40,638 nucleotides of DNA, from the IMG/VR virus record IMGVR_UViG_3300027793_000016, positions 1 through 40,638 of that record, one strand, 5' to 3'. Numbering within the stretch: position 1 is the stretch's first letter; the number at the start of each line of letters is the position of its first letter. The position numbers and the translations under genes were made by a program. This DNA comes from a virus. Below are positions 1 to 40,638 of the stretch, piece after piece. The notes under the pieces are model-generated. The model worked only from the letters and a program-made list of their open reading frames with translations, was not told where the DNA came from and searched no databases.

Positions 1-127
1 CCTTGGCTGGGGGCTGGCCGTCAGGGGCCGCGCTCAAACGTCCGCGCATTGAGGACGCAAATCCGCAGTGTATTGGTCCCTGAAGATTAGGGAACGCTTG
101 CCGGTGGCAGAGACAGAACCGGATCGT
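1..127. repeat. Terminal direct repeat, left copy
   Basis: These 127 bases are identical to the last 127 bases of the window. The length equals a common assembler k-mer (127), so the simplest reading is that the contig is circular and the repeat marks the overlap, not a physical terminal repeat of the virion DNA. When the ends are joined, the leftward transcript from the giant ejection protein gene runs on into the intergenic region at 40,133-40,511. Confidence 0.95.
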
Positions 128-164
128 GACAGCCCTTCACGGTGAGGCCTTTATGGCATGGGCA

Positions 165-3100
165 TCACTCATCTCTACTCACAGCCTCGCCAATCTTGCG
201 GGCTTCACGAAGGACATTTCCCATGACATCGACAGCGCCAGCCTGCGGACCAAAGATCGGCGCAAGAACTGATCCGGTGGCAGACGACAGCTTATCAAGC
301 TCGCTCACCACATCCTCGGGATCATCTGAGAACAGGTCATTGATGTCACGTCCGGCGCGGTAAACGTCAGACGCCACCTTTTCCGTCAGCGTCGTTTCAC
401 CAAAAACGCGCAGCCCCAGGAGGTATTTCACGCCGTATTCAATGCCGCGCCCCAGGACGAAGATGCCGCCGACAGGGCCAAGTGCAAGCGTTGCCGCCCA
501 CTGCTCCCGGCTCCACTCGCGCTCCTCGTCTTCCGGCTTGCCCAGGACGCTCGCCAGGACGGCAACGGAAAGCTGAGTGACCGCCGCCTGCGCCACATGC
601 GCCACAAGGACGCGCTGAATATCCATGGCCTTGTTCTTCGACTTGCCGGACGCCAGCCGCTTGATCGCCATAAGCTCGATGGCCGCAGCCTTGCGCTGAT
701 CGCTGAGGAACATCCACATGGCTTTTGCAAAAATGTTTGTGGACTGCTCGGCAATGGAGCGGTTCACAAGGTCTGAGGGTTGCGCAGACGTGGCAATCAT
801 CCGTTCAAGCCTTTGGGCGGCATAGGCGTCAGCCTGCTCTGCGGTGGCGCTGGAATTCTCCGCGAAGTAGCTACGGCGGTAGTAATCAAAGGCGATGGCC
901 GAACCTATAGCCGTCCAGCCTGCATCCGTCCACGCCATCGGCAGCATCCCCTTTTGCATGAGCGAAATGAGCATGGAGCCGTTCACGCCCGCGTTCTGCA
1001 TGGCAACGCGAGCCTCAGCGGAAAACCCGCCCTGGATACGGCGCTGAATGATGTCACTCTTCCACATGGCCGAAACATCGGAGGCAAACTCCACCGGGCT
1101 CGTCAAGGCGCGAACCAGCCCGACAGAGTAGGCGTGTGCCGGAACATCGGCCAAGAGCGGGTTGAGCGCAGCCGAGCTCTGCTTTGCCACGGGCGAGATG
1201 CGGAACGCCAGCGCCTTAAATGCTCGATACTGCATCAGGTTTTGCCAGAACCGCGACAGAAACACGATGTCTTTCACCGCCCGCGTGCCAGCCGCCTCAA
1301 TGTTGGCAATGTTGGTTTTCAGGTTTGTCAGCGAAGCGTCACCGCTCTTCTGCCGAATTGCGGTCTGCACGTTCTTGTCCAGCATCACAGCCTTGGTGTC
1401 GCGCATGATTTCCGCATGGCTGACCCAATGCGCCACGTTCTGCCAGTGACCAAGAAACACGGCCATGGCGTCCATCCTCATCAGCGGAGACGTGGTATTG
1501 ACTCGCGACTTCGTGAAGCCTGCCGTCATGCCGCTGCTAATGTCGGAGCCGTCCAACTCCATCACGGACGCATCTCCGGAACGGTGGCGATAGATGGGGG
1601 CGTAATTCTTGATCCTTGGCAGCGGAGCGTTGAACAGACGGCGGTAAACAGGATCAATCATCTTTGCCGCCGCGTCGTAGCTAGACGCCATCCAGTTCGC
1701 CAGCGCCACCGCCTGCGGACTCAGGAATTCGTCAAGCTGCCTGAATGAATCTTCCGTCCAGCCGTCGCGCTCCATTTGCTTCCGGCTCGCATCCTGGCGT
1801 GACCACAGCAGATATTGAATCCCCTGCATTTCCGACATGTCGAGCGGCTTTAAATCGCCAGCGTCCAGCACCTTTTCCACCGTCACCGTGCGCTTGCGGT
1901 CAGATGCCGCCCATTCTTCCAGCGCGGTTTCCACCTGATCCTGGCGCAGTCCGGCAGCTTCCGCAGTCATTGTGCCATCGGAAAGCTTAGTCAGCGTCTC
2001 GATGTCGAGTTTAACAGTCTCAGTCTTGCGCCCCTCAGTGATGGCAACGCCGCTCTTTTTCACGGCCTGCATTTTCCCGATGGCGCGCGCCTGGGCGATC
2101 GTGGACTCGGTGTCGAGAATGACGCTCAGAGCCTCGCGCCTCTGCGCATCTATGTTGCGGAGAATGTCAGTCTCCTGGTTGGCGGCGGACACCAGCCTGT
2201 CAGCGAAAAACCGCGTCACCTTGGAATCCTCGCCAAACAGCAGTTCAAGACGCTGGGCAGTCGTCCAGAGAATCGAACCCATCATGCCGCGCAAAGCCTG
2301 CGCAGCCTTTCTGTAATTACTGCTTTGAATGGCCGTCGTTTCGTTGTCTGCCTCCGCCTGCGAAACTTCACGGTCTGGCAGCGCGCCCTTGATGGCATCG
2401 CCGCGCAGTTCATCCAGCGTCGCCTTACGCTCCTCATCCAGAATCTTCTTCCCGAGTTTGCCGGTTGCCACGATGTCTTGCAGCCACTTCATAGCATCGG
2501 CCATGCTCACGCTGTCCTTGTCGCTCCAAAGCTCAAACTGGCGCAGCACGCCAATCTTGGACATGAGGCTTGCAGTCTCGTCGGCGTCCTGGGAATCTGC
2601 GATTGCGGCGTCCAGCGCCTTCTCTTCATTCGCCACCGTCTCAACGTCGGCGTTTCGGATGAAGCTCGCATAGTCCACAAGCTCCGTGTAATTGGAAAGC
2701 AACTTGCCCTCCATGCGGCCAGACGCGCCTTTCTGTGAAGCGTAGCGATCAAGCAAGGAATCAACTTCGGCGGTGATTTCCTTCCGCATGAACTTCTCAA
2801 GCTCGACAACGGCCTTCTGCATGGCCTTCTCGATGGTCTTGTAACGCGCCCGTTCCGTCGCCTGCCCGGTCAGCTTCACCATGCCGCCGGGAACGATCTT
2901 CCCGCGAATCTCCGCAGGGAATGCAGCCATGGCGGTGTTGAACAGCCGTGCGTCACGTTGAAGCGATTCGCGAGGTGACCAATCATCCTGCACCATGTCC
3001 TCGGTTTCATCGCGCCATTGCTGCGCCTCGGCTTTGGCTTGTTCCCGCGCCTTCTTCTCCACGTCCTTCACCGCGCTTTCAGCCTTGGCATACTCGGCAC

Positions 3101-6100
3101 GGGCTGCGCGCTGGCTTGTCACAACGCTATCCAGAGCCTTCCAAAGCGCATCAGGCGTCGGCTCATTCAGAATGCCATCATCATAAAGATTCGCGGCCAT
3201 CACGTCCGGCATGATGCCGGAGCCAGCGCCTGCATACCATGAAGGGGGAATCCATCCCGCCTCATCGTAATCGCCCGCCTTGCCTTTACCGTCAGTCTTG
3301 AGCTTGCCAAGATTTGCCGCCGTCGTTTTCGACATGAGACGGCCATGCGCCCCAAGCATCTGCTTGATGAGCGGATGGTCATTCATCGCGGCCACGCCTT
3401 CGCTCCACGCCATGAGCGTTTCAGGCGTCAGCGTTGCCATCCCAGCATCCACAAGTTCCGCCTCCCGTGTCGCCTGCCGCATCGCCTGCTCCTTGTCCAG
3501 GCTGGCCTTCGTGCGCTTCTCAACCACGGGGCGGATTTTGTCACCCTTCCACGTCACACGCTCGGCGCTCCAGTTCTGAACCAGGCGGTTGATGTCGGAA
3601 AGACTGCGCTGGCGAATCTTGAACGCCAGTTCAGGACGCGCCTGCATGATCGACTCAATGATGTTCGCCAACTGCTCGGCGGATGATGTGGGGGAGAGAC
3701 TAAAGGTTGAGCCAACAGGCTGGCCGTTTTCCTCCAGAATCTTCACAAGCTTTTCGTCGAAGATGACGTAATTACGCGTGCCGTCGCCAGATCCACGGCT
3801 GCCTGCGTCTAGATATTTGATGCCCGGGATTCCAAGTGATGCGAGATATTCAGAGGCTTTTTGTTCGCCCATATCCCACGCAAGCTCTACATAAATGTTA
3901 AGCGGAACATCTGGAAAATCTTCTGATTTACGACCTTCAAGCATCTTGGCAATGCCAGCTTTATCCAAGATGTTTTTCACCCTTTCGCTCTGTTCACTCA
4001 GCGGCTTGTCCCAATCGAGGAAGTCAGCCTCGTCGGGCAAAAGCTCGACGGTGTAGAGGTTGCCGCGAGTTAAATTCCTATCCTTGATTCGATTCCATGC
4101 CGCCCGCCACTCAGCGCCATTTTCCCTAGCGGCAATTTCTGCCGCCGTTCTGCCTTCAGAAAAAAAAGTTTCAGCAAGAGACTTTTCTAAACCTTTGAGA
4201 GGCTTGCCATCAGCCCGCATAACCATGCTTGGAGTTGCTCGCATGTTGGAGTATTCTTCCGCAACTTTACGAGCCTCCGCAAAATAAAGCCCCCACCCGT
4301 AAGCCTGCGCTCCCTCGCCTGTGCCAATTTTGGACGTGGTGAACTTGTCCACTTTGTGCGGCGTGCCGTGATAAGCCGTAATGGAAAATGTGGAAGGTCC
4401 AATTAGTTGAGCGCCATCCGGCATTTGCACCACTGGCGCGGCTGTAATAGGCTTCGCGCGTGCGCCAGGAATACTAAACGCCATCCCATCCGACTCCATC
4501 TGCTGTCGAATCTGATCAGCCTGCGTGGCGTCCTCCCGCGTCTGCTCGGTCAGACCAAGGAGCTTGTCCATGAACTCGGTGAAATCGCCCACAGTGCCGT
4601 TCTGCTCTGCCTGTGAAATAATCTTAGCCGTGGCAATTACGCCGCGAAGGTAAGCGCCTACGGCCTTCACCCATGCGCGGAGACGGCGCAGAAGCGTCAT
4701 TTCCGCAGGCTTGCGAGCCGTCAGCACGGCAGAATCCAGGGCGCGGAGAATAGTCCCGGGTGTCATGCCTGTGCGTTCTCCGGTCTTGTCGCGGCCAATC
4801 CAGGTTCGCACGGCAAGTTCCGAAATGACCTCGCGTAGAAGGTTCTCGTCGCCCTCGCCCTTGGCAACGCGGGATGCACGATCAAACCAGTTCAGTTCTT
4901 CCTGCGTCGCCCTCTTTCCAAGGCGTTTCGGGTCGAGTTGTGAAATCAGGGTGGCGACGGCATTACGGCTTTCCTGCTCGGTGAATTTGCCGAGAGCGAC
5001 ACCTTTGCGCCAGGATGCCTCGACGTGCTCATGCAGGGCGGTGATGATGCGCGGGATGTTCGCCGTTCCGTCTTTGTTTAGACTGCGCATGAAAACGGTT
5101 GAAACGGCCCGGCCAAACTCAAAGTGATTTTCTCCAAGAATGGTCTGCACAACGTCCGCTTCACCCTCTTTGTTAGCAAGCGCCATCTGCTCATCCCGCA
5201 GATTCTGAATGCTGGCAGTGTCTTTAATCTCGCGCTTCTGCCCCGTGGTGGGGTGCACAAAAACAAGGCCGTTTTCACCAACAGTCGGAACCTCTGCCGT
5301 GATTTCAACGCGCTGATCCGGCTTGAGTCGCAGCAGCTCATCCACGGCGGCGATGGTCGTTTCAGCCTCGTATTCAGAGGATGCCATGAGAAAATCACGC
5401 TGCATCTGTGTCGCCACCTCCTGGGACTCCGCCGGGACCGTTGTCCCGTCAGACATGCGGACTTTCCACCCCGACTCATCGCGGATGACAGCAACGCCGA
5501 TATTTTCAGCCTCTGCAGCGTCACGGTTGAGGAGCTTTTGCGCCTCGCGCTGTTTCTCCATGAAGCGAGCCAAAGCGCCAGCCTTCTCTTCTGTGGTGGC
5601 CTTTTTGTCGGATTCAAAGTTCGCCTGGAATCCAGCATCAGCGCCGGACCAGTCGCCAGCCTCCGCCTTTTTGGCGATGCCTTCCGCAACGTCGGGAGCA
5701 ATGCCGGTTGCAACCATGGCGTCAACGTCCATAGCCAATTCTCGGCCACGATTGATGTCACGAATAGAAGCCGCACCACCTCCGACCAGGGAGTAAACAA
5801 GCGCAGGCCCCCAAGTCTGCGAGGCGATTTCGCTGAACTTCGGCATGCGCTTTTCCCAATCCACTCCCGGCATGTCCTGTTCCAGGGCCGTGACAAGCCC
5901 CTCCATTTGCAGCGGGATGAAGCTCTGCGCGTATTCCTCGCCAATCTCACCGGCAGTGCCAGCAGAAGCGCGGATTGCCAGATTACGAGCCGCCCCGGCA
6001 ATGCTCGTTGTGGTCGATTGCAGCCACCTTTGCACGAACGGCAGCTTTACTTTACCAAACGGAATCAGCGCCGTCACAGTTTCAACGGCAGCGTTCAGTG

Positions 6101-7223
6101 GCGCGGAGGCAATGCCGATTGCGTCAGCTTGCTCATACGTCAGCGCCGGATTCTCCATCTTCGCCTGTGCCGCGATGGTATCACGGAAATAGGCAAGGTT
6201 CGCACCGAAACCAAGAGCCGGGTTGATGATCGTCGCGGCGGACTGCGGCACCATGCGGGCAACGTCAATGCCCAACTGTGACCACCATCCGTCTCCCTTA
6301 ATCGGTGAAACCATAGAGTCGGCAACCGTGCGGACCTGCTGCGTCAGGTTGCGCATCTGCTGTGCCTTCGCCATGCGTGCTTCGGTTTCCTTGGACCGCT
6401 CCTTTTGTGCCGCCGCCTCAGACTGAAGCGACACGCCGCCGGACAAAAGCGAGGCAATTTCAGCCGGTGCATTGGCAAGCTGTGACAGCGTTTCGCTGAT
6501 TCCTGCGCCAGTGGTTCCAGCAGCCGCGCCCACCGTCTCAGACATGCGCCCGAACGCACCGGCCAGCTTGGACAGATAGCCTGCCCGCTCCTTGGCATCC
6601 TTTCCTCCAGTCTCGCCAATGGCAGAGATGACCAGAGGGCGCATTTCGTCCGGCACAGCAAGAAGGCGCTCGGCTACGGATTGGAAGGCTTCCGTGGATG
6701 GAATGGCCGATTCCATGGCAGGCTTCAGCTTTGCCGCCGTCTCGTTGATAACGCCGCGATAGGGCGCGAGCTTTACCGCCAGCGCCGTATGGCGCTTCGC
6801 CAAGTCCTTCGTGTAACGGCTGAAAACTCCGCGAAGCTGTGACGGCCCTCGCTTGGCTTCCAGTTCGGCCATGGCTTCCGGCAGTGCAATTCCAGAAAGC
6901 GCCGTCCTTGCCGCGATGTCCGCCGCCTCATCGGCAATCTGGATATGGGATTTGACCAGCGTGTGTAACTGCTCGTCCGACACGTTGCGGGCGTCCTTCA
7001 TCTGGAAATAACCCTGTGCCAGCGCGTCCTTGTCAGCCTGCCACGCGATCGAACCGGAGTTGATGTCACGGCCTGCCGTGCGTGTCATCCAGGCTGAAAG
7101 AGCGATATTCCGGTTCAACCGCAAAGCATCCTCGCCTTGAGGCACAAAAAGCCGGTCAGCTTCAGCAGGCTCTGGAAACTGATCGTTGAGAATCGCCTGC
7201 TTTAGAAGTTCGTCGGGAGTCAT
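165..7223 (-). CDS. Giant polyvalent ejection protein with ART-like domain (T7 gp16 position)
   Basis: A 2,352-residue protein, the largest of the genome and the last gene of the virion block, where T7 has gp16. It is probably packaged in the head and ejected with the DNA. Around residues 945-1195 there is an ADP-ribosyltransferase-like (ART-PolyVal type) segment, seen in AYHGTPHKVDKF, GEGAQAYGWGLYFAE and a closing RNYVIFDEKLVKIL. The C-terminal part, about 1980-2290, resembles the LPD38 domain of phage polyvalent proteins and has hydrophobic stretches (LSVAVLASVLG, LALGPVGGIFVLG). Residues 320-430 are also rich in hydrophobic helix. A possible degenerate zincin motif, HEHVE near residue 729, lacks the second His of HExxH. 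The long middle is helical and charged with no recognised enzyme. The start overlaps the stop of the preceding gene (ATGA). Domain calls are from recalled motifs; the ejection role is inferred from position. Confidence 0.85.
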   Translation of the reverse strand: MTPDELLKQAILNDQFPEPAEADRLFVPQGEDALRLNRNIALSAWMTRTAGRDINSGSIAWQADKDALAQGYFQMKDARNVSDEQLHTLVKSHIQIADEAADIAARTALSGIALPEAMAELEAKRGPSQLRGVFSRYTKDLAKRHTALAVKLAPYRGVINETAAKLKPAMESAIPSTEAFQSVAERLLAVPDEMRPLVISAIGETGGKDAKERAGYLSKLAGAFGRMSETVGAAAGTTGAGISETLSQLANAPAEIASLLSGGVSLQSEAAAQKERSKETEARMAKAQQMRNLTQQVRTVADSMVSPIKGDGWWSQLGIDVARMVPQSAATIINPALGFGANLAYFRDTIAAQAKMENPALTYEQADAIGIASAPLNAAVETVTALIPFGKVKLPFVQRWLQSTTTSIAGAARNLAIRASAGTAGEIGEEYAQSFIPLQMEGLVTALEQDMPGVDWEKRMPKFSEIASQTWGPALVYSLVGGGAASIRDINRGRELAMDVDAMVATGIAPDVAEGIAKKAEAGDWSGADAGFQANFESDKKATTEEKAGALARFMEKQREAQKLLNRDAAEAENIGVAVIRDESGWKVRMSDGTTVPAESQEVATQMQRDFLMASSEYEAETTIAAVDELLRLKPDQRVEITAEVPTVGENGLVFVHPTTGQKREIKDTASIQNLRDEQMALANKEGEADVVQTILGENHFEFGRAVSTVFMRSLNKDGTANIPRIITALHEHVEASWRKGVALGKFTEQESRNAVATLISQLDPKRLGKRATQEELNWFDRASRVAKGEGDENLLREVISELAVRTWIGRDKTGERTGMTPGTILRALDSAVLTARKPAEMTLLRRLRAWVKAVGAYLRGVIATAKIISQAEQNGTVGDFTEFMDKLLGLTEQTREDATQADQIRQQMESDGMAFSIPGARAKPITAAPVVQMPDGAQLIGPSTFSITAYHGTPHKVDKFTTSKIGTGEGAQAYGWGLYFAEARKVAEEYSNMRATPSMVMRADGKPLKGLEKSLAETFFSEGRTAAEIAARENGAEWRAAWNRIKDRNLTRGNLYTVELLPDEADFLDWDKPLSEQSERVKNILDKAGIAKMLEGRKSEDFPDVPLNIYVELAWDMGEQKASEYLASLGIPGIKYLDAGSRGSGDGTRNYVIFDEKLVKILEENGQPVGSTFSLSPTSSAEQLANIIESIMQARPELAFKIRQRSLSDINRLVQNWSAERVTWKGDKIRPVVEKRTKASLDKEQAMRQATREAELVDAGMATLTPETLMAWSEGVAAMNDHPLIKQMLGAHGRLMSKTTAANLGKLKTDGKGKAGDYDEAGWIPPSWYAGAGSGIMPDVMAANLYDDGILNEPTPDALWKALDSVVTSQRAARAEYAKAESAVKDVEKKAREQAKAEAQQWRDETEDMVQDDWSPRESLQRDARLFNTAMAAFPAEIRGKIVPGGMVKLTGQATERARYKTIEKAMQKAVVELEKFMRKEITAEVDSLLDRYASQKGASGRMEGKLLSNYTELVDYASFIRNADVETVANEEKALDAAIADSQDADETASLMSKIGVLRQFELWSDKDSVSMADAMKWLQDIVATGKLGKKILDEERKATLDELRGDAIKGALPDREVSQAEADNETTAIQSSNYRKAAQALRGMMGSILWTTAQRLELLFGEDSKVTRFFADRLVSAANQETDILRNIDAQRREALSVILDTESTIAQARAIGKMQAVKKSGVAITEGRKTETVKLDIETLTKLSDGTMTAEAAGLRQDQVETALEEWAASDRKRTVTVEKVLDAGDLKPLDMSEMQGIQYLLWSRQDASRKQMERDGWTEDSFRQLDEFLSPQAVALANWMASSYDAAAKMIDPVYRRLFNAPLPRIKNYAPIYRHRSGDASVMELDGSDISSGMTAGFTKSRVNTTSPLMRMDAMAVFLGHWQNVAHWVSHAEIMRDTKAVMLDKNVQTAIRQKSGDASLTNLKTNIANIEAAGTRAVKDIVFLSRFWQNLMQYRAFKALAFRISPVAKQSSAALNPLLADVPAHAYSVGLVRALTSPVEFASDVSAMWKSDIIQRRIQGGFSAEARVAMQNAGVNGSMLISLMQKGMLPMAWTDAGWTAIGSAIAFDYYRRSYFAENSSATAEQADAYAAQRLERMIATSAQPSDLVNRSIAEQSTNIFAKAMWMFLSDQRKAAAIELMAIKRLASGKSKNKAMDIQRVLVAHVAQAAVTQLSVAVLASVLGKPEDEEREWSREQWAATLALGPVGGIFVLGRGIEYGVKYLLGLRVFGETTLTEKVASDVYRAGRDINDLFSDDPEDVVSELDKLSSATGSVLAPIFGPQAGAVDVMGNVLREARKIGEAVSRDE

Positions 7224-8830
7224 TGAGGGAAGTTGATGGAGGGGAAAAAGCTGGAATCCGTGGCGCTCTCACCCTGGACGGGACCGACAGGGAGCGCGTT
7301 TGAGCTTGAGTCAAGATAACGCTGTTTTGCCACCTCCACATAATCGGCGTTCAGGACATCGGAGACAATCTTGTTCACCTTGGTCAGGTCATCCACCCCT
7401 TTCACGCGGCGTTCGATTTCCTTCTCCAGCATGAACACGCGCTGTTGAAAGTTCATCCAGTCAGACGCCTTTTTAGGGTCGAGCCGCTTGTCCTCACCGC
7501 TGCCGGTGAAAAACTTGGACTCACGGAATTTGACGATTTCGCGCAGCATCTCGCGCCCAAGTCGTTGACCATCGGCGGCGGCGCTTTTGTCATCGGTGCC
7601 CGCAAGTTTGGACTGCATAGCCGTTGAAAGAAGGTCACGCAGATGCGGCGGCGACTTCTTGATTCGCATGGTCGCCCGCGCCATTTCAACAACCTCTTTC
7701 GGGTCGCGGTTTTTGACGAGCGTCGGGTCGATACCGTCAATCATTGTCATCGTGTCCAGATAGACGCGAGCCTCGTTTTCGGGCGTCACAGGCATGGCGG
7801 CGTTGATCTCCGCCCTCGCCTCCATCAACTGCGCAGGCTCCATGTATTGGGATGAGAAGTCGTTGCCGTCCACCACCTCATTTCGAGCCACGCGGTTCAT
7901 GAAGTTCAGCAAATCCTGATTTGCGTAGCGCGTCTTGGCCTGCTGAATCTGCATCTTCATCTCCTCCTTGACCTGCGGCGTAAGATCGGATTTAACACGC
8001 AGTTCCTCAGCCTTGGTGAGATCGACGGGAAGCCCTCCCTCGCCGGTAATGTAAGACATGAACTCGGCACCAATCTTGCCAAACCGTGCCGACTTCTGCT
8101 CTTGCTCGCTTCGCTCCTTGCCATATTCGCCCAAGTCCGTGAGCGCCGAGTTGATCTCCTCAACCTTCTGCCATGACGTTACATCCCCTTGATTTCCAAG
8201 CCGGATGAATTCTGCCTTTTGTTCTTTCAGGTCTTGAACTCGTTTTGCGACGGCGGCATCTTCGACTTGGGCGACTTGCAAATCCCTCGCCTCTGGTGTT
8301 GAAAAACCAGCGGCAACCATATTGTCAGCGTGCTGCTTAAAAATGGTCACGTCACCCATCTGAATAGCTTGCTTTGCCGCCAGCCTGCCGGAATCCTCCA
8401 TGCGCTGGCCTGTCTTTTTGAACGCCTCCGCCTGCACCATGATCGTCCCCCGCGTGCTCCAATTCGTCACCCGCTCTTGAAGGTTCAACCGCGCATCCGG
8501 CGTCAGCGGCATCTTGTCAAAGTCGGTTTTCAGCCGCGTCTGAATCTCGCCCCATTTGCCCATCCAGGTTGATTCGTCCTGGCCTTCCGGCGATTGCTGG
8601 AACTTGGCGAATTCCAACTGCGCATTCTGCATCGCCATGCTGGCGTTCGTGAGATTCGTCACGTCCTGGGCGCGTTTCGCCCGTTCGGAGATGTCAAAGG
8701 CGACTTGCCCGACCTTGGCTAGGCCTTGGGTAACAGCGTTGTTGTTGACCGCCTGAAGCTCGGGAACGCGCAGGGTCTGGTTGCCGGTCTGAATCTGACC
8801 TGGGCCTTGAAGGATGGGGATGCGTGCCAT
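7220..8830 (-). CDS. Internal virion (ejection) protein, gp15 position
   Basis: A 536-residue protein that is mostly predicted helix, rich in Glu, Lys, Gln and Ala, with no signal peptide or membrane segment. The N-terminus (MARIPILQGPGQIQTGNQTL) is followed by long coiled-coil-like stretches such as ISERAKRAQDV. It lies between the gp14-like and gp16-like genes, the same order as T7 14-15-16, whose products form the ejected trans-envelope channel. I see no catalytic motif and no direct similarity to T7 gp15, so the call rests on order, size and composition. The start is ATG with no Shine-Dalgarno sequence. The gene overlaps the giant protein gene by 4 nt. Confidence 0.65.
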   Translation of the reverse strand: MARIPILQGPGQIQTGNQTLRVPELQAVNNNAVTQGLAKVGQVAFDISERAKRAQDVTNLTNASMAMQNAQLEFAKFQQSPEGQDESTWMGKWGEIQTRLKTDFDKMPLTPDARLNLQERVTNWSTRGTIMVQAEAFKKTGQRMEDSGRLAAKQAIQMGDVTIFKQHADNMVAAGFSTPEARDLQVAQVEDAAVAKRVQDLKEQKAEFIRLGNQGDVTSWQKVEEINSALTDLGEYGKERSEQEQKSARFGKIGAEFMSYITGEGGLPVDLTKAEELRVKSDLTPQVKEEMKMQIQQAKTRYANQDLLNFMNRVARNEVVDGNDFSSQYMEPAQLMEARAEINAAMPVTPENEARVYLDTMTMIDGIDPTLVKNRDPKEVVEMARATMRIKKSPPHLRDLLSTAMQSKLAGTDDKSAAADGQRLGREMLREIVKFRESKFFTGSGEDKRLDPKKASDWMNFQQRVFMLEKEIERRVKGVDDLTKVNKIVSDVLNADYVEVAKQRYLDSSSNALPVGPVQGESATDSSFFPSINFPQ

Positions 8831-8832
8831 GG

Positions 8833-9018
8833 TTATTTAATGGCTGCCCCGCAAGACTCGCAGGCGTCGCCTTTGTTGTTGTTGATGATTCTGCCGCAGT
8901 ATTCGCATTTGCAGTCACTTTCCAAAAGCCCGCGAAGGATGCTCGCGGTTTCATGACTCGGCTTTGGGGGAGCCGGGGGAGTTGGAAGATTTTTAAACGC
9001 AGGAAACATATCAAACAT
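8833..9018 (-). CDS. Small zinc-ribbon protein in the ejection-protein cluster
   Basis: A 61-residue protein. The C-terminal half carries two cysteine pairs, CKCEYCGRI and ACESCGAAI, which form a classic double-CxxC zinc ribbon; the N-terminal half is Pro-rich (LPTPPAPPKPS). The chosen ATG lies inside the stop region of the upstream gp14-like gene (ATGTTTGA), an 8-nt overlap that fits translational coupling. A longer reading from upstream would run far into the gp14-like gene and is less likely. It may be a minor virion component or an assembly factor. The ribbon is visible; the role is not known. Confidence 0.6.
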   Translation of the reverse strand: MFDMFPAFKNLPTPPAPPKPSHETASILRGLLESDCKCEYCGRIINNNKGDACESCGAAIK

Positions 9019-9622
9019 TGACGTAGCCTTGAACAGGCTGACGCGTTTTGTAGTTATAAGCAACCGGCTTGACTGTGGTTGGTTTGGTGGAAAACGCGCC
9101 GTAAGCAGTTCCGGCCATGGAACCCAGCCCTGAGATAACCGCGCCCGTGGCGTCACGCCTGTGCTGCGCGGCCTCCTGTTTGCCCATCACTCCGGCAGTG
9201 TAGCCCTCATATGCAAGCTGCCGTTGCGCCAAATCAGCCACCCGCTGCTGGTCAGCAAGCTCGATCTGCTGTTTTGCCCAAGTGTCCGCCTCGATGGCAA
9301 GAGGCGTGCCAGTGCCAAGCATCGCGCCGGTTCCGGCCATGGCGTTAAGCTGCATGGCTCTGACCCGCCGCTGCTCCTGGGATGCTCGGCGCTGGTTCTC
9401 CGCGTCCTCGGCAGCCTTGCGCTTCTGCTCCTCCGCGATGGCGTTGCGTTGCGCGTCCGCGTTGTATTCAGCCTGTTTCGCCGCCGTCTGGCTGGACTGA
9501 TACGACATGTAAGAGCCAGCCGCGGATGCAGCCAACGACGCATACAGCGCGACATAACCAAGGGCGCTCAGACCTTCGACAACGCCGATTATCGGGAATT
9601 GCAGAATTTCAAGAAATGACAT
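9011..9622 (-). CDS. Internal virion protein, gp14-like
   Basis: A 203-residue protein. Residues 1-40 are hydrophobic (FPIIGVVEGLSALGYVALYASLAASAAGS). A long Gln/Ala/Arg-rich helix follows (AAKQAEYNADAQRNAIAEEQ...), then a Gly/Ala-rich segment and a polar tail. This layout and its place just after the tail nozzle and gp13-like genes match T7 gp14, which inserts in the outer membrane during DNA ejection. The start overlaps the end of the gp13-like gene by 14 nt. The assignment is by organisation and composition. Confidence 0.65.
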   Translation of the reverse strand: MSFLEILQFPIIGVVEGLSALGYVALYASLAASAAGSYMSYQSSQTAAKQAEYNADAQRNAIAEEQKRKAAEDAENQRRASQEQRRVRAMQLNAMAGTGAMLGTGTPLAIEADTWAKQQIELADQQRVADLAQRQLAYEGYTAGVMGKQEAAQHRRDATGAVISGLGSMAGTAYGAFSTKPTTVKPVAYNYKTRQPVQGYVNV

Positions 9623-10016
9623 AGCGGATGCAGTTTAACGGAGTCGGGTCAATATGCCACCCCATTTTTTCGGATTCCATGGCCGTGACGGGCGCGACAA
9701 ATCCACGAATCAGGCAATAGTTGAAGCCGCTCCTGGCGTTCACTTCCTTCACCCATTCGATCATGGTGCGCTGAATCACGCCCCATGCTTCACGAATCGG
9801 CCCGATGCTCGCACCAGGACGCCCTAGGAGGTGGTCGATCTGGACAATCGGGCAGTCGAACAGGAGGTATCCAAACGCCACCATCAACGGCCCCTCGTCA
9901 TCCTCCACAAGAAACCCGTTCGGGCTGAGAAGCTGAGGCACCAGCGCCATGTTCCTCGCCTTTGCCCATTGTTCCACGGTGGCAAAATCGGCTGGCTCGT
10001 AGGCTCGGATTTTCAT
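9609..10016 (-). CDS. GNAT-fold protein, T7 gp13-like by position
   Basis: A 135-residue protein starting MKIRAYEPADFATVEQWAKA, the typical first strand and helix of a GNAT acetyltransferase fold. A late segment (YCLIRGFVAPVTAMESEKMGW) resembles the C-terminal GNAT pattern. T7 gp13, between the nozzle gene 12 and gene 14, has the same size and place. ATG at 10,016 is chosen because it begins the fold and follows a GGGGG stretch. A TTG at 10,052 overlapping the upstream stop would add 12 residues. No acetyl-CoA-binding R/Q-x-x-G-x-G/A motif is clear, so a structural role is more likely than acetyltransfer. Confidence 0.6.
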   Translation of the reverse strand: MKIRAYEPADFATVEQWAKARNMALVPQLLSPNGFLVEDDEGPLMVAFGYLLFDCPIVQIDHLLGRPGASIGPIREAWGVIQRTMIEWVKEVNARSGFNYCLIRGFVAPVTAMESEKMGWHIDPTPLNCIRYVIS

Positions 10017-10048
10017 GGTCCCCCAGGATGCCAGAAACGTGGCTGGCG

Positions 10049-12844
10049 TCAAGGAGCGCCTGAAATGTCACCCGACTGGACGTCCAGCAGCAAGGCCGTA
10101 ACGTTGAACGGGTAAGGATGGCGCGAGGTGAGGGTGATGTCTGCGGCGTCCACCCAATCAAACATTACAGGTTGCGTCTTGGTTTGGCCGGTTTTGACGA
10201 AGATCGAATCGGTGTCATAGCTCCACAGGACGAAGGATGACCGCTGAAATTCGTCCATGTCGGCATAATCAATCGCCGTTGTGTCGCTCCAATCGGCAAT
10301 CAGATAATCGCCCGAGATGGTCGGCTTGTTGACGATGTTGCCGTAAAGGGACTGGAAGAGGCGGAGAGCAACACGGACGATGCGCCACTTGCTGACCTGC
10401 GCTGTGCCTTGCTGCGTCTGAATCTCGATCCGGTTCGGCATGGCAAAGGCGGAGAACGCCACGCCTACGATGTAGAGGTCTGAATAATCGCCAGCAATGA
10501 CCGCATTCCCGCCGCTGACCGTGACTTCCTTCGGGCTGCCGTCATCGTTTAAAATCACATCGCCGTCAGGGTATAATGTGAACACCACAGAGCATCCGTT
10601 GAGGTGTGACCCAACTGCAAACGTCGTGTTGCCGGTGCCTGCATTATAGCTGCCCGTCAAAAGCTGCCATGAATCGCAGAACGTGCCCGGCCCCAGGTTA
10701 CCAGTGGTGGAATTATACGTCGGGTCAGATGACCCAAGGGCCGCCAGCATCTGTCCGCCATGGATTGATTCAAGCGAGAAAGCCCCGTTTTTCTCCATGA
10801 GAAAGATCAGCGTGTCGCCAGGACTGGCGCTGCCTCCGGCATCCGTCGAATAGATGGTGCAAACGGATTCACAATCACGATCCTTGTGGCCGAAATTGTG
10901 ACGGTGCCATGCCGTGACGTTATTCTCCCGATCATAGCTAAATCCGGCAAACTCGCCGCCTTCAAACGTGAACCATACAATCGGGTCTGGCGACTGAGTG
11001 TATGTCATTTCAACCACCCGCCCAATGTGCGCGGGGATGTGCTCTGCAAGAAGGCTCATGTCTGGCGCGGAATATCCGTCCTTTTCAAAGACGTATGCAA
11101 ACTCGCGCAGCCTGAAATCCCTGGTCAGCCACAGCAAAGCGTCACCCGCAAGAAGCGGCTGAATGTGCGTTGACCCGTAACGGCTCCAACGACGAAGCCG
11201 CAGGTTCGACGGTGACAACGCTGCGTCCTGTTCGCCGCTGTCCATCGTCCATTCCTCGCCCGTGGTGCCAATGACCATCGTGCGCTTAAACGAAGTGATC
11301 CATTCAATGTCGTTTGCCTGCGTGGCTGCAAGCGTCACGTCGATGCCGGACGTTTCGAGCGTGCCGGTCAGGAACGTGTAGAAGTCATCCGTCTGGCTGC
11401 CCCAAATGCGCATGGGTTCCGTTTCTGTCCCGGCAAACCACAAGCGTTGATCGTGGAAACAGACCGTGCGCGGGTAGCCACGGGATGCGGAGAACGCCCC
11501 TTTGCGCCAGACCGGGAAATCAATGTTGATGACTTCATTCGGGATGAGGCTGTCAACGGCCAGCCTGGGGACGCCCTTCACGACTGTCGTTGAAGTGTAG
11601 GACTCGATTTTAAACGGGATGTCCAGCTTGCCCACAGTCGGCTCAATGGTCATCGTGTCATCAGCCGCCGCCGCCGATCCGCCTGCGTCACGAATCGCCA
11701 CCAACCGATACCATCCTCCTGTGTTTGGAGCCTCAGAAGTGTAAGAAATCGTTCCTTCGTTGATGCCTTGAATCCGCCATTCCCTGATAACAGTGAAATT
11801 AATGCGGTCCAGGCTCTCTTGAAGCTGAACCGTGCTAAGGCTCGGTGCGCTGCCAGCCCCCCAATTAGTGCGAACAAGATAGCCTCCTTGAATGAAAATT
11901 GCCGCCGTCGTTGTCGTTGTTGATGCGGCACCGAATTTCTCAAAGGCAAAGCGCCCGACGTTACCAGACCCGGGCGAAAGCAGCCACGTTGAGCCCACCT
12001 CGTCAGCGTCAAATGTCGCAGACGAAGCGATGAGCCGGTAATCCTGAATGTTGATGATCTGCCAGTTTGCGGCGCTGATGGCCGGATTATTGGCTGAACT
12101 GGACGTGTGAGCGGTGTAACAAAAGTAGTTGCTGCCAAAATACTCCACCACATTACCGGCCACATAGCTGTTTCCAACGCTCCACGGTGAGAGATATGTG
12201 GCCTTATCCCACTTTGCGGCGGTAAACGACACGTCGCTGTTTGCCGTCTTGCACCGGTAAAGCTCGTTTTGATACAGGACAAACGATGACACGCCGTATG
12301 TGGTTCCAGAAACCCAATTCGACTCGTCATAAACAAGCTTCACCGTCACCGCGTCGTCAGGCGGGTCGAGCGCTGGCGCAAACTGAAAAGGCACATCTTC
12401 AATGCTCCATGTCCCATCATTGGCCCTTGTGATCCGCTGAGGCTGATAGCCGCCATGCGTCAGAAACATCACGTCATTGATCTGACAATAATGAATGTCG
12501 CGGATGTCCTCCGCCTGATAGGTTGTTGGCAGCGTGTCAACCAACGTGAACGATCCAACTGAGTAAGACCAGACCAGAATGGCGTTTTCGGCAAACCCGA
12601 GGACGAAATTCACATCAGCAGACCGGCGGAATGGAATGAGCCGAATGGTGTCATCTACGCTTACGCCGCTTGTCCCGTAGCGCGTCCCCGGCCTCTTGAA
12701 GATGCCTCCATAAGGCCGCACGATGAAGTTTTCGAGCAGTCGGCAGCCCGTGGAATATTTCTCTGAATCCGTCCGCCCGTCCATGAGCGGCGACATCTCG
12801 CCACCGTTGAACACCGCCTTGATCGTTTGAAATTGTGTCGCCAT
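10049..12844 (-). CDS. Tail tubular protein B (tail nozzle, gp12-like)
   Basis: A 931-residue beta-rich protein. The N-terminus has the family signature: FNGGEMSPLMDGRTDSEKY, then CRLLENFIVRPYGG and KRPGTRYG. Such proteins form the nozzle at the tip of short podovirus tails, below the gp11-like adaptor. It is longer than T7 gp12 (about 790 residues). The extra length appears to be inserted beta domains, for example near residues 195-260, where W/Y-rich strands recur. It starts 2 nt after the tail tubular A gene. There is no Shine-Dalgarno sequence before the ATG (CTGACCATGG). Confidence 0.85.
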   Translation of the reverse strand: MATQFQTIKAVFNGGEMSPLMDGRTDSEKYSTGCRLLENFIVRPYGGIFKRPGTRYGTSGVSVDDTIRLIPFRRSADVNFVLGFAENAILVWSYSVGSFTLVDTLPTTYQAEDIRDIHYCQINDVMFLTHGGYQPQRITRANDGTWSIEDVPFQFAPALDPPDDAVTVKLVYDESNWVSGTTYGVSSFVLYQNELYRCKTANSDVSFTAAKWDKATYLSPWSVGNSYVAGNVVEYFGSNYFCYTAHTSSSANNPAISAANWQIINIQDYRLIASSATFDADEVGSTWLLSPGSGNVGRFAFEKFGAASTTTTTAAIFIQGGYLVRTNWGAGSAPSLSTVQLQESLDRINFTVIREWRIQGINEGTISYTSEAPNTGGWYRLVAIRDAGGSAAAADDTMTIEPTVGKLDIPFKIESYTSTTVVKGVPRLAVDSLIPNEVINIDFPVWRKGAFSASRGYPRTVCFHDQRLWFAGTETEPMRIWGSQTDDFYTFLTGTLETSGIDVTLAATQANDIEWITSFKRTMVIGTTGEEWTMDSGEQDAALSPSNLRLRRWSRYGSTHIQPLLAGDALLWLTRDFRLREFAYVFEKDGYSAPDMSLLAEHIPAHIGRVVEMTYTQSPDPIVWFTFEGGEFAGFSYDRENNVTAWHRHNFGHKDRDCESVCTIYSTDAGGSASPGDTLIFLMEKNGAFSLESIHGGQMLAALGSSDPTYNSTTGNLGPGTFCDSWQLLTGSYNAGTGNTTFAVGSHLNGCSVVFTLYPDGDVILNDDGSPKEVTVSGGNAVIAGDYSDLYIVGVAFSAFAMPNRIEIQTQQGTAQVSKWRIVRVALRLFQSLYGNIVNKPTISGDYLIADWSDTTAIDYADMDEFQRSSFVLWSYDTDSIFVKTGQTKTQPVMFDWVDAADITLTSRHPYPFNVTALLLDVQSGDISGAP

Positions 12845-12846
12845 GG

Positions 12847-13710
12847 TCAGGAGAGCCAGTATGCAGAGCGTGAAGCCACAAGCTGCGAGTCATCAAACGG
12901 CAGGATGCGCCTGCCCTTGCCCTCTGCGGAGTCCCGGCTTTTCGCCTTGTTCGCCACGGCATTTTCAAAGAACTGGCGCATCTGCGTTGCCTGCCCGCCC
13001 ATGCCTGCCGTGTCGGATGCGATGTATGACGCCAACAGGTAACTAAAAGCCGTTACAAAATCGGATGGATAGCTCGTCGCCGTGGTGATCCTGGCGATGT
13101 ATTTGAGGTTGATCGTCTCATCGTCACAAAGGATCAGGCCGGATTCCACCAGGAAATCAGAGCCGTCATCCTCCATCTGTCCGCCGTCAGCGTTGATCGA
13201 GATTGGGCGCAGGCAGTCAGCAGGCGGCGTGTGCTGGAAGTCGTAGGAGAACTGCGGGATTTTGACCCATTTGCCAGTCGATGCCGTGTAGGTGCCGCTG
13301 AATTCGGAATCATCCAGGTCGAAGGCGTTGGAGTTGATGACAGTCACATACCATTGACCGTTCGCCACTGTAACGCCTTCTGCGTCCTTGATGTAAACCC
13401 GATCCCCTGTGCTGAGACCGTGGCTGTTCGATGTGACCCGAATCTCACCGCTTCCGTCATCGGCAATCGCGGAGCCGCCCGAGAGGCTGGTGTAAGTGAT
13501 TGTCTGGCGCTTCCGTTTCGTGGCGAAGTTCCAGGGATGCGAGCGGAGGATTTCATCGAGCGCCGTGTAAACAGCGGTGCCACCGTCTGGATTATACCAC
13601 TTGCGCAGGCTCGCGGCCTGCTGGCTGGTGTCGGTTGTCAGCGCCGTGAGAGCCCGCCCGCCCAAGTGGGCAATGGCAAGGTTCGCAATCTCCGTGTGTG
13701 ATGCAGCCAT
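12847..13710 (-). CDS. Tail tubular protein A (adaptor, gp11-like)
   Basis: A 287-residue protein. The N-terminus (EIANLAIAHLGGRALTAL) and the segment LDEILRSHPWNFATKR are characteristic of the podovirus adaptor that sits below the portal. The late segment YPSDFVTAFSYLLASYIA is the matching C-terminal helix. Between them, about residues 75-150, is an inserted beta domain (GEIRVTSNSHGLSTGDRVYI...), which many relatives carry. It lies directly before the nozzle gene, as in T7 11-12. The ATG has no Shine-Dalgarno sequence (CTTTAAATGG). Confidence 0.85.
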   Translation of the reverse strand: MAASHTEIANLAIAHLGGRALTALTTDTSQQAASLRKWYNPDGGTAVYTALDEILRSHPWNFATKRKRQTITYTSLSGGSAIADDGSGEIRVTSNSHGLSTGDRVYIKDAEGVTVANGQWYVTVINSNAFDLDDSEFSGTYTASTGKWVKIPQFSYDFQHTPPADCLRPISINADGGQMEDDGSDFLVESGLILCDDETINLKYIARITTATSYPSDFVTAFSYLLASYIASDTAGMGGQATQMRQFFENAVANKAKSRDSAEGKGRRILPFDDSQLVASRSAYWLS

Positions 13711-13725
13711 TTAAAGACATGGTGA

Positions 13726-13759
13726 GGGCGGAGGAGCCACCATGCAAGCTCCTCCGCCC
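13726..13759 (-). promoter_or_regulatory. Strong hairpin between decoration and tail genes
   Basis: A perfect 12-bp stem (GGGCGGAGGAGC with GCTCCTCCGCCC) with a 10-nt loop lies in the 62-bp gap after the putative decoration gene. There is no U-tract on the leftward transcript, so it is not a classic intrinsic terminator. It may slow polymerase or protect the 3' end of the capsid mRNA, lowering tail gene expression relative to capsid. Confidence 0.6.
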
Positions 13760-13772
13760 GGGTTTCAGGGCT

Positions 13773-14246
13773 TCAGTTGAAGTCCCAATAAGCAACCGTG
13801 AAGTAAAGCACGGTGGAAGCGGTGACGGTGTTCGCGCTCGCGATGGTCACAATCACGGTGGTGTTGTCCGTAGTCGCAGCCGGGGCGAGGTCAGCAGCAG
13901 TGCCAGCCACAGCGGAACCGAACGTGATGGTGCCGCCGCTGGAAAGCACGATGCCGTCAGCATAGACATCAGCGTTGCTGCTGGTGCCGATGTCGAGCGT
14001 CAGCGTGGTGCCAGGATCGACGCAGGAAACGGAGCTGGTGGCACGGCTCACGATTGCGCCCTTGGGCAGGCGGCAAAGGTTGAACGTGTCGTTGGCAGCT
14101 TCGCTTCCCGTGGTCGTGTAGGAAGCAATGAGGCACTTGAGCGTGCCACCGGTGGCGTTGGCCGGATTGCGCGTCGGACGCTCGGAAGCGTCAGCGGCAC
14201 CGGCGACTTGGTTCGTGTAAAGGGAGGTGTCAGTAAGGGCAGCCAT
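13773..14246 (-). CDS. Putative capsid decoration or head-fibre protein
   Basis: A 157-residue protein rich in Thr, Ser, Ala and Gly with alternating beta-strand pattern (GTTLTLDIGTSSNADVYADG, NTTVIVTIASANTVTAST) and very few charged residues. It is the next gene after the major capsid protein, the usual place for a decoration or head-fibre protein. It is flanked on both sides by strong RNA hairpins, which suggests a separate expression level. There is no Shine-Dalgarno sequence. I do not recognise the family by motif; the role is inferred from place and composition. Confidence 0.55.
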   Translation of the reverse strand: MAALTDTSLYTNQVAGAADASERPTRNPANATGGTLKCLIASYTTTGSEAANDTFNLCRLPKGAIVSRATSSVSCVDPGTTLTLDIGTSSNADVYADGIVLSSGGTITFGSAVAGTAADLAPAATTDNTTVIVTIASANTVTASTVLYFTVAYWDFN

Positions 14247-14279
14247 AAATGTGAGTCGTTGAGTTTGGGTAAGGGATTA

Positions 14280-14306
14280 GCCCCGGCGGGTGTTAATCGC
14301 CGGGGC
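14280..14306 (-). promoter_or_regulatory. Strong hairpin after the capsid gene
   Basis: A perfect 9-bp GC-rich stem (GCCCCGGCG with CGCCGGGGC) with a 9-nt loop begins 8 nt after the capsid stop codon. No U-run follows on the leftward strand. It could be a partial terminator or an mRNA-stabilising structure for the capsid message. Confidence 0.6.
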
Positions 14307-14314
14307 CAGGATCA

Positions 14315-15214
14315 TCAGGGCGTTTCATCGCAGTAGATGCGAACAACCTTCTCGTTCTCGGTGCGGACAGCGCCGAGAAGCATGGTCGTGCGAATCTGGA
14401 GGGCGTGACGGCGCATGGGGAGTTCGTCCATGCGAGTTTTGCGCTCGGCCATGCTGAACTTGACCGCCGACTTGTGGAAGGCGAAGCAAGAACGAACGTC
14501 AGCCGTGCCGGAGACGGTGCCGATGGGCAGACGCTCAGAGCGGATGAACTTGAAGCCAAGGAACGTGTTGATCGTTCCATCGACCAGGGCGCGAATGGTG
14601 TTGTAGTCACCGCTCGTGATTTCCGTGGTGCGGAGCAGGTCCTGCACTTCCTGCGAACCAACCACGATATAGCGGTCAGAATCAGGAACCTCGGACACGT
14701 CCATCAGGTATTTCGCACGGCGAAGTTTGCCGATGGTCATGCCTGCGGAGGCGGGCGAACCGGTTTCCACATAGGTGGCACCGATGCTCTGGCCGGACGG
14801 GAAGTTATCCGTGGTCGTGCCGTCCTCGCCAATGTAGCGGGTGGCGTCAAACGCGGCGATGATCACGTCATCAATGGCGCGGTTGAAGGCCATGGCGTGG
14901 CTGCGAACCTCGTCAGAGGTAGGCAGGACGATAGTCCCCAGAAGCGTCTTGTCGAACTCATCAAAGGTCGTGACCTTTTCGCGAGCGGACTGCGTGAGCC
15001 AGTATTTCGACCCGTCGAACTCGCCATCAGGGGTGTCGCCCTTGCGGGTCGTGATGGTCTGAGCTTCGGAGTCATTGACGAGGTTGAACCACTTGCGCTT
15101 GCCGGTGAAGTCGGCGCGAGTGATGACCGGCAGGAGACGGGTGTCACCCTGCTGGAGAACTTGGTCGAACGATGTGTCGAACATCGTCGGATAAAAGGTG
15201 TCGATTTGGGCCAT
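14315..15214 (-). CDS. Major capsid protein
   Basis: A 299-residue protein beginning MAQIDTFYPTMFDTSFDQ, with TRADFTGKRKWFNLVND and a long central helix region (VRSHAMAFNRAIDDVIIAAFDA), consistent with an HK97-fold coat protein of the short-tailed phage type. It directly follows the scaffold gene, separated by an intrinsic terminator and a promoter-like palindrome, as expected for a gene needing very high expression. Its size is close to many podovirus coat proteins. The 150-nt leader has no Shine-Dalgarno sequence near the ATG (CCTCCGGCTTATGG). Confidence 0.85.
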   Translation of the reverse strand: MAQIDTFYPTMFDTSFDQVLQQGDTRLLPVITRADFTGKRKWFNLVNDSEAQTITTRKGDTPDGEFDGSKYWLTQSAREKVTTFDEFDKTLLGTIVLPTSDEVRSHAMAFNRAIDDVIIAAFDATRYIGEDGTTTDNFPSGQSIGATYVETGSPASAGMTIGKLRRAKYLMDVSEVPDSDRYIVVGSQEVQDLLRTTEITSGDYNTIRALVDGTINTFLGFKFIRSERLPIGTVSGTADVRSCFAFHKSAVKFSMAERKTRMDELPMRRHALQIRTTMLLGAVRTENEKVVRIYCDETP

Positions 15215-15356
15215 AAGCCGGAGGAATGAAAGAAGTTGAAGGGTTGAGCCTGCCTTGCGGCGGGCGGAGGATTGTCATGAATCCCTGTGTCCTTCGGTTG
15301 TCTGCCGTTGGCAGGCCGTCGTTCAGGCGTCCGGTTGTCTCAAAAAGAGGCCGTCG

Positions 15357-15391
15357 TTGCCGCAGATTCTCAAATTTGAGAAAAAAGGCAA
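15357..15391 (-). promoter_or_regulatory. Nested palindrome, copy A (candidate capsid promoter/operator)
   Basis: The inner perfect palindrome TTCTCAAATTTGAGAA (15,367-15,382) is flanked by an outer inverted repeat TTGCC (15,357) and GGCAA (15,387). Read leftward it gives TTGCCT, 17 nt, AATCTG, a weak sigma70-like layout. It lies just after the intrinsic terminator that ends the scaffold transcript and about 150 nt before the capsid start. Copies B (19,527) and C (40,133) share the same architecture. Promoter and operator readings are both open. Confidence 0.65.
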
Positions 15392-15395
15392 GCGG

Positions 15396-15432
15396 AAAAA
15401 TAAAAAACCCGCCTCCCTTTCGAGAGACGGGT
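15396..15432 (-). terminator. Intrinsic terminator after the scaffold gene
   Basis: On the leftward strand an 11-bp stem (ACCCGTCTCTC with GGGAGGCGGGT, two G-U pairs) closes a GAAA tetraloop and is followed by TTTTTTATTTTT. It starts about 24 nt after the scaffold stop and is a textbook rho-independent terminator. The candidate promoter for the capsid gene follows at once. Confidence 0.9.
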
Positions 15433-15455
15433 CATCATGGAGCCGGAGAAGCTGT

Positions 15456-16316
15456 CTAGGCTCGCTGGGCGCGATACAGCCCCTCGATGCGGTTGAGCGC
15501 TGCCATCTGCTTCTCAGGGCCGTTCTTGCCCTGGAAGTCATCGCCTTTCTGGATGCGCTGAATTTGCTCATCGTAGGTCGAGCCGCTGGAATCAGCGTCA
15601 GACCCGACAAGGGCGGAGTCCTCGCGGATCATCTGATCGACGCGGATCATTGCCTTGATGAACTCAGGGTTGTTACCCAGGTCACTTTTGGTCGTGTCGA
15701 TTCCCAGAGCGATGGCCCCACGGTTCGCCCTTTGCCAATTCGTCTTGGCAGCTTCACCCCACTCCTTGTTCAAGCTGTCGATCATCTCCTGGTGCTGGGC
15801 CGCAGCCATTTCCTGTGATCGCGCCACCATCGCGCCGATGTTGTCGTTGTTGAGGGCGATCAGTTCTTGCAGAGCTTCTGGCGGCACGCCGTATTTGTGA
15901 GCGACAGCAGCGGCTTTCCCGGCAAGCTCAGCGTTCCATTCCACGCCCTCAGGCAGCTTTTCAGGAGCTTTCAGCCCGTAATCCTCCGGCTTTTCAGGAG
16001 CGCCGGTGATCTTGCGAAGCTCAGCGTAATACTGCTGAACCTGCTCGGGCGTGGCGTCAGACCCCGGCTTCGTTGGAGCGGACTTCTTGCCCATCGCCAG
16101 TTTTTCAAGGTTCGTGTAGCTGATTGCCAGCTTGTCGAACTCAGGCTTGCCTGCGTCCTTGTTCCAGAACTTTTCCGGCAGCCACTCGGGCCGCTGTTCT
16201 CCGCTTGGCAGTTGCGCCGTTTCGGGCGTGGTCTGCGTTTCTGATCCGGTTCCGGTTGCCGCCGCCTGCTGTGCAAGCGCGGTTTCCGCCGTCTGTTGTG
16301 TGGTTTCGGTTTCCAT
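15456..16316 (-). CDS. Capsid assembly scaffolding protein (gp9-like)
   Basis: A 286-residue acidic protein. The N-terminal 45 residues are low-complexity Thr/Glu/Ala/Gln. Next comes RPEWLPEKFWNKDAGKPEFDKLAISY, a signature of podovirus scaffold proteins, and PEDYGLKAPEKLPEGVEWN. The rest is helical and Gln/Ala-rich, ending in a basic tail (MAALNRIEGLYRAQRA) that could bind coat protein. It lies directly before the capsid gene. The scaffold is needed for prohead assembly and is lost before DNA packaging. The ATG has no Shine-Dalgarno sequence. Confidence 0.85.
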   Translation of the reverse strand: METETTQQTAETALAQQAAATGTGSETQTTPETAQLPSGEQRPEWLPEKFWNKDAGKPEFDKLAISYTNLEKLAMGKKSAPTKPGSDATPEQVQQYYAELRKITGAPEKPEDYGLKAPEKLPEGVEWNAELAGKAAAVAHKYGVPPEALQELIALNNDNIGAMVARSQEMAAAQHQEMIDSLNKEWGEAAKTNWQRANRGAIALGIDTTKSDLGNNPEFIKAMIRVDQMIREDSALVGSDADSSGSTYDEQIQRIQKGDDFQGKNGPEKQMAALNRIEGLYRAQRA

Positions 16317-16325
16317 GGGAAATGG

Positions 16326-16718
16326 TTACGCGTTGGCTTCCTGCCACGCGTTGTAAGCGTCGTTGCCGTAGTGGTTCACAAAGCAGATGCGGAACTTGGA
16401 CGGCTCGCGCTTCGGGTCGGGGAAGCCGGTCGTGTCGAGGGATTGAGTGGTGACGGCTGACGCTTTGACCTGCTCGGGCTGCGTCTCGATGTCGGGGACT
16501 TCCACGGTCACGCCGATTTCTTCCGGCTCGGCAACTGGCAAGGATTCCTTTACAGTTGGAGCGCCGACTTCGATCACAAGCTCAGGATTTCCAGCAGCGG
16601 CACGAATCTGGCCGACAATGCGCGGTGCCTGCTTTTCGGTGACGTATGCGGTTCCGCCGTCGATGACGCCGATGTTCACGCCGTCGCGGATGATTTGAGA
16701 GTCGATGATTTCGATCAT
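16326..16718 (-). CDS. Hypothetical protein before the scaffold gene
   Basis: A 130-residue acidic protein. The N-terminal 45 residues look folded (MIEIIDSQIIRDGVNIGVID); the middle is Pro/Glu/Val-rich and probably disordered; the C-terminus (KFRICFVNHYGNDAYNAWQE) is aromatic and may be a short folded motif. It overlaps the upstream gene by 4 nt (ATGA). Its place between portal and scaffold suggests a head-assembly accessory, but I do not recognise a family. Confidence 0.65.
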   Translation of the reverse strand: MIEIIDSQIIRDGVNIGVIDGGTAYVTEKQAPRIVGQIRAAAGNPELVIEVGAPTVKESLPVAEPEEIGVTVEVPDIETQPEQVKASAVTTQSLDTTGFPDPKREPSKFRICFVNHYGNDAYNAWQEANA

Positions 16719-17065
16719 AATTGAATAGCGTTTTGGCGTTTGTGGGTGAGGATATTCTGATATGTGCGCAGGTCATCTTTCGCAGTTCCAAATTCGCTAA
16801 ATGCACGCATGGCCTGAATGAACCTGGTTTTAATGCCATAGATTGCAGGGCCCATAAATTGCTCAAGCTCCCGGATCAGTCGTGGCGCGTCAGCGCTCAA
16901 AGATGCGTCAGCTATAGCCTCCATCCAATCAACATGACATCCGCGTTCTTCGGCCTCCATGTGGGAAATCTCCAACGGTATTCCACGTTCAGCATACATT
17001 TTCCAGATACCGCCCAAAAGCGGTTTTCCATCTGTAGCAATGCCTGTGCAATAAATGGTGTGCAT
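16715..17065 (-). CDS. Hypothetical protein in the head gene block
   Basis: A 116-residue protein starting MHTIYCTGIATDGKPLLGGI. The chosen ATG comes one base after the stop of the small KPGKSSK gene (TAACATG). An ATG 9 codons upstream lies inside that gene. The sequence is a mixed alpha/beta protein with a long C-terminal helix (IKTRFIQAMRAFSEFGTAKDDL). Its base composition is visibly more AT-rich than its neighbours, which may indicate later acquisition. No family is recognised. Confidence 0.6.
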   Translation of the reverse strand: MHTIYCTGIATDGKPLLGGIWKMYAERGIPLEISHMEAEERGCHVDWMEAIADASLSADAPRLIRELEQFMGPAIYGIKTRFIQAMRAFSEFGTAKDDLRTYQNILTHKRQNAIQL

Positions 17066-17066
17066 G

Positions 17067-17198
17067 TTATTTCTTCTTGGATTTGCCTGCATTGCTCAGG
17101 GCAATAGCGATGGCCTGTTTTTGCGACATGCCTTCGTTGACAAGCTTGCTAATATTAGATGAAACGGCTTTCGAGGATTTTCCTGGCTTGAGTGGCAT
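17067..17198 (-). CDS. 43-residue basic helical protein (DUF6496-like)
   Basis: A short open frame beginning [16 protein letters not shown], followed by [20 protein letters not shown] and a Lys tail. This resembles the small conserved family whose pattern is MPL-KGxS-xxISxNI-xLxxxGxxxxQAVAIALxxAxK, often seen in phages and labelled DUF6496. The two helices and basic ends suggest DNA or nucleoprotein binding, but the function is not known. It sits 2 nt after the upstream stop and ends one base before the next ATG, so it is embedded in the operon. Confidence 0.75.
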
Positions 17199-17200
17199 AA

Positions 17201-17551
17201 TCAGTTCTCAGGTTCGGTAACTTGTTTCCGTGGCCGTCCGCGCCTCTTGGGCGCTTCCGGCGCTGTGGTATCCTGCACGGTTGCAGGCTCTTTGACAAGC
17301 TCCATTGACGCCAGCAGATGCCGGTAGATGTCCCGAGGGATGGACTTCTGCCCCTCGTTAAAGGCGCATTTCAGGGAATCCTCATCCTTGAGCGACGGCC
17401 ATGATGTCGAGGCAATCCCGCCCGAAACGCCATTCATCCAGCGGAATAAAACCTGAAAATTATCCTGCTTGAACAGGGTTGAAATAATGGCCGGAATCCT
17501 GCCGCGCTCCTCATCGGTCAGCGGCACAAGCAGTTCGTGAAGTTGAATCAT
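17201..17551 (-). CDS. Hypothetical protein with C-terminal AT-hook-like motif
   Basis: A 116-residue protein. The N-terminal two thirds look globular ([20 protein letters not shown]..., [19 protein letters not shown]). The C-terminus ends in [10 protein letters not shown], an AT-hook-like RGRP core that binds the minor groove of AT-rich DNA in other proteins. It overlaps the portal gene by 4 nt. The motif is visible; a DNA-packaging or nucleoprotein role is only a guess. Confidence 0.65.
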
Positions 17552-19227
17552 GCTCCAATAAGCTCGCGCACTTTGTCCATTCCGCCAGCGTTTTTAACGG
17601 CTTGGCTGCCATCCTTGAGCATTTGAGCCATCGCGGCCTGCTGTTGAGCCTCAGCCCGCGCCTGCCGCATTTGCGCCACTTCCTCGGGTGATCGTAGCAG
17701 TTTCGGGTCGCAGCCCATGAGACGAGCGCCCTCGGTGGCATAGAAGTCAAAGTTGATCGTATCCACGATGTCAGGCACCGCTGGCGCGATAGCCAGCACC
17801 TTTTGCACCTGGGCGTCGGCAGAGCGCAGGCTGATAGCATCCAAGGCAAGGGCAAGACGGCCCTTCATGGAAACCTGCGGGTCTGGCGTCTGGACCATCC
17901 CGGGCGCAACCTGGACAATGGCCTCCTCAGGCGGCGGTGGAAGCATCCCCATCTCAGCCCAAAGACCGAACAGGCGAATCATCATCGGCTGCGTGTGATC
18001 CGTGGAATCACGGTCAAAGGCCGGACTGATCGCCTCAAGCTTCTCGCTGGCAAGCTGTGAAGCCTCGAAAGCCGTCATCTCGCGGTTGTTCGCCGCATTC
18101 ATGGCAAACATCTGAAACATGTCGAGGTGGAAGCGGGACTTGATAACCGCCGCCCTTTGCTTCATGCGCTCCATGCCCCATTCGAGGTTTCCGACGATAT
18201 TCAGTGGCGCGATAGCCTCAGGCCCCATTCCGGACGGGTAAGGGTTGATTGCCCGGGCGGATGTCTTGAGCGTGCCCTCGTAGGTGTCCGGCACCATCAG
18301 CGGTGGAAACACCGTCTTTTCAATGCTGACATCCAGCATCTTCGCCATGAAGTTCATCTGGCGAGACTCAGGCAGGACGGAGAAGCCGGGACCGTAGCCC
18401 CAATTCCCGCCCATCTGCGGGTCGATGCCTTCCCACGTCAGGAAGCGTCCAACCGTGAACGGGAACGAGTCAAACCCGCCCTCCTGCACGAGCTTTTTTG
18501 AGTGCTGCTCGATGTAGTAAGACCCGAACTTCTTTCGCTGGGCAACCGTAAAGCCGGTGCCGTCCATGGGCGCGCCATCACGCTCTTTCACGACGTGAAT
18601 GAAGGTGAACTTTTTGGTGATGTCCTCGCACTCACGCACGTTTTTGGGCAGGTTGTCCTCGCCAAACTTTTCCTCGGCCTGCTCGTGCGTAAGCTCAAAC
18701 TCGCGCATTAGACAGTTCGCCATGCCGTGCTGATTGAGCTGAAAGACATAGCTGCCCGGGCGGAGTTTCTCAAAACGTGTCTGGCCTCGATCGTCCACCG
18801 TGATGAACATGCAGGCGGTGCCGAGTCCCCAAAGATCGAACAGGTATTCATGCCGCTGGGCGTAGTAGTTTGAGCCCGCGATGTATTCAGCGCCGACGCG
18901 TGAACACTCGGCCAGCCAGTTCTTCGTGGCCTCCGAATTGGCAAGCTGTCGAACAGGCGAGAACGCAAACCATGGCGTGCTTTTAGGCGTCGTCCAGGAC
19001 ATGTAACCGGCAACGGCGCGTTCCAGCGAATCCATGGCCGTGATGTCATAAACCCGGGCGTCGCGCTGGTTGTTCGGCGTGTAGTCCTTCTGCGTGATAC
19101 CGGCCTTGCGCGGGAAGATGTGCTCGCTGATCTCCTGCCAGCAAGTGTCCCAGGTCACGCGCTGATCCTTCAGCTTCTCGTAATCCTTGAGATACTTGGC
19201 TGTCTGTTCGGTGCCTTCGGTGTCCAT
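17548..19227 (-). CDS. Portal protein (head-tail connector, gp8-like)
   Basis: A 559-residue protein from the ATG at 19,227. It begins MDTEGTEQTAKYLKDYEKLK, with WQEISEHIFPRKAG and DSLERAVAGYMSWTTPKSTPWF, the signature of podovirus portals. Residues 360-400 (ERMKQRAAVIKSRFHLDMFQ) match the wing/stem region, and the C-terminal 60 residues are a Gln/Ala/Met-rich helix, as in a barrel domain. It forms the dodecameric DNA gate and binds terminase. The start is placed 2 nt after the gp7.3-like gene; a longer frame from 19,272 would overlap that gene. Confidence 0.85.
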   Translation of the reverse strand: MDTEGTEQTAKYLKDYEKLKDQRVTWDTCWQEISEHIFPRKAGITQKDYTPNNQRDARVYDITAMDSLERAVAGYMSWTTPKSTPWFAFSPVRQLANSEATKNWLAECSRVGAEYIAGSNYYAQRHEYLFDLWGLGTACMFITVDDRGQTRFEKLRPGSYVFQLNQHGMANCLMREFELTHEQAEEKFGEDNLPKNVRECEDITKKFTFIHVVKERDGAPMDGTGFTVAQRKKFGSYYIEQHSKKLVQEGGFDSFPFTVGRFLTWEGIDPQMGGNWGYGPGFSVLPESRQMNFMAKMLDVSIEKTVFPPLMVPDTYEGTLKTSARAINPYPSGMGPEAIAPLNIVGNLEWGMERMKQRAAVIKSRFHLDMFQMFAMNAANNREMTAFEASQLASEKLEAISPAFDRDSTDHTQPMMIRLFGLWAEMGMLPPPPEEAIVQVAPGMVQTPDPQVSMKGRLALALDAISLRSADAQVQKVLAIAPAVPDIVDTINFDFYATEGARLMGCDPKLLRSPEEVAQMRQARAEAQQQAAMAQMLKDGSQAVKNAGGMDKVRELIGA

Positions 19228-19229
19228 GG

Positions 19230-19523
19230 CTACGATTTTTTGCTTTCTACGATCATGCGCTTGTGAATCCACGGCATGCTTCCGAGTGCATCATTGCCTT
19301 GCTTGCTGGTGTTGACCATCGTGCCTTCCAAAGCGCCGACACCGAGTTTGCCAAGGCTGCCAAGGGCCACATCAGGCGCAAGCGGGCTGTCGGGGTTGAT
19401 GGTCTTGCGCAGACCCTGGCGGCGGGATGCGGCGACTTGCGCCTGTTCACCCTCGGCGGAGTCGGCGCGGACGGGTGCAGGTGCAGGCGGTGGAGCCTTA
19501 GGTTTCTTTGCTGATCCTCCCAT
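19230..19523 (-). CDS. Small tail/adsorption protein, gp7.3-like by position
   Basis: A 97-residue protein: a basic start (MGGSAKKPKAPPPAPAPV), a polar middle (GEQAQVAASRRQGLRKT) and a Gly-rich segment. T7 gp7.3, just before the portal gene, has similar size, a Lys-rich start and a low-complexity body, and is a tail assembly and adsorption factor. The likeness is in composition and place rather than firm identity. The nested palindrome copy B ends a few bases before its ATG, so this may be the first gene of a late transcript. Confidence 0.5.
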   Translation of the reverse strand: MGGSAKKPKAPPPAPAPVRADSAEGEQAQVAASRRQGLRKTINPDSPLAPDVALGSLGKLGVGALEGTMVNTSKQGNDALGSMPWIHKRMIVESKKS

Positions 19524-19526
19524 GAT

Positions 19527-19560
19527 TTGCCGATTATTCTCATTTTTGAGAATCTGGCAA
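19527..19560 (-). promoter_or_regulatory. Nested palindrome, copy B (candidate late promoter/operator)
   Basis: The inner palindrome TTCTCATTTTTGAGAA (19,537-19,552) is flanked by TTGCC (19,527) and GGCAA (19,556). Leftward it reads TTGCCA, 16 nt, AATAAT, the best sigma70 match of the three copies. It overlaps the last codons of the gene at 19,540-19,881, and the next ATG is about 4 bases beyond the outer repeat. Confidence 0.65.
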
Positions 19561-19881
19561 GCGGAGAATCTTCTTTCGCAGGCGCTGGTAGTCCACCCAT
19601 TTCACCTCCTGGCCTTCGTGCCGGACATAGCCGATCCACTTCCGCAGGCCGGGATTCGGGTCGAGTCGGCACAATTCCGCGATGTCACCAACGGCCAGGG
19701 TGACGAAAAAACCAAGCTGGGCGTGAGCCTCGCCAAAGTCGCGCCAGGTGTCCGTCGCGCAGATGAACGTATCGGGCGTGCAGATGACGTAACCATCCGT
19801 CAGGTGGTCGCGCAGCATGTCCTCGAAATTGGCGATGCCGCACCGATTGGCGGTGATGATGGCTTCGTGAAGGGCTTTCAT
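19540..19881 (-). CDS. Hypothetical protein between terminase and portal genes
   Basis: A 113-residue protein. It starts MKALHEAIITANRCGIANFE and includes TPDTFICATDTWRDFGEAHA and PNPGLRKWIGYVRHEG. The charged C-terminus (YQRLRKKILRLPDSQK) could be a short helix. It starts 2 nt after the terminase stop, so it is co-transcribed. The mixed alpha/beta pattern with buried aromatics suggests a real fold, but I do not recognise it. Similar small genes occur beside terminase in other podoviruses. Confidence 0.65.
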   Translation of the reverse strand: MKALHEAIITANRCGIANFEDMLRDHLTDGYVICTPDTFICATDTWRDFGEAHAQLGFFVTLAVGDIAELCRLDPNPGLRKWIGYVRHEGQEVKWVDYQRLRKKILRLPDSQK

Positions 19882-19883
19882 GG

Positions 19884-21221
19884 TTACATTCCTCCGGTGT
19901 CCTGGGTGAGAGTTCGCCTTCGTCCTTCAAATCCATGCGTGAAATCCATGTCCTCCATAGATCGTGTCATTGTCGCGCCGACCTTCACATGCCCCTGCTG
20001 AATGGCTTCGGCCATATAACGGGCGGCGTCAGCCGTGTGGCTTGACCAATCGTGCACCGGCTCAGAGTTGATTAGCCTGCCGATGTCCACCTCCCGCGTA
20101 TGGTAGGCTTCCAGCGCCTCGATGCCTTTCGCGCACCGCTCGGCATGGAATACGAGCGACGGAAACAGCCCTTTCAATCCGTTGATGCCCGTCCAGATGT
20201 CGACGCACCGTTTCAGCACCACGACGTTTGCAAACCCTGCCGCTCGCAGTTCCCGCTCAAACGATGACCCGCCGCGCTCGGTCTGTGCTGCGTCATGGGG
20301 CAGAAAGTGTTTCCCGAACGCATAGCCTTTTTTCATCATCCAGGAGGCGCGTTGCGTGATCGTCTCCACGCCGTCGATCAATCCCACGTCACAGTCGATC
20401 ATGCGGATCTCGCGCCCCACGATCTGCCAATACCAGACGCTTGTGTTCGTCGGGCTGCCCAAGTCCCAGGACGTATGCACCAGCGAATCAGCCACAGGCA
20501 GCTTGCAGATGCGCTGTTCCCTGTATGCCGCCTCCACAAGACGGGCGTAAATGGCACCAGGACGCCCCACATTGAAGTCGCATTCCATTTCCTGCGCGTA
20601 GCTGTCCGCCGTCGTTTTCTCGCGGATGGCTTTCAGCGCTTCCGGCGGCAGGATGCCAGACTCAGACGCCTTTAGCATCAGCGTGTATGAATTGGGATCG
20701 GTCAGCGCCTGCGTGTATGCCTTGTAAAAGGCGTTGCGCCCCTTCGGCGTGCCGATGCGCGTATGCCAGCCGTTGTAATCGAGTAAGCAAGGCAGAATGA
20801 CGTAATCAAAGGCGGCAGGAGGTATGTCGGCATCCTCGTCACTCACGATGCCGTCAAAGTAAAGACCACGCATGCGCTCATAGTTCTCGCCAGAGTAAAG
20901 CCGGATGACCGCCCGGTTGAACAACGTAATCTTCAGCTCACTCTCGTTGATCGTCGTGGCCGGGATTTTCTCGCAGTAGTCCTTGAGGTAGGCCCATGCG
21001 ATGTCCTTGGCCTGATCCCGCGTCGGCGCGATGTAAGCGTAACGCAGCGGCGGGCCGTTTCTTTTGTGCGTCAGAGCGCAGCGAATGAGCTTTTGCACCA
21101 CGGCAACCGTTTTGCCTGCGCGTCGATGGGCAACCAGCACAGCCCAGCGTTTACCGGACTCGATGAACTCGCGGAACTGCTTCCGTGGCTCAATCTTGAT
21201 TCTGACTTTCTGCGTTGCCAC
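19884..21221 (-). CDS. terL: Terminase large subunit
   Basis: A 445-residue packaging motor and nuclease. From the chosen GTG, Walker A is at about residues 32-38 (HRRAGKT) and a Walker B-like segment is near 125 (GIVSDEDAD). The nuclease half shows WDLGSPTNTSVWYW, FLPHDAAQTE and HDWSSHTADAARYMA, the acidic positions of the RNase H-like terminase nuclease. GTG at 21,221 is preferred because GAGGT lies 8 nt upstream. Longer readings would overlap the small subunit gene by up to 170 nt with an unlike Pro/Ser-rich sequence. It overlaps the small terminase gene by 32 nt. Confidence 0.88.
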   Translation of the reverse strand: MATQKVRIKIEPRKQFREFIESGKRWAVLVAHRRAGKTVAVVQKLIRCALTHKRNGPPLRYAYIAPTRDQAKDIAWAYLKDYCEKIPATTINESELKITLFNRAVIRLYSGENYERMRGLYFDGIVSDEDADIPPAAFDYVILPCLLDYNGWHTRIGTPKGRNAFYKAYTQALTDPNSYTLMLKASESGILPPEALKAIREKTTADSYAQEMECDFNVGRPGAIYARLVEAAYREQRICKLPVADSLVHTSWDLGSPTNTSVWYWQIVGREIRMIDCDVGLIDGVETITQRASWMMKKGYAFGKHFLPHDAAQTERGGSSFERELRAAGFANVVVLKRCVDIWTGINGLKGLFPSLVFHAERCAKGIEALEAYHTREVDIGRLINSEPVHDWSSHTADAARYMAEAIQQGHVKVGATMTRSMEDMDFTHGFEGRRRTLTQDTGGM

Positions 21222-21600
21222 CAATGATGACCTCGATTTCCAGTTTGTGACGCTCAGGCTCGAAATAAGCCGATGCCTTGCCGATGTGAGCAAGAGCGCC
21301 GGATGCGGCGGAGAAGTCGCCGGTTTGTCGCGCTTCTGCGGCGATGGCGGCCAGTTCATCCAGCCATTTGTCTTTGGTCATGTTGAACTTGGACTCAACC
21401 TTGGCCGCAACCTTTTCTCGTAATTCTGATATTCTCAGGGAAATCTCAGGGGATTTTGTCATTTTGCAGCTTTCGACTTCTGCCGTCCGGTCTGCGCATT
21501 TGCCACGGCTGACATGCTGCTTGTAAGCCTCGGTGGCACTCATCCCAAGGGCGACGGCCTGGGCGAAGTTTTCCCACTTTGGATTTTCAAGGACTGGCAT
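21190..21600 (-). CDS. terS: Terminase small subunit
   Basis: A 136-residue helical protein starting MPVLENPKWENFAQAVALGM, followed by SATEAYKQH, the helix-turn-helix typical of small terminases that bind pac or cos DNA. The middle is a coiled-coil-like oligomerisation helix (RISELREKVAAKVESKF). The C-terminus (EVIIGGNAESQNQD) is polar and probably contacts the large subunit. The ATG at 21,600 follows GGGAAG by 10 nt; a GTG at 21,618 would add six residues. It lies 4 nt after a 51-codon gene. Confidence 0.8.
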   Translation of the reverse strand: MPVLENPKWENFAQAVALGMSATEAYKQHVSRGKCADRTAEVESCKMTKSPEISLRISELREKVAAKVESKFNMTKDKWLDELAAIAAEARQTGDFSAASGALAHIGKASAYFEPERHKLEIEVIIGGNAESQNQD

Positions 21601-21604
21601 GGCG

Positions 21605-21760
21605 TCAATGCTTCCCACGCCCTCGCGGAGATTTCAAGCCCAAAAACAGCCTTACCTGTTCCTGCGCCTGCCTGGGCGGCATCGGGCGCCGTTCTCCGGC
21701 CTGGACGGCGCGGCAGTGGGCGAAAATGGCCTCTAATTTCTTCTCAGTTTGTTCATTCAT
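21605..21760 (-). CDS. 51-residue protein between helicase and small terminase
   Basis: A short frame beginning MNEQTEKKLEAIFAHCRAVQ with a Pro/Arg-rich second half (GERRPMPPRQAQEQ) and a basic end (KSPRGRGKH). Its ATG overlaps the helicase stop (ATGA), and its stop is 4 nt before the small terminase ATG. The fit into the space and the coupling support a real gene. The basic C-terminus suggests nucleic-acid binding, but no family is recognised. Confidence 0.6.
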   Translation of the reverse strand: MNEQTEKKLEAIFAHCRAVQAGERRPMPPRQAQEQVRLFLGLKSPRGRGKH

Positions 21761-23514
21761 AACGCTTTGTAAGTGTATCGAATCGGGTCAAATTTGAGCT
21801 TGAACATGCCAGTCCAGCCGGTTTCCCGCTGCTTTTCCACGATGATTTCAGTGTCGTGCATCGTTGCATCTTGTTCATTTGTAAGCTTTTCCGACTTGCG
21901 CAGCTTCTCCTTTTCGGGATTCCGACAAACCAAAAGCACATTATCAGCGTTGTTCACAAGCAGACTTGATCCCTTGATTGCATACATGCTGGGGCGCTCC
22001 ATCTGCTGCGACGGCTTCGCAAGGTGGCAAACGAGGTGAAGATGCACCTGGGTCTGCTTGGCTAAATCTTGAAGCTTGTTGCAGAAATCGCCCTGGGCCG
22101 GGTAATCCTCTTCCAGTTCCTCAATTCGCATCAGCGAGTCGATGATGAAGTGGCGGCAACCGTAGCGCCGGAAGGCATACCAAAGCATTTCCATCAGTTC
22201 GGCACGCTTCATCGAGCCGACCACATCCGCAAAAATCAGGTAATCGCCCACGCCGCGCACAAACCGCGTGATGATTTCCTCGTTCAGGTGTGGCCCGTTG
22301 AACATCGTTGCCATCTTACGCAGGGTCGTTTCAACCCGCATTTCAAGCGATGCCTCGAAAATCGGGGTCTGTTCGGCCAGGATTTGAGCCTTTAGGAAGT
22401 TGAGCATCGTCGACTTGCCAGCGCCGGTAAAGCCGCCCCAAAGCGTGACCTCACCAGGACGAAACCAAAAACCGCTGTGCGGCCACCGTTTCGCCATCCA
22501 GGGCAGCGTGAACGGCTCGTCTTTGGGCTGGATTTCAGCCACCATGCGGCCTTCAAGCTCACCAGCAGCCACCACGCGCCGAACCCTAGGCATCGCGGCT
22601 TGCGCCACCCATTCGGCGGCATCTTGGGCCGTAAATCCTGCCATCAGGCATTCGTTGGCGTCCTTTTTTGGGATCGTAACCACCTTACACCGATGGTTTC
22701 CCAGCCGGTCAATCACGGTTTTCGTGATCTTCTTGCCCGCCTCGTCCTGATCGAAAGCCAGCAGGAAGCAGTCAAACGGCGCAAGGTTGTCCCACTCGTA
22801 TTCAATCCACGCGCAGCCGGTCCCGTTCGGAATCGACAACGCCGAGATGCCCCATTGATGCCATGTCATCGCGTCAATCTGCCCCTCGGCAAGCAGAACC
22901 GTCTTTGCCTTGTAAGCGTCCTGGCTTAAAGCCTGCCATCCGAACATGGACGGTGCGCAGTCCTTGTCCTGCCAGACCTTCTTTTTCTCGCCAAGCGTGC
23001 GGTATGAGCGGTTCACAAGCTGGCCGTCGGGAGCGTAGGACGGGAACACGATTGCGCCCTTTTCCTTGCAGCCTTCAACCTTGAACGCGGCCAGAGTGTC
23101 GCGGTGCAGCCCTCGCTTGTCGCGCAGATAGGCCATTGCCACGCCCCCGGCATCCAGTTCGGCGGAGTTGATCGGCGGCGGCTTGGCGTAGCTTCGCGCC
23201 TCGTTGTAACGCGCAGGCTCCACGATGCCAAGAAACTGCTTCGCCTGCCGTATTGACTCGGCTGCCGTCACGCCTTTGGAAAGCCGCCACAGATCGAGCA
23301 AATCACCGTGATCTGCATCGTTGCTCCAATCCTTCCAGTTCCCGGCATAGGTTCCGTGAACGTGAATTTTCAGGCTCTCACCAGGATCACCGGCAATGTT
23401 CCCGCAGACCATGACGTTCCCGTGAAGCTTTGCCCCCGGTAGAAGTGTCGTCACCACGGCTTGCGCCTGATCGGCCAGCCGCTGGCTAATGTCGCTAACA
23501 GTCAAATCTACCAT
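21757..23514 (-). CDS. TOPRIM primase-helicase (gp4-like), replication fork protein
   Basis: A 585-residue protein. A TOPRIM domain is seen as LLAEGQIDAMT (about residue 208, catalytic Glu) and LLAFDQDEAGKK (about 253, DxD). The RecA-like helicase domain follows, with Walker A GGFTGAGKST (about 361), IIDSLMRIEE as Walker B, and LHLVCHLAKP. T7 gp4 has an N-terminal Cys4 zinc motif; here the first 100 residues have only one Cys, so primer synthesis may be absent or different. It probably unwinds DNA for a host polymerase. It follows the O-like initiator gene with a 7-nt overlap. Confidence 0.85.
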   Translation of the reverse strand: MVDLTVSDISQRLADQAQAVVTTLLPGAKLHGNVMVCGNIAGDPGESLKIHVHGTYAGNWKDWSNDADHGDLLDLWRLSKGVTAAESIRQAKQFLGIVEPARYNEARSYAKPPPINSAELDAGGVAMAYLRDKRGLHRDTLAAFKVEGCKEKGAIVFPSYAPDGQLVNRSYRTLGEKKKVWQDKDCAPSMFGWQALSQDAYKAKTVLLAEGQIDAMTWHQWGISALSIPNGTGCAWIEYEWDNLAPFDCFLLAFDQDEAGKKITKTVIDRLGNHRCKVVTIPKKDANECLMAGFTAQDAAEWVAQAAMPRVRRVVAAGELEGRMVAEIQPKDEPFTLPWMAKRWPHSGFWFRPGEVTLWGGFTGAGKSTMLNFLKAQILAEQTPIFEASLEMRVETTLRKMATMFNGPHLNEEIITRFVRGVGDYLIFADVVGSMKRAELMEMLWYAFRRYGCRHFIIDSLMRIEELEEDYPAQGDFCNKLQDLAKQTQVHLHLVCHLAKPSQQMERPSMYAIKGSSLLVNNADNVLLVCRNPEKEKLRKSEKLTNEQDATMHDTEIIVEKQRETGWTGMFKLKFDPIRYTYKAL

Positions 23515-24368
23515 ACGTAATCCCTTTCATGCGGTGGAATGTCCTCGGGTGCCTCGCAGAGTTCGGCCTGCTCGGCGGCTTCGCGTTCTTTCCTGGCTTT
23601 AATGTTCCGTTCCAACTTCACCCGCAGTTCTTCGGACGGGTCGATGTCGTTTTGCGGACTCGGCTCAGGCTTAACAGTCGGCATGACCGCCATCCTCTCT
23701 GATTCCGTGACACTCTCTGGAAACAGTCCAGTCCAACCATTCATCATGGACTTGTTTACGGCTGCCGTAACTGTCCATACATCATAAGTCCGGTGAAGCT
23801 GATTCACCAATTTCAGCCAGCCGGATTCAACGTAACCCTTCTTCTTCTCGCGCTTGTATTCCCACCACTCCGTCAATGGCTGCTTGTAGCTCTCCGGCAT
23901 CTCAACCGGAAACGACGGATTCACGGAAATCCGCGCCCGGTTAGATTCTTGGTTAGATTCTTGTTTACTTCTCGTTAGAGATGCCCCCCGAACCTCTGTC
24001 GGGGGAGGGGTGAACCTCCTTCGGGGGAGGGGTGAACCTCCTTCGGGGGAGGGGTGAACGTGGTTCGGGGGCGAACCTGCTTCGGGGGCGAACGACGTTC
24101 GGGGGTTTGGATGCTCAAAAGAGGACAAATGATAGCCCGTTTTAGCACCAACAAACCTCTGAATTGTAACAAGATTAGCGTTACATAATTCAGCAATAGA
24201 CCGCTGAATTGCCCGGTCAGAAAGTCCAGTCATGGACATCAGATAGCGGATTGAAGGGTTGCACTTGCCCGTTTTTTCATGGTGGCAATCCGCCAGAGCC
24301 AGCAAAACCAGCTTTTGAGTCGGCGTCACAGGTGCAAATTTGATGCGGTTAATGGCTTGGTAGCTCAT
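23508..24368 (-). CDS. Replication initiator, lambda O-like, with iterons in the gene
   Basis: A 286-residue protein. Residues 1-75 form a winged-helix-like domain (TPTQKLVLLALADCHHEKTG, MSMTGLSDRAIQRSIAELCN). This is followed by a Pro/Gly/Glu-rich repetitive linker (about 85-130) encoded by an iteron array, then a helical C-terminal half (LTEWWEYKREKKKGYVESGW) of the replication-protein type. Lambda O has the same order: a DNA-binding N-terminus, origin iterons inside the gene, and a C-terminus that recruits helicase. The helicase gene is next. The start shares one base with the upstream stop (TGATG). Confidence 0.75.
   Translation of the reverse strand: MSYQAINRIKFAPVTPTQKLVLLALADCHHEKTGKCNPSIRYLMSMTGLSDRAIQRSIAELCNANLVTIQRFVGAKTGYHLSSFEHPNPRTSFAPEAGSPPNHVHPSPEGGSPLPRRRFTPPPTEVRGASLTRSKQESNQESNRARISVNPSFPVEMPESYKQPLTEWWEYKREKKKGYVESGWLKLVNQLHRTYDVWTVTAAVNKSMMNGWTGLFPESVTESERMAVMPTVKPEPSPQNDIDPSEELRVKLERNIKARKEREAAEQAELCEAPEDIPPHERDYVW
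23939..24105. other. Probable replication origin: iterons plus tandem AT-rich 12-mers
   Basis: At 24,001-24,105 there are three 22-bp units and two 17-bp units, all carrying TTCGGGGG or its start. Each has a GAAC/GTTC dyad (for example GTTCGGGGGCGAAC). A sixth, degenerate unit precedes at 23,984. Next to them, at 23,939-23,962, the AT-rich 12-mer GGTTAGATTCTT occurs twice in tandem. Iterons beside AT-rich tandem repeats within an initiator gene is the lambda ori layout. The origin call is by analogy. Confidence 0.65.
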
Positions 24369-24721
24369 CAGGTGTTCTCCTTTCTGCGCAAAATTTCACG
24401 CTCCACGGCTGATTTCAGCGGGTCGCGCAACTCGATATGCTCGACCAACCATTCGAAATACCAGTCTGGAATGTGTGTGATGGACGTGCCTTTGAATTTG
24501 CCAAAGGTCATCACAAACCCCGCCGGTTCCTTCTTCCATCGGCGTTCTTGATCGGCTTTCCTTGGCGCAGATACCTGCGATTCAAAAAACTTAACCGGCA
24601 CGCCGTCTTTCCTCATGCAAGCCACAGCCTTGATGGCGGCAGCCTCCCACTCTCCTTGCTCTGCTCCTGCGTTTAGCGCGAGGGCCAGCAGCTTTAACGC
24701 TTTCTCTGGTAGTTCTGTCAT
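24368..24721 (-). CDS. DUF3820-like protein
   Basis: A 117-residue protein. The C-terminal half has the DUF3820 pattern: VMTFGKFKGTSITHIPDWYF, EWLVEHIELRDPLKSAVERE. This domain is common in phages and some bacteria and is of unknown function, possibly nucleic-acid related. The N-terminal half (MTELPEKALKLLALALNAGA) is helical. ATG at 24,721 is chosen; GGGGGAG lies about 12 nt upstream, and an in-frame TTG just ahead is unlikely. A UUCG hairpin sits about 30 nt upstream. Confidence 0.75.
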   Translation of the reverse strand: MTELPEKALKLLALALNAGAEQGEWEAAAIKAVACMRKDGVPVKFFESQVSAPRKADQERRWKKEPAGFVMTFGKFKGTSITHIPDWYFEWLVEHIELRDPLKSAVEREILRRKENT

Positions 24722-24750
24722 AAACAAAAAAATCTCCCCCAATGTCAGCC

Positions 24751-24772
24751 CCGCAGACGCGAACGCCTACGG
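24751..24772 (-). promoter_or_regulatory. UUCG-tetraloop hairpin in the leader of the DUF3820 gene
   Basis: The leftward strand reads CCGTAGGCG, TTCG, CGTCTGCGG: a 9-bp stem (with two G-U pairs) closed by a UUCG loop. It lies in the 119-bp gap between the 43-residue zinc protein gene and the DUF3820 gene. A run of seven U is about 20 nt further on, too far for a classic terminator. It may be an attenuator, a processing site or a stabilising leader hairpin. Confidence 0.5.
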
Positions 24773-24840
24773 CAAAGGGGGAGAGAATTGATATGACTGA
24801 TCTTCCCGGGCTGAACGGAAAGGTCATGGATGAGCGGATT

Positions 24841-24972
24841 CTACTCCTTCTTCACCTCATGTCCATTGGTTTTCTCAGTCTTGCGACACTTCGGGCATGA
24901 CTTCCGCAGGCCGGTTCCGGCGTTGACGATGATCTCGCTCATGCCCAGGCAGTGTTTGCAGGTTGGTTTCAT
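24841..24972 (-). CDS. 43-residue zinc-ribbon protein
   Basis: A short frame beginning MKPTCKHCLGMSEIIVNAGT, followed by SCPKCRKTEK. The two CxxC pairs, CKHC and CPKC, are spaced by 17 residues, a compact zinc ribbon. The tail is Lys/Glu-rich. It starts 2 nt after the SSB-like gene stop and is followed by a 119-bp non-coding gap. Such ribbons often bind nucleic acid or a partner enzyme; the partner is unknown. Confidence 0.7.
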   Translation of the reverse strand: MKPTCKHCLGMSEIIVNAGTGLRKSCPKCRKTEKTNGHEVKKE

Positions 24973-24974
24973 GG

Positions 24975-25358
24975 CTAAAACGGAATATCATCCCCGTTCG
25001 CATCCGTGTAAATCTCCGGCTCCGCCTTGGCTGTTTCCTGCCGTTTCGGCGCATCCTGTTGTCCCTGCGGGCGCTTCTCAAAGGTAAACACCTTGCCGTT
25101 GCCGATGCTGGGCAATTTGAGCCCTCCCTGGCGCTCGTCTTTGGTCGTAGGCTCAGCCACAAAATGCGTGTTTCCGTAGCGGTCCACGCCGTCTCGGTTC
25201 TCTTTCGCCTCAAGGTTCAGGTAAACCTTGCCGTTGGCGTGCTTCGTAGCCCTGGCCCTGCTCAGGTCGATCACGACGCACTCGGTCCCGGCTTTGGATG
25301 TGATGAGGCTGGCACCTTGAAGGCCCAGGAGGTTGATGGATATGTTCAGTTTATTCAT
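24975..25358 (-). CDS. Single-stranded DNA-binding protein with SSB-type acidic tail
   Basis: A 127-residue protein. The first 75 residues have alternating strands (MNKLNISINLLGLQGASLIT, NGKVYLNLEAKENRDGVDRY) that fit a small OB fold. The middle is polar and flexible. The C-terminus ends in GDDIPF, matching the E. coli SSB tip (DDDIPF) that recruits RecQ, Exo I, PriA and Pol III chi. It lies in the replication region, upstream of the helicase. ATG at 25,358 is chosen because it starts the fold and overlaps the upstream stop. The N-terminal fold is not a clear match to bacterial SSB, so the call depends mainly on the tail and context. Confidence 0.7.
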   Translation of the reverse strand: MNKLNISINLLGLQGASLITSKAGTECVVIDLSRARATKHANGKVYLNLEAKENRDGVDRYGNTHFVAEPTTKDERQGGLKLPSIGNGKVFTFEKRPQGQQDAPKRQETAKAEPEIYTDANGDDIPF

Positions 25359-25515
25359 GGGGATGGGATTTCTCGTGCTGCTTGCGCAACCATTCGTTGA
25401 CGAATTCAATATCGCCCCGGTTGATGGCGGCTTCAACCTCGCCCGTGCCTTCGTATTCCAGCGGGCCAGACGGGAATTGTTCGGGGTCTGTCTCGGGGGA
25501 TGGAAGGCGGGTCAT
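25351..25515 (-). CDS. 54-residue hypothetical protein
   Basis: A small acidic protein starting MTRLPSPETDPEQFPSGP and ending NRGDIEFVNEWLRKQHEKSH. The C-terminal half is likely one amphipathic helix. It overlaps both neighbours by a few bases (ATGA at its start, 8 nt into the SSB-like gene), so it is embedded in the early operon. No family is recognised. Confidence 0.6.
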   Translation of the reverse strand: MTRLPSPETDPEQFPSGPLEYEGTGEVEAAINRGDIEFVNEWLRKQHEKSHPHE

Positions 25516-25799
25516 TGTTGTGTCTTGTTGAGTTCTGCGATCAGGGCGTCGGCGTAACGAACGCATTGGATAACGATGTGCTGCTCGGCAGTATTGCCGG
25601 ACTCCTTGGCAGCTTTAATAAGGGCTGCCACGCTCTCTTTAGTTGATGACGCGGCAAGCTCTCCAACCAAAGCCTGTCCTGCAAAGTAGGCTCGCAGGGA
25701 CATGCCTGTGTAATCGCGCCATCGCTTGCAGGTTTCAGGATCGTTCCACTCTCCCATGTCTGGGGCTGGAAATGCAGGGTCGTTTGGATGTAGTTTCAT
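25512..25799 (-). CDS. Phage hypothetical protein of the NDPAFP/YFAGQAL type
   Basis: A 95-residue protein starting MKLHPNDPAFPAPDMGEW. TGMSLRAYFAGQALVGELAA and a C-terminal helix with YADALIAEL follow. This pattern (an NDPAFP start, GMSLRxYFAxxAL, then YxxADAxIAxL) is common in small proteins of Proteobacterial phages and prophages; its function is not known to me. The start at 25,799 is the ATG that begins the conserved motif, and it overlaps the previous stop by 4 nt. Confidence 0.7.
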   Translation of the reverse strand: MKLHPNDPAFPAPDMGEWNDPETCKRWRDYTGMSLRAYFAGQALVGELAASSTKESVAALIKAAKESGNTAEQHIVIQCVRYADALIAELNKTQQ

Positions 25800-26275
25800 T
25801 GTTGTGGTGGGTAGATGTCGATAAAGTGGGTGTCGCCGTTCCATTTGTCTGTCGTGACTTCCCATTCCCCATTGATAAAATCGGCATAGACCCTGATCGT
25901 GCCTTCCGGCACAGGCCCGGCCTCGGCAATGGGGCGCAGGCGGAGGGCGGCCTCCAACTCCTTCACCCTGGCCTCGGCGGCTTTATCCGTCATCTCCACT
26001 TGCTTGCGTAGACCTTCAATCACCATGCGTGCGACTTCGGGCCACTCCTCGCGTGAGTTTTGCCACCAGTCCTTGAAATCAGCAGGCATCACCTTGGATA
26101 GCTCAAATTCCCACTTGGCAAGTCTGGCCTCGGCGGCGAGGGCGCGGCGTTCAAGTTTTTTGCACAACCTCACAAAAGCAAATGGTGCTGTATCTTCACA
26201 AAGCTCACCCTTGTCGCGCAATATGGACTCCAATACGTTTCCAGTCTCCGGCGTGTCTGTTTGTGGTGTGCTCAT
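25796..26275 (-). CDS. Coiled-coil hypothetical protein of the early operon
   Basis: A 159-residue protein starting MSTPQTDTPETGNVLESILR. Residues 40-115 are mainly charged helix (RLCKKLERRALAAEARLAKW; EMTDKAAEARVKELEAALRL). The C-terminus is beta-rich with aromatic residues (GTIRVYADFINGEWEVTTDK). The ATG overlaps the upstream stop (ATGA). Its start resembles the TPRTDA proteins further upstream. No function is known. Confidence 0.6.
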   Translation of the reverse strand: MSTPQTDTPETGNVLESILRDKGELCEDTAPFAFVRLCKKLERRALAAEARLAKWEFELSKVMPADFKDWWQNSREEWPEVARMVIEGLRKQVEMTDKAAEARVKELEAALRLRPIAEAGPVPEGTIRVYADFINGEWEVTTDKWNGDTHFIDIYPPQQ

Positions 26276-26637
26276 GGGAGGAAGGGTTGGATTTTGGAGA
26301 GGGCTGTTTTTTGGCGTTCTGTTAGCAACCAAGCTGCGTCGCTTTCAGGGGCTTCGGCAAAGGAGTTGAACGCCTCCCTGATAGCCTCGCGCATCTCCTT
26401 CGCCTGCCGCACAAACTCGGCGGGGTCGGGGATGCCTGCGAGGGCGTTGACGCAGGCGATGATGCGAGGGCGGCGCTCGGGATTGCTCTCGTGATTGAAC
26501 ACTTCAACAATAGCGCGTATGCCGGTGTTATCACAGATGATGTCGCTCCATATCGTGTCGGCGCTCCACGGCTCGCCAAAGTCGGGAGCCTGCACGGCCT
26601 GGACCGCCTTCAGTTCTTCGAGGGTGTATGTTTTCAT
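26272..26637 (-). CDS. Phage hypothetical protein with ACVNALAGIPDP motif
   Basis: A 121-residue protein. The middle has RPRIIACVNALAGIPDPAEF, a motif shared by many small phage proteins in which it is preceded by a W-rich beta region (GEPWSADTIWSDIICDN). The C-terminus (MREAIREAF ... ALSKIQPFLP) resembles the ends of the proteins at 27,871-28,152 and 28,666-28,944. It begins at a CCATGA junction with the HTH gene. The biochemical role is unknown. Confidence 0.7.
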   Translation of the reverse strand: MKTYTLEELKAVQAVQAPDFGEPWSADTIWSDIICDNTGIRAIVEVFNHESNPERRPRIIACVNALAGIPDPAEFVRQAKEMREAIREAFNSFAEAPESDAAWLLTERQKTALSKIQPFLP

Positions 26638-26897
26638 GGCTTTTCAATAGTCTCCAACAGCCTTTTCATTTCGGGCAGGCTGATGCCCTCGTTGTTGTGC
26701 AGGAAGTTTCCCAGCCGATACGGCGGCCAGTTGAGCCGCTCGCGGATGTGACCGCGATGCAGGCCGTTTGCGGCCATGCGCTTGCGGACGTGCTGGGCGA
26801 TGTCGGAAAGGATGGCGGCGCGGCGTTCCCTGGCGTCCGTCATGTCGCGCTCGGCACCACGAAGTGCCGCCAGCATGGTTTCTTGCTTGGATGGCAT
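26634..26897 (-). CDS. Small HTH-like DNA-binding protein
   Basis: An 87-residue protein. The N-terminal half is a charged helix (MLAALRGAERDMTDARERRA). Then HVRKRMAANGLHRGHIRERL and PPYRLGNFLHNNEGISLPEM form a helix-turn-helix of the XRE type, though the recognition helix is not textbook. The ATG at 26,897 is chosen; a GTG at 26,906 overlapping the upstream stop would add three residues. It is likely a minor regulator of early genes. Confidence 0.6.
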   Translation of the reverse strand: MPSKQETMLAALRGAERDMTDARERRAAILSDIAQHVRKRMAANGLHRGHIRERLNWPPYRLGNFLHNNEGISLPEMKRLLETIEKP

Positions 26898-26902
26898 GGC
26901 GA

Positions 26903-27076
26903 TCACTTCACAAGTTTAAAGCCACCCATCCAGAATCCAAACTGGTCGCCGTCGTGGCAAACAGTCATCATGGCCTCTTCAGAATTGTTGAACTTTGCAG
27001 CGTTAGCCTCGTCAGTCAAAACAGGCTCTCCATTTGCGTTGTATCCGTGGAATCCGTTGGCGTATTTGATTTTCAT
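26903..27076 (-). CDS. 57-residue hypothetical protein
   Basis: A small protein starting MKIKYANGFHGYNANGEPVL and ending FGFWMGGFKLVK. It is rich in Gly, Asn and aromatics, suggesting a small beta fold. It has one of the clearer Shine-Dalgarno sequences of the window (GAGGGCGTTATG). A possible promoter lies just upstream at 27,086-27,113. No family is recognised. Confidence 0.6.
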   Translation of the reverse strand: MKIKYANGFHGYNANGEPVLTDEANAAKFNNSEEAMMTVCHDGDQFGFWMGGFKLVK

Positions 27077-27085
27077 AACGCCCTC

Positions 27086-27113
27086 ATTATGCCTACCGGC
27101 AAACATCCCGCAA
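27086..27113 (-). promoter_or_regulatory. Possible sigma70-type promoter in the early region
   Basis: On the leftward strand TTGCGG is followed by 16 nt and CATAAT, in the 45-bp gap before the 57-residue gene. The -10 box is good (5 of 6); the -35 matches only 3 of 6. It could give extra transcription of the replication genes. Confidence 0.35.
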
Positions 27114-27121
27114 GGTGAATT

Positions 27122-27382
27122 TTAATCTTTTTTCACCAGCAGTAGCGCCTTGTTTATCAACTCCGTCGTAAACTGTTGCCGCCCAGCCTCCAAGTTGAAG
27201 TAGTGCGCCGTGCTAATTCCCAGCCTTTTCGATATGTCTTTGCCCAGCATCCCGGTGGAATCGCGCCATTTCTTGAGCTGCCTGCCCATATCGGCGTGAA
27301 GTTTCACACGGCGGCGCACGGTCTTTTCCAGCAGGTCGTTAATTGCGCCCGCGTTCAGCAGGCTGGTTTCAAGATCAGTCAT
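27122..27382 (-). CDS. XRE-like HTH protein
   Basis: An 86-residue protein. Residues 30-75 carry a helix-turn-helix: GRQLKKWRDSTGMLGKDISK, RLGISTAHYFNLEAGRQQFT. The N-terminal part is a helix (SLLNAGAINDLLEKTVRRRV). The start overlaps the VRR-NUC stop by 8 nt. It could be a regulator of the early genes or a DNA-binding accessory. No dimerisation or repressor-cleavage domain is present, so it is not a cI-type repressor. Confidence 0.65.
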   Translation of the reverse strand: MTDLETSLLNAGAINDLLEKTVRRRVKLHADMGRQLKKWRDSTGMLGKDISKRLGISTAHYFNLEAGRQQFTTELINKALLLVKKD

Positions 27383-27752
27383 TCAGGTAATCCTCAATCG
27401 CTTGTTTCGCCTCTTCAAACCCTTTGCACACGCGGACCTGATAGCCAGCCGCCAGCAGGCGCTCAGACCACGCTTTCTGCTCGTCGGAGAGTCGTCCGCC
27501 GACGAGCCGTTTCATTTCGATGAACAGGCCGTTGTAACCTTTAGACGGCCACGCCAGGAACACGTCACAGACTCCCGGCTTCACGCCTTCGGCCTTGAGC
27601 TTCGCGGCCACGATCTTGTGTCGCCATCCGCCGTTTGGAATTGCGAACATGTTGGCAAGCTGCGGGTATTTGTAGCGGTTCATCGCCTCCCAGGTGAAAA
27701 GCTGGCGCTGTTCCTGGTGCTCCGTGGCGACGTTGTAGGTGCGTGATTTCAT
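27375..27752 (-). CDS. VRR-NUC domain nuclease
   Basis: A 125-residue single-domain nuclease of the PD-(D/E)xK superfamily. The motifs are EHQEQRQLFTWE near the start, MFAIPNGG, VKPGVCDVFLAWP with the catalytic Asp, and GLFIEMKR with the E-x-K pair. A final AGYQVRVCKGFEEAKQAI strand-helix completes the fold. Standalone VRR-NUC proteins occur in many phages and cleave branched DNA, such as junctions, during recombination or before packaging. It starts at an AAGCCATGA junction with the small lipoprotein gene. Confidence 0.85.
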   Translation of the reverse strand: MKSRTYNVATEHQEQRQLFTWEAMNRYKYPQLANMFAIPNGGWRHKIVAAKLKAEGVKPGVCDVFLAWPSKGYNGLFIEMKRLVGGRLSDEQKAWSERLLAAGYQVRVCKGFEEAKQAIEDYLND

Positions 27753-27874
27753 GGCTTGAGATGATAAAACACGTTGAGCGCCCCGCCCTCCCTATCCCAC
27801 GGCCAGCCTTCCGGCGCACGGCCCTGGCGGCAGCAGGACGAGAGGCAGGCGGCGAGGATGAGGAGGCGGATCAT
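27749..27874 (-). CDS. 41-residue lipoprotein of the early region
   Basis: A short frame beginning MIRLLILAACLSSCCRQGRA. The hydrophobic N-terminus ends in the lipobox LSSC, so cleavage and lipidation at Cys14 are likely. The mature peptide is about 28 residues with aromatic residues. It overlaps both neighbours by 4 nt (ATGA at each end). Small phage lipoproteins made early can block receptors or DNA entry of related phages (T5 Llp is known). That role here is a guess from size, signal and place. Confidence 0.6.
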   Translation of the reverse strand: MIRLLILAACLSSCCRQGRAPEGWPWDREGGALNVFYHLKP

Positions 27875-28152
27875 GGCTTCAGGAATGGTTGGAGTTTACG
27901 CAATGCGTGATGTGCGTCATCCATGGCTTCGCATTCAGCGTCACTTCCAGAAAGCGGAAGCCTCAGCATGTAGTTCAGGCATTTGCGCAACGCGGCATCT
28001 GCGTCCCTAGCAGCCTCGGCCATGCCTGCGCGGAGCTTGGCGTTCTCGTGCTCAAAAGCGCGGCAGAAATCCGCGTCAACCGGCTCGGATGGGAATGTCT
28101 TGGACCGCTTGAGCCTGCGGCGTTCGGCGTCTGTTCGTGGTGTCTTACTCAT
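27871..28152 (-). CDS. Small protein of the TPRTDA / QPFLKP family, copy 1
   Basis: A 93-residue protein. It begins MSKTPRTDAERRRLKRSKTF, has a helix AFEHENAKLRAGMAEAARDA, and ends HHALRKLQPFLKP. The protein at 28,666-28,944 begins MSDTPRTDA and ends ALAKLQPFLKP, and the last 27 nt of the two genes are identical. SxTPRTDA is a frequent start of small phage proteins of unknown function. It overlaps its neighbours by 4 nt on both sides. Confidence 0.7.
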   Translation of the reverse strand: MSKTPRTDAERRRLKRSKTFPSEPVDADFCRAFEHENAKLRAGMAEAARDADAALRKCLNYMLRLPLSGSDAECEAMDDAHHALRKLQPFLKP

Positions 28153-28418
28153 GGCTTTGTGGCTTGGTAGGCGGCGAGGGCGGCCTGTCCGCCGTTCCAA
28201 GCCTTGTCTATTTCTTCCGTAGTCACCCAAGCCGACTCTGGCAGTATGTCAGGCGGCCCAAATATACCCATGGCTCTCTCCAAAGACTCCGCCAGCCCGT
28301 CAGCGGCGGCGCGGAGCTTGGCTTCACGGGCCTCATGCCAGCCCACGATGGCGCGGGCAAGGCGCATCTCGGAGGCGTTGAGTTCGCCAAAGTGCAGGCG
28401 GATTTGATCGTTGGTCAT
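28149..28418 (-). CDS. Small hypothetical protein of the early operon
   Basis: An 89-residue helical protein starting MTNDQIRLHFGELNASEMRL, with RAIVGWHEAREAKLRAAADG and WVTTEEIDKAWNGGQAALAA. It has no cysteines and no clear catalytic residues. It overlaps both neighbours by 4 nt and ends in ATKP at an AAGCCATGA junction. No family is recognised. Confidence 0.6.
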   Translation of the reverse strand: MTNDQIRLHFGELNASEMRLARAIVGWHEAREAKLRAAADGLAESLERAMGIFGPPDILPESAWVTTEEIDKAWNGGQAALAAYQATKP

Positions 28419-28669
28419 ACGTATTTATCCTCGGTAGAACCGCGTTTCATTGTCCCCTCATCAGGCCAATATTCTTCTCCACGGTTTTCGTCCTGCCAAA
28501 GTTTCAACGCCTCGAAGCATTCAGGGTGAACATTAGTGGCCTGAAAGTCGCCTTCAAACACCGTTGCTGTGGTGGTTTTTGGCTGTCCGACTTCAATGCG
28601 CTCGCCGCACCAGTAACAGCGGCAGGGCTTTCTGGATGACTTTACTCGGGTGACTTGAAAGAAGCTCAT
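28415..28669 (-). CDS. Small zinc-finger protein
   Basis: An 84-residue protein. Residues 15-65 contain CRCYWCGERIEVGQPK and NVHPECFEALKLW, a likely Cx2C...HxxC zinc site similar in layout to treble-clef or PARP-type fingers. The C-terminus is acidic with W and Y residues. The start at 28,669 is an ATG at an AAGCCATGA junction; upstream in-frame codons lie inside the neighbouring gene. It may bind DNA or a protein; the partner is unknown. Confidence 0.65.
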   Translation of the reverse strand: MSFFQVTRVKSSRKPCRCYWCGERIEVGQPKTTTATVFEGDFQATNVHPECFEALKLWQDENRGEEYWPDEGTMKRGSTEDKYV

Positions 28670-28944
28670 GGCTTCAGGAATGGTTGGAGTTTGGCGAGGG
28701 CAGTTGAAGCGGTTCTTAAATGCCTGCCATATGAATTCGTTTTGAGCCACTGAATCAAATCACACGCATCCCTGATAGCCTCGCGCATGGCTGCGTTCTC
28801 GCGTTCGAGGATCGCCATTTCATCGCCTCGAACAACCTCACCGTGATAAGATGAGCCGTCAAGGGTGTGCGCGTAAATAGCACAGCTAGAATCGTCTGAA
28901 TCCAGTTTCAAACGAGCAGCGTCCGTTCTCGGCGTGTCACTCAC
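28666..28944 (-). CDS. Small protein of the TPRTDA / QPFLKP family, copy 2
   Basis: A 92-residue protein with a GTG start that overlaps the upstream stop (GTGA). It starts MSDTPRTDAARLKLDSDDSS, has the helix ERENAAMREAIRDACDLIQW and ends ALAKLQPFLKP. The ends match copy 1 at 27,871-28,152, and the MREAIR...QPFL part also matches the protein at 26,272-26,637. This suggests duplication and exchange of small gene modules. The function is unknown. Confidence 0.7.
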   Translation of the reverse strand: MSDTPRTDAARLKLDSDDSSCAIYAHTLDGSSYHGEVVRGDEMAILERENAAMREAIRDACDLIQWLKTNSYGRHLRTASTALAKLQPFLKP

Positions 28945-29537
28945 TCCGCACCCCCTTTCTTGGCGGCGAGGAAGCCGCGCCATGCCGTCGCCGCATGGGC
29001 GTGCAGGTATTCGCCGTTTCCCTGCTTGGTCAGTTCAAAGTCTGGGAAACACTCCTCAAACTCTGCTTGCCACTTTTCTTCCTGGCTGGGCTCGCGGGGA
29101 AGGATGCCTTCGGGGAGGCTGAACCAGGCCAGTTCGTCGCCGTCAAAGGGTCTGTCCCAATTCCATGCAATGGCATCCTTTGCGCCACCATCCCTTGAAA
29201 AAATAGTGAAAACATTCCCTTCCTCATTCGCATCCTCCCTCGTCGGCTTCTCGCTGGGCAGGCGCAGGCGGATCATGGGCGGCGAGGGCGGGGCGGACTG
29301 GGGCGCGGCCGACTGCGTGGCGATGGGGAGGGCGTAGGTTTTGCTTTTCCTGTGGGGTTCAGGCAAACTTTCGCCCGCTCCATACCTACTTAATACCCAT
29401 CGCTCATCAAGCAAATATCGAAGCGCATCCGGTAAACAATCCAGCCTCGGATCGTCCGCGTTCACAATCTCCCAGCCGGGCGGAGGCGGCGGGATCGGGC
29501 GGGCGGATTTCTTCTTCGTGGTCGTTTTCTTCTTCAT
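28941..29537 (-). CDS. Hypothetical protein with Lys-rich start
   Basis: A 198-residue protein. The start is MKKKTTTKKKSARPIPPPPP, a basic and Pro-rich disordered region. The middle is polar (ATQSAAPQSAPPSPP), and the C-terminal half looks folded with aromatic residues (GAKDAIAWNWDRPFDGDELA, HAHAATAWRGFLAAKKGG). That half has the style of small phage proteins that carry W-rich repeats. It overlaps the exonuclease gene at a CCATGA junction. No family is recognised. Confidence 0.6.
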   Translation of the reverse strand: MKKKTTTKKKSARPIPPPPPGWEIVNADDPRLDCLPDALRYLLDERWVLSRYGAGESLPEPHRKSKTYALPIATQSAAPQSAPPSPPMIRLRLPSEKPTREDANEEGNVFTIFSRDGGAKDAIAWNWDRPFDGDELAWFSLPEGILPREPSQEEKWQAEFEECFPDFELTKQGNGEYLHAHAATAWRGFLAAKKGGAE

Positions 29538-30166
29538 GGCATTTTCAGTTTGGGTGTGACTTCGTTATAAACTTTCTGATACTGCTCGCAGAACTTGAGC
29601 AGCGTTTCCAGCATCCGGCTGGTGTAATCGTCCCAGGTGACGACGACATGATGAGGCTGCATCCCTGGAAAGTAGGACCAGAAATGCCACTGGCGGATGC
29701 CGGTCACGCACATTGAGCCGTGGACCTGCTGTTTGTAATCGTCCGGCAGACCGCCGTCGCGGACGTATTCGACATGCGTTCCAGGAGCGGGGCATTTTAT
29801 TTCGACGCCCGCGACGTATTGCCCACCGTCCACGATCAGACCATCCGGCGAGCACCCGAGAATCCCGTTGTCATGGGTCACAAATCCTACCTGCTCCACG
29901 TTCATCGCTGTGTGAGCCTGAAACGCAAGCCTCGCCTGCGGCTCCATCTCAGTCCCGCGCCTGGTTATCCAGCTTCCTTGAAACTCCGGCTCGAAATCAG
30001 GCGCGAACGTCTCGCCAATCAGCTCGTTGATGTAGCTGTCCGCCGACGTCGAAAGCTTGCACTTGGCAGCGGTCACAATCTTGGAAAAGTTTGAGGCAGT
30101 CGGCTTCCCGACCCTGATTGCCTTCCATGCCTCTGTTCCCTGCTCGATGTCCTTATGAATCGTCAC
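29534..30166 (-). CDS. YqaJ-type exonuclease (lambda exonuclease family)
   Basis: A 210-residue nuclease. The first part EQGTEAWKAIRVGKPTASNF is the family start; SWITRRGTEMEPQARLAF holds a conserved Glu; GCSPDGLI has the catalytic Asp; GVEIKCP has the ExK pair; and DYKQQVHGSMCV carries the following Gln. Such enzymes resect double-stranded ends 5' to 3' and hand the single strand to the annealing protein. The gene follows recT directly with a GTGA overlap, so the start is GTG. It lacks extra domains. Confidence 0.88.
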   Translation of the reverse strand: MTIHKDIEQGTEAWKAIRVGKPTASNFSKIVTAAKCKLSTSADSYINELIGETFAPDFEPEFQGSWITRRGTEMEPQARLAFQAHTAMNVEQVGFVTHDNGILGCSPDGLIVDGGQYVAGVEIKCPAPGTHVEYVRDGGLPDDYKQQVHGSMCVTGIRQWHFWSYFPGMQPHHVVVTWDDYTSRMLETLLKFCEQYQKVYNEVTPKLKMP

Positions 30167-31119
30167 TTACCACCCCCCTTCACAATAGCAAGAACGCCGC
30201 TCCACGCCGACAGCACGGAACGAAGCTCGTCATCCGTGCAGTCGTCGGGATTGTTCCGCACGTCGTCCAGAATGCCGTCGTCCAGGAGCTTGTGATTGAT
30301 GGCCGTCCACTCGATGCCGTCAGTGGTCAAGCGTTCCTTGACAGCTTGCAGCGCCGTCTTTTCCGGCACCTCGGCGGCAAACATGTCAGCGGGCGGGTCG
30401 ATCTTTTGAAACGGGTTGATCGGCTCGGCGCGTGCTGTGCGTTTGGCTGGCGTTACATCACGCTCAACGGCGGGAATCAGGTCATCGTCATCGCGCTCGA
30501 CGGCTTCACGGAATTCAGCCGACAGTGGCAGCCACTTGGAGAGGCGGCGGAAAGCGGTCTTTTTTGCCATCTCGTTGTAATCCGTGACCCATGGGCCAGA
30601 CGTTCCTGCGCGGCTGCGTTTGCGAATGGATTCAATCTCATCCTTCGACATGACAGCGCAGAAAACAGGGCCATCCTTCGTGACCGCCATAGCATAGGCC
30701 GCATACATAGCGCCGCGTGGCTTCTTCCAGTCGATCTCATGGCGTGTCACCTCGCCCATGTTGTATTCGAAAACGTCACCCTCGCAGACGACATCCGCGT
30801 GCAGCTTGGCAATGATGCCGGAGCGCATGGCAAGTTCGGCCAGCCCCTTCCAGTCAATGACCAGCGTGCATTGGTCCTTGTAGGGGATGAGATGGGCGCG
30901 GCGTCCGTCAGGTTCCAGGCCGAACGCGGACAGGTCGAGAAGGCAGCGCATAAGGCTTTCCTTCGTGCATTCAGCCAGTTTGGGAGTGCGGGTCAATGCC
31001 GTGATGGCAATGCGGGTGAAGCGCTCAGGGCTGAGATGTTTCGGCAGAGCCTTGGCGAACTGCTCCTGCATCTTGGCGTCGGTGAGCGTCTGTTTGATGG
31101 TGGCGAGTTGATTTGACAT
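30163..31119 (-). CDS. recT: RecT-family single-strand annealing protein
   Basis: A 318-residue protein. It starts MSNQLATIKQTLTDAKMQEQ, with ERFTRIAITALTRTPKLAEC, SLMRCLLDLSAFGLEPDGRR, AHLIPYKDQCTLVIDWKGLA and GPWVTDYNEMAKKTAFRRLS, all core RecT motifs. The C-terminal 100 residues are variable and charged. Together with the exonuclease it forms a two-gene recombination module that can repair or concatenate phage DNA. It may supply the concatemers needed for packaging. Confidence 0.92.
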   Translation of the reverse strand: MSNQLATIKQTLTDAKMQEQFAKALPKHLSPERFTRIAITALTRTPKLAECTKESLMRCLLDLSAFGLEPDGRRAHLIPYKDQCTLVIDWKGLAELAMRSGIIAKLHADVVCEGDVFEYNMGEVTRHEIDWKKPRGAMYAAYAMAVTKDGPVFCAVMSKDEIESIRKRSRAGTSGPWVTDYNEMAKKTAFRRLSKWLPLSAEFREAVERDDDDLIPAVERDVTPAKRTARAEPINPFQKIDPPADMFAAEVPEKTALQAVKERLTTDGIEWTAINHKLLDDGILDDVRNNPDDCTDDELRSVLSAWSGVLAIVKGGGK

Positions 31120-31172
31120 GGTGGTGTTTGGTAAAAGTCTTGCGCGTTGTCGAGCCGCGCCCCTCGCCTGCG

Positions 31173-31460
31173 TCAGGCAATGCAGTAGATGTCCAGGCCG
31201 TTCGCGCCGACAGAACGTGTCGTGAACTTCTTGCCCGTGGCCTTGCTGGCGTTGAAGATCATGTTGGTGTAGCGGTTGCGCGGATCAGTCGGGAAATTCC
31301 TGATTTCCAAGCATTCGCCGGGCTTCATGGATTCAAGCTGAATGCGGTCCTCGCTTTTCTGGCGCAGCCCGATCCCCTTGCTCTGAGGAGGCGGGCGCTT
31401 GATGACGATGGATTTGATGACGGACGGCGTGGTTTCGGTGGTTTCGGTGTCGTTTTGCAT
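31173..31460 (-). CDS. Hypothetical protein upstream of recT
   Basis: A 95-residue protein starting MQNDTETTETTPSVIKSIVI. The middle (RIQLESMKPGECLEIRNFPT) and end (ATGKKFTTRSVGANGLDIYC) alternate strand and helix. The motif 'GECLEI...NFPTDPRNRYTNMIFNASKATGKKF' looks like a small phage domain that handles bound nucleic acid, but I cannot name it. There are short gaps on each side (35 nt upstream, 53 nt to recT). Confidence 0.6.
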   Translation of the reverse strand: MQNDTETTETTPSVIKSIVIKRPPPQSKGIGLRQKSEDRIQLESMKPGECLEIRNFPTDPRNRYTNMIFNASKATGKKFTTRSVGANGLDIYCIA

Positions 31461-31495
31461 GGTGTTGTTTGTGTTTGGGTTTGCTTTGCTGGGGA

Positions 31496-31705
31496 TCAGG
31501 CAAAGAAAAGAATAAGGATAAAGGCGACGAGCAGCAGCCCGCCGACGACGGATTCGACGTGCCGGTGGAACTGCGCGACGGTTGCAGCTTTCTCACAGCG
31601 AAGCCGACGCTGGCGGGGCGTGTTGTAGCGCTGGTGCGCCATGAACCGCGCCGAAAACTCGGCTGTGCGGTCAATCACGCGGTCGTTTGGGTGTGCGGTT
31701 TTCAT
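31496..31705 (-). CDS. Small tail-anchored membrane protein
   Basis: A 69-residue protein. The first 45 residues are basic and polar (ARFMAHQRYNTPRQRRLRCE); the last 18 form one transmembrane helix (VGGLLLVAFILILFFA). The layout is that of a tail-anchored protein with its bulk in the cytoplasm. It is coupled to the 23-residue peptide gene upstream (ATGA). The role is unknown; early membrane peptides can alter host envelope or exclusion. Confidence 0.6.
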   Translation of the reverse strand: MKTAHPNDRVIDRTAEFSARFMAHQRYNTPRQRRLRCEKAATVAQFHRHVESVVGGLLLVAFILILFFA

Positions 31706-31773
31706 TGCGCGAGAATGGTGAGAATCCAGCCAAGGGCGGAGACGATGATGGTGATGATGACGGCGGGTTTCAT
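31702..31773 (-). CDS. 23-residue transmembrane micropeptide
   Basis: A very short frame that is almost entirely one hydrophobic helix (KPAVIITIIVSALGWILTIL). Its ATG overlaps the stop of the 77-residue gene and its stop overlaps the ATG of the 69-residue gene, so it is coupled on both sides. The exact fit between neighbours supports translation. It might be a holin-like or regulatory membrane peptide. No family is known. Confidence 0.5.
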   Translation of the reverse strand: MKPAVIITIIVSALGWILTILAQ

Positions 31774-32003
31774 GTTTCCCAGCATTTCAGGATTTCAAGA
31801 CGCCATTCTTCGGATGTGCGTTTCCACCAGCCAGAGGATGAGGCGGCGTCAAAAGCATAAATTGCGCGTTTTTCATAGCGCTCAGGAGTGAGGCGCTTTG
31901 CCCAATGACGAGCGTCGCGCATGCGGTCAGCGGCAGCCTTGCGTGCCATTTCATAACCTGCCAAACAAACAAAAAGGCGGCGGATGGATTTAAGAGGCTT
32001 CAT
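31770..32003 (-). CDS. Small hypothetical protein, early operon
   Basis: A 77-residue basic protein starting MKPLKSIRRLFVCLAGYEMA, with RMRDARHWAKRLTPERYEKR and EWRLEILKCWET. It is mainly helical with several Trp residues. It overlaps the regulator gene by 4 nt and the micropeptide gene by 4 nt. No family is recognised. Confidence 0.6.
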   Translation of the reverse strand: MKPLKSIRRLFVCLAGYEMARKAAADRMRDARHWAKRLTPERYEKRAIYAFDAASSSGWWKRTSEEWRLEILKCWET

Positions 32004-32194
32004 GCGTTCTGGTTCTTGTAGGGGTTGCGGTTGACGCCACGGCCTTTCATAAGGCTTTTGAGGCGGGTTTGCACTTCGGTATCAGCCAGCGCAAAGACGC
32101 GCATCTGCTGGTTGATCGTGCGGTTGTTGTCGAGCGCGACGGCTTTTATTGCCTTGTGCTCGTCGGGCGGGACTTTGATGACGATTTGTTTCAT
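32000..32194 (-). CDS. Arc/MetJ-type ribbon-helix-helix regulator
   Basis: A 64-residue protein starting MKQIVIKVPPDEHKAIKAVA, followed by NRTINQQMRVFAL. A short strand and two helices of this type form ribbon-helix-helix dimers that bind DNA by the paired strands. It is the first gene of the leftward early operon and is divergent from the helicase-methyltransferase gene. An AAATAT/ATATTT inverted repeat in the shared intergenic region is a candidate operator. The ATG at 32,194 is chosen because it starts the strand; an upstream start would add nine unlike residues. Confidence 0.75.
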   Translation of the reverse strand: MKQIVIKVPPDEHKAIKAVALDNNRTINQQMRVFALADTEVQTRLKSLMKGRGVNRNPYKNQNA

Positions 32195-32204
32195 GGGCAG
32201 CGCA

Positions 32205-32232
32205 AGTATGCACCGCCGCAAATATCGTTCAA
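32205..32232 (-). promoter_or_regulatory. Probable early leftward promoter
   Basis: Leftward, TTGAAC is followed by 16 nt and CATACT, and the start codon of the regulator is 11 nt beyond the -10 box. Both boxes match consensus in four positions. The region is the natural head of the early operon. The -35 box lies inside the inverted repeat at 32,220-32,241. Confidence 0.45.
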
Positions 32233-32241
32233 GCTATATTT
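32220..32241. promoter_or_regulatory. Inverted repeat, candidate operator
   Basis: AAATAT, 10 nt, ATATTT: perfect 6-bp arms in the divergent intergenic region. It overlaps the -35 of the leftward promoter and sits about 65 bp before the plus-strand start. A dimeric ribbon-helix-helix protein, encoded next door, could bind it. Confidence 0.4.
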
Positions 32242-32304
32242 TCATCTTTTTTCACCTTGGCTGTTGACTCGGGAGTTTTGCCATGCGTTCATGCAGCCTT
32301 CACC

Positions 32305-34494
32305 ATGGACTACGATTCATTCATCAAAAACAAGACACGCCGTGCCGAAAGCCACGGATTCGATCCTCTCTCAATCACCGCCCCTCTTTTCCCGTGGCAG
32401 CGCCATGTTGTTGAATGGGCGATCAAGAAAGGCCGCGCCGCCCTCTTTGAGGATTGCGGACTCGGCAAGACTGCGCAGCAACTGGAATGGGCCTCGCAAG
32501 TCTGCCGTCACACTGGCGGCAGCGTGCTTATTCTGACGCCTCTCGCGGTGGCGCACCAGACATCCCATGAGGCTGACAAGTTCGGCCTTGTCGCCAAGGT
32601 TGCGGAATCCGCCGATGACATCGACGCGCCCGGCATCTGGATCACGAATTACGAGAAGCTAGAGAAATTCGACTGCTCGCAATTCGTCGGCGTCGTGCTC
32701 GATGAATCCAGCATTTTGAAAAACTTCACCGGCAAGATGCGCAAGCTGCTGACCGAGACTTTCAGCGAGACTCCATATCGCCTTTGCTGCACGGCCACGC
32801 CGTCGCCAAACGATTACACCGAGTTCGGGCAGCACGCCGACTTCCTGGGCGTCTGCACGCCAGCGCAAATGCTCGCCACGTTCTTCATCAATGACACGTT
32901 CAACACTGGAGACTGGCGCTTGAAAAAGCATGCCGAGTCTGAATTTTGGGCATGGCTGGCGTCCTGGGCGGCATGCGTGTCGAAGCCTTCCGACCTTGAA
33001 TTTGATGATGCCGGATACATTCTGCCGTCGCTCAACCTGCAAACGATTATCGTCCAGGTTGATGATTCAGAGGGCGCTCAGGAAGGCGAGCTTTTCAGGC
33101 ACGCCACACTTTCAGCAACCACGATGCACCAGGAAATGCGCGTGACCGCACCTCAGCGTGTCGCGCATGTTGCCGAGCTTGTGAACAATTCCAGCGAGCC
33201 GTGGATCGTCTGGTGCAACACGAACGACGAGAGCGAGCAACTTGCGGCGTCCATTCCTGATGCCGTGGAAGTCAAGGGCAGCGATACCGCAAAGCAGAAG
33301 GAAGAGCGCATTGACGCGTTCACCGAGGGGCGCGCCCGCGTCATCGTCACCAAGGCTGGAATTGCAGGTTACGGCCTCAACTGGCAGCATTGCAGGAACG
33401 TCGCCTTTGTTGGGCTGTCTTACTCTTTCGAGGACTTTTACCAGGCATTGCGCCGGTCTTACCGCTTTGGCCAGACTCAGGAGGTCAATGCCTACATTGT
33501 CCAGGCGTCCACGGAGGGCGCTATCCTCAAAACCATCCAGCGTAAAATCGAACAGCACAAGGAAATGCAGGAGCGCATGAAGCTGGCGGCGTCCGCATTT
33601 CAATCACAGCAAAAGAAACTTACCATGAAAACAGACATCACCACGGCTTGCGGAGAGGGTTGGACGATCCACCACGGCGATTGTGTCAGGGTCGCACGTC
33701 AAATTGAGGATGAATCCGTTGATTTCAGCGTGTTCAGTCCGCCATTTGCGGACTTGTTCACCTACTCGGATGACCTTCAAGACATGGGGAACTGCTCCGA
33801 CATGAGCGAGTTCACGAAACACTTTGATCTTCTCATCGCGGAGATTGCCCGCATCCTCGTTCCTGGCCGTGAGGTCGCCGTTCATTGCGTCGATCTGCTT
33901 TCCACCAAGTGGAAGCATGGAAAAATCGAGTTCCAGGATTTCAGCGGCGAGATCATCCGCGCATTCTGGAAACATGGGTTTCTTTTCCATTCCCGCATCA
34001 CCATCTGGAAATCTCCCGTCACCGAGATGCAGCGCACCAAGGCGCACGGGCTGCTTTACAAGACGCTCACCGCTGACAGCACGGATTCCCGCGTCGGGTG
34101 TCCAGACTATCTGCTGGTGTTCCGCAAGCCGGGCGACAATCCCAAGCCTGTGACCAAGGACCGCAGCCGTTACCCTGTGGACTGGTGGCAAGAAGTCGCA
34201 TCGCCAGTCTGGATGAGTGTCGATCAAGGCCGTGTGCTTAACAAGGACGGTGCCCGCGATCATTGCGATGAGAAGCACATCTGCCCGTTGCAACTGGACG
34301 TGATCGAACGCGCCATCGAGCTTTGGACGAATCCCGGCGATCTGGTTTATTCGCCGTTCACCGGCATCGGGTCAGAAGGCTACGGCTCGTTGACCCTGGA
34401 TCGTCGGTTCGTTGGAAGCGAACTCAAGGAGTCGTATTTCAAGCAGGCTTGCCTGAACTTGAAAAATGCCAAGTCTCAACTCAGCCTGTTCTAG
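32305..34494 (+). CDS. SNF2-like helicase fused to N4/N6-type DNA methyltransferase
   Basis: A 729-residue fusion and the only plus-strand gene. The N-terminal 430 residues are an SF2/SNF2-like ATPase: Walker A (FEDCGLGKTAQQ), motif II VVLDESS (DESS, not DEAH), motif III CTATPSPND, and motif VI QALRRSYRFGQTQ. From about residue 440 a beta-class methyltransferase follows: GDCVRVARQIEDESVDFSVF, SPPF (motif IV, near 477), and SPFTGIGSEG (motif I, near 684) with GSELKESYFKQA. Such enzymes modify the exocyclic N of adenine or cytosine. No nuclease domain is seen, so an anti-restriction modification role is likely but unproven. ATG at 32,305 lacks a Shine-Dalgarno sequence; an in-frame TTG at 32,257 would add 16 unlike residues. 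Confidence 0.88.
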   Translation: MDYDSFIKNKTRRAESHGFDPLSITAPLFPWQRHVVEWAIKKGRAALFEDCGLGKTAQQLEWASQVCRHTGGSVLILTPLAVAHQTSHEADKFGLVAKVAESADDIDAPGIWITNYEKLEKFDCSQFVGVVLDESSILKNFTGKMRKLLTETFSETPYRLCCTATPSPNDYTEFGQHADFLGVCTPAQMLATFFINDTFNTGDWRLKKHAESEFWAWLASWAACVSKPSDLEFDDAGYILPSLNLQTIIVQVDDSEGAQEGELFRHATLSATTMHQEMRVTAPQRVAHVAELVNNSSEPWIVWCNTNDESEQLAASIPDAVEVKGSDTAKQKEERIDAFTEGRARVIVTKAGIAGYGLNWQHCRNVAFVGLSYSFEDFYQALRRSYRFGQTQEVNAYIVQASTEGAILKTIQRKIEQHKEMQERMKLAASAFQSQQKKLTMKTDITTACGEGWTIHHGDCVRVARQIEDESVDFSVFSPPFADLFTYSDDLQDMGNCSDMSEFTKHFDLLIAEIARILVPGREVAVHCVDLLSTKWKHGKIEFQDFSGEIIRAFWKHGFLFHSRITIWKSPVTEMQRTKAHGLLYKTLTADSTDSRVGCPDYLLVFRKPGDNPKPVTKDRSRYPVDWWQEVASPVWMSVDQGRVLNKDGARDHCDEKHICPLQLDVIERAIELWTNPGDLVYSPFTGIGSEGYGSLTLDRRFVGSELKESYFKQACLNLKNAKSQLSLF

Positions 34495-34700
34495 TCTGAT
34501 GCGTGAAGCCTGCGCCACCGTGCAAGGAACTGAGTCAACGGCTCGTCTCCATGCCCGTTCATGGCGCAGGCGCAATTCTTCGCCTCGCAGCAGATGAACG
34601 TGCACCCAGGTTCGTGCTGGACCTGGGGCTTCCCGTCCTTCCTGCGGCGGCACTTGGCCGTTGCGTTGAAGTGATCCGCTATGCGCTGCCAATCGGTCAT
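34491..34700 (-). CDS. Small Cys-rich hypothetical protein
   Basis: A 69-residue protein with MTDWQRIADHFNATAKCRRR, GCTFICCEAKNCACAMNGHG and a helical end (LTQFLARWRRLHASD). Five Cys and two His cluster in the centre, suggesting metal binding or disulfides. Its TAG stop overlaps the TAG stop of the plus-strand gene at a shared CTAG. It overlaps the upstream gene by 4 nt. No family is recognised. Confidence 0.6.
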   Translation of the reverse strand: MTDWQRIADHFNATAKCRRRKDGKPQVQHEPGCTFICCEAKNCACAMNGHGDEPLTQFLARWRRLHASD

Positions 34701-35053
34701 GCTTCTGAGACAATGACTTTCACAATCCGTAGATTAGGACGCTTGCGCCGGTAGTCCTTGCCCCAAATCTCGCGGACTCTGGCAAGCGTGTCCTTGCGTT
34801 TGTAGTTCAGCGCACACTTGGTAGGGCCGTCAACCTGCGTTGCGCAGTAGGCCGTGAAGGAACGCTTCTTGGTTGGCACGATGACCAGTTCTTTGTTCGG
34901 GATGGCATGCGCTCCTTTTATGTAAGCTTTGCCTTCCACCTGCGCCCACTTCTTGGCGTTCACATCCCAATACTTCGCGCCTGGGATGAGTTGCCATTTG
35001 TAAGCGCCGGAATAAACCTTCCAGCCTTTGGGGATTTTAGGAGTCGAGGCCAT
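34697..35053 (-). CDS. Hypothetical basic protein
   Basis: A 118-residue basic protein starting MASTPKIPKGWKVYSGAYKW. It contains GAKYWDVNAKKWAQVEGKAY and ends RRKRPNLRIVKVIVSEA. It is probably a small beta-rich fold with many Lys and Tyr. It overlaps the DUF3310 gene by 17 nt and the next gene by 4 nt. No family is recognised; nucleic-acid binding would fit the charge. Confidence 0.6.
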   Translation of the reverse strand: MASTPKIPKGWKVYSGAYKWQLIPGAKYWDVNAKKWAQVEGKAYIKGAHAIPNKELVIVPTKKRSFTAYCATQVDGPTKCALNYKRKDTLARVREIWGKDYRRKRPNLRIVKVIVSEA

Positions 35054-35255
35054 AGCGCAGTTTCAAAATGAGTTGAGCTTCGTGAATCAGTTTGCGGATG
35101 TCCTCCGCGCCGTTCTTGCTGCCGTGTCGGCAGGCACGCTTGATGATGCAGCCTTCCAGAAATGGCAGCTTGTTTGCCTCAATGAACTCAGCGGGCTGAA
35201 TTTTGAACGTCTTGTAATGGTCGCCGCCAATTTGTTCTTGTAGTGCGTCACTCAT
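35037..35255 (-). CDS. DUF3310 protein (T7 gp1.7-related family)
   Basis: A 72-residue protein. It begins MSDALQEQIGGDHYKTFKIQ, followed by PAEFIEANKLPFLEGCIIKR and ACRHGSKNGAEDIRKLIHEA, the full DUF3310 signature. T7 gp1.7, in this family, has nucleotide kinase activity; most members are of the short form seen here and are not tested. It is coupled to the YodC-like gene (CCATGA). It might adjust nucleotide pools, but that is an extrapolation. Confidence 0.85.
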   Translation of the reverse strand: MSDALQEQIGGDHYKTFKIQPAEFIEANKLPFLEGCIIKRACRHGSKNGAEDIRKLIHEAQLILKLRYGLDS

Positions 35256-36133
35256 GGCTGGCCCTCCTTGGCCGGGGTGAGGCAGGCGACGGAGAAATCC
35301 CAAACGTGGGCCAAATAGCCACTAAACCATTCGCAGACGACCTCATTTTCTTCGTTGACTCGGCTCACCGTCATCTCCGGCCCTCCAGACTTGAGCCTCA
35401 CCACGTCGCCGGGGCGGGGCGTCCAGGGCTGGACAGGCTGGGTTTGGTTGGCCCCCGCCTGGGCTGGCTCGTCGGCGTAGCGCCAGCCGATGATGCTGTA
35501 TTCACCAGTCTTGCAGTCCCAGCGCCAAGTCTCGGCTAGGCCGGATTCGGCAGTGTATTTACCACTTTGCGCTTCGCATGCAAGCAAGGCTTCGACAATC
35601 GCCTCAGGATCGCACGGGCACGGATCGCCGGGCGTGTGGCGTGTCCAGACCTTGCCGTGGGTTTCGAAGGTGGCTGGCTCGTCGGCTTTGCTGGCCGCCT
35701 GCGGGCCGTGGCCGGGCTTCCAGCGCAGGACGCGGTAGGCCATGATGTCGCTACAGCCACCTCTATGGTTCCAAGGCCATGTCGATGGCCTGTTAAGTCG
35801 GCTTGTCCTGCCGTCAGACCAAAGCACTTCAAACTCCTCCACCTCCTCATCCTTGAGCGGGCACGGTCCGCCGTCGTGCGGAATCCAGGGCGGGCCGTCG
35901 GAGGCTGGCTTGGCCTGCTCCGGTTCTGCGCTGACATCGGCGGGCTTCGGCAGGGCGGCCAGGAAGGCGCGGGCGATGGCGAGGCGGTTGGGGGCTTCGT
36001 CTTCCCAGCAGCTTTGATTTGGAAAATTATCGAGTCCAACGCCGCAATCCGCAAGAGCCCCAGCTGGAAAAGCCGCGTCAATGGCAGACTGAAGCTGCTC
36101 GTCGGTGTATTCGTGTGCGTTGTTTGTTTGCAT
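35252..36133 (-). CDS. Multi-domain phage protein with C-terminal YodC-like domain
   Basis: A 293-residue protein. The C-terminal 55 residues (GDVVRLKSGGPEMTVSRVNE, VVCEWFSG) match the YodC/DUF2158 fold. The middle has a W-rich phage repeat with GGPCPLKDEEVEEFEVLW, SDIMAYRVLRWKPG, a motif known in many small phage proteins. The N-terminus (DEQLQSAIDAAFPAG, RLAIARAFLAAL) is helical. It looks like a fusion of common phage modules that more often stand alone. The start is ATG at 36,133. The function is unknown. Confidence 0.7.
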   Translation of the reverse strand: MQTNNAHEYTDEQLQSAIDAAFPAGALADCGVGLDNFPNQSCWEDEAPNRLAIARAFLAALPKPADVSAEPEQAKPASDGPPWIPHDGGPCPLKDEEVEEFEVLWSDGRTSRLNRPSTWPWNHRGGCSDIMAYRVLRWKPGHGPQAASKADEPATFETHGKVWTRHTPGDPCPCDPEAIVEALLACEAQSGKYTAESGLAETWRWDCKTGEYSIIGWRYADEPAQAGANQTQPVQPWTPRPGDVVRLKSGGPEMTVSRVNEENEVVCEWFSGYLAHVWDFSVACLTPAKEGQP

Positions 36134-36165
36134 GGCGCGGCAGCGTAACCGCTCGCATTGCACCG

Positions 36166-36642
36166 TCAAATCAGCTTTTGCACATCGTATCCCACTTCTT
36201 CCATGCGCGTTCTCATTTCTGAGAGAGTCTTTCCAAACGTCACCTGGAAGTGTGGCGTTTCGGGAAAGGATTTCCAGTTGCCAGCCCATTCAATTCCCAT
36301 CTTTCCAGCAATAATGCCGATTTCAGCATAGAGTTTGTCGGCAAGTCCTGGCTGTTTCTCGTCTAGGTAAACGCCGTTTTTGAACAGGCCCAGGTCGATG
36401 GCGAGCCCGTAGTTGTGCCAGGAGGAGCCAGGGCGGGCTTTCGTGACGATCCGCCCCGGCTTCGTCCTTCCCTGCGCATACAACGCAGCCTGTGCAGCCC
36501 ATGAGCGAAGACCGGAGATAACCTCAACCGTGACGCCTTTCGCAGCCATGGCAGCCTCAGCGGCGGCAACAAACGGTTCCAGCTTGGCAAGCGCCTTCTT
36601 GTTGAGGCTTCCCAGATTCTCGATGGTTCGTTTCGTTCTCAT
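36166..36642 (-). CDS. Endolysin, M15-type L-Ala-D-Glu peptidase
   Basis: A 158-residue peptidoglycan peptidase. The zinc site is visible: SGLRSWAAQAALYAQGR, SSWHNYGLAIDLG (SxHxxGxAxD) and EWAGNWKSFPETPHFQ with the last His. These match the VanY-like M15 endolysins such as T5 Lys. There is no signal peptide, so it needs the holin to cross the membrane. The start at 36,642 is coupled to the 39-residue membrane protein (ATGA); an ATG at 36,651 would add three residues. Confidence 0.88.
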   Translation of the reverse strand: MRTKRTIENLGSLNKKALAKLEPFVAAAEAAMAAKGVTVEVISGLRSWAAQAALYAQGRTKPGRIVTKARPGSSWHNYGLAIDLGLFKNGVYLDEKQPGLADKLYAEIGIIAGKMGIEWAGNWKSFPETPHFQVTFGKTLSEMRTRMEEVGYDVQKLI

Positions 36643-36758
36643 GGTTTCCATTTGTCATTGTGGTCACGTGACCCATCCCAAAGCGCGATGGCCCCAAACA
36701 CCAGCACAGCCCCAAAGAAACAGAGCGTGCCGACAAAAATCTGGAAGCACTCAATCAC
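36639..36758 (-). CDS. 39-residue membrane protein of the lysis cassette
   Basis: A short frame with a GTG start (GTGA overlap with the lipoprotein stop) and an ATGA overlap with the endolysin. The sequence is one transmembrane helix (IFVGTLCFFGAVLVFGAIAL) with a charged tail (DGSRDHNDKWKP). It may be a holin, antiholin or auxiliary lysis protein. It lies between the spanin-like pair and the endolysin, fully within the operon. The exact role is not known. Confidence 0.6.
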   Translation of the reverse strand: MIECFQIFVGTLCFFGAVLVFGAIALWDGSRDHNDKWKP

Positions 36759-36979
36759 GGGCGGAGAGATTCACGGACGGCTTTCATGTATTCGGCATGT
36801 GAATGCCACACCTCGTCAGTCTGGCACCGGTATTGCCCTTGTGACGTTTGGATCACCGTTCCCGCTTTCAGGTGTAATGCCTGCGGGGAATAAAGCTGCA
36901 TGGAGTCTGCGACGGTAGGCGAGCGAGATGCGCAGCTCGTCAGCGCGGCGCTTGTCAGCAGGAGTAGCAGCATCTTCAT
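36755..36979 (-). CDS. Outer-membrane lipoprotein, Rz1-like spanin candidate
   Basis: A 74-residue protein with a signal peptide MKMLLLLLTSAALTSCASRS; the lipobox is LTSC with Cys16. The mature part is polar (ADSMQLYSPQALHLKAGTVI). Its first 55 codons lie inside the gene at 36,816-37,106 in another frame, which is the classic Rz/Rz1 overlap. The o-spanin would sit in the outer membrane and join the i-spanin across the periplasm to fuse the membranes at lysis. It has few prolines, unlike lambda Rz1. Confidence 0.65.
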   Translation of the reverse strand: MKMLLLLLTSAALTSCASRSPTVADSMQLYSPQALHLKAGTVIQTSQGQYRCQTDEVWHSHAEYMKAVRESLRP

Positions 36980-37106
36980 GGGTCAAAATCTCGAATGTCA
37001 GAGCCTCCATTTCCTTCGTCAGGTGCCACGCAAGCCAGATCGGGAATGCCTTTAGCGCCTGCGTAGCTGCCTGAAAAAGTGCGGTGATGACAGCAAGCGG
37101 GCTCAT
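36816..37106 (-). CDS. Inner-membrane protein, Rz-like spanin candidate
   Basis: A 96-residue protein starting MSPLAVITALFQAATQALKA. The first 30 residues hold a hydrophobic helix (FPIWLAWHL) and the next 50 a charged helix (KEMEALTFEILTHEDAATPA, KRRADELRISLAYRRRLHAA). It overlaps the lipoprotein gene in a different frame and the holin-like gene by 4 nt. It fits an i-spanin by topology and gene overlap, although it is shorter than lambda Rz (153 residues). Confidence 0.55.
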   Translation of the reverse strand: MSPLAVITALFQAATQALKAFPIWLAWHLTKEMEALTFEILTHEDAATPADKRRADELRISLAYRRRLHAALFPAGITPESGNGDPNVTRAIPVPD

Positions 37107-37276
37107 GCCCCGGTCTTGTTGCCGTCCTTCGCGGCGATCAGGCCAAGTCCGGCCAGGGTCGCAACAGCCTTTGCCACCTCGTCGGAATACTGAGGCAGCC
37201 AAGTCGCGGTCACGACGCCAGCGATGGTGACAAGTCCGGCCAGGGTGGTTTTCCAGTTTTTCACAATGTAGTTCAT
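37103..37276 (-). CDS. Holin-like membrane protein
   Basis: A 57-residue protein starting MNYIVKNWKTTLAGLVTIAG. There are two hydrophobic segments: TTLAGLVTIAGVVTATWL and VAKAVATLAGLGLIAAKDG. The pattern of a charged start, KxWKTTLAG, a short loop and GLIAAKDxNxTG is common in phage holin-like proteins. It begins at a CCATGA junction with the gene upstream. It probably makes the membrane lesion that releases the endolysin. Confidence 0.7.
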   Translation of the reverse strand: MNYIVKNWKTTLAGLVTIAGVVTATWLPQYSDEVAKAVATLAGLGLIAAKDGNKTGA

Positions 37277-37581
37277 GGGCGTTTCAGTTTGGTGTTGTGG
37301 AGTCTCGCTCTTTCTTCCTCGGTCAGTGAAAACGTGCTGCCAGCGCTCAACTTGCCAGCGTAGGGACATCCAGGCGTTGGGCATTCATCGATAATGGCAA
37401 GCGTTCCCTTCGCCAGTCCCATCTTTTCCGCCATCATCGTGATGATCGGCTCCTTCTCAGCCCTCCACTGCTCACAGGCAACGGACCTGTCCCAAATGAT
37501 TTTAAACGCAACGCAAAGAGCGCTCGTCACCGCGCCGATGCCTGAGAGAAGAGCTTGTTCCAGCGTCATGTCTTGAATCAT
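37273..37581 (-). CDS. Membrane protein at the head of the lysis cassette
   Basis: A 102-residue protein. The first 30 residues hold a hydrophobic helix (LLSGIGAVTSALCVAFKIIW); the rest is cytoplasmic or periplasmic with a Cys pair (ECPTPGCPYAGKL). It might be a second holin, an antiholin or a Cys-bearing lysis regulator. A candidate promoter (TTGCCA, 16 nt, TATGAT) overlaps the first ATG, so the second ATG at 37,569 may be the real start. It is coupled to the holin-like gene by CCATGA. Confidence 0.6.
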   Translation of the reverse strand: MIQDMTLEQALLSGIGAVTSALCVAFKIIWDRSVACEQWRAEKEPIITMMAEKMGLAKGTLAIIDECPTPGCPYAGKLSAGSTFSLTEEERARLHNTKLKRP

Positions 37582-37604
37582 ATCGGCTTAGGTAGAAGTG
37601 GCAA
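37577..37604 (-). promoter_or_regulatory. Candidate lysis-cassette promoter
   Basis: On the leftward strand TTGCCA (37,599-37,604), 16 nt, then TATGAT (37,577-37,582). Five of six bases fit the -10 consensus. It sits in the 30-bp gap after the fibre-assembly gene. The predicted start of transcription would be near the second ATG at 37,569, giving almost no leader. Confidence 0.45.
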
Positions 37605-37611
37605 GGAAAAA

Positions 37612-38028
37612 TCAAAGGTTATCCTCAGCGTAGGCAGCGGCGAAAATGGCGTCTGCCTGATCGTCATCGAGTCCAAGAACCTGCTGGAATGTCGGGATGG
37701 CAGGATGCGACGAACGCACGGTTGGCGAATACTCCCACCAGGATGAAAGCGCGTGGCGTTGATCCACGTCCTGAATGCCCCCAATCCAGGCGCTGATCTG
37801 AATGCAGCGTGTCCTGCCAAGGGCGCGGCGGAGTGAGCCCATGGCGACGGAATAGACCGGACGCGGGGATTCGCGGTTTGCCCATGCAGCCTCAATTTCC
37901 GCCAGCGTCGGCTTCGGCGTGCCGTCAAGCATGGCCAACCCTGCGTAGCTTTCAGGGTCGAGTTTGAAATGAGCGCCGGGGCGGGCGAGCGCGACGGCTT
38001 CAGCAAAGTTGGCGGATGGGATTGGCAT
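37612..38028 (-). CDS. Putative tail-fibre assembly protein
   Basis: A 138-residue protein just after the fibre gene. It starts MPIPSANFAEAVALARPGAH, with FKLDPESYAGLAMLDGTPKP and TLAEIEAAWANRESP, a pattern shared with small fibre-linked proteins (LxPxxYxxL...PKPTxxEIxxAW). The C-terminus is acidic and helical (VLGLDDDQADAIFAAAYAED). Such proteins often act as chaperones for the fibre tip. The start at 38,028 is 2 nt after the fibre stop. Confidence 0.55.
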   Translation of the reverse strand: MPIPSANFAEAVALARPGAHFKLDPESYAGLAMLDGTPKPTLAEIEAAWANRESPRPVYSVAMGSLRRALGRTRCIQISAWIGGIQDVDQRHALSSWWEYSPTVRSSHPAIPTFQQVLGLDDDQADAIFAAAYAEDNL

Positions 38029-38029
38029 G

Positions 38030-39355
38030 TTAAGCGGCGACCTCCATAAGGGTAATCGTTGACGCACCACGTTGAAAGGCAGTTGTGTCGGTGTCCGTTG
38101 AACTGCGGTTTAGATATACAGCCCCCGTTGACTGGCTTGCCATTTCGATCTCGTAGGTTTGAGATGATGTTGACGCAGGAGAATCCAGATATGTTACGGA
38201 TGCCGCAACAGAAGCTGAGGAGTTGGGAGCACCGCAAACTGTCGTGACGCGCACTCTGTTCCCTGCCGCATCGCCTTGTAGCAGAGTGGAACCGCTGCGG
38301 GTTAAACGAATCAAGGGCCAGTTGTTTGTTGCGCCACCAACATTTAAAGATACCAAGACCAAAACTTTTGACGTGTTTGCGGAAGGCGTGATGGACGCCG
38401 TGAACACGCTTGAAAAGCTGGTGCCGGTAACGCTGGCCGTGTCCGTCTTGGTCGCCTGGACAACCTGAAGAATTTTGCCGCCCGTCCCAGTCGCAGACAG
38501 CGTGCCTCCGCTGAGGGTCAAGCCGCTGCCAATGCTGATCTCCTCAATGGCTCCCGTGCTTGCCGTGCTGCGCCCAAGAATGCGAGCCGTCGCCATTGTC
38601 AGCCCCGAACCTGTGACCGCGCCTTTCAGCGCATAAATAGCGTTGAGAAGTGTCTTGATCGAACTGTAGGCAATGTTTTTCAGCGTGCCGCCGGACGTGA
38701 CAAAGGCCACTTCATCCGTGTCATCAAGGGTCGTTTCCGTGGTTGCGCCTGAAATGGAGGAGCCGACGTTTCCTGCATCCGTAACATCCGCCGCAGCCTC
38801 GATGCCGTCCAGCTTGGTCTTGTCGGAAGCGGACATGAAGCCAGCGTCTCCTGTGGTGGCGTCCGAGTGCGTGTGCGTGGTGAGCGAATCAACATAGGTT
38901 GCCCATGCGCCAGAGTGGAAAAGCCGCCTGATCTGGCTGCCTGCCGTGCTGTATCCGGTGCCGCCAATGGTGGCCGTGCCGTTGCGGACAACAACCGTAT
39001 AGCCTTTGCCCTCGCTAGGGCTTGGGTCTGTGACGGTTGCGGATGCCACCACGACATAAACCCCATCGTTCGCGGCAGTGAAGTTAGAAGATTTGACCTC
39101 GGCAGGCTGAAGTGCTGTGTCAGCCAAAGCGCCCTGGGCTGCCGTGGCGAAGTATCCTATGTCCTCGGCGGCGGCGGTGCCGATGTCGGCGGGCTGGACG
39201 GCGGTATCGGCCAAAGCGCCCTGGGCGGCCGTGGCAAAATCGCCCGTCGCAGAGTTGGCGGCGGTGCCGAGATTGTTCACAGCGCCAATGACGCTGTTCA
39301 GCTTCGTCCGCACAGACGAGCCGGTTTCACCGTTTGAAATGGTTCCGATAGGCAT
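38030..39355 (-). CDS. Tail fibre protein
   Basis: A 441-residue beta-rich protein. Residues 38-90 have a duplicated motif FATAAQGALADTA(V/L)QPA, common in tail-fibre stems. Then comes THTHSDATTGDAGFMSASDK, LDGIEAAADV, a fibre motif with HxH that may bind a metal. The C-terminal 150 residues (KVLVLVSLNVGGATNNWPLI, ... TITLMEVAA) form a likely trimeric tip or receptor-binding domain. The first 20 residues (MPIGTISNGETGSSVRTKLN) may attach it to the tail. The gene is in its own late operon with small virion genes, away from the gp16-like gene. Confidence 0.8.
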   Translation of the reverse strand: MPIGTISNGETGSSVRTKLNSVIGAVNNLGTAANSATGDFATAAQGALADTAVQPADIGTAAAEDIGYFATAAQGALADTALQPAEVKSSNFTAANDGVYVVVASATVTDPSPSEGKGYTVVVRNGTATIGGTGYSTAGSQIRRLFHSGAWATYVDSLTTHTHSDATTGDAGFMSASDKTKLDGIEAAADVTDAGNVGSSISGATTETTLDDTDEVAFVTSGGTLKNIAYSSIKTLLNAIYALKGAVTGSGLTMATARILGRSTASTGAIEEISIGSGLTLSGGTLSATGTGGKILQVVQATKTDTASVTGTSFSSVFTASITPSANTSKVLVLVSLNVGGATNNWPLIRLTRSGSTLLQGDAAGNRVRVTTVCGAPNSSASVAASVTYLDSPASTSSQTYEIEMASQSTGAVYLNRSSTDTDTTAFQRGASTITLMEVAA

Positions 39356-39360
39356 AAAAG

Positions 39361-39507
39361 TCAGTCAATCCAGGTTTGGTCATCGCGCCACACGCCCACG
39401 TCATCCCAAAGGCCGGTTGCTAGAATCCAGTCACCAACAGGCACGCCCCCACCGCTCCCGTATTGAGAGCCGGTCAGGCTGATATTGAGAGAGAGCGCGT
39501 GCATCAT
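39361..39507 (-). CDS. 48-residue protein upstream of the fibre gene
   Basis: A short frame beginning MMHALSLNISLTGSQYGSGG and ending with a Trp-rich segment (GDWILATGLWDDVGVWRDDQ). Its ATG overlaps the FnIII-protein stop (ATGATG), and its stop is 5 nt before the fibre start. Trp-rich repeats of the form W...LWDDxxxW suggest a small beta repeat, perhaps a virion or fibre-base component. No family is recognised. Confidence 0.6.
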   Translation of the reverse strand: MMHALSLNISLTGSQYGSGGGVPVGDWILATGLWDDVGVWRDDQTWID

Positions 39508-39860
39508 GGGGCGGTGAGAACGACAGAATACACATTGCTCGATGGGCCATCACCAAAACCGTTGAACGGAACGACCCGAAAAGCGTAAGTCTCGCCCGCT
39601 GCCGTGGGGAAAGACAATGTTTTTGAAAGATTGTCGCCTTCCGTGGACGCCAAAGTCTCGGGATTGGAGTCGATCTGAACATAGATTTTATATCCAAATC
39701 CGGCGGAGCTTGTCTTGTTGCTGGCCGTCCATTCCAGAAAGGCGTCAGAAAGTCCTGACTGCGTGTTCACAACCAACACGGGCGCAATCGTCGGCGCAGT
39801 ATTCGGAACGGAGGCAAAAGCAGCCGCAGGCAAAGACGAGCCGAGAGCAAGGGACATCAT
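39504..39860 (-). CDS. Small fibronectin type III-like protein
   Basis: A 118-residue protein. After a hydrophobic Ala/Ser-rich start (MMSLALGSSLPAAAFASVPN), which could be a signal peptide or simply beta-rich, an FnIII-like fold follows: GLSDAFLEWTASNKTSSAGF, YKIYVQIDSN and YAFRVVPFNGFGDGPSSN. FnIII and Ig-like domains often decorate virions and bind cell-surface sugars. It overlaps both neighbours by 4 nt. It is probably a virion surface protein. Confidence 0.65.
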   Translation of the reverse strand: MMSLALGSSLPAAAFASVPNTAPTIAPVLVVNTQSGLSDAFLEWTASNKTSSAGFGYKIYVQIDSNPETLASTEGDNLSKTLSFPTAAGETYAFRVVPFNGFGDGPSSNVYSVVLTAP

Positions 39861-40132
39861 TCAAGCCAGAGGATGACAGCGCCAGACGTAAGGGTGATCG
39901 AACTGCCGCGAACAGGGTAGTAACCAACGGGCAGCGTGGTGGCAATTCCAGCCTCGTCGCCGTCGTAAGCCGTGCCTTCCGGTCCTGCGCCAGTCGGGGC
40001 GACAAGGGCCGAAATGACAGCCTCGGCAATGACCGTGAAGCCGTAGAAGTTTTTGGCCGTGGCGGAGGTGTTCGACACCACCTTATAGCCCTTGGTGGCC
40101 TGTTCCCGCGTGAAGTTGGAAGTTTCGGACAT
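39857..40132 (-). CDS. Small beta-rich virion-associated protein, first gene of the fibre operon
   Basis: A 91-residue protein starting MSETSNFTREQATKGYKVVS. It has a hydrophobic middle (FYGFTVIAEAVISALVAPTG) and ends VGYYPVRGSSITLTSGAVIL. The final part matches a recurring phage pattern (LPxGxYxxxxFxSITLxSGxVI) in small proteins found near tail genes, whose function is not established. The nested palindrome copy C abuts the ATG, so the transcript may be leaderless. Confidence 0.65.
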   Translation of the reverse strand: MSETSNFTREQATKGYKVVSNTSATAKNFYGFTVIAEAVISALVAPTGAGPEGTAYDGDEAGIATTLPVGYYPVRGSSITLTSGAVILWLE

Positions 40133-40166
40133 GGGCCGATTTTCTCATATTTGAGAATGACGGCAA
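40133..40166 (-). promoter_or_regulatory. Nested palindrome, copy C (candidate late promoter/operator)
   Basis: The inner palindrome TTCTCATATTTGAGAA (40,142-40,157) is flanked by GGCAA (40,162). The left arm is GGGCCG in place of TTGCC. Leftward it gives TTGCCG, 17 nt, AAAATC. The ATG of the first gene is only a few bases beyond. It has the same architecture as copies at 15,357 and 19,527. Confidence 0.65.
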
Positions 40167-40511
40167 GGCTTTTTTGCACTTTCAGCTTGGCAGACGTGCG
40201 GTGGTCAGGCAAAATCAGCGCGGGGTATTGCGTCGGGTTTTTTGTGCTTTCCCTGGTTAATAATGACGCCCGCCCGGTAAGCGCATAAAAGCCGGGTTTC
40301 TTTGACATTTTTCCTGCCGTGCTTGTGCTGGCCGATTCCATGTGCGTATGCTGCTAGGCATGGAGACAGCGCGAAAGAGCACACAACCGCTGTGGATATG
40401 CCCAGCATTGAAGCCGGACTTTCGCGGCGGCAGGAATCCAATTTGAGCGCACGGTTCGACTCCGTAGTATCTCCGCAAAACCCAAGAAGCCCGGGCCGCA
40501 AGCCCGGCAAG
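40167..40511. other. Non-coding region between ejection and fibre operons
   Basis: No convincing gene is seen in this stretch or in its continuation (1-164 after circularisation). It holds the nested palindrome copy C at its right edge, a hairpin near 40,270-40,300 (CCCGG / CCGGG), a GC-rich hairpin at 40,489-40,508 and a T-arm-like segment GGTTCGACTCC near 40,453. It separates the end of the leftward virion transcript from the fibre operon. It could hold a pac or cos site, but nothing in it proves that. Confidence 0.5.
40476..40508 (-). terminator. Possible terminator of the virion transcript
   Basis: Leftward, GCCGGGC, TTGCG, GCCCGGGC forms a 7-bp GC stem with one bulge, followed by TTCTTGGGTTTT. 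It lies about 170 nt past the stop of the giant protein gene, across the circle junction. The U-tract is interrupted, so termination would be partial. Confidence 0.35.
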
Positions 40512-40638
40512 CCTTGGCTGGGGGCTGGCCGTCAGGGGCCGCGCTCAAACGTCCGCGCATTGAGGACGCAAATCCGCAGTGTATTGGTCCCTGAAGATTA
40601 GGGAACGCTTGCCGGTGGCAGAGACAGAACCGGATCGT
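40512..40638. repeat. Terminal direct repeat, right copy
   Basis: Identical to bases 1-127. The two copies mean the window wraps once round a circular or circularly permuted genome of about 40,511 bp; one copy should be trimmed before counting genes or repeats. Confidence 0.95.

Follow-up and report, generated by a model that had tools for sequence, protein, structure and literature searches.

A 16-bp palindrome, TTCTCA-N4-TGAGAA, is found in the spacer of predicted promoters ahead of the capsid, portal and fibre gene blocks of a podovirus-like phage. On comparative sequence evidence, this element is real, conserved and regulatory: a promoter plus an operator. It is new in sequence and setting, and familiar in kind. 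The sites are probably sigma70-type promoters carrying a dimer operator in their spacer, by which the capsid, portal and fibre blocks would be coordinated, repression being the likeliest action. The palindrome is very probably the docking site of a regulator that would time the building of phage particles. The evidence for this reading, all of it seen in the compared sequences, is recurrence at orthologous sites, the geometry of the promoters, the concerted change of two sites and leader covariation.

The window (the whole stretch of DNA that was analysed) is an IMG/VR virus record of 40,638 bp with a 127-bp repeat at its ends. Its gene content is that of a podovirus-like phage. The structural genes are found in a leftward block: terminase, gp7.3-like, portal, protease/scaffold-like, capsid, tail tubes and internal virion proteins. 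Other encoded proteins: RecE/RecT-like proteins, a replication-initiation protein, a primase/helicase and a SNF2-methyltransferase fusion. The window proteins that were scanned did not include a single-subunit RNA polymerase. The isolates with the best capsid and portal matches include HTVC010P-type pelagiphages (26-38% protein identity). No DNA-level match to the 14-20.5 kb stretch was found among annotated phages.

TTCTCA-N4-TGAGAA has exactly three exact matches in the window and none in 100 dinucleotide shuffles, which bears out the three copies reported in the initial annotation. TTCTCA is the sole arm occurring three times among the 12 perfect 6-N4-6 inverted repeats of the window. All three loops are of 4 nt, and not of 4-5 bases as first described. 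Copy A (15367..15382; TTCTCAAATTTGAGAA), the operator candidate ahead of the major capsid gene (14315..15214, - strand; phrog_3437, E 3.6e-60), follows a strong intrinsic-terminator-like hairpin with a T tail (15433-15406, - strand; pattern-based), located just before the capsid promoter as had been proposed. Copy B (19537..19552; TTCTCATTTTTGAGAA) is followed by a gp7.3-like small gene (19230..19523, - strand; ATG 9 nt past the -10) and then by the portal / head-tail connector gene (17548..19272, - strand; phrog_332, E 1.1e-94). Copy C (40142..40157; TTCTCATATTTGAGAA) precedes a 91-aa small gene that heads the virion/fibre block (39857..40132, - strand; an ORF whose orthologs start identically). 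A fibre-like gene (38030..39355, - strand) comes after the small virion genes. The gene blocks assigned to the three copies are thus as originally claimed. Their upstream position needs one amendment: copy B lies partly within a gene, its TGA half serving as the stop codon of the preceding conserved small gene (19540..19881, - strand). Some of the conservation of copy B may therefore be coding. The outer TTGCC/GGCAA inverted repeat that had been described around the palindrome is complete at copies A and B, but copy C has GGGCC on one side. In relatives, TTGC is kept on the -35 side, away from the gene, and the other outer arm is lost. Because the -35 half alone is conserved, inclusion of the outer repeat in the symmetric element is not supported; the TTGC is best taken as a -35 box. 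A fourth near-copy at 36210 (1 mismatch), located within the endolysin gene and lacking a counterpart in the relative G001, was treated as chance.

Read leftward, each site has the same layout, in which TTGC is followed by a 16-bp spacer and a weak -10 and the palindrome lies within. The candidate boxes of the capsid promoter are TTGCCT (-35; 15386..15391, - strand), whose TTGC is conserved ahead of the capsid gene throughout lineages A to H, and GAATCT (-10; 15364..15369, - strand), with TGA just ahead and a 16-bp spacer. Those of the gp7.3-like/portal promoter are TTGCCA (19555..19560, - strand) and AATAAT (19533..19538, - strand), which together give 10/12 consensus matches. Those of the virion/fibre block promoter are TTGCCG (40161..40166, - strand) and GAAAAT (40139..40144, - strand), the latter 6 nt before an ATG at which a leaderless start is expected. 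When TTGC is taken as the -35, agreement with TATAAT is best at a 16-bp spacer (mean 3.24 of 6 over 21 sites; 1.2-2.1 at spacers of 15, 17 and 18 bp). The arrangement first noted, TTGCC followed after 16-17 nt by a -10-like box, is retained in this form, with 16 bp as the best spacer and a weak -10. The spacer falls within the 16-18 bp that separate the -35 and -10 of sigma70-type promoters, copies A and C agreeing less well with the consensus than copy B. The -10 boxes of A and C are poor matches, and a portion of every -10 is dictated by the palindrome itself. In a promoter scan of the region, sites were no more numerous than in shuffles.

Constancy of spacing is stronger support for a promoter than agreement of the boxes. 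Lineages A, B, C, E and F all have a TTGC-to-ATG distance of 37 nt at the gp7.3-like gene; at the fibre block it is 34, 34 and 33 nt in A, B and E. The offset of the palindrome at the gp7.3 site shifts by at most 2 nt among TTCTCA lineages, and further in F. Since TTGC-to-ATG is constant while the palindrome offset varies, a promoter with leaderless or nearly leaderless starts is indicated. Transcription from sigma70-type promoters starts 6-8 nt after the -10. Start codons are located 5-9 nt past the -10 in the window (19523, 40132) and also in L009, L010, L012 and L135. These ATGs would thus lie at, or a few bases past, the expected transcription start, giving (near-)leaderless mRNAs. The gp7.3 gene of lineage D has a longer leader with a ribosome-binding site instead. 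In L010 (3879-3903), the portal promoter is followed by a different first gene (MADIHDLITPWPA...), whose ATG is again at exactly 37 nt. In L137 (G020), a tRNA-like stretch (GGTTCGAGTCC...) is found in the leader between the portal promoter and the gp7.3-like gene; ARAGORN called no tRNA in this stretch.

A capsid search gave 46 loci at about 71-100% identity, plus more distant ones. The palindrome is located ahead of the capsid gene in 49 related loci, many of them near-identical (42 of the 46 capsid loci and 7 loci of the 69%-identity lineage E). Because many relatives are near-identical, these loci are not independent and represent about six lineages, A to F (defined on the capsid tree; the letters are our own). 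In some D and E members, one arm is TTATCA. The portal/gp7.3 site is found in A, B, C, D and E and is altered in F. At the fibre block, the full motif is found in A and E (in E, in L009) and is degenerate in B and D. In lineage H the palindrome is absent, yet TTGCAA is retained ahead of the capsid gene. Lineage D carries two palindromes in tandem at the capsid site, the second of them 31 bp upstream of the first and beyond the -35, and an extra palindrome over the -10 at the portal site. The same inverted repeat is carried by several unlinked promoters, as expected of the operator of a dimeric regulator. A conserved one-mismatch palindrome is found in lineage B (L124, L106, L118, L120), in an intergenic region before replication genes. 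Because of this site, the set of elements is not strictly late, and the label "late" given at the outset needs limits. Palindromes with one mismatch also occur within the protease and f26 genes of relatives, where they seem to be coincidences of the coding sequence.

The pattern CTTGC-N3-5-TTCTCA-N4-TGAGAA was run against 2.9 million viral contigs (IMG/VR). It gave 77 matches in 74 stretches; the control pattern with reversed letters gave 7 stretches only. The capsid-leader, capsid, portal or fibre-block sequence of the group is directly downstream of 56 of the 77 matches, 2 further matches have the capsid leader at a contig end, and 16 come from contigs that do not match the group at all. The initial annotation had held that random occurrence inside coding sequence of related phages would count against the element. 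The full motif is not scattered in this way, about 58 of the 61 in-group matches preceding capsid, portal or fibre blocks.

In lineage F, the capsid palindrome and the portal palindrome both became ATCATATATGAT. In G019 and G020, TCATATATGA is found at the capsid and portal sites and nowhere else; in G010, whose record starts inside the portal gene, it is found once (capsid). On the capsid tree, F adjoins a B member having ordinary TTCTCA sites, which places the switch on a short branch. Sites of a common regulator change together when its specificity changes, as the capsid and portal sites of F have done. A changed or exchanged DNA-binding protein would select one new word at two unlinked sites, so the concerted change in F is as expected for sites of one trans-acting dimer. 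A search of viral contigs for the F word with TTGC gave, besides F records, mostly unrelated AT-rich matches. Lineage F would represent a natural change of binding specificity among closely related phages, one that could help to identify the regulator.

The predicted capsid mRNA leader (15215..15357, - strand) is a conserved structured RNA according to the alignment and consensus fold of 19 orthologs, in which 8 of the 12 predicted pairs have two-sided compensatory changes. Orthologs of the leader are found upstream of the capsid gene in L025-L070 and L164-L178. The leader, of roughly 140 nt, is alignable across lineages A to H. Its small hairpins covary, and GGAnAA-like stretches come after them. 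In the window and in L072, L073, L074, L164, L172 and L177, no Rfam family reached the gathering threshold; in L025, L034, L045 and L050, no Rfam match was credible. The leader may be a new structured RNA, and it fits a transcript beginning at the predicted start.

From these comparisons, we infer protein binding, direction of control and start sites as follows. Each compact promoter would be read by the host sigma70-type RNA polymerase: TTGC[C/A]N, 16-bp spacer, weak -10, the -10 usually preceded directly by TG. The palindrome would fill the spacer as well as the upstream portion of the -10. A dimeric trans-acting protein would bind it and set transcription of capsid, portal and fibre genes together. 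The initial annotation had offered a late promoter class and a dimer operator as alternatives; the comparisons favour the two in combination. The bound protein would cover the -35/-10 region, which makes repression, until late in infection, its likeliest action. Transcription of the gp7.3-like and 91-aa genes would start at the ATG or no more than about 3 nt from it, near positions 19526 and 40132 of the - strand. That of the capsid gene would start about 143 nt upstream, near position 15357, and its mRNA would open with the structured leader.

The bound dimer could instead be an activator of weak promoters, at which RNA polymerase would be recruited or reshaped late in infection. The poor -10 boxes and the second palindrome of lineage D upstream of the -35 are in keeping with this, which is nevertheless unlikely: the sole position common to all lineages is the spacer and -10, and a protein bound there normally blocks polymerase; moreover, MerR-type activators that bind the spacer use spacers of about 19 bp, not 16 bp. 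The blocking position and the extra palindromes of lineage D favour repression over activation, a choice made from site placement with moderate confidence. As for the identity of the binder, it is quite possible, though not the expected case, that a host transcription factor binds a site adopted by the phage, no phage-encoded transcription factor having been found in all lineages with the site. The operator-promoter pattern had 40 scattered matches in 84,980 genomes, with no dominant taxon, which argues weakly against a host factor. Site identity also follows phage lineage, F having switched on a short branch.

A palindrome that works in RNA, as a hairpin or processing site ahead of late genes, is highly improbable. 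A 6-bp stem with a 4-nt loop could form, but copies B and C are upstream of the predicted start, and what is common to the sites and altered in concert is primary sequence, beyond pairing. An RNA hairpin would need pairing and not the same word, so the concerted change of word speaks against this role. Still more improbable is a non-regulatory role of the copies as recombination or module-boundary sequences. Their location at gene-block boundaries and the different gene right after the L010 site would suit it, but the fixed TTGC-to-ATG spacing, the concerted change and the loss of the palindrome in lineage H with TTGC kept are not expected of such sequences.

No regulator common to all lineages with the site was found among the phage proteins examined. 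The candidate binders were rejected according to their distribution. The XRE regulator (27122-27382) was not detected in the close relative G001, which has the same sites. The ribbon-helix-helix protein is limited to B, F and one E record, the GerE-type HTH protein to B, two D records and one E record, and the Cys-rich 69-aa protein (34491-34700) to A, B, D and F. The product of gene 19540-19881 is present throughout; judged from its AlphaFold model (pLDDT 88), which has at best weak GNAT-like matches, it does not look like a DNA binder. A capsid-alignment search of genome contigs for the host gave no relative. The only Verrucomicrobia match to the operator-promoter pattern, L201, is inside a gene reading like rpoB (judged by eye).

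Sigma70-type promoters with a repressor operator between the -35 and -10 include tetO and lambda PR/OR. The present sites resemble them in their dimer-sized inverted repeat over the spacer and -10 and in the tandem copies of lineage D, and differ in the several (near-)leaderless starts. To our knowledge, the palindrome matches no known operator. MerR-type promoters also have a palindrome between the -35 and -10, but their spacer is of about 19-20 bp, in contrast to 16 bp here; no MerR protein was seen among the proteins scanned. Like promoters of T7-type phage RNA polymerases, the element is repeated, phage-specific and located ahead of late genes; unlike them, it is palindromic with sigma70-like boxes, and the window proteins scanned include no such polymerase. 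HTVC010P-type pelagiphages, the nearest isolates, have related capsid and portal proteins; the distant relatives that were inspected showed no TTCTCA palindrome ahead of the capsid gene. Skadi-1 (HTVC010P type) has no RNA polymerase of its own and is presumed to rely on the host enzyme and sigma70 promoters (PMC10504331). A literature search found nothing on the element or on late-gene timing in this uncultured group.

Phages without their own RNA polymerase must time their late genes via the host polymerase. The element would define a small regulon and predicts exact transcription starts, several of them leaderless. Tentatively, these features could together form an undescribed circuit for late-gene control in a group of uncultured podoviruses: operator-bearing promoters with leaderless starts, a regulator outside recognised DNA-binding families, a new capsid-leader RNA and one lineage that has passed through a specificity switch at known sites.

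Two other genes of the window have unusual features. The 2352-aa internal virion-type protein (165-7223, - strand) resembles polyvalent ADP-ribosyltransferases weakly, with a match that does not reach the Pfam cut-off. On the opposite strand, one gene (32257-34494, + strand) fuses a SNF2-like helicase with a DNA N6/N4 methyltransferase domain; in some relatives, it is found as two separate genes.

Follow-up and report, generated by a model that had tools for sequence, protein, structure and literature searches.

A phage SNF2-type helicase-DNA methyltransferase fusion without a nuclease domain: architecture, relatives and plausible role

What a phage might gain from a DNA motor joined to a DNA methyltransferase in one polypeptide, with no nuclease to cleave what is left unmodified, is the question raised by a single gene in the 40.6-kb virus record analysed here (the window). 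Coupling of SWI2/SNF2 ATPases to methyltransferases in phages, either fused or encoded by adjacent genes, has already been described, and such methylase-helicase dyads have been proposed to protect injected DNA (PMC5512222). The reading that we favour, at slightly better than even confidence, is that the fusion is an enzyme of the replication/recombination module that would translocate on phage DNA and methylate it, likely as protection against host restriction.

Architecture of the fusion protein

The gene and its features, all on the plus strand, are as follows.

32305..34494, plus strand: complete helicase-methyltransferase fusion gene, 729 amino acids (open reading frame and family matches)
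32392..33594, plus strand: SNF2-type superfamily II ATPase/translocase, residues ~30-430 (Pfam SNF2-rel_dom and Helicase_C; Foldseek)
32449..32472, plus strand: motif I / Walker A, EDCGLGKT (sequence; conservation)
32695..32715, plus strand: motif II, VLDESSI, core LDESS (sequence; conservation)
33625..33627, plus strand: in-frame ATG where the two domains join, residue 441 (matches the position at which free methyltransferase genes begin in split relatives)
33637..34479, plus strand: N6_N4 DNA methyltransferase domain in beta order, residues ~445-725 (Pfam PF01555; TTHA0409 match)
33736..33747, plus strand: methyltransferase motif IV, SPPF, residues 478-481 (sequence; conservation)
34015..34269, plus strand: putative target-recognition region, residues 571-655 (placed by its location; conservation unusually high)
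34357..34380, plus strand: methyltransferase motif I, FTGIGSEG, AdoMet binding, residues 685-692 (sequence; conservation)

The protein is encoded intact, with the helicase half preceding the methyltransferase half. The ATG at 32305 is the likely start codon, because relatives align from residue 1-3 and an upstream extension to a TTG is unconserved. Pfam detects SNF2-rel_dom, Helicase_C and N6_N4_Mtase, and the PHROG_16 'DNA helicase' profile covers residues 23-725 in a single stretch (profile 268-915; E 7.4e-70). This significant match over both domains places the protein in PHROG_16; PHROG_62 and PHROG_67 give mainly single-half matches. The AlphaFold2 model is of moderate quality (pLDDT 70, pTM 0.59), and Foldseek searches with it matched SNF2 remodellers, Rad54 and the methyltransferase TTHA0409. 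An earlier note on this DNA had described complete SNF2-like motifs followed by a methyltransferase and no nuclease. The reading frame, motifs and domain order are all real, and Pfam and profile searches found no nuclease domain in the 729-residue protein.

In the ATPase half, motifs III (CTATPSP), V (GYGLNWQ) and VI (QALRRSYRFGQ) are, like motifs I and II, intact and kept in near relatives, a complete set for an SNF2/SF2 ATPase. The methyltransferase half scores 50.1 bits against PF01555 (cut-off 26.7), and its motif IV precedes motif I, the order of beta-class amino methyltransferases; SPPF and FTGIGSEG, noted previously in that order, are both intact and conserved among near relatives. An SPPF sequence at motif IV favours N4-cytosine methylation. 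The best solved-structure matches after TTHA0409, however, are adenine enzymes; N4-cytosine is a tentative preference on the strength of the motif, with N6-adenine possible.

A widespread family in fused and split forms

The family is widespread, occurring in hundreds of deposited phages and in many known from metagenomes. A relative is encoded by 373 deposited phages, all below 60% identity, and in 304 of these it covers at least 80% of the fusion protein in one place; identity to the window protein reaches at most about 49%. Among the closest named examples, Synechococcus phage S-CBS3 gp40 (fused) and S-LBS1 A50/A49 (split) share 48-49% identity with it over the full length and in the same order, S-LBS1 differing in having two genes with a 4-nt overlap. 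The 80 best IMG/VR loci, at 74-100% identity, are intact, full-length, fused and uninterrupted. By its profile and homology matches the protein is a member of a phage family that is already recognised, and is not unusual. Where measurable (unsaturated pairs), dN/dS is about 0.01-0.08, the putative target region included, and purifying selection on the fusion is strong. Loci of family members are assigned to Firmicutes, Proteobacteria, Bacteroidota and others, and include cyanophages and flavophages. Among bacterial genome bins, the best matches come from Verrucomicrobiota (75 and 74%), which suggests a host in this phylum for the window virus. Literature searches found no characterised helicase-methyltransferase fusion of the PHROG_16 type, giving instead the DarB-type paper (PMC5512222), a paper on EVE/DCD domains and an unrelated mention of archaeal HMA defence. 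For the members examined, records and literature yielded no enzymatic activity, modified base, target or restriction phenotype.

The homology search for fused versus split forms that the earlier note had proposed recovered both. A further set of 86 loci from phages and genomes comprises 48 fused and 32 split forms and 6 with one half only, some of these cut by contig ends. Split relatives are adjacent, usually overlapping genes, mostly with the helicase ahead of the methyltransferase; several pairs have a 4-nt start/stop overlap, and three are in reverse order. Tree distances of the helicase and methyltransferase are correlated (r=0.96 overall; among 28 split pairs in the 40-65% identity group r=0.84, a value reached in 0 of 2000 permutations). 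Helicase and methyltransferase are thus inherited together and co-evolve even as separate genes.

An ATG noted previously near 33,624 as a potential internal start lies at 33,625, at the domain junction. Free methyltransferases typically begin at a methionine just ahead of a GDC-like motif that corresponds to residue 441 of the fusion. Because the ATG sits where the free enzyme begins in split relatives, the junction has probably kept the old methyltransferase start codon, either as a relic or as an optional start. A methionine occupies this position in 63 of 81 near sequences but is missing from the other 18, and the residues just upstream are variable. Synonymous conservation around residues 427-443 (z ~3, overlapping windows) is among the highest in the gene and is equalled around residue 582. 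A working internal start that releases a free methyltransferase is possible. A Shine-Dalgarno core precedes the ATG in only 2 of 40 distinct relatives, which says nothing about its use because the 4-nt core lies upstream of only 2 of the 22 gene starts checked in the window; given this low count in the window, the phage or its host may use initiation independent of the Shine-Dalgarno sequence. Synonymous divergence between the window gene and that of a close phage (L004) is 0.044 in the helicase half but rises to 0.182 in the methyltransferase half, a difference suggestive of recombination within the gene between closely related phages.

Genomic setting

The window also encodes a terminase, head-tail connector, endolysin, RecT, YqaJ, O-like initiator and primase/helicase; every one of these genes is on the minus strand. 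The replication and recombination genes nearest to the question are listed below.

30163..31119, minus strand: RecT annealing protein, recombination module (Pfam RecT; PHROG_148)
29534..30166, minus strand: YqaJ/RecE-like exonuclease (Pfam/PHROG matches)
27375..27752, minus strand: VRR-NUC / Holliday junction resolvase-like protein (family match)
23508..24368, minus strand: replication initiation O-like protein (family match)
21757..23514, minus strand: DNA primase/DnaB-like helicase (PHROG match)

The fusion gene forms a divergent unit that converges on the next operon, as the earlier note had described, and its stop codon overlaps that of a convergent minus-strand open reading frame (34491-34700). 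It is the only plus-strand gene as far as every gene with a family match or a coding GC-by-position pattern is concerned; very small plus-strand genes are possible. Scans for sigma-70 promoters and terminators gave nothing clearly above shuffled sequences. This lone position is a local arrangement of the window's lineage and no family trait, because in the near group replication/recombination markers share the strand of the fusion; the exceptions are L002, L003 and L004, which are the window's own lineage, L010, and one marker in L036.

Elsewhere the usual co-directional neighbours are annealing, exonuclease, initiator and DnaB genes; L007, for example, has the order Bet, exonuclease, fusion, VRR-NUC, initiator and DnaB. 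Among relatives with at least 9 kb of sequence, blastp with a small marker set found a replication/recombination marker within the flank examined in 37 of 44 near relatives, 17 of 28 at 40-65% identity and 21 of 41 more distant ones, these being raw counts without a control region rather than a measure of enrichment.

Several other features of these genomes were recorded. An exact 27-bp direct repeat (27871-27897 and 28666-28692, 795 bp apart) lies among small unknown genes of the window, and a 931-residue protein carrying a CBM_5_12 carbohydrate-binding module is encoded at 10049-12844. In Synechococcus phage S-LBS1, another superfamily II helicase gene (L082:5262-6647) lies past the split helicase/methyltransferase pair and is followed by one unknown gene and then a VRR-NUC gene.

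Plausible role and alternatives

Comparison with known systems helps to delimit what the fusion might do. Phage P1 DarB and the methylase-helicase dyad of polyvalent proteins share with it a SWI2/SNF2 ATPase coupled to a DNA methyltransferase, with no nuclease (PMC5512222). In DarB, which is a virion protein, the methyltransferase comes first and is EcoKI/TaqI-like (PMC5512222), whereas the window fusion has an N-terminal helicase and a PF01555 methyltransferase in beta order, and identity with DarB was rejected on domain order and methyltransferase type. Coupling of a superfamily II motor to a methyltransferase is also shared with Type III Mod/Res and Type ISP enzymes, the systems of which the earlier note was reminded. 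The coupling without cleavage stands, but the likeness is a mechanistic analogy only, since the single 729-residue polypeptide has no Res or Mrr nuclease. Membership of Type III was rejected because the protein has no nuclease domain and VRR-NUC is no constant partner, and membership of Type ISP because the helicase starts at about residue 25 with no N-terminal Mrr-like nuclease match. The plasmid methyltransferases M.EcoGIX and M.BceJIII, replication-associated promiscuous enzymes that protect a plasmid from restriction, offer a functional analogy; they differ in having no helicase and in methylating N6-adenine on single strands (PMC7736820).

The preferred mechanism would begin with the SNF2-type double-stranded DNA motor loading on phage DNA. 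The motor would then translocate with ATP and so deliver the methyltransferase, fused in cis, along the DNA. A methyl group would be added, probably at a short or relaxed target, and the modification would shield phage DNA, both during replication and in the progeny, from host restriction. Of the roles considered, protection of phage DNA is the most plausible. Weighing against it are the position of the fusion outside the minus-strand replication operon in the window lineage and the moderate model (pLDDT 70).

The breadth of the target is suggested by the putative target-recognition region, which was placed solely by its position between motifs VIII and I. Conservation within the 40-65% identity group is 57% for residues 571-600 and 44% for residues 609-655; the remaining methyltransferase segments range from 34% to 69%, and the helicase from 39% to 53%. 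A short, broad or relaxed conserved target appears to fit better than host-matched specificity, because across hosts of several phyla this region varies about as little as the catalytic core does. Its conservation is compatible with any conserved role and does not single out antirestriction.

The first alternative, clearly less probable than protection, is led by the helicase: a UvsW/Rad54-like motor for branch migration or fork remodelling in recombination-dependent replication, while the methyltransferase would tag phage DNA so that phage nucleases and recombinases find the correct molecules. The RecT/Bet, exonuclease, resolvase, initiator and DnaB neighbours suit such a role, as does Rad54 among the Foldseek matches, and the conserved target region argues for a host-independent function. 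However, SNF2 fold matches are generic, and the methyltransferase is at least as conserved as the helicase and would therefore be no dispensable accessory. There is also no consistent methylation-sensing partner, VRR-NUC being matched in 4 of 18 records that carry the fusion or a split pair, some of which may be fragments. A related and rather unlikely possibility is that the methyl mark made by the fusion during replication is conserved and independent of the host, and would steer the phage's own recombination and replication machinery by distinguishing self from host DNA, antirestriction then being a secondary gain.

Protection of DNA by copying the specificity of a host restriction system is common among orphan phage methyltransferases. 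That the fusion matches one particular host system in this way is nonetheless unlikely, since divergence of the target region would be predicted and the region is instead conserved across very different phyla, with dN/dS never above 0.05 among the pairs examined. It is very improbable that the fusion forms a complete restriction-modification-like system in which VRR-NUC would do the cleaving: a VRR-NUC gene is present in the window and lies directly after the fusion in L007 and L008, but 14 of the 18 records have no such match, and VRR-NUC was rejected as an obligatory partner. Exactly one N6_N4 methyltransferase match is found in each of the 18. Least probable of all is a role in packaging for the methyl mark, as the earlier note had suggested, or for the protein itself: L018 has a terminase and portal directly after the fusion, but a terminase was found near only 3 of 44 near relatives, replication/recombination genes being the usual neighbours.

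With its split and fused forms and its conserved target region, the family is well suited to the study of motor-driven methylation in the absence of cleavage. It also bears on the question of whether broad protective methylation linked to replication is carried by phages.

A distant, mostly fused clade below 38% identity (L117:7989-10544, L118:8001-10505, L134:8001-10544 and similar) has altered motifs, with TSIPF at motif IV and DPFGGLMTVP or similar at motif I, and 22 sequences have GLHKT where the Walker A GLGKT is expected. In L117, a Pseudomonas locus, Pfam detects the methyltransferase only, and a phosphoadenosine phosphosulfate reductase-like gene (L117:10541-11338) overlaps the end of the fusion. 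The altered motifs possibly reflect changed chemistry or loss of the ATPase in this clade.
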